Shown in pieces: positions 1 through 64,000 of a DNA stretch of 64,000 nt (within the stretch, counting starts at the first letter, position 1; each line of letters starts with the position of its first letter). Origin of the DNA: Hoplostethus atlanticus. Its lineage: Eukaryota > Chordata > Actinopteri > Trachichthyiformes > Trachichthyidae. The stretch spans positions 1,355,501 to 1,419,500 of the forward strand of contig JAXDDX010000116.1 in NCBI GenBank assembly GCA_034670405.1. The letters run 5' to 3'. The notes under the pieces were generated by a model, which was not told the origin of the DNA, searched no databases, and was given only the letters and a program-made list of their open reading frames with translations. A program made the translations under genes and the position numbers.

Positions 1-120
1 ATTACTGTAAACTCACAGAAACAAAAATAATTACAGTAAAATTATAGTGCAATGCAAAGTTCTCTCAAAAGATGTGTGCTTACCTGAGGTCTATTTATAG
101 TGCTAAGGCTCAGACTGATT

Positions 121-263
121 TAGATAGATAGATGTTCAGATAGATAGATGGATAGATGGATAGATGGATGGATGGATGGCTCTTTATTGTCCCAGAGGGG
201 AAATTGCAGTTTGCAGCAGTACAAAACAAGAGAGGCACACAACACTATACAATAAACAAATGC
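121..263 (-). repeat. LINE-type 3' tail with GATA/GATG repeat
   Basis: A (GATA)n/(GATG)n run to about 178 is followed by a segment starting CTCTTTATTGTCCCAGAGGGG. This arrangement resembles the 3' end, in reverse, of fish non-LTR elements, and a similar end lies near 39.7 kb. No coding part of the LINE is seen, so the call rests on the tail alone. Confidence 0.4.
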
Positions 264-264
264 C

Positions 265-297
265 ATCTATCTATCTATCTATCTATCTATGTATCTA

Positions 298-342
<45 letters not shown>
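265..342. repeat. (CTAT)n then (GT)21 microsatellite
   Basis: About nine CTAT units run into an uninterrupted (GT)21 tract at 301-342. The short open frames here, rich in Cys-Val or Ile-Tyr-Leu, come from the repeat. Confidence 0.95.
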
Positions 343-343
<1 letters not shown>

Positions 344-1977
344 GCTAATTTCAGGTATGTTTTGCATTTTCAATAGAAGTGTTTTCCCAATAATTGCAAG
401 AGATTTCAGTCTTGAAGTGTCTCATGTAAGAAACAGTGTGTAGTGTTTTGCAAGAAGTGTGTAGCAAAAAATGTGTTTGTAGTTTTGGTGCCTTTGTTCA
501 AGGCATGGTTAGAAAAGTTAAAGTTTTGATGCTTTTGTCTAAGCATTCACTTTTAGTGTGTAAGCAATTGGCAAAAACTGTAATTACCACATTACAGACT
601 GACATTGAGGTCAGAACAGACCTTTCAAAATGCATGAAGTATTGGGAAGCATCATGTGTCTTTGTGAATACACAGTACACTAGGCCAAACTGATAAGAGT
701 GCGGTGCTGAACGGACAGTGCCTCCAGTGGCAACACAACCACTTTGTGCTGCCCTGGTTTATAAACTGGAATCACACACGCACACATAAATTCATCGTAC
801 ATTATCTGATGATGGCATTGCTGATCGAAAGTCAATGCCAATTTAAAGCCATTTATGAGCAACACTGGATGTAAGTGTGAAGTCATGGCCGATATAGATG
901 TCACGGTGAACAATCTTACCATGATGTTGAATGTCTGAAACTGACAGCAACATCCGAGATATTCAAAGCCACAGCACCAACAACAGGTTTATACAAACAG
1001 ACTGTGGCTCTGTGTCGCAATACCATGGGACAGCCGCGACTCAACCCATTGGCCATGCCATTGTAAGCCAGCTGATTCAGCAGCTAACGCTACATGACTT
1101 CATCCCCAAAGTCATCGATAAGTTTGCCAAGAGGAAGAACCGCCGTGCCGCCTTTCTCTTCAAGTGAGCCCTCAGCTTTGGTGAGTGAAAGCATATTTAT
1201 CATCCTGCCTTTGTGGTGCTGGTCCGTGCATTGGCCATATTGTTGTGCTGGATCGATTGATATAGATGGTGACGAGTGTGTCCATGCTTATCTATTAAGG
1301 TTGTTGTCATAATGTTGTCATAGAATGGATCTGTATCCCTAAAAAGTTGTCTGTGCACTTCGTTGTGGCCTCAGTGGTGTTGACTGTTGAGCTCTTTGCT
1401 GTTCTCTTATGGCCCTGTAGGCCATAAGCGGCATGTTTGTTGGTTGTGTCGGCTTAAATATTGCATTCTTAATTTAGTCTCTCTCTCTCTCTCTCTCTCT
1501 GTATGTAGCCTAGCTATTGAAGTGGTTGGTGCCCCACCATTTTTTTTACATATAAAACACCACTTTCCGTGCGTACGCATGGTTTATACATTTGACCCCT
1601 GATGTCCACTACAGGGGACGTTCGATAAAAAATGAATACATAGAATGTTTCAAAAGAATTTCACTGGAGCATCTTTTTTTTTTTCATCCAAGAGACTTGA
1701 ACCATATATTAAAAAAAATACAAAAACCTTTTCTCTGCCCGGAAATATGAACATGAACACAGATCAGAATTGTACAAGCAGAGAAAAAACATTTTGCTCA
1801 GAGTCGTCGAAATAGGGGAGATCTCAATTTTGTGATCACCTTCATGTGATCTCCTAAAACCCCTTTAGGAGCTCTGGTGTGTCTGCTCAATGTCTGCTTT
1901 CATTGTTATTAGTTTCTATTCTTCCTGTTTTTCTTTTTTCTCTCAGCCACTTAATTGTACTCTGTGTCTTTTCTTAG
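343..1977. other. unassigned intergenic sequence
   Basis: I see no supported gene. A 78-codon open frame at 931-1167 ends in a basic stretch (residues RKNRRAAF) but has no family I recognise. A (CT)n run lies at about 1483-1500. Confidence 0.4.
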
Positions 1978-2187
1978 GTTCTGAACGGAGAGGTGTGTCA
2001 GTTTCCCCTGGAGGTGATGCTAAAACTAGGAGGAGAACCAGCATCAGTGTGACCCTGCTGGACTAGTACAAAATGGACCAGGAGCTGATCCTGGTGCTGG
2101 AGAGACCTGCCCCCTCCATGAACCTACTACATCCCGAAAGTGGTGGCTCCCTGCAGGAGCACAAGGCCAAGGTAGGAGGGTGAACGG

Positions 2188-2255
<68 letters not shown>

Positions 2256-2632
2256 ATGAAAGCAGTTCCTCAGAGCCCCCCCTCACCTCTTTCTCTCTTC
2301 CTCAGATCCTGTTAGAGATCCACTCACTCCAAAGGAGTACACCCCATCAGAGTGGTACATCCTACAGAGCTGGTCCGACCACAATGTGGCAGCTGGGGGT
2401 GTTACTGTATGGCATGTTGTCTGGATGCTACCCCTTCAGTACCAGGAGGGAGATCCTCCTCAGTAAACCTGTCATCAAGAAAAAGCTGTTCCAACATGGC
2501 ACACACTGTATTAAGCTTTGATCCCAGTCTTTCTCTCCAGATTGCCAGGATCTGTTGCAGAGCTGTCACACTAAGGATCCTGAAAGCCATCCCACCCTGG
2601 ACTCCCTGCTGCTCCACCCCTGGCTCAAATGA
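1978..2632 (+). pseudogene. PIM-like serine/threonine kinase pseudogene
   Basis: Three exon-like blocks match PIM-family kinases, which are much expanded in fish. Block 1 (1978-2171) follows a TTCTTAG acceptor and encodes LNGEVCQFPLEV and then MDQELILVLERPAP, before a GTAGGA donor. Block 2 (from 2306) contains YTPSEWY and, in another frame, WQLGVLLYGMLSGCYPF. Block 3 (2541-2632) encodes CQDLLQSCHTKDPESHPTL and ends LLHPWLK then TGA. Damage: an in-frame TGA at 2050, a TAG where the family has Trp just before MDQEL, a frameshift inside block 2, and complete loss of the part that should carry the HRD catalytic loop and DFG motif. It cannot encode an active kinase. The intron between blocks 1 and 2 is mostly a (TG)n repeat. 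PIM identity is from recalled family sequence, not a search. Confidence 0.85.
2189..2253. repeat. (TG)n microsatellite in pseudogene intron
   Basis: Uninterrupted TG dinucleotides for 65 bases, starting 16 bases after the donor site of the PIM-like block 1. Confidence 0.97.
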
Positions 2633-3687
2633 TCAGGCCCTTTGTGTCTCTTTCACTGAATCTGCTTGAGTCTTGCAGACAGGCTTTACCTTTGACCCCA
2701 GAGCAACATCAACATCTACAAAATTGCTGCAAAATAATAAAACTGACCCCCCCAACATTTGAACACATCCACATTTGAAGACATATTGTAGATGATTTTT
2801 CTGCAGTAGTGATGCATCTTTACAAATAAACCTCTAGTAGTTGCCAGTTTCCGAAATGCAGCAGCTGTCCAGCATCAGAAACTCCCTGTTATTCCAAGAC
2901 TAACAAGATGAGGACACCTGGTAGTGGAACCTTATTTACTGCAAATGTTAAATGTCAGGTTAATGGTCAGTCAGTATGTCTACTGACTGACCTGACAGCC
3001 TCATTCTGTCTGATCTGTCTTCTGATTGATTGACTGATTGATTCTAATTATTTAATAGACTTAGTAATGAAAGGGGTTGTTTAAACTAGATTTAACCATC
3101 CCTACATGTTACATATCAGATCATACTTGAGGGTTTTTACATTTTGCAGCAGAGTTCAAATAGACCTAAAAACATATAAAACAATTATTACACTTATTAC
3201 AATAGCTATTTATGTGGCAGTTTAAGACCAAATACAGAAGGCTGGCAATTTAGCTAGTAAAGGTTAAAAGAAAGCTAGCCAATGTGGATATGAGCAGGTA
3301 AACATATACAACTAAGTCGAACAAATTGACTGTGAAAGAAAGACACTATTGAATTCACAGTAGTGATATTCACATTTGATAGTAAAGACAGAAAAGTGCT
3401 AGACAGTACAGCAAAGCTACACCCCGTTAACTCTCTACTCCTGCCTTAGTCTCTTAACAGGTTAACGGGCCAGAATTACACATCACAGCACAATAAAACG
3501 ACTCGGTCTTGACGGCCGCTTTTCAGCGCCATCCCACCCGGCAGGCTTACCTCGGTCCCAGCAGGTCAGCTGCGGAGCACCAAGGCTTCCAGGATGCATA
3601 CAAGCTCCAACCCCGACTGGACAGCTCTTCCAGTTCTGCTCCCGGCTGCATCCTCTGGGAACAGGTTGGTCACCGTTGCTGGCGACC
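2633..3687. other. unassigned sequence
   Basis: AT-rich DNA without a frame or repeat that I can name. The part from about 3480 to 3690 is more GC-rich and precedes the Harbinger remnant. Confidence 0.4.
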
Positions 3688-5153
3688 AACACATTTATAA
3701 AGGTTGCTACGCACAAAAAAGTGGCGTTAACCGGGGTGAAATGTGCGTATGCATATTTTACCGCAAACGTCGGGATTTATAGAAAAATTCTATGCGGTAA
3801 AAGGTGTGCAGTTCTACGCATCCTTTCACCCATGCGTAGAGCTCACCGCAAAGTTTTTCAGACACGGGAATCAGCGACGCCCGATGGGGAGATCACAAAA
3901 TAAAGCTCAGTCCTCTTAAAAACATAGTTTTATAAGTGTGCTTTCACAGGGATTGTGGTCTGTTGTATCTGTTAAGCCACTACTTAAAACCTATTTTTAT
4001 ACAAAGGCATTCTCTTAACTCTTATTTTATTGATTATTTATTGATTATTATCCAGGATGAAGTGACTGAAGGGGCAATTTTTCATAAAATAAAACTCAGT
4101 GATTTAACCATGCAACAACCTCAGAAAGGCTAAATAACAACAACATGAGGCTACTGTTCAAAATCAAAGAATACATTTATTAATCAGAGACTCACATAAG
4201 AACGGAGCACTGCAGAGAATTTATGAACGATAACGATTCTCTGTCAAAATCAGCAGGGGGAGGCGCGTAGAAACAGCAGTTTGCGGCTTGCATCTCTCTC
4301 TCTCTCTCTCTCTCCACAATGGGGGGGAATGTATTTACCACCACGAAAAGCAAGCAGGCTGAGAAACCGAACTAAGTGACGTGTCTGTCTGTCTATCGAT
4401 CTCCTCAGCTCCGTTTCAGTGGGCTACTATGGACGCCCTAGCATACACCTATGGAAATATTTTTCTATAGATACATAAAGCTTAAACTGAGGGGGCAAAA
4501 ATACAACTGAGGGGCTAAGCATAGTTTACTCTCTCATATGTAGCTCCTTATGCTCAATGTTGTATAACTTAATAACTTAACTTAATCATTTTTAAATTGT
4601 TTTTATCATTTTGTTCATCGTCAGTTTGTCTACTATTTTTATTTTGTCTTCTAAAGCACTTTGTAACTTAAACTAAAGTTTATTTTTATTATTATTAAGG
4701 TGTGCCGGATTATTAGGGCTTGTGCTGTTCTCCACAATGTGGTACAGATGCCTCTACTGAGCCCCCAAACAGTACACCTTTACGGCGCTCAACCTCAGTG
4801 ATGAGGACCTTGATCTCGCACTCCGCAAATTTCGCCTTTCTTGTAGTTGCCGTCTCTCCGTCTTTCCCTCATTGATAGTCCAACAAAGGCTCCTTAACAA
4901 CGTCGGCATATTCATGACCTATTTTGCATTGACCATTTATGGATGATTGTGGGACGACACTGGGAGGAGTAGTGGGAGGAGTACACGAGCGCACAATTCT
5001 CCGCAGGTGGGTATTTATAAAGAGAAGACTGCGTACAGGTGTGCGCCGCACGGTTTTATAGATCTGAATATTTTCTTGCGTTAGTAGATTCTGAGGTTTG
5101 TGCGTACGCAATGTTTTAGGATGCAATCTACGCAAAGTTTTATAAATGAGGCC
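3688..5153 (+). mobile_element. decayed PIF/Harbinger-type DNA transposon
   Basis: The right end reads, in reverse, GGGCCTCATTTATAAAAC, an end seen on fish Harbinger-like elements. The left end has a worn match (ATTTATAAAGG at about 3695) followed by GCTACGCAC-type sub-terminal sequence that mirrors the right side. At 4703-4753 the + strand reads CRIIRACAVLHNVVQMP, which fits the C-terminal helix of HARBI1-like DDE transposases. The rest of the transposase is gone or unreadable. A (CT)n run lies at about 4292-4313. The left boundary is approximate. Confidence 0.6.
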
Positions 5154-6489
5154 CCTGGTCTCGCTAGCTCTCCGCTATGTTTTGCCTGAGCGAAGCACTA
5201 GCCAAGCCAACACCACTGCAAGCACCGTGCTAGGCTAGCTAGCAACCCATGCTAGCCTTGCCTAGATCTACACACTCTGATACCAATCAACCAATGGGAG
5301 TAAGGGAACACCATGACCAGCTCTGATGGACCGCCCCCTCATTATCAGGGACAGGGAAATACAGAAATATATAAATAGGGAAAAGAATATATACTGAAAT
5401 GCATATCTAAGGAAATAGATAAAAAGAGACATTTAGAAATACAGAATTAAATTAAATTCTCATGAGACAATAAATAAATAGGACAAAATATACAAAAATA
5501 TACATTTATACCAGATACCAGATCTATTTATTTATTACTGTGTACATTCATGCATTATTTTATTTATTTCTATATACAGTATATATACTGATTAGTTGAT
5601 TTTATTTATTTATTTATTCATACATTAATTAACTTATTAATGCTAATGCCATAGTTTACTAGGCCATTTACAAATGCACTTATAAACTTCGAATTTATAA
5701 TTGTATTTACCAATGTTACATTACCTGTTGTGAGATGACGGCTCTTCCTGCCTTACCAATGGCTTACAATGGCTTATTGGTCTTCACAAAGGCGAGTAAA
5801 GTACTAATGGCTTACTACAGTTTTGTTAGGCATTTGTTCATGTGTTCATGTTAGATAACACTTTACCAACTAGATTTGCAGTACCTATTCTAAAGTCGTC
5901 ACTATTCCTGCCTCACCGATGGCTTACGAGTGTTTGTAAAGCATTACTTCTATTTTCAGGGGCAGAACTAATGTTTTTTTTAGAGCTGTACAGCCGCAAC
6001 ACAGTCATGGAGGATTGATATTCCATCCATGACTGTATCAATTTAGCAGAGGTTAGAGCCCCTGGCATGCCATGCAGAAAAATAGCAGAGAAGTTCTGGC
6101 ATAGGGAGAACATAAAATAATGCAGCCTTTACAAATGCATTAGTAAATAGCTTAGTAAGCATGAACAGTTTTTTTTAGGGTTTATCATCATTAATGTATT
6201 TACTAACATTTGTTAAGGGAACCTTATTATAATGTGTTACCCATTATAACTTATTTCTAACTTTCGCACAAGCTTGGTGTCTGTAATAACTCAGGATCTG
6301 CGCATGCGAAATAAAATAAAATACATTCACTTTTACACTTATTATCAGAGGACAAAATTGTACAGAAGTCATTACAATGCATGCTAAAATAGATAGTACA
6401 CATAATGCATTAACGTGTTCAACTTAGATTATGTGTTCTTTCATGCAAATAATGCATGGATGCAAGGAGCATTTTAGAAAATACACATA
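5154..6489. other. unassigned, repeat-like AT-rich sequence
   Basis: No gene found. The stretch at 5640-6245 has repeated phrases (ACCAATGGCTTAC, TTACTAACATTTGTTAAGG, ATTATAATGTGTTACCC) that resemble the end of a dispersed fish repeat, but no matching second end was found. Confidence 0.35.
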
Positions 6490-7559
6490 CAGACGGGTGA
6501 CAAATTAAAGGAAAAACCTGAATAAATGAGTGGAGAAACGCAGATGTGTTCCATACAGGTGCACTGCATGACACAATTAAGCAATTAACATCCAATCATG
6601 CTCTGTGGCATGTATAAAAATGCTGTGAAGGCCCAGTTGACCTCGATTTTGGATCAAGATGGCAAGAGGAAAAGATCTAAATGATCTTTTCCCAGATGGC
6701 AGGAGCTTCAGTTACAAAGACTGCTCAACTGGCTAGTGTTTCAGTAGGAACAGTGACTAAAGTGACACCTGCATTTACGTAGATCTATGGGAAAGACATC
6801 AGTAAATAGGGTCGGAAATTGTGATCGAAAGCGCACAATCGATGACTGTGATGCGTGATGCATTAGTGTGATGTGTAAGGAAAACAGAGGAGCAACTCTT
6901 CCTCAGGTGACTGAGAATGTCAATGCAGGACGTGATCAGACTGTCAGCAAGAACAGTCCATCAACAACTACATAGAGAGTGATATTATAGTAGGGTTGCA
7001 AATATGAATGCACATTTTAGAGTTCAGTGGTGCAAAAACTATAGGCACTGTTCTACAGAGAGAGAACGGTACACGCCTGAATGCTTGACCCCTACAGTGA
7101 GGGGGTCTGGTGGCTCTGTTATGCTGTGGGGGGCATTTTCCTGGCATGGTTTGGGTCCACTTGTCCCCTTAGAGGGAAGGGTCACTGCAAATCAATACAA
7201 AGTTATTCTGAGTGATCACCTTTATCCTATGATGAAACATTTCTATCCTGATGTGAGTGGTCTCTTCCAGGATGATTTCCCCCATCCACAGGGCACAAGG
7301 GGTCACTGAATGGTTTGATGAGTATGGCAATGATGTGAATCATATGTTATGGCCTTCGCAGTCTTCTTGCTCTCCACCATCATCATCAAAACACCAAATG
7401 AGGGAATATCTTTTGGAAGAATGGTGTTCCATCCCTCCAGTAGAGAGACTTGGAGAATCTATGCCAAGGTGCATTGAAAGTGTTCTGGCGGCTCGTGGTG
7501 GCCCAACACCTTACTAAGACACTTTATGTTGGTTTTTCCTTTCATTTGTCACCCTTCTG
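6490..7559 (+). mobile_element. Tc1-like transposon, internally deleted
   Basis: The ends form a near-perfect inverted repeat of about 29 bp: CAGACGGGTGACAAATTAAA on the left and, in reverse, CAGAAGGGTGACAAATGAAA on the right. Both ends are flanked by the dinucleotide TA (6488-6489 and 7560-7561), the expected target duplication. At 1,070 bp it is shorter than the usual ~1.6 kb. The transposase inside is broken, so the copy is dead. Confidence 0.93.
6660..7517 (+). pseudogene. Tc1 transposase remnant
   Basis: A start MARGKDLNDLF fits the N-terminus of fish Tc1 transposases, followed in another frame by ASVTKTAQLASVSVGTVTK of the helix-turn-helix DNA-binding part. From 7004 the catalytic region is readable: GGSVMLWGAFSWHGLGPL and then FQDD, which carries the second catalytic Asp of the DDE triad. 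A frameshift follows, and PIHRAQGVTEWFDEYGNDVN continues in the next frame. The middle of the protein is deleted, and the usual SPDLNPIEHLW region is damaged. Confidence 0.9.
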
Positions 7560-7561
7560 TA

Positions 7562-8654
7562 CAATTGTGATTCAAAAAAATAAAACCACAACAGGAAAAA
7601 TGGCCAGTTGTTTTGATATTGTGTTCTACTCTAATGATTGTTACTTGTTTTGAAGTGCAGTGGTTGACTGAATGGTTGCCCTACTTTCAATGCATATGCA
7701 TAATTGTGGTTGAATTGCATATATTTAAAAAGTTTTTTTTTTTTATAACAAACGTAAAAAATCCAATAAAAAAACCCTGATGAAATTGTTGTTTGAGTGC
7801 CAAAAGAGCTGGCTCTTATAGGTGAGCGTGGGATCCAAATCCCTGAAAAGAGCCCAAAGAGACTGAATGCCCGTCACTTATGCATAGGCACCAGCAACAG
7901 TGGCAGCAGGGTGGAGCAGCAGCTAGAGAATGAGGAAGTGAGTTTGACAGCATAAATAAACTCAGTTGACTCATCAGATGATCAGTTGTCTGCGTGAACC
8001 AACTTCACAGACCTCGAACATCCAAACCATGTTTCCAAAAAGAAGGTGAATACAGAATATTTTTCTGGACTTCAAATATATTCACAGTATGGCAAGGTGA
8101 CCTGCCATACTGTGGGTTATTCTTGTAACCTGAAGAAATTGTTATTTTTTTGGAATTTTCTTAAAACAGTACATTGTCTGTAAGTCATATCATTGTCACC
8201 ATATCAGTGTATCACTTTTGACAGTATCAATGATCCAGTACCAGTGACGCGTAACCATAGAGAGAATCAAATAAGGAGTGCGACGTCAATGAACCTACCT
8301 CCTAACTTCAGAAACTCCAGGTACCGGCTCTGCAGCATTCCTCACACACCATACTCTTCACAGCCATGATACAGTACATAACATTTTGAGTCAATGCATG
8401 TGTTAGAGCTGTTAATGTACTAACTTTCCATTAAAGGTGCAATAAGTAAGATTACTACTGTCCAATAGCACAAATTCACCATAATATACTGTATATCCAG
8501 GGGGTTAATAGTGTTGTTGATCAATTTGTCAGGCGTTGAGATTCATGGATTTCAAAATAAATTACTTTCCAGCCCATTTTGAACAACCCCCAGTATAATG
8601 ATATATTATTATTGTTATTATTATTATTATTGATGTTGCTGCAATTCCTTGGTT
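7562..8654. other. unassigned sequence
   Basis: Nothing I recognise beyond short A/T runs and a (TTA)n tract at about 8607-8629. Confidence 0.4.
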
Positions 8655-9115
8655 GCTTGGTTGAGATATCGCATTTGACTGTAAGGGCCTTTTTGGCCTA
8701 GTGGTGCCACTATGTTGAGCCAATCAGTTTTATGTTGAAAATGTCTGATCTTAGTGTAAAGATGCATCATTGCCTCAAGGTTTCACGTCACGTCAAAATC
8801 AGGCCCGTAGTGTCTGAGATAACACGTATGACGTTGTGGCGCTATGTTGGGTCAATAAGTTTTATTTTCAAATTGCCAGATCGCAGAGTAATGATTATTA
8901 TCAGAGTATTATACCTCCAAGTTTCGTCACAATCGGAGCCAGCGGTGTCTGAGATATCGTGCGTGAAACATTAGAGCTTTTTAGCCTGTAGGTGGCGCTA
9001 TATTGGGATGATCAGTTTTATTTTGTAAATGCTGGATCTCAGTGTAAAGATGCATAATTTCTCCAAGGCTCATCAAAATTGGGCCAATGGTGTATGTGAA
9101 GCTTAGGGCCTTTTT
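8655..9115. repeat. degenerate ~135-bp tandem repeat
   Basis: Three and a half diverged units share the landmarks GTCTGAGATA (about 8812 and 8946), GGCGCTAT..TTGGG, CAGTTTTATTTT and GTGTAAAGATGCAT. Unit length from the landmarks is about 134-150 bp. Confidence 0.75.
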
Positions 9116-9951
9116 GCAGACTTTAGTTCGTAGACCCTTCGTGTGTATCGTGTGTGGATGAATTAAATGTTTTGGTAAAGAATGTCTCAATAGAGCAAAT
9201 AGGATAGGATAATACTGCACATTGTCTTAAACCTTACTTTATTCAAATTATAACAACTTATTCATTTTGATTATAACAATATGCAACACCTTAATGTGTA
9301 GTCATTCTGCTAGAGGTACGCCTACCCATCATATGAAGTTGTGTGAAAATGTAGGAAATTAGTTTTAAATGGCCAAATATTTTAGGGAGGGCCCCCAGCC
9401 CCCCGCTGCAATTCTGTCTCCCCCACCTTTCACTACATGGTTACACCCTTGCAATAGAACCCTGTCTGAGGACTTCAGGTTGTGATCTGGCTCATCTGAG
9501 GTTAAACAGTCTGTGATATTGCTGGATGCCAGACCATCCCTGTCTCAAAAGTGACCTGTGATATGTTAGAATCAATTCTGAAACTAACAGGTAACCGTAG
9601 TGAATCCTCTATCTGCATTCACTGCTCTAGATTCAAGATTCAAGATTCAAGAACTTTATTTGTCACATACACACATGGGGTGTGCAGTGAAATGAAAAAG
9701 TGGCAATGCTCAACAGGAATGTGCAAAGGGCAACAGTACACAGTATTTACAATAAAAAACCAACAACAATATTTACAGTATTACAGTAAGAGCTCTTATA
9801 TAAAAAAACAACACAATATTTACAGTATTACAGTAAGAGCTCTTATATAAAAAAAACAACACAATATTTACAGTAAGAGCACTATAAAAATATAGTAATA
9901 TGAGAAATTGTATGTATGTAATATAATATAAATTATGTGTAGTCGTTACCT

Positions 9952-9954
<3 letters not shown>

Positions 9955-9991
<37 letters not shown>
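9955..9991. repeat. (TG)n microsatellite
   Basis: Uninterrupted dinucleotide run inside the LINE 3' region. The sister copy at 35.7 kb has only a short TG run at the same place, so this one expanded after insertion. Confidence 0.9.
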
Positions 9992-9993
<2 letters not shown>

Positions 9994-9995
9994 AT

Positions 9996-10391
9996 AAGAG
10001 GGGCAGTGTGTGTGTCTTGGTGGGGGCCCTGGTGAGGTCGGAGTTCAGTCCTGATGGCCTGAGGAAAGAAACTCCGTCTCAGTCTCTCTGTTTTGGCAGC
10101 GTGACTACGGAGGCGCTTGCCTGACCGCAGCAGCTGAAACAGTCCGTTGTTAGGGTGGTGAGGATCCTTCATGATCCTACAGGCTCTGGTTCTGCACCTC
10201 CTGGTGTATAAGTCCTGCAGGGTGGGGAGTGTAGTTCCAATAGTGCGTTCAGCCGAACGCACTACTCTCTGCAGAGCCTTCCTATCCTGAGCGGAGCTGT
10301 TGCCAAACCAGGCAGTGATGCTTCCTGTCAGGATGCTCTCTACAGCTCCAGAGTAGAAGGACTGAAGGATCCTCCGAGAGACTTTAATCAA
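9996..10391 (-). pseudogene. LINE ORF C-terminal fragment
   Basis: The minus frame encodes LQSFYSGAVESILTGSITAW, then KALQRVVRSAERTIG, LQDLYTRRCRTRA and the end RSFFPQAIR. This pattern is typical of the region after the reverse transcriptase domain in fish LINEs. There is no upstream polymerase, which fits 5' truncation during insertion. The last codons run into a (CA)n/(TG)n tract and are repeat-derived. Confidence 0.8.
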
Positions 10392-11365
10392 TCATTTTAT
10401 CATTTCTCTGATGCCTACTTTTCAGGCCTGAAATTCCTCAACTTCTTCCTCTTCCACCACTACGTGGAGTGACTGTACCTATGCAGGACTGGACGACTGG
10501 AGCTGAAGTACGTTCATGCGACTGGTCTGACTGAACTGCAAGGTCGCGGACAACCATGGACAGAATGGAGCACCATCCATTCAGCCGGTACCTCGGCGGA
10601 GGGTAGTGGGGATCTTTACAGCACTGTACTTACAGTACAGTAGTATTATTATATTACATTATGACAGTTAATATAGTGGGCAATAAGGTAGGGTGTTTGT
10701 GTCTGTATATGGCTTCCCACTCTATATACATTTATTTACTTATATGACATCAATCTTGCACTTAATATGTGTACAGCTAATATTTCCTCTCAGACATACA
10801 TTTGCTGCGATTACATGACGTCAGTCTTACATTTATCATATTTTGCTTGTGCTTGTTTTTGTATGTAATACTTAATAATACTTAATAATTATGTAATAAT
10901 TGTAATGTAATATTTCACACTTTCTCACATCAATACTTCACACTAAAATTGAAATGTTTTACAGAGTATGTTGATTAGTATTGTTATTACAAAACACCAA
11001 TCGTGCATCCCAATAGTCTATGTTGTGCTAGATAAGATAAAATTGTGTTCATCACACATCTTTCTTTCAGTATAAAAGCCCCATAAACAATCACTGACAT
11101 TAGAGTGAACTGCTCTTTCCATGAAACAGGCTGACCAGGTGACTCCAGGTGAAAGCTGTGATTCCTTATTGATTTCACCTATTAACAGGGTCCTTGTGGA
11201 TTTGTGGCACGAAATTCATTTTGTGAATACATTTTTTGAAACACGGCACGCATTTCGTGGACCTAAAAGGTTTCCATATGTATAATGCCTTCACTGGCCT
11301 ATTTTCACTGGCCATTTTCTACCAGTAGATGGCGCATAGGTGCTGCAGAAAGCTCGGCACACTCT
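10392..11365. other. unassigned sequence with one exon-like block
   Basis: Right after the LINE breakpoint, a CCTACTTTTCAG acceptor-like site is followed by a frame reading LKFLNFFLFHHYVE and a stop (to about 10470). It could be the last exon of an unidentified gene, or chance. The rest is AT-rich without recognisable content. Confidence 0.3.
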
Positions 11366-11367
11366 TA

Positions 11368-12203
11368 CAGTTATTTACAGTCCCTAACACCCGTTTGTCC
11401 AATCTGTAGTCACATTTTCAAAACTCTAAACACAATTAGCGCAACATCCGTCAGGTGTGGACCATACCATTAACACAATTCATGTTGTTTTCACACAATA
11501 AGCAGTCAATTAACACGTTTCTAAAATGCTTAGATTTTCCTTTACATACAAGCTTACCCAATACCAAAATTATGGATCTTTCTTGTCTTATTTACAAATG
11601 CTTGCAACACAGCATGCCAGAAATGAAAACCTAATGTTCAAAACCTTAAATACAGTATAAAGCCTCTACGTCTGCAACAACAGCAGCTCAAAAGCTTTAT
11701 TGAAACAGCTGATAAGCATTTCTGAATGAACAGATCACTGAAACATTGAGAAATAGCTGATTTAAGTTGTGTAAAATAGACCAAACACAGAGTTTGAATG
11801 AAACAGTTGTACACAGTTCCTTTTGAAAGGAACAGTGAGCGGGTCACCAGCACCGGCACCAATACATCCAGGTATGGTGTCTATCCAATATGTCTTGTTC
11901 TATAGTGAGTTTTACACTATGCTACTCTACATGTAAACATGGGTTACAGTACATACAGTAGGACATACTGAAAAGTATTTACACATACTGTGTTTACACA
12001 TATTGTGCATGCCAAGCGTTTCTATCCAAGGTGCATAGCGAGAGACGACATAAAATGATGTGGACGAGAACATGTGGCCAAATGCTGAAGATCGTATAGA
12101 TTACAGTTTGGTCCACAACAGACGGATGTTGTGCTAAATGTGTTTAGAGTTTTGAAAATGTGACTACAGATTGGACAAAAGGATGTTAGCGACTAAAAAA
12201 CTG
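11368..12203. repeat. 836-bp subunit with long inverted ends
   Basis: Left end CAGTTATTTACAGTCCCTAA pairs with a right end that reads in reverse CAGTTTTTTAGTCGCTAACA. The match runs on through a shared block around AATCTGTAGTCACATTTTC to GTGTGGACCA. TA dinucleotides flank both ends (11366-11367, 12204-12205). This is probably a complete non-autonomous element. Confidence 0.7.
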
Positions 12204-12905
12204 TAGAACAGGACTGTGCATTTTGGTGTTTTTTCCCTTCTGTGCCTTTTTTACTGTATTTGTGTATTTTATTTTTACACATTTGGAACCAAAGGCCATG
12301 TATGTTGGATTTTTTTGTTCATCACTGGCAGCAATTTCATGTTGCTACTAAAGCTTTTACTGCAGCAATTCTGTCACTTACTATTATTTTTTTCTACTGT
12401 ACATTCAATAAAGTAAAGATGACTCATTCACTTTTAGATAGTATGTTGCCAAAAATGCACACATTCAACACTCAACCAAAACAGTAGTTTACAGTAAAAG
12501 GAAACTGAATTATAAAAAAAACAATGGATTTCATATTGTCTATTGTATGCAGGTAGAACTAAACATGAAAAGTAATGCAGTTTTTGTAATGCCATCAACT
12601 GTTAGTATTTTGAAAGTCATTGTGCTATGATTGAATACATGTTCCTCTTGGATAGAAAACGTTTTGAAAGAATGATTTGATTTTGAGTCGGGTTTGCCGT
12701 GTTTTGATAGAGTTAGTGTATGTAGACAACTTTTTTTTAGCATTTTGAAATGTAGAGTTAGTATTTAATTAACAAAATGTGGTTTTGAGCAGAAAATTAA
12801 CTATTTGGCTAATTGTGTGATGTAGGTGTATTGCTGTGTTAAGAGTTTAGAAAAAGTAAGTATCTTAAGTATAGCTAAATGCTTGTTAGTGATCGTAAAA
12901 AACTG
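11368..12905 (+). mobile_element. TA-flanked element, left copy of inverted pair
   Basis: This 1,538-bp copy is nearly the reverse complement of 15073-16602. Its ends are CAGTTATTTACAGTCCCTAA and, in reverse, CAGTTTTTTACGATCACTAA. The outer end abuts TA (11366-11367); at the inner end TA has become AA. Inside, 11368-12203 is itself bounded by about 95-bp inverted ends and by TA on both sides. CAG...CTG ends with TA fit the Tc1/mariner (IS630) superfamily. No transposase frame is visible. Confidence 0.8.
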
Positions 12906-14374
12906 AAGAAAAGTGTTTGGCACATTGAGTTGCAAGTGGTAAATATATTAACAGCACGAAATTCACTGAATACTTAATTAAAGTTGAATTTGAAGACAAG
13001 GTTTGAAGCCATGGAACAAGGCAAACTTTCTCCACCATGCAACAACAGTAACAGTGCTGTCACATTTTCTCAGGGGATGGGGAGTAATCAGATGTCAAGT
13101 CAGATGATCTTATCATCTTTACCAACTGGATTTGCGACTAATTTGCCAGTGTCAGTTGACAGACTTTACCGCTCCCAGGCAGTAGATGGACTGGGAGACT
13201 GTAGGAGACCAGAGACTCTGATGGAGGTGTTCGGTTTTTGTTCTCGCTGCCCTTTCCCCTTCTCCCCCCTTTCGTCCTTTCTCTCCATATTCTCTCATTG
13301 TTCTCTCCACACTCCATTATCTTGTGAGTGTAACTATTTGGTTGTTTACAACGGTATTGTTCAACTGTGAAAATCAAATCTATCAAAACTAAACTTGAAT
13401 AGTCTACTAGTGTTTATTTATCGCAAAGCAACAACTTGAGAAGTCTTTATGAAATTGATGCATTTACGCATTCTCTTATTTAGCTGTTCATCCTGTTAAC
13501 CCAAAGTTACCAGTCATGCTTGAAACTTTGTGACGCCAACAAGGGGTGGTCATTATTTCGTATATGATAGCAGAAAAACCTTATAAAGTCCTTGTTGAAT
13601 GTTAATAACGATATCCCAAATGAACAACATAAATAAATATGATTTACTTTCATTGACTTGAGAATAAACATCTCCTATAACCACTGATCAGTCTCGGCCA
13701 ACTTCTTTCACCATGCGGTAATCCATACATACATGAGCACAATACATTAGTAGAAAACAAGCTAATTAGCTACCTAGCTAAATAACAAGATGGCAACAAC
13801 AATCAAGTTCCACAGCCTGTAACTAGCTAACATTAGCATGGGGCATTTGAATTCTGTTAGCTCAACATTAAAAATGATCTCTCCCACAATGAAGGTATTT
13901 CTCATTGAAAATGATGGCTACTAGCGTCAAGTTAACTGGTTACTGTGAGAAAACATGCTAATAAGTAACATATCTAGTGCATGTCTGCAAATGAGCAGCT
14001 ATTCAACTGTTTTCACTTACACCAGTCTGGCTGAATGCCTCCGTCTCCACCTTGTTCTGATTGGCTGTTCTGACTGAACCAATCATATCAAATGCTGCCC
14101 TCAGAAGGCATTTCAAGAAACAATATGTGATGTACATTTCAAGAAACAATATGTGATGTTTTACTAGTTAAAGAGTAATGAAAGTCAAATGCCAATTTGA
14201 GTGGTGGAGCATGAGGCAAGAAGGGGGTGTGCCTGTAAACTTAGGGGCAAAGGAAGTGTACACCTCTGACACATCAATTTGACAACATAATGGAAATTAG
14301 CCTACTAGCCTGCACAATAAAGAGTGACGTTGAGTCTAAAGGGCACTTTTGCAACCGAGGGGTCTTTTGAGGTG
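12906..14374. other. spacer between inverted copies, first part
   Basis: Single-copy-looking DNA. A 128-codon open frame at 12984-13370 has no recognisable domain and low-complexity Ser/Phe at its end, so I do not call it a gene. A 25-bp phrase around ATTTCAAGAAACAATATGTG is directly repeated at about 14109 and 14136. Confidence 0.4.
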
Positions 14375-14475
14375 GAAGATTTCTCTCCTGCTCCTATCAC
14401 TTGCATTGAAGAGGAGCTGCGCATATACAACTTATAACAAGAGTCAATGGGCACCCAAGGCCGGAAACATTGGGC
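14375..14475 (-). repeat. short fragment related to the 44.7-kb hAT element
   Basis: In reverse this stretch resembles part of the hAT element at 44946-45060, sharing ACTCTYGTTATAAGTTGTA, a CGCAG block and CCATTGACTC. It is a fragment with no ends. Confidence 0.5.
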
Positions 14476-14504
14476 ATCATTCACAACAGTTCTTAAAGTA
14501 GTCA

Positions 14505-14990
14505 AATTTATGTGCGTAAAAAAATACCAACGTGGGATTCATGGAACATGCGGGAAACCTTGATTTGTGCATAGAACAGGTGTATATTTGATGAATGCCA
14601 ATCGTTCAGAAATTGGATGCGTGTGCCTGTTGAAGCCAATTTGCATAGGTAAACGCCCTGTTCAACACCGTAAAAGGCGTGCAGACTGAAGGGTGCAAGT
14701 AAACCAGGGGAAAAGAGGGAAAAGAGGAACTTTGCGGAGTCCGAAATGGAAGTGTTGCGCGCATGCGTTCATGAGAAAAAAACAACAGAGTTTTCAGCAG
14801 CATAAGCAGCTAGAACTGATAAAAGTAAAGAATGGCAAGAAATTATGAATGCTGTCAATGCTGTTTCAGCAGAAACACACACCGTTGCTGAGGTAAAAAG
14901 CGCACAGCGTCGGATAGTGCACTGTGGCGCTATCCGACATGGATCAGAGGATCAATAGAGTGGTGCAAGAATGAGTCCTAAACCCCGGTT
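14505..14990 (+). mobile_element. Harbinger-related fragment with MYB/SANT-like coding remnant
   Basis: The first 150 bases match the interior of the small MITE at 22061-22317 almost base for base (shared GTGGGATTCATG, GTGTATATTTGATGAATGCC, TTTGCATAGGTAAACG). After this comes a + frame reading VKEWQEIMNAVNAVSAETHT, which fits the MYB/SANT-like DNA-binding protein encoded by fish Harbinger elements. This suggests the MITE is a deletion derivative of such an element. Confidence 0.6.
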
Positions 14991-15072
14991 CCCTCGTCTC
15001 GAAGTCTATTGGTTTTTTGAATGGGTTTTTGGTTAGATGCCTGAAATAAGGTCTGTGGTTAACACAAGCTTA

Positions 15073-16602
15073 CAGTTTTTTATGATCACTAACAAGCATT
15101 TAGCTATACTTCAGATACTTTTTCTAAACTCCTAACACAGCAATACACCTACATCACACAATTAGCCAAATAGTTAATTTTCTGCTCAAAACCACATTTT
15201 GTTAATTAAATACTAACTCTACATTTCAAAATGCAAAAAAAAAACTTTCTCTACATACACTAACTCTATCAAAACACGGCAAACCCGACTCAATATCACA
15301 TCATTCTATCAAAACACTAGGACATGTTTTCTATCCAAGAGGAACATATAGTCAATCATAGCATAACGACTTTCAAAATACTAACAGTTGATGGCATTAC
15401 AAAAACTGCATTACTTTTCATGTTTCAGTTCTACCTGTATACAATAGACAATATGAAATCCACTGTTTTTTTATAATTCAGTTTCCTTTTACTGTAAACC
15501 ACTGTTTTGGTTGAGTGTTTAATGTGTGCATTTTTGCCAACATACTATCTAAAAGTGAATGAGTCATCTTTACTTTATTGAATGTACAGTAGAAAAAAAT
15601 AATAGTAAGTGACAGAATTGCTGTAGTAAAAGCTTTATTAGCAACATGAAATTGCTGCCAGTGATGAACAAAAAATCCAAATGTGTAAAAATAAAATACA
15701 CAAATACAGTAAAAAAAGGCACAGAAGGGAAAAAACACCAAAATGCACAGTCCTGTTCTACAGTTTTTTACAGTCGCTAACATCCTTTTGTCTAATCTGT
15801 AGTGACATTTTCAAAACTCTAAACACAATTAGCACAACATCCGTCGGTTGTGGACCAAACTGTAATCTATACGATCTTCAGCATTTGGCCACATGTTCTC
15901 ATCCACATCACATCTTATGTCGTCTCTCGCTATGCACCTTGGATAGAAACGCTTGGCATGCACAATATGTGTAAACACAGTATGTGTAAATGCTTTTCAG
16001 TATGTCCTACTGTATGTCCTGTAACCCATGTTTACATGTAGAGTAGCATAGTGTAAAACTCACTATAGAACAAGACATATTGGATAGACACCATACCTGG
16101 ATGTATTGGTGCCGGTGCTGGTGACCCGCTCACTGTTCCTTTCAAAAGGAACTGTGTACAGCTGTTTCATTCAAACTCTGTGTTTGGTCTATTTTACACA
16201 ACTTAAATCAGCTATTTCTCAGTGTTTCAGTGATCTGTTCATTCAAAAATGCTTATCAGCTGTTTCAATAAAGCTTTTGAGCTGCTGTTGTTGCAGACGT
16301 AGAGGCTTTATACTATATTTAAGGTTTTGAACATTAGGTTTTCATTTCTGGCATGCTGTGTGCAAGCATTTATAAATAATCCATAATAATAAGATCCATA
16401 ATTTTGGTATTGGGTAAGCTTGTTTGTAAAGAAAATCTAAGCATTTTAGAAACGTGTTAATTGACTGCATATTCTGTGAAAACAACATGAATTGTGTTAA
16501 TGGTATGGTCCACAACTGACGGATGTTGTGCTAAATGTGTTTAGAGTTTTGAAAATGTGACTACAGATTGGACAAACGGATGTTAGCGACTGTAAAAAAC
16601 TG
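15073..16602 (-). mobile_element. TA-flanked element, right copy of inverted pair
   Basis: This 1,530-bp copy is in opposite orientation to 11368-12905. It is bounded by CAGTTTTTTATGATCACTAA and, in reverse, CAGTTTTTTACAGTCGCTAA. TA occurs on both sides (15071-15072 and 16603-16604), so its borders are the better preserved of the pair. Matching 74-codon frames in the two copies (11638-11862 minus, 16106-16330 plus) differ at only one or a few residues, so the copies are close. Those frames match no protein I know. Confidence 0.85.
15761..16602. repeat. 842-bp subunit with long inverted ends
   Basis: Counterpart of 11368-12203. Ends CAGTTTTTTACAGTCGCTAA occur in both orientations, continuing for about 95 bp, with TA at 15759-15760 and 16603-16604. 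Confidence 0.7.
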
Positions 16603-16604
16603 TA

Positions 16605-19600
16605 AGAGATTTTCACGTTTTGTTCTACGTCAGTGTGTCTTAAAAAAGGCGGTTGCTAACAAGTGGCTAAATGAGACTACAGAGGTTGTCGAGGACATTA
16701 AACGCCATCACGCCGAACACGGAAACTCATCTACTCACTAGTCCGCCTTTACAGCCTCTAGTTGTGTTTATACTCCTGCTCTTGCAAACTATTCTAACTC
16801 AGACTTTCCAACTTGTAGATGTATCAATTTTTTGTATTTTCAGTATTTTTAGTGGTGGTGACGTTGAAGTCATGCGACCGTGGTGTAGTTCGTTTATAGC
16901 CTAACGTTAGCTTTTTACTTCTGGCGATTGCATTTACGCTTCAAAAATCATAAAAGTGGTGTTCATTTGTGAAGATTATCTTGCTGAATAAAACATGTAA
17001 GTATCATAAACTTTTGTTTGCCACAGAGCTTATTTTCTGCAATAATCCAAAATCCAATGCAAAAATCCCATTGTTTTTTTGTCTAGGGAACCAGGGCGAT
17101 GCTAACTTCCGGGTTGGCCTACAAAAATACATCATCAATGCACTACTCTATTCCATAATAGGAGAGACCTCACTGTCGGGTGTCCAGTTGGCAATGGAGT
17201 TGGACACAGATCAAATCCAGGCTGCATCTTCATCAGATGGTAGGACTATGTAATAGTATTTGTAAGGCGTTCAGTCCATGTTATCAACCCATTACAAGTT
17301 CGATAATCTTGAATAGGGACAATTTGGCAAATACGCAATTGCAGCCTATTAGGTCTTTGAAACATTTTGATCTTAATGAGGTTTGGCACTACTGTAATGG
17401 ATTTTTCATAAAGAATAAGACATTCTAAGAGCCTTACCGCATGTTTCCAAACTCACGTAGGTTTATCGTACCAACAAACACATTCAGATATGAACAAAAT
17501 GATGAATCAGACTATGTTCGTAGAAACGTCCACACCAGCGATTTCTAATCTAAATTTTATTGCAGATTATACGTTTTACTCACTAACTATACAATATTTA
17601 ACTTGCTAATTAAAAAATATATATATTTCAAAGTTTTGAGTCTTATGTTTGAGTTATTTTAAGTCTTTATTGGCCAGCCACCAATGCTACTAGATCAGAT
17701 TTAAATTATTTAGTGTTGCATATTTCTTTAATATGGTGAAGGAAGAAAATTGCGACCCTTTTGGCTTTCCATAACACACACAAGCACACATTTTTTTTTC
17801 TTTTTATGATTTTCAACTCTTTACATTTATCTACAACCAATCACTGCAAAATACATAAAACCAGAATCAAGTCAGGAATCAGATACATTCAAGACAAAAT
17901 GTTAAAGTCGATTCAGGCTCCAGTGACCCAGTCTTTTCTACTGTAGTCTCTCCTCAATATGTATAATCTATTGCATTTTCTGCTGCTACAAATAGGCCTT
18001 GTTTACAGGTCAGACTTTGATATGGAGCCAATCCAGTTTCTTTCTTTAGTAGTTCTCTTCATTAGTAGATTCAGTAACAAACTAACAAACATAATTTATA
18101 TATTATGTTTACTGCCCGCTAACACCTTTGTTACAGAAATTAAGCTGATGTTTATGGGATTTCTTCTTTATCAAATAGTGAACAGCAGAAAGACGACAAA
18201 GTTGAAGAGGGGATGAGGGAGAAGATTTAGATCTGGACTAATATCTATAATGTTTCTGTTACACGGTACATAGATTAGTATACTCCATATATACATATCA
18301 TATATCTGTGCATTAGCAAAACTTTTCCATAATATGAAAAAGTGATGTTTTCAATTCCAAAATAAGAATTTGTATTGTGTCACACTCTTAACACTTAAAT
18401 AACATAGGAAAAAATAGCATAGATTGGAAAATAAATTAGATGAAGATAAAACACAGGAGACATCCAAAAGACATTACAACCCACTGAAGTCTTTCCAACC
18501 TGCCATAATCAAGGCATCAGCAGCCTGCACTGAGATCAGATTTAACTCTATGACACAGACTAATAGTTTTCATCTTTTTATGGAGTAACTGCTCTATTTG
18601 TTTCTCCATATCTAGGCAGCCATCAGAAGATCAGATGCATATATCATAAATCAATAATAAATCAAGGCACTTAAACATCAGCAGATTGCACTTTGTGTGG
18701 GTTAACCCAAGGCACTTCCAAAGCATGCACATTATGCTGCACACACAAACACATTTTGTATATTGTACATATCATTACATTATCATTGAAATCATAATAT
18801 TAACACTTGACATAAGGTAGCAAACTGCTAGCTAAGATTTCTACAGTATTTCTTTTTAAACACCACATCAAACATTTTTCTCATACTATGCGCAAGTTCA
18901 TATGTATTTTCCTAATAATCTAGATTTTGTCCATAATTATTTTCTTTTTTTGTACCAAACAAGGCTGTATCTGCACAGAACCTCGAGGAACCTACAAAAG
19001 GAGAGGAGGAATAATTTTTGTCACAGTAATCTTTTGGGCTACAACTGTTAATATAAAACACATGTGAATGGAGTTTGTCACCTAAATACAAGCTTTGACA
19101 ACCACTGTGCTGCTCCTATGCTGACTTCCTCAACATTTGACTCTTAAACCTATCTGGATTTTTGAAGGATCACATACTGATACTGATATTTTTCGATTGA
19201 ACCTGCCAATATTTGCTGCCAATATTCAATATCTTCAAATTTGCCATTTTCATGCCTCCAAAAAAATACAAATACAAGGATTCTCTAAATCTTTTAGTAG
19301 ATTTTCTGAAACACTTAGACCATCATGGGACAATAAAACTCTCCATTGAAAGCCAGACTAATGAAATAGTTTTAGGTGGGTCAGCAGCTCCTTAAGGTGA
19401 GGCAGGTTTCATTGCAGGTTTTGCAGACTGACACCCCTGAAGCTGACATTATCAGCCTGATATATTGGAAAACCGATATTGGTTTAACCCTCCTTGATTC
19501 AACCTTGTAGAAAAACAATTTGATGCACATGATATATACAGCTGATGTACCCTGATTCCTGTGACATCAACAACTCCTTCTATTTATACTACTAGAAATC

Positions 19601-20179
19601 ACTGGCCTGAACAGAGCTGTGATCGGCTGAGAAGCATCCCTGGACGGTGATATTTCAAGATGCAGCAAAGAAGAACCACCAACAACAAAACTGTACAAAT
19701 CTCTACAGTACAAATCAATATAAATGAATGTACAGCTCATGGGATAAGCTTTAAATGTTGTGAACGGATAGAGTGAAATCCAAACTTAACGGAAAAACGG
19801 AGAGAAAGTCAGCTGCTATTTGATTGTCAAGAAACTACAGACAGGCAAAGCAATGAGGGAAAGGAAAAAAAGCACCTGAAAAACTAAGAAATGTTATATA
19901 TAGCACCATATATAAACTAGACATTAACCTACGATATGACAGGTGGCACAGACAAATGCACCAGACGAAAACTGAATTTAGTGAAAGGGCAGAGACAGAA
20001 ACATCGAGCTAATGCTGGCATTCAGTCGGCGGTTGAGATTCAAGGATTGCTTGATGCTCTTCCTCAATAAGCATTTATGATAAGTGATTTCGGTGGCTGC
20101 AAAGTCAAAGAAGATAAGCAAAGGGGCAAGTAATCTGAAGAAAAACAATGAAAAGCACATAAAGTATCAAAAACTTTGC
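16605..20179. other. unassigned AT-rich sequence, repeat-like in parts
   Basis: The segment 16640-17170 contains phrases such as GAGGTTGTCGAGGACATTAA and GGGCGATGCTAACTTCCGGG that look like dispersed fish repeats. The stretch 19145-19500 shares a theme (CCGATATTGG, TTCATGCC, TTTAACCCT) with the MITE-like copies near 47.5 and 50 kb. No gene is supported. Confidence 0.35.
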
Positions 20180-20475
20180 ACAGTGCTACGGGGCCTGCTG
20201 CAAGATCTAAATTAAGTATATTACTATTTGCTGATGATACAGTATTATGTAAGTGAGGAAGAAACATCCCATATGTTGTCAGGAAAGTACAAGAGGAGAT
20301 CAATACAGTCGAGGCTTTGGGCTTTGATGGCTCAGGTTCTCTGTTGACATGAGTCAAACAATAATGTTTACCAGGACAAAGGTGGGAGAGGGAGTTGGAC
20401 TGAGACTGTACGGGAGCAACTTGGACAGAGTGGGTTCTTTCAGATTCTTTGATATGAGGCTAACATGGACAAGAT
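20180..20475 (+). pseudogene. LINE reverse transcriptase fragment
   Basis: The + frame reads ILLFADDTVLCK with the polymerase motif FADD at 20227-20238. It continues GRNIPYVVRKVQEEINTVE, and later in other frames VGEGVGLRLYGSNLDRVGSF. This is the reverse transcriptase palm of a non-LTR element, broken by stops (CK-stop) and frameshifts. Confidence 0.8.
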
Positions 20476-20639
20476 GCACTGAGAAAATGATAGAGACCAA
20501 CCATAACCATAAAAGACCAGGTTCCTTCACACAAATTTTGAGGTTGCAGCTGAGTCCTAGCCAAAACTATGATTTCTGACAAAATAAAGGGGCACTAAGT
20601 AAGATTTTTACTTCCCAATAATGCAAAATGACCACTATA

Positions 20640-21765
20640 GATCTGAGGGAGGTTGATAGCGTTACTGATTGTGGCTACGCTGAAGAACATGGTTCGTAAA
20701 TTTGTGCACGACGATAGTCGGAATTGGGATAAGTGGCTGGACCCTCTGTTATTTGGAGTGCGGGAGGTACCCCAGGCCTCCATGGGATTTTCTCCCTTTG
20801 AGCTCCTATTTGGCAGGAGCCCCGAATTTTCACTGGGAGATTATTTCTCCCTTTGTCCAACTCCAAATTGCTCGCCAGGTGGCAAGGCCCTTCGTGGTCA
20901 CACGGCGAGTTGGGGACGTCGACTATGAGGTTGACGTGACCGCTTTACAGCAGCGATTTGCCAATGTGCTTTCCCCCCTGCCAGGATGCACAAAGCTCAT
21001 TCACCACCACATAGACCCCCGGAGTTAAAGTACACACCCGGCCTCGTCTGCCCGAGCATAAACGTAAAGTCGTGCAGGCGGAATTGAAGGCCATGCTGGA
21101 GATGGGAGTGATAGAAGAGTCCGCCGGCGACTGGTGTAGCCCCATCGTACTGGTTCTCAAATCCGATGGGTCTATACGGTTCTGTGCGGACTACCGGCAG
21201 GTGAATGATGTATCAAAATTCGACGCCTACCCCATGCCCCGGGTCGACAAGCTACTAGACAGGTTAGGCAATGCTCGTTTTTTCACGACACTGGACTTAA
21301 CCAAGGGCTACTGGCAGATTCCCTTGTCTCCAGAGTCCAAGGAAAAAACGTCTTTCTCTATTCTGTATAGATTGTACCAATTCGTAACACTCCCGTTCCG
21401 CTTGTTCGGCGTCCCGCCACATTCCAGCGCCTCATGGACCGGGTGCTGCGTCCGCATGCTGCATATGCCGCTGCCTACCTGGATGATGTTATCATCCACA
21501 GTGACAGCTGGGACAGCTGTGCAGTTGGACGGAGAGAGGTACTACTTGGGGAGGGCTGGTGCAGCCCCAGATAGATAAAACCGCAGCAGGTTGCAGCCTG
21601 CCCGAGACCCAAAATGAAAATAGAGGTGAAGCGGTTCCTGGGGCTAGCTGGGTACTACCGGAGGTTCATACCGGCCTTCTCGGAGCTGGCCAGCCCTTTG
21701 ACCGCAGTGAGCGGACCAGGGCGAGGGAGCCCGTGTTAATTGTGTAGAGATTTTGTTTGTGAGCC
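20640..21765 (+). mobile_element. Ty3/gypsy fragment, integrase before reverse transcriptase
   Basis: In order on the + strand: the end of an integrase core and C-terminal part (VRKFVHDDSRNWDKW, then GFSPFELLFGRSP at 20690-20830); a linker reading PFVVTRRVGDVDYEV and ALQQRFANVLSPLPG; then a reverse transcriptase from 21072 with VIEESAGDWCSPIVLVLKSD, DYRQVNDVSKFDAYPMP, TLDLTKGYWQIPLSPE and YLDD at 21476-21487; then RFLGLAGYYRRFIPAFSELA. Frameshifts lie within the linker and after the FRLFG block. No LTRs, protease or RNase H were found. The integrase-first order is characteristic of Gmr1-like elements of fish and other deuterostomes. Confidence 0.85.
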
Positions 21766-22060
21766 TAAAAAACCCAATGTGCCGCCCAACCCACAATCTC
21801 TGTCTTTGCCTCTGTCTCGACCCGGTGGTAACAAGTTGGCTACACTGATCAATACCAATGACTCAACGAGCCCAAGCCAATTCTAGTATTTTACATGGTG
21901 ATTTATTACCTCTCCACTAGATTGTTGGATCTGTTGGATCTCTGCTCTAATTAGCTAGCTTACCTCTCTATTGTGAAAATGTGACAAATTGTTTTTGTCC
22001 AATGCAGGCTTCCATCAGATGATCTTCTACAGTGTATGTAGGGAGGATTGAGTGTCCTCA
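21766..22060. other. unassigned sequence
   Basis: Possibly some remaining flank of the retroelement; nothing specific is readable. Confidence 0.3.
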
Positions 22061-22317
22061 CAATGGGCCTCATTCACGAAACTTTTCTTAAATTATTCAT
22101 AAATTTGTCGTATTTATGTGCGTAACAAAATACCAACGTGGGATTCATGAAATGCGGGAAACCTCGATTTGTGCGTAGAACAGGTGTATATTTGATGAAT
22201 GCCAATTGTTCGTAAATTGGATGCGCGTGCCTGTTGAAGATGATTTGCATAGGTAAACGTGTGTGCAAGTAAAGATCAAAGATCAAATCTGATACGTTTT
22301 GTGAATGAGGCCCATTG
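22061..22317. mobile_element. 257-bp MITE with perfect 17-bp inverted ends
   Basis: Starts CAATGGGCCTCATTCAC and ends with its exact reverse complement. With one mismatch the pairing extends through CGAAAC. The interior is shared with 14505-14665. The GGGCCTCATT core of the end matches the end of the Harbinger remnant at 5.15 kb, so it is probably a Harbinger-type MITE. Part of the 17 bp may be the target duplication. Confidence 0.85.
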
Positions 22318-23240
22318 TATGTTGCCACCTAATGGCTCTTCATTTATTCTGTAATGCGGTGAACTGGCTTTGAACATGTGAAATATGTCAAATGCAATTG
22401 AAATAATAATAATATATACAATATTATCAACATCTCCTTCCTTTGGAAGATGTTCTGTTCTTCATTTTACATTCTTTCATTCCTTCAGAATTTCAATGAA
22501 AATAAGGCAAAAACATGGGCCATAGGCCTGATGACAATTTTGTTTCTGTTATTGTGACTGCTTACTTTCATACTCCAAACAAATGAGAAATAAATTATTA
22601 TTGAAATTGTCAGTCAGTCTGATTCTTAAACCCATCACTCTTACCTCTAGTTGGCAGTAATGATCAGGTTAAATGCCCCTCTAAAATTCACTATCCAAGC
22701 TATAAATGCAATAATGTAATACTGCATAATGCACTAATGTTTTTACAGCTTTTTACATTATTTCAAATGATGGCATGATGGAACCAGAAAAAAGTCAAAG
22801 AGCATTTATAAATGAAGTCCCTGGCCTGGGTCCTTTGCAAATCCTGCAATAGTCTGGCTGTTACTACAAGAGCTGGGTATTGCTGGAATTTTTTATACTG
22901 ATACCCATTATGGTACCTCTAATCTGGTGCTGGTTGCAAACAATGCATTTTTTTCCTTTGTTGAATGAAAGCACATTTTATAATGCAATAGAGTAAACTA
23001 TTGTAGGTCATATGCTTTTCTAACTAGAATCAGGCTCATTTGATTTCCTCATAGGAAATACCCATAAGACTTGAATTCTCAAGAATCCAACATTTTGAAG
23101 CTTCTTGATGATGACTGTTACAGCAGCAAAAAACGTCATTTGTCAATACCCAGCCATAGTTATGATACAACACTATGTAATATTAATCGATTGACCTTAG
23201 AACATCCTACCTAGGATTCATCAACCTAAAATCGATCTGC
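22318..23240. other. slc43a2 3' flank / 3' UTR region
   Basis: AT-rich sequence downstream of the slc43a2 stop codon. It should hold the 3' UTR and poly(A) site, but several possible signals exist and none can be chosen by eye. Confidence 0.4.
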
Positions 23241-51196
<27,956 letters not shown>

Positions 51197-51284
51197 CTGC
51201 CAGAGATATAAAGACACAGAAATAAAATATGAGAGAAAATATGGCAAATCGTCCCAGCATTCACATTCAATGCAGCTCCATTGG

Positions 51285-51425
51285 CGCTGTTGGGTTAAGT
51301 GCCTTGCTCAAGGCACCTCGACAGTAGGTGCTGAGGGAGTCCCATGAGCAGAACGCTTAGATTTGATCCCAGCAATGGCCAAGGCTGTCCCGCCAAATTG
51401 TCCATGAACAAGGTGCTGAACCCTA
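51285..51425 (-). repeat. SINE-like sequence upstream of exon 1
   Basis: In reverse, the CAAGGCACTTAACCC-type phrase and a GGATCAAATC box-B-like stretch resemble a tRNA-related fish SINE. Ends are unclear. It lies 90 bp upstream of the exon 1 acceptor. Confidence 0.35.
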
Positions 51426-51429
51426 GCCT

Positions 51430-52980
51430 GCGTGACTAAAATCTGTTACATATTCCGTTTTTCCAAATTTGTCAGTGGCTTTGCAGTCGCGATCACCATT
51501 AAGCACCATCACTGTTACATATTATTACAATATTGCTTCCATTAAACCCTGTGGTAAGGTGGTTGAAACAGAAGGAAGTACTAAAGGAGGGGACGGGAAG
51601 CCCTGACCACTCTTGACCTTCCTAGCTGGGACTATCAAGTGTCAGACCTAACCCATGTGCACACGCACACACACCAAAATATACAGCACAGCACTTTCAT
51701 TGTTCAGTAATTCAGTCTACACTGAGTAAATGGAGTCCCACCCACGAGTGTGTAAATATTTGAAGGACTAAAATCTATGTGTGTATGTGTGCAGTTACAG
51801 TAGGTTGTGGCTGAATCTCTATAAGGCATTTTTGCAGACTGGGAGTCCTGCTGACGACTGAAATAGCAGTGGTCACACACACACACACAACCAAATGTAT
51901 GCCTTGAGGTTAAAAGAGACACAGTTAAACCAGGAATGAAGTTTTAGGAAAGTCCCTTTCAAGAATTTAGATCTCTCCATTTCTCCAAATCCATACGTGG
52001 TCCATCAATATTGTAAGGACACCAACCAGACCTTTAACCTCCTGATTTTTTGGTTGCTTGTATTTTCAATTAAATTCATTCGGTGGAAAATTTTAAAAAA
52101 CAAACAAAAAAGCGTAGAGCGACTCGTTAGCTGTGTATGTTCTACCTACAAAACATTCCCCCCACCTGACACTATTTCGGAAGGTGCACAGTCGCTACAT
52201 CTTGAGTTAAGCCCCACCTGGGCGACTGTGATTGGTTTTCAGAAATACAAACAGCATTTTTTCCTCTGTGCCAGAATGATCAAGATCTGTGCCAGACCTT
52301 TCTCCTAAAACGAGAATGAGATGGAGAAACGAGAAAGGTATGACCGAGCAAGACTAGCATTACCCTAACCCTAATCCTAATCCAAGCATTTCCCACCCTG
52401 TCTGGGGTTGCTGTTGCTGGGATGGGAAGCAGGGCAACTAATGTGCCCATTGTGAATATGAAGGCCTAGTGTGAATATAAAGTGAAATAGGTAAGGGATA
52501 TGCTCCTAGATCCAAGTCTTTCAGATCCATGGTTGTTGCTCTGCCTCTTGTACAATGGATTTCTCCTTGTTGCATAAATTGCAGTGAATTCTTCCTATTA
52601 GCTTGGACAGTTCAATCAATCTGTTAAAATTGAACACCTCTCTCTAACAACAGGAACCCAGACAGGCAACATTCTCAACTGTGATGACATCAAGAGCTCC
52701 ACACCACAATATTGAAACTGGTTGTTCAAGACTACATATGGTGATAGACAGCATACATGTAATACAAACGTGCTTTAAACTAAATTTAAAAAGGCCAGTA
52801 TCCACTAACACACCCACCCACCCCCACACACGCACACACACAGTGAAAGACACGTACACACACACTGAGAGGGCAGCAACAGCAGCAACAGCTGAAAATA
52901 TCTTGGGCAGATAGTGTATGTGTCAATACACACCATGTTAGCACCATGCCACTGCAATACACACTATAAAAACACACACT
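51430..52980. other. unassigned sequence upstream of slc43a2 exon 1
   Basis: A 5' UTR exon or promoter is expected somewhere upstream but none is recognisable. Three telomere-like hexamers (CCCTAA-type) at about 52364-52382 are too few to call. A (CA)n-like stretch lies at 52806-52865. Confidence 0.35.
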
Positions 52981-54426
52981 AAATACACCAAATTCTGGGG
53001 AGATTGTCCCATTGGTCATATTAGCCAATAACGGCTTGTCTATGACGAGAACATAGACACCAAAAGCATTGACATGTCTCCAGTAGATCATTGGCTCTGG
53101 TGCTTACTAACACTTTAGCATACACTATGTTGTGTGATAGTAGGCTCCATGCTAACACTTTAGCATACACTATGTTGTGCGATAGTAGGCTCCATGCTAA
53201 CACTTTAGCATACACTATGTTGTGCGATAGTAGGCTCCATGCTAACACTTTAGCATACACTATGTTGTGCGATAGTAGGCTCCATGCTAACACTTTAGCC
53301 TACACTATGTTGTGCGATAGTAGGCTCCATGCTAACACTTTAGCATACACTATGTTGATTGATAGTAGACTCCATGCTAACACACACCAATGTAAGAACA
53401 CTGACTGACTGACTGACAAAGTTGTTGTGGTTTTAGGTGTCAAAGCGATGAGCTGTGACATATGGGTTTGTCCGTTATTAGTAAAGTCAAGTTGGAGGTT
53501 CTCCCAAGTATGATGGTGTCCCACGTGGGCAGTTTGCAAAGATCGGGTGGAAGCCAGAGCCACAGCCATGGATTGGAGAAGGAGCCTAATCAAATGACAT
53601 TAATTCAATGTGTATAGCTACCTAACTTCAAATGTGGTGCGGAGTGAACAGTAAAATCTTTTGGTACGGTTTTTGACTGAATGTCTTATCGTCACATACA
53701 TTAAATGTTATGATTTGGTTTCCTGTTTTTCACTAGTGAAAGTTAGTGTTAGTGTTAGTCACGGAATTGAGCAAATAGTAGCCGATGTGTTATTGGCACT
53801 TTTAATAGCTAGCTAGCATCCGTGTTTTTGCCTTAACTGATGAGCCATTAACTGTGTTGTATGGCTAATATCCAACCTGACCTCTGAATATGAAAGCTCA
53901 ATAGCACAATTCATAGTCGTAGCACAAATATTTGTGTCATAACACAACAGCCAACGACATGAGACCAACAGCTTTGCTGCTCTTGTTATTATATGCCTGT
54001 ACATTCATGGATTTTAAAAATGAAATATCATGAGCTGAGGTAGCCCAAGTTTATTTTTCGAACTATTTCAGGTGAGCAACCATGTATTCATTCACTGCGC
54101 AATGATTTTTCACTGTACACAGTCTCCCATCACCGACCACCTTCCCCTCCTATGGAAATCGGAAAAGTAGTCCCTGCTAGTTCAAAACTCCTACACAAAC
54201 CTGCCATACCTCGCCTCATATTATTAAAAAGTGCTTACTATTTAGCTTCACAGCTGCCATAAGTTCTCATTTCCTCACTTTTGAGATAATGCTAGTAGCC
54301 TACTATTACTTAACATCGTGCATGTTGAAGTGTTAGCATGGAGCATCAGAGCCAATGGTCTACCAGGGACACATCACCTAACATAGGTTGACCAACTGGA
54401 CAATCTCCCCAAAACCTGGTGTATTC
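52981..54426. mobile_element. MITE-like element carrying a 45-bp minisatellite
   Basis: The left 125 bp (AAATACACCAAATTCTGGGG, AGATTGTCCCATTGGTCA ... CATTGGCTCTGGTGCT) pairs in reverse with 54300-54426 (GAATACACCAGGTTTTGGGG ... CATTGGCTCTGATGCTCC). The minisatellite begins directly after the left arm, and the right arm carries one copy of its first words (CCATGCTAACACTT). No coding capacity. Confidence 0.75.
53107..53385. repeat. 45-bp tandem repeat, about 6.2 copies
   Basis: Units begin CTAACACTTTAGCATACACT at 53107, 53152, 53197, 53242, 53287 and 53332; copies 2-5 differ by a base or so. As 45 is a multiple of three, both strands show repetitive open frames, which are not evidence of a gene. 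Confidence 0.97.
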
Positions 54427-55485
54427 CTTTAAGAGAGAGATTGGGAGAAAGAGAAAGAAAGATACATAAATAATGAAAGAGATTATTTCCATTTGTATGG
54501 AGGTGCAGATGAAAACAGACAGGAAGAGGAGGTCTGATTGGTTGATTAGATGATGACTCTTTCATAGTATGGCTATCTTTCCTTCCTTACCTCCTTCCTT
54601 CCATAACTTCCTTCCTTCCTTCCTCTCTCTCTTTCTTTTGTTCTTAACTTTGTCAACTTTGTCGAACTTGCATGTCTCTCGCTCACACACACACACACAC
54701 ACACAAATGATTACATGCTGGGTGGTAACGTGTTACAGTAATGTTATTACTTTTCCCAGTGACTATTTCAAATTCAGTAACAATCACATACTAACTAACT
54801 AACTAATTAACTAACTAACTAACTAACTTATCTAACTTATCTAACTTAACTTAATTACCACACATTTTAAACAATGGGCCCAATGCTGGTCATGACAACA
54901 TCATCTTAACATGTAATACTGTAAACCTACTTAGTCCAATCCCACATGGAAACAGAATTAATTTCAGTCAATGTCATCAGATCCACTTTCCACTGATCTG
55001 TCTCACTGCTTGCTTAATGTGGGTAACAGCTGATGAGCTATTGTCACATTATCTCATATAATATCACTGTCACGTTTGTCTACAGACGTTAACATGAGAA
55101 AAATAACATTACTATTATTAATGCACAACATATATAAATATAGTCTGCTACGTGGGATTATGCCAGAGCTATGGATAAAATTCAGAGACCAAACACAAAG
55201 TCCACTCACCTTAAAACCTGTTTTCCTCTCTACTGATATGCTGATGTTGCTTCACTGGTCTTAGTTTCTCTTTTTCCACTTATTAAGTTCTTCTTGATGA
55301 GAATGAAGAGACGTTTGCTATTTCTATCCTAGTCTATTCTATTTTAGAGTTTAAAGTTCCCCTTTTGTTTCGTTCTTTCTTTCTTTCTTTCTTTCTTTCT
55401 TTTGCCTTGCCGAAGTGGAAAGTATGATATCACTTCTTTCTCTGTAGCGACTGTATTTACTGGCACGGAGAACTGACATGGACAA

Positions 55486-55519
<34 letters not shown>

Positions 55520-56309
55520 GTCTATAAATGGAGCCCAAGTCTACCCCCCACCCACCAACCCCACCCCCCCCACACACACACACACACCCCCACAAACACA
55601 CACACTCAGAAACACACACTTTTTCATTTGAATAAGAAGTTGCACTAAGATCAGTTTGTGATCTGATCAGTCATATTACATTTTGTACTGTAATTTTGTA
55701 AAAATTCTATGAATATACTGTATTTGGCAGCTTGCCCTCTAGCCCCATCATGTGGGGGACTGTAATAACAGAGATAAATATTTGTAACTTTATTGAGAAC
55801 AAAACTCAAGTTCAGAATACAAAAAACAGGAAAGGGCAAAACTATTTACAAATATTGAACAAATCCAAAATATTCACAGTTTTAATAGGTTTTTTATTTT
55901 GCGCACTGCCATGATGTTTCATTAATAAACTGGGAAAAAAGGTAGTTTCAGGTAGTCAGGTAGTAGCTTAACTGCCCACCTCTGGTTCACTTGTGCCTAT
56001 TCTATTACAGTACATATTACTTGATATAAGGAAACTATTAACTGTATGGTTTTGAAAGGGGTCAAGCCCAGTAGATACATATGCAGGTGCCCCCACCCCC
56101 AATGCAAAATCCATCATTATTGGCACCACTTACCATGATAACATGGTTGGAATTGCATCAACACCTTTAACCCTACACACACACACACACACAGGTGCAC
56201 ACACACACACAGGCATAATCCACTGACCTCCTTCAAGGTTCTTTGTTAGCTCCTTTCCCATCTCCCATCTTTTGTTTAAGGCATCCTGGAGGGAGGTTGT
56301 GTCCATTTT

Positions 56310-56349
<40 letters not shown>

Positions 56350-56440
56350 TTTTCTTTTTACATAATATATAAATTTATTCTGAACACAAAAACAAATCCA
56401 TTCAACTAAACCCATCTCCAGGAAATTCTCAATGACTGAC
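54427..56440. other. unassigned sequence with several microsatellites
   Basis: Simple repeats: (CA)n at 54685-54705, (AACT)n at about 54793-54850, (CTTT)n at 55374-55401, (CT)n at 55489-55517, (CA)n at 55571-55615 and 56174-56211, (AT)n at 56313-56341. No gene supported. Confidence 0.6.
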
Positions 56441-56444
56441 ACCA

Positions 56445-56596
56445 CACTTGGTGGTGTTAGTGCCCTGCATTGGTGCTTTTAAGAGTATCTTGCCCAAGGA
56501 CACTTCGACATGCGGACTGGAGGAGCCGGGGATCGAACCACAGATCTTCTGATTAGCGGACGACTCGCTCTACCTCCTGAGCCACAGCCGCTCAAG
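56445..56596 (-). repeat. tRNA-derived SINE, minus strand
   Basis: In reverse the sequence reads GCGGCTGTGGCTCAGGAGGT then AGAGCG (pol III A box), later GTGGTTCGATCCCCGGCTCC (B box), then GTGTCCTTGGGCAAGATACT, a conserved core phrase of fish SINEs. It sits directly in front of the L2 copy at 56.6 kb. Confidence 0.75.
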
Positions 56597-57559
56597 GTAA
56601 CAATTTAATCATTACTAAGCACAGACTCTGGTGAATGTTCCATCCTGGTGTTCTTAGATCTTAGTTTGGCTTTCAATACCGTTCAACAGTCAATTGTTAT
56701 TGATAGGCTTAGGCACTGGGTTCGGATCTCTGGGACTGTGCTGGATTGGTTCTCAAATAAATACAAACACACAGAAAATTTTCCTTTGCAATTAGTGATT
56801 TTATGTTCTCATCTGCGACAATTACTTGTGGTGTTTCACAGGGCTCCATATTGAGGCCAATTTTATTTTCTATCTACATGCTACCATTAGGCCATATTAT
56901 CTGTGAAAATGATATATCCTTCCACTGTTACGCAGATGATGCCCAGCTGTACTTGTCAGTCAAGCCCTCTGCATTTAACAAAGTGTCTGTTCTGCATGAC
57001 TGTATAGCAGATATTCAAAAATGGATGGCCCTTAACATCCTCCAGTTAAACTTTGAGAAAACTCCTTATTATTGGTCCTAAGCCTGTTTCTGGTCAAATA
57101 AAATCAGTTCTGGGGCCAACTGCCTCCAACATTAAAGCCCTCTTCTGGAAACCATGGCGTGATTTTTGATAGCAATCTCAACTTTGAACAGCATATTAAA
57201 AAACTTGTCCAGTCATACTGCTACCATCTCAAAATTAGATCCACTCTGCCTTTTGAGGATACTGAAAAAAATGTGTCTTTGTTTCTTCTAGATTAGATTA
57301 CTGCAATGCCTTATATACCCGCTTAAAACGCCAAGCCAAGCCCTAACCCTGTTCAAAATTCTGCAGTGAAACTGATAACTAGAACAAATGTGAGGTCACA
57401 CATAGCTGCAATGTTAGCTTCCCTAGACGGGCTGCCCATATATTTTAGAATTTATTTTAAAATACTGTTGATCACTTATAAAGCACTGCATGATTTAGCA
57501 CCTAAGTACTTCAAAGAACACCCAACAACTCTAAGTGGCTTAGCATAAGTTCAATCAGG

Positions 57560-57678
57560 AAGACTACCTGGCTCATATTTACTTTATTGCTAGTCCAGGT
57601 ATATTCACAGCAATCGGCCTAGCTCGTTATTCACTCCACTCCTTTCCTCCCTCCAAGGGAACCAATGACAAACCACAT

Positions 57679-57717
<39 letters not shown>

Positions 57718-58035
57718 TACCTGCCCTATCCTTGTCTTTGTCATTTCAGGCTGCATTACCGCTGCGTCCCACCCCCTCCCCACCACCACCAGTGCCAGGC
57801 TCCAATTGATCGTCAGCGCATCCATTCTGCACAATCGAAGAGCAGTCTACAGGGAGGGAGTTTCCTGCTCATCCAAGATTCACAGGGTTCTCCTTTAACC
57901 CACAAACATTGCTTTCAACTGGAGCCACCACAAATGTTCACTTGATTCATTATCCATTAAAGCTTGTATTCAAACTTTCTAGTCTCTCCTAACTTGAACT
58001 AAGGTTGAAAACTCCCAATCAAAGTTCCTAGAATA
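57560..58035. other. unplaced DNA between L2 halves
   Basis: Does not look like L2. Contains an (AT)n run at 57681-57710 and sequence ending CCCAATCAAAGTTCCTAGAA. It may be another insertion or a rearranged flank. Confidence 0.35.
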
Positions 58036-58778
58036 TGGCGTTATTTTTGTGCCACATTGCCGAGCGCGCATTGGGACTTTCCTGAGCGCGCAGTGGGGCT
58101 TTCGCAAGCACATCAATTATATTTTGAAAAGAAAATATTAATCTGAGCAAAGAAAAATCTGTTCTGTGCGCGCTCAACTCTGCTTGTACGCTCGCTCAAA
58201 CTCTGCTCTATGCGCTGGCAAGCACCTGCGCACTCACAGTGTCCTCTCCTCTCCCAACATCTCCGCTGTGTGCGCTCTCAACTCTGCTTGCGCGCTCGCT
58301 CAACTTGGCACAGCGTTACAATGTGCCACAAAACCAGCCAATCACAGACTTGGGGAAAGTAATCCTGATTGGTATCCAATCAGGCTGCTTCCACAAACTT
58401 TGGGATTTTCGCATGGATGAAGAGAATTTTCGATGATACTAGCTGCAATAGAGCGCAACAGTGACCGCCCACTTTTTGAACGGCTCCGGTTCCGCAAGTG
58501 AATTTCCCATTCATTCACTACATTTACAACCAAGCCAGCCAACTACGAGATGAATCGTGACCATAAAACATTTGATTCTGAGCAAAAAAAGATCAGAAAA
58601 CGGAAAAAAAGGCAAAGGTACAAGACTGTGTACATAATTATTTTAAGAGTGAAGGAACTACTCATCCCATAAACCATTGCGAATGATACCTTTCCAAAAA
58701 CTTCCAACCTAACTATAGTTTATCGCGCTTCTTCTTGAATTTAACATTCGTCAATATTATAGTGTTTATATTGTTGTT

Positions 58779-58813
<35 letters not shown>

Positions 58814-59767
58814 ATATATATAGTGTTTCATATAGTATAGTGTATAGTGTTGTCATCGACATGGTACAGTGCTTCGTTCCTGACTGCAATCACCGCTCGG
58901 GCGTCCATCAATGCCGGTTCCACCGATTCCCCACCAGTGTGTTGGTGAAGAACCAGTGGATCAGATATATAAGTTATTAACGTTACTCGTTTTTAATAAA
59001 TGTGAATTCGATCCAGTTACATTCACGTAACTAACATTATGCTAATATTACGTGAGGTAGTCACAGCTGCATAGGATAAGCAGCGAGCTAGGTTACGTTA
59101 GCAGCTAACGTTAACGTTAGCTGACAAGACGTTCGCTGGTGCGGTAAACATTTCCATGGTAACAGCGAGCTCCACCAATCAGAGATGTCGCTGTTACACT
59201 TTAGGATTGTGGGTAGTGTAGTACTTCTCCATGACATCGCAAATAAAACATGTTTTTCTCATACGGACTTGTGGCTTCTACAGGAGCATACACCATCGTT
59301 TCACAATCTAATAGCTTGTGGTGAGTCTACCTTGGATGGTTACGACATATGGCTAATAATCAAAATCCCGATTCAGAATATGAATGGGATTTTCACTTCC
59401 GGAACCTCACTGTTGAGCTCTATTAGCGACCTGATTGGATACAAAACAGCCAATCAGAATTACTTTCTCCAAGTCTGTGATTGGCTGGTTTTGTGGCACA
59501 TTGTAACGCTGTGCCAAGTTGAGCGAGCGCGCTAGAGTTGAGAGCGCACACAGCGGAGATGTTGGAAGAGGAGAGGACACTGTGAGCGAGGGCGCAGGTG
59601 CCTGCCAGCGCACAGAGCAGAGTTTGAGCAAGCGTACAAGCAGAGTTGAGCGCGCACAGAACAGATTTTCTTTTGCTCAGATTAATATTTTCTCTTCAAA
59701 ATATAATTGATGTGCTTGCGAAGGTCCTACTGCGCGCTCGGCAATGTGGCACAAAAATAACGCCATA
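58036..59767 (+). mobile_element. THAP-domain DNA transposon with ~340-480-bp inverted ends
   Basis: Begins TATGGCGTTATTTTTGTGCC and ends with the reverse complement. The two arms stay alike for 340 bp and more (58036-58385 against 59429-59767), with a weaker match on to 58516 and 59379. They share GC-rich words such as GTGCGCGCTCAACTC and CAACATCTCCGCTGTG. The left arm carries an extra ~20-bp internal duplication. A THAP coding start lies between the arms. THAP transposases belong to P and Kolobok elements; at 1.73 kb most of the transposase is deleted. Target duplication is unclear (CTAGAA on the left, CTGGAA on the right). Confidence 0.85.
58861..58980 (+). pseudogene. THAP zinc-finger exon fragment
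   Basis: ATG at 58861 opens MVQCFVPDCNHRSGVHQCRF and then HRFPTSVLVKNQWIRYI. The C-x4-C start, the HRFP block and the invariant Trp are the first half of a THAP DNA-binding domain. The second half, with the last Cys and His of the zinc site, is missing: the frame stops at 58978. It may be a first exon whose partner exons were deleted. Confidence 0.88.
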
Positions 59768-60118
59768 CTGGAACAGCCTTCCATTAAGCGCAAGAACTGA
59801 GAGGAGGCTGTCTCCTTTTTCAGGTCAAGCTTAAAGACTCACTTTTATAGGATTGCTTTTGTAAATGTTTAGTTTTGATTGAATACTTGTTTAAACTGAG
59901 TGTGTCTTATTGCTGGGTTATTGCAGTCTTTTATTTATACTTTATTTTTTATTACTTTTACTATATTTTACTTTTAATGTTTTACTTTTACTATTCATTT
60001 TATTTTTCCTCTAACTGAAACTTTTATCTTTTGTTATTTGATCGTGCGATTTTTGGTTTTACTCACTGTAAAGCACTTTATGCCCTGTGTTTGAAAGGTG
60101 CTATATAAATAGTTATTA

Positions 60119-60290
60119 TTTTTATCCATCCATTCCTTTTCTAGACACTCATCTGGGTCATAGTTGCAAACCAAGTAGATTTTTGTAAAAGAGAGTGAGA
60201 CAGTCAACAGGTACACACAGGCCAAGTTACAGCAGAATATAAATAGCAAAAATGTGTCTGTAAGGATTCTTGGGCAAAAAACTGATGGCA
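60119..60290. other. unassigned sequence
   Basis: Short AT-rich link between the L2 tail and the next LINE-like fragment. Confidence 0.4.
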
Positions 60291-60600
60291 GAGCAGTAGA
60301 GGATCTAGCTGTTGAAGGCACCCTTCATTGCTGATCTGTAAACTAAATCACCGTAATCAAGCTTGGGGAGGATGAGGGGTGTCTTGGTGGTGTATTGGCT
60401 AAGGCGCATACATATACCTTCCATCTTTCATGTCTGTCTCCACTTTAACTATCCAATAAAGCAGAAATATCAAAAAACAAATCTTAGAAAAAGCATGGGA
60501 TCCTGTCAGCAAGACAACTGAATACAAGATTGTATCATCAGCATACAGGTACAGTGTATTACAGTACTTTTGTAATGTATCAAACAAGCACAACCCAACA
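60291..60600 (-). pseudogene. LINE reverse transcriptase fragment, minus strand
   Basis: The minus frame reads LYLYADDTILYSVV with YADD at 60534-60545, the polymerase active-site motif, followed by short broken sequence. The segment ATTGCTGATCTGTAAACTAA near 60327 looks like known LINE sequence. Lineage not determined. Confidence 0.5.
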
Positions 60601-62083
60601 CTTTAAATCTGAACCATTTTGTTTTGTTTATTGTTGCTGTTTTCATCCTGTTACTGCCCCCCCAGCCCACCCCCCATCATACCATTTCCCATAACAGACA
60701 CTTCAACAGGAGCTGTTGTCACAGACAGCAAAAAAACATACCATTAAAGTTAATAATAAAAACAACTACAAAATTGCATTACCTCAATCAGCCTCACTGT
60801 AAATAAAACAGACAAACAAAATATCAAAGCGAAAATCTGTTTTGTTTGGCTCAAATGATGAACATAACCATCTATGTGCTGGGATAGAAGGGGAGCAACA
60901 GAAAGGAAGAGAGAAAGAAGCAAGAAAAAAGAAAAGAGAGACAACTATTTGACAAAGTTCCCTCTTATTATTTCATTTATTTATTCAATTTAACCTTTAT
61001 ATAAGCTGTTAAAAAAACATATTTACAATGACAGCCTGGCAAGAGGCAAAAGGCCTTTTCCAACACCTTTTCCTTTCCCTTTCTTGTTTTCATCATGCTA
61101 TTTCAGTGAGCTAATCTTCTCCCATCCCCCTTTCCTCTCATCCTATTCATTCCAAAATGCTTTAACCATTCTCTACAAAGACATGGGAGTAAATAAATAT
61201 AACTAAAACAGTACCAATAATAACAACAATAATAATAAGAATAATAACAACAATAAAATTATCTTTAACTTCCCAAAAAACTGTGTAAACAAATTTTGTG
61301 CATTGAGGAACGGTGCACAACTGAAAACCCCTCGCAAAATATCTACTATCTCACTGCTAAGATCATCTGCCTGTTTCTCCTGCATAAATGAAATCAGTCA
61401 AAAAACGATTACATTGTGAAAAAAAAGCATACCAATTCTTACAGTCATTCTTTCAGTGTGCGGTGTGACAGATAAGCAGGACTTTAAGTACAAGAGTACA
61501 AGAAAACATAAAATGTGGCAGAACCATCGACAGCAAACAAAAAAATGGAAACGTAACTGACTTTCCATGGCATTGGCTAATTAACAAAGCCAAGAGCAGC
61601 AATGATTGTAACATCACAATAAAAACAATGCTTTATTATCACAAAACCATAACTGTTGTGTCCTGTCCATAACAGGTTGTGACATCACAAGCGGTGAATT
61701 AGTTTAATGCCTCAATAACAGATTTTGACATCAGAAAGGCTTATGTTTTTCTCAACTTCTGGTTCATGTGTTCATTATAATGGCATCGTAAAGGGCTGCC
61801 TAGTCAGCCTGCAGGATGCTTTAAGCTGGAGACACACTACACAACTGAAAAGACTCATCACACATTTAACCATGGGACTCATTCGAATCTCTTGTGACAC
61901 GCACATCAAATTCATCAATAATTCTGATGCTTTCGATCATTTTAAAGTAGGTGAGACACAGAATTCTTCTCCACCAAATGTTTATCATGCAAACAACGTT
62001 TCGACCCGGATTGGTCATCGTTAGTTGTGTCCTCACCATTATTCTCTGTGCATACCTACTTTAAAATTATTAACACATTATTA
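60601..62083. other. unassigned AT-rich sequence
   Basis: No coding frame, end sequence or RNA gene recognised. (AAT)n-like runs occur at 61212-61257. Confidence 0.4.
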
Positions 62084-62084
62084 A

Positions 62085-62362
62085 ATGACCACTTTGATTT
62101 GGAGAACACAAACTTGACGACCACTTTGATTTGGGGAACACAAACTTGACTAAGAGTTGAGTTTGGGGAACACACACTTGACGACCACTTGGGTTTAGGG
62201 AACATACACTTGACGACCAGTTGGGTTTAGGGAACATACACTTGACGAACATTTGGGTTAAGGGAATGCACATTTGACGATCAGTTGGGTTTGGGGAACG
62301 CATACTTGACAACCAGGTGGGTTTGGGGAATGCACACTTGAGGACCAGTTTGGTTTTGGGCA
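62085..62362. repeat. 32-bp minisatellite, about 8.5 copies
   Basis: Units contain CTTGACGACCAGTTGGGTTT and GGGGAACACACA; CTTGAC starts at 62177, 62209 and 62241 and a variant at 62273, giving a period of 32. The 97-codon minus frame is repeat-derived. Confidence 0.92.
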
Positions 62363-64000
62363 CACTACCTGAGTTCTAACATCACGCAGCCCCCCCAAAT
62401 CTCTACCCACAAACACACTAACCAATACCAACATGGAGGTGGAGCGTTGTTGTATTTTTTCCCTTGGTTGGTGCTCAGTCTCCGTTCAGATTTGATTGGT
62501 TGATCAACTACACACTACAGGAGGATGACAAGACTTGTCCAGAGAGTCATACAATTAAAATGGGTTTGAAATAATCGAGGCATTAATAGAGGCAAGAGAT
62601 TAAAGTCCTGAACCCTCACACTACAAGATCAACCAACACAAACTAGTGCCAAATGGTGGCTGTAATTGGCCAACAAGTCATGTAGTGTGTCCCCAGCCTT
62701 TCACACGTGTAACTCTTAAGATCCTGGGGCATTACAGAATGAAGGAAAATGTCATGCCAAATGTTTTTAAAGGCTAGTTACCGTGTGATGTACAGCAGGA
62801 ATGTTTCCCATTGCATGTATAAAAAATGCTTTCTGCACAAATAAAAAAAGCCCTTTAATGGCAAACAGTGTGAGATGTCACAATGGGCATCACGGGGGGG
62901 TGGCCGACTGGTCATTGACATTTGGACAAATAAACACATTCCCATTTAAAATACACCACTACTCAATGTTATCCTTACTGTATGACTTGTGGCAATTAGT
63001 AATTTGGAATCCCCTCATAATTCTAGCTTCCTACTGAGCCACGTCTTTGGCTTAAAAATGATATTCTTCGGATCAAAAGTAATTTCCAAAGGGGGGGAGG
63101 ACCCATAATGTCAGTGTTGCAGTGTATTGAGTAGGAATTGTGCAGTGAGAGTAATAAATGGATACAGTATATATGAAGCTTTAAGATGAAGAGCCATAGT
63201 CCATTTTAAAGAAAATTGTACAGCCAGCCTACTTACATTTATGCAGTCAAGCCAAATCATCTGGAGAGTGAATGTTACACGTCACCTGGGAGTACACAAC
63301 CTCTACTGTGTTTAACTATGAATACAGCTTTTAGTCTGAAGGTTTAAATCCAGCTTTAGCGATACTATAAAGCCTAAAAATTTCCAAAGAGCCGGTGTAG
63401 GCTTCTATGAGTCTGATATTGGGGCGATTTCTATGTCAGGGTGCCTGCAAGTTCCGTAGTTAAATTTAAGACCTTTTTAATGCCAGTTACAATGAAACAT
63501 AAGACCAATTTCGCAAAAATAAAATAAATGTGACATGAAAACAACTTTAGATTTACCCGAATAAAGGTCTGCATGACTGGGCTGATTGAATCAAATTTAA
63601 GAGTTTAAATTCTATATTTAGCTGTATTGAAAATCTTTTAGGGCCTTGGGATTAGATACTATGATTTTGGACATTTTTGGACTTCTTCAGGACCTGCAGA
63701 CACCCTGTACGCACAATATAACTTTTTATCCCCAAACCCCTGGAGGGAATGGATGTGGTTCTGCAGAATCAGTCACAAAACAGATCTGGACTGAAGCTCA
63801 TTCAAAATGCGCAACGTGCATTGACATGCGTTCTGTAATATTCTGTTAACAGTCTTATCTTACACGTTAAATGCTTATTATAGTTTCATGTACAGTATCT
63901 ACAAGGAAATTTCAACAATAATGCATATGTAATTTCATGTCATATATTTTTTATAGTTTGGTAGAGCGGTCGGTTGGGAATTCTGAGGTTGTACTGTACA
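62363..64000. other. unassigned sequence
   Basis: No gene or transposon end could be named. Frames here are under 80 codons and lack family resemblance. Confidence 0.4.

Follow-up and report, generated by a model that had tools for sequence, protein, structure and literature searches.

P and Kolobok elements use THAP domains, with target duplications of about 8 bp in P elements and TTAA in Kolobok. Closer to the locus described here are two other superfamilies. IS3EU elements have TA..TA termini and a target-site duplication that is usually 6 bp long (PMC10045372), fungal members end in TAYGG..CCRTA (PMC12730594), and the available parts of both sources treat IS3EU as integrase-like DDE transposons. 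ISL2EU elements encode THAP and YqaJ and have ends that usually start with GG, according to the available text of PMC4482050, in which the GG start is only "usual" and is thus no strict requirement for membership; YqaJ together with THAP, HTH and DDE genes makes up the ISL2EU gene set in the parts available of PMC4482050 and PMC9179366.

The element reported here lies in the window, the whole 64-kb stretch of DNA that was analysed, and the window lies in the Hoplostethus atlanticus genome that we searched (632.8 Mb). It is very probably a non-autonomous IS3EU/GingerRoot DNA transposon whose interior has been replaced by, or reduced to, an inserted, gene-depleted transposon of the ISL2EU type; it codes for no protein itself and is ordinary in kind and unusual in its nested make-up, a new non-autonomous member of known superfamilies. 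(i) The outer element resembles IS3EU/GingerRoot in its 6-bp target duplication, its TATGG..CCATA termini (and so TA..TA) and an integrase-type gene in its longer relatives, a class assignment made by ends and rva_4 profile, and differs in that the window copy has no integrase match, the arms are about 350 bp long, a foreign ISL2EU relic sits inside, and one relative has weak HECT-like coding. (ii) The inner element resembles ISL2EU (PHIS group) in its AT duplication, its THAP exon and its YqaJ-carrying relatives, one of which (L049) also has THAP, HTH_Tnp_4 and DDE_Tnp_4 open reading frames (ORFs), and differs in having neither transposase core nor YqaJ, in ends that begin with AG under the AT duplication instead of the usual GG, and in being bounded by IS3EU-type ends. 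(iii) P and Kolobok elements share with the locus the use of a THAP domain and differ from the outer element in target duplication length and ends. Feature coordinates are collected in Table 1.

Table 1. Features of the nested element and its surroundings, in window positions.
Feature	Positions	Strand	Description	Basis
Left copy of 6-bp target duplication	58028..58033	+	CTAGAA	
Outer composite element	58034..59767	+	TATGGCG...CGCCATA; non-autonomous, IS3EU/GingerRoot type (very probable); 1,734 bp	Aligned arms; other copies with these ends and 6-bp target duplications
Left part of outer element	58034..58447	+	Subterminal stretch preceded by the long terminal inverted arm, whose mirroring extends to about 58384	
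22-bp tandem pair in left arm	58054..58097	+	General in the arm family, not a left-arm novelty	
Left copy of inner 2-bp target duplication	58448..58449	+	AT; AC in 6 of 12 aligned copies	
Inner element	58450..59421	+	Deletion derivative of an ISL2EU-type transposon; 972 bp; AGAGCGCAACAGTG...CACTGTTGAGCTCT	Free-standing copy L065; YqaJ relatives L049 and L050
GT microsatellite within inner element	58780..58813	+		
Truncated THAP exon	58861..58980	+	First Cys pair and HRFP..W only; ends in a stop	
Right copy of inner 2-bp target duplication	59422..59423	+	AT	
Right arm of outer element	59424..59767	-	One 22-bp unit lost	Related right arm adjoins integrase-gene DNA at L060 44-302
Right copy of 6-bp target duplication	59768..59773	+	CTGGAA	
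Continuation of the old interspersed host repeat beyond the insertion	59774..60118	+		At least 39 other genome matches; uninterrupted relatives L066-L069

Arms, termini and insertion site

A sequence-only reading of the window had described two nearly identical arms in opposite orientation, rich in CpG, around half a THAP domain, and these observations hold. In the window copy, 320 of 333 aligned columns are identical (96.1%, local alignment), with a local score of 533 vs at most 25 in 50 shuffles, and the mirroring extends inward to about 58384/59430; an extra 27-bp inverted match (58488-58514/59380-59406) falls within the ends of the inner element. The inverted arms and the half THAP domain do not look like products of chance. 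The right border had been placed correctly at 59767, and the left one moves from 58036 to 58034, where TATGGCG begins. Observed/expected CpG is 0.92 for the outer element vs 0.44 for the window and 0.19 for positions 57000-57580, and this retained CpG fits the recent arrival that had been suggested; the foldback origin suggested beside it is not needed. A duplication had been noted on the left side only, which is true of the window copy and not of the family: the 22-bp pair is complete in 11 of 12 left arms and in 7 of the 10 right arms that have sequence at this position (12 aligned copies), and since most right arms have both units, that of the window has lost one. The window's left arm is in turn short of two runs, 4 and 8 bases long, found in each of the 11 other aligned copies. 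No second copy of the element was found inside the window, and its exact 23-base end had no match in viral contigs.

The left arm matched the genome in at least 43 places (40 of 107 first-look candidates scored); 20 stretches were fetched, and others later. Flanks were compared in 13 copies with both ends, window included, and controls were formed by joining the left and right flanks of different copies (n = 156). An exact 6-bp direct repeat stands outside TATGGCG...CGCCATA in 6 of the 13 (GTTATT, CCGCTG, TTCTCG, GATTGC, GGTGAG and GAGAAA), and a 6-bp repeat with at most one mismatch in 9, compared with 0 of 156 cross-paired controls. The window is among these nine, its own imperfect duplication matching at five of six positions. 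Exact flank repeats of 2-5 or 7-9 bp occurred in none of the 13 copies, nor did repeats of 7, 8 or 9 bp with one mismatch allowed, and 2-bp flanks with at most one mismatch were in mild excess (9 of 13 copies vs 59 of 156 controls) with no exact match. Four of the paired copies (L012, L015, L020 and L028) have no 6-bp duplication. Of the ends located by a pattern, one that favours such sequences, 16 of the 17 left ones have TAT before GG, and 15 of the 16 right ones continue with ATA.

A copy outside these 13, L014 (255-330), has lost 17 bp of its left end exactly between target duplication and arm, with ATAAAG kept on both sides, possibly by integration of an already shortened end. Several loci, namely L019, L022 and L025, show only one recognisable arm.

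The insertion had been placed in an L2 LINE. What stands is an insertion into an old dispersed repeat, which presumably is L2; the right flank matches at least 39 other places in the genome besides the window at 69-89% identity (40 of 92 candidates scored). The repeat runs uninterrupted through all four relatives fetched (L066-L069). Across the insertion point L067 reads CTTAGACTCTGGAACAGCC and L068 CCTAGACTCTGAAACAGC, and on these readings the left flank of the window differs by a few lost bases.

An ISL2EU-type relic inside the arms

The inner element is bounded in the window by GCA/AT/AGAGCGC...GAGCTCT/AT/TAGC, and a free-standing copy with the THAP exon and without outer arms occupies L065 497-1476 (ACA/AT/AGAGCGC...GAGCTCT/AT/AGGCC). 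The second THAP match fetched, L064, also lacks arms and has damaged ends of its own, and inner-type DNA without arms occurs at L049 and L050 as well. For 21 YqaJ matches 20 loci were cut out, of which L040, L041 and L044 match the middle of the window element and not its arms. Around L040, the longer piece L049 has a YqaJ ORF (E 1.9e-13) enclosed by stretches homologous to the inner part of the window element; upstream, on the other strand, stand ORFs matching THAP (E 1.2e-17), HTH_Tnp_4 (E 3.4e-12) and DDE_Tnp_4 (E 4.8e-19), which lie in the same 9.9-kb piece outside the homologous stretch and may stem from a neighbouring ISL2EU copy. The inner target, GCA/AT/TAGC, agrees with the A/AT/T reported for ISL2EU. 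At L050 the inner element sits in a minisatellite, next to an unfilled unit with the sequence GGACCATTGGCTG. This speaks for AT and not TA as the duplicated pair, a choice that depends mainly on L050 as the window or L065 alone would also be compatible with TA. L022 and L025 read GCAATAG before their own, other interiors, so that a two-base shift of the left inner border is possible.

The half THAP domain (58861-58977) aligns with profile positions 1-37 of 87 of PF05485 at E 7.8e-5, in a 39-codon stretch whose 23.8 bits fall slightly below the curated cut-off of 23.9; PDB sequences yielded nothing beyond one weak match to THAP11 (E 0.88) and one that is spurious. Eleven aligned copies span the exon, and 10 of them end it identically; L013 has two extra bases just before the end. 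The truncated exon is inherited debris and most likely has no function in the outer element. The THAP transposon of the sequence-only reading thus survives as a young DNA transposon with unusually long inverted ends and a residual THAP exon, while the exon itself belongs to the nested ISL2EU-type element. The genome holds 103 matches to the exon, and 22 of the 85 strongest lie within 3 kb of the 43 arm matches listed. One exon match (G000:C358:93649-93756) falls in an open frame of 171 aa, the longest among those listed, possibly a fuller THAP protein.

Twelve copies (the window, L009-L015, L018, L020, L026 and L028) were aligned for the nesting; L016, L017, L019, L021, L022, L023/L024, L025 and L027 stood outside this alignment. 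The left inner junction falls at the same base in all 12 and the right one in all 11 that reach it, the slice of L020 stopping short. Pairwise distances are 0.019-0.041 without L028 and L020 and rise to 0.072 with both (mostly 2-4%). Junctions shared to the base point to one nesting event with multiplication of the composite afterwards, and on this alignment the relic most likely entered the IS3EU derivative once before the composite multiplied. Uninterrupted outer-element sequence at the inner junction would read GCAATTAGC. We propose that an IS3EU deletion derivative received, in a single insertion, an ISL2EU derivative within its subterminal part, that an IS3EU integrase supplied in trans would have recognised the outer ends, that the composite would then have moved as one unit with target cuts staggered by 6 bp, and that the ISL2EU relic, with half a THAP exon in it, may have spread as a passenger. 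Pairs of arms without the passenger exist, through a different deletion: L016 measures 577 bp end to end and has no ISL2EU match. The copy at L023/L024 (C85:1686383-1701988) is swollen to 15.6 kb by insertions of about 2 kb and about 12 kb, its 6-bp duplication intact (GGTGAG at both ends); we considered it as an autonomous parent and rejected it, as apart from these two blocks of other DNA it is the same short composite.

Integrase-bearing relatives and the superfamily of the arms

Longer relatives with the same arms carry integrase-type sequence. L022 (C322) starts with the left arm and continues into a different interior; sequence of the window's left part (to about 58451) leads into the integrase-coding interior at L022 299-731. 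Five minus-strand ORFs of L022 match successive parts of the rva_4 integrase core (PF24764; E 0.012 to 8.5e-13), three of them above the curated cut-off, and another ORF gives weak helix-turn-helix matches (best E 1.4e-4, below cut-off). L025 has the arm and two interior stretches in common with L022, the interior being 98-99% identical. On C400, sequence is 92-94% identical to L022 1571-4591 and 88-89% identical to three parts of L022 4809-6238, with an rva_4 match at C400:7972-8130, and a right arm (91%; L060 44-302) starts two bases past the end of the homology to the L022 integrase-gene region. C384 repeats the C400 locus, 99.9% identical over 902 bases, and since the two have their flanks in common they represent a duplication and not independent cases; integrase locus and flanks occur three times at L060, L062 and L063 (C400, C384), 99.9% and 92% alike, which appears from the shared flanks to be a segmental or assembly duplication. 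Among the loci fetched, none combines the two arms with an intact integrase: L022 has the left arm, with no right counterpart within 16.5 kb, and on C400 the right arm is present and the left one missing from the 6 kb upstream (C400:2000-8000). None of the 103 THAP-exon matches falls on C322, C400 or C384, and a THAP protein is, as far as tested, absent from the arms' longer relatives, which the sequence-only reading had named as grounds for rejecting it.

Four other readings of the locus were weighed. That one ISL2EU family owns both arms and THAP exon, the AT/TA beside GGCG being the target duplication and the arms its inverted ends, was our first working idea, on which GAATAT/GGCG...CGCC/ATACTGG can be read as an AT duplication with GG ends, in a superfamily that encodes THAP and YqaJ (available part of PMC4482050). 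The flanks of the 13 copies overturned it, and we now regard it as highly improbable: TAT..ATA is nearly constant at the ends with direct repeats outside at exactly 6 bp, the arms are linked to an integrase gene at L022 as well as on C400, and the YqaJ-bearing L049 and L050, like the free-standing L065, are without outer arms. A derivative of Polinton/Maverick is likewise very unlikely. Long arms, an integrase and a 6-bp duplication, given for Polinton in the available part of PMC10045372, would suit it, but the TATGG..CCATA termini are in keeping with IS3EU, the match of the integrase ORFs is to rva_4, with rve absent among matches to E 0.1, and 13 L022 ORFs tested (a partial sample of 62 of at least 55 aa) gave no polymerase or capsid match. 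The P/Kolobok placement made in the sequence-only reading has the half THAP domain in its favour and yet is extremely improbable, given that no repeats of 7-9 bp (P, about 8 bp) and no exact 4-bp duplication appear in the 13 copies, that the THAP exon sits inside a separately bounded inner element, and that 6-bp duplications with an integrase gene in longer relatives fit neither P nor Kolobok. Two unconnected solo copies of another repeat, facing each other by chance, were a refuting case in the sequence-only reading, and this has next to no probability: the loci with a single recognisable arm (L019, L022 and L025) speak for it, but 9 of the 13 pairs have matching 6-bp flanks outside the pair.

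The nested IS3EU/ISL2EU composite illustrates how classification can be led astray by a protein domain that a transposon contains, as here the THAP exon indicates one superfamily and the ends another, and a single genome shows a passenger transposon multiplied under the ends of another family. The one trait of it that may be new is HECT-like coding in one of the longer relatives, where a weakly matching plus-strand ORF (L022 3423-3779; E 0.0086, 16.2 bits vs a cut-off of 23.9) stands beside the integrase. Four more plus-strand ORFs of L022 and six ORFs of L025 and L061 had no HECT match, and our literature search returned no paper containing both IS3EU and HECT. A tentative and rather doubtful extension would be an IS3EU family with a HECT ubiquitin-ligase gene beside its integrase, whose derivatives took in ISL2EU to form a unit with the ends of two systems, movable by either enzyme; should the HECT cargo be confirmed, it may count as a minor novelty for IS3EU. 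Eight rva_4 loci that were cut out carry no arms of the outer-element family. The genome has at least 151 rva_4 matches, with 150 of 307 candidates scored; some of them, on C207, C144 and C120, fall in open frames of 280-290 aa. Within the IS3EU-type copy at L025, positions 5046-9885 hold nested long ORFs that by eye resemble a LINE reverse transcriptase and a retroelement polyprotein.
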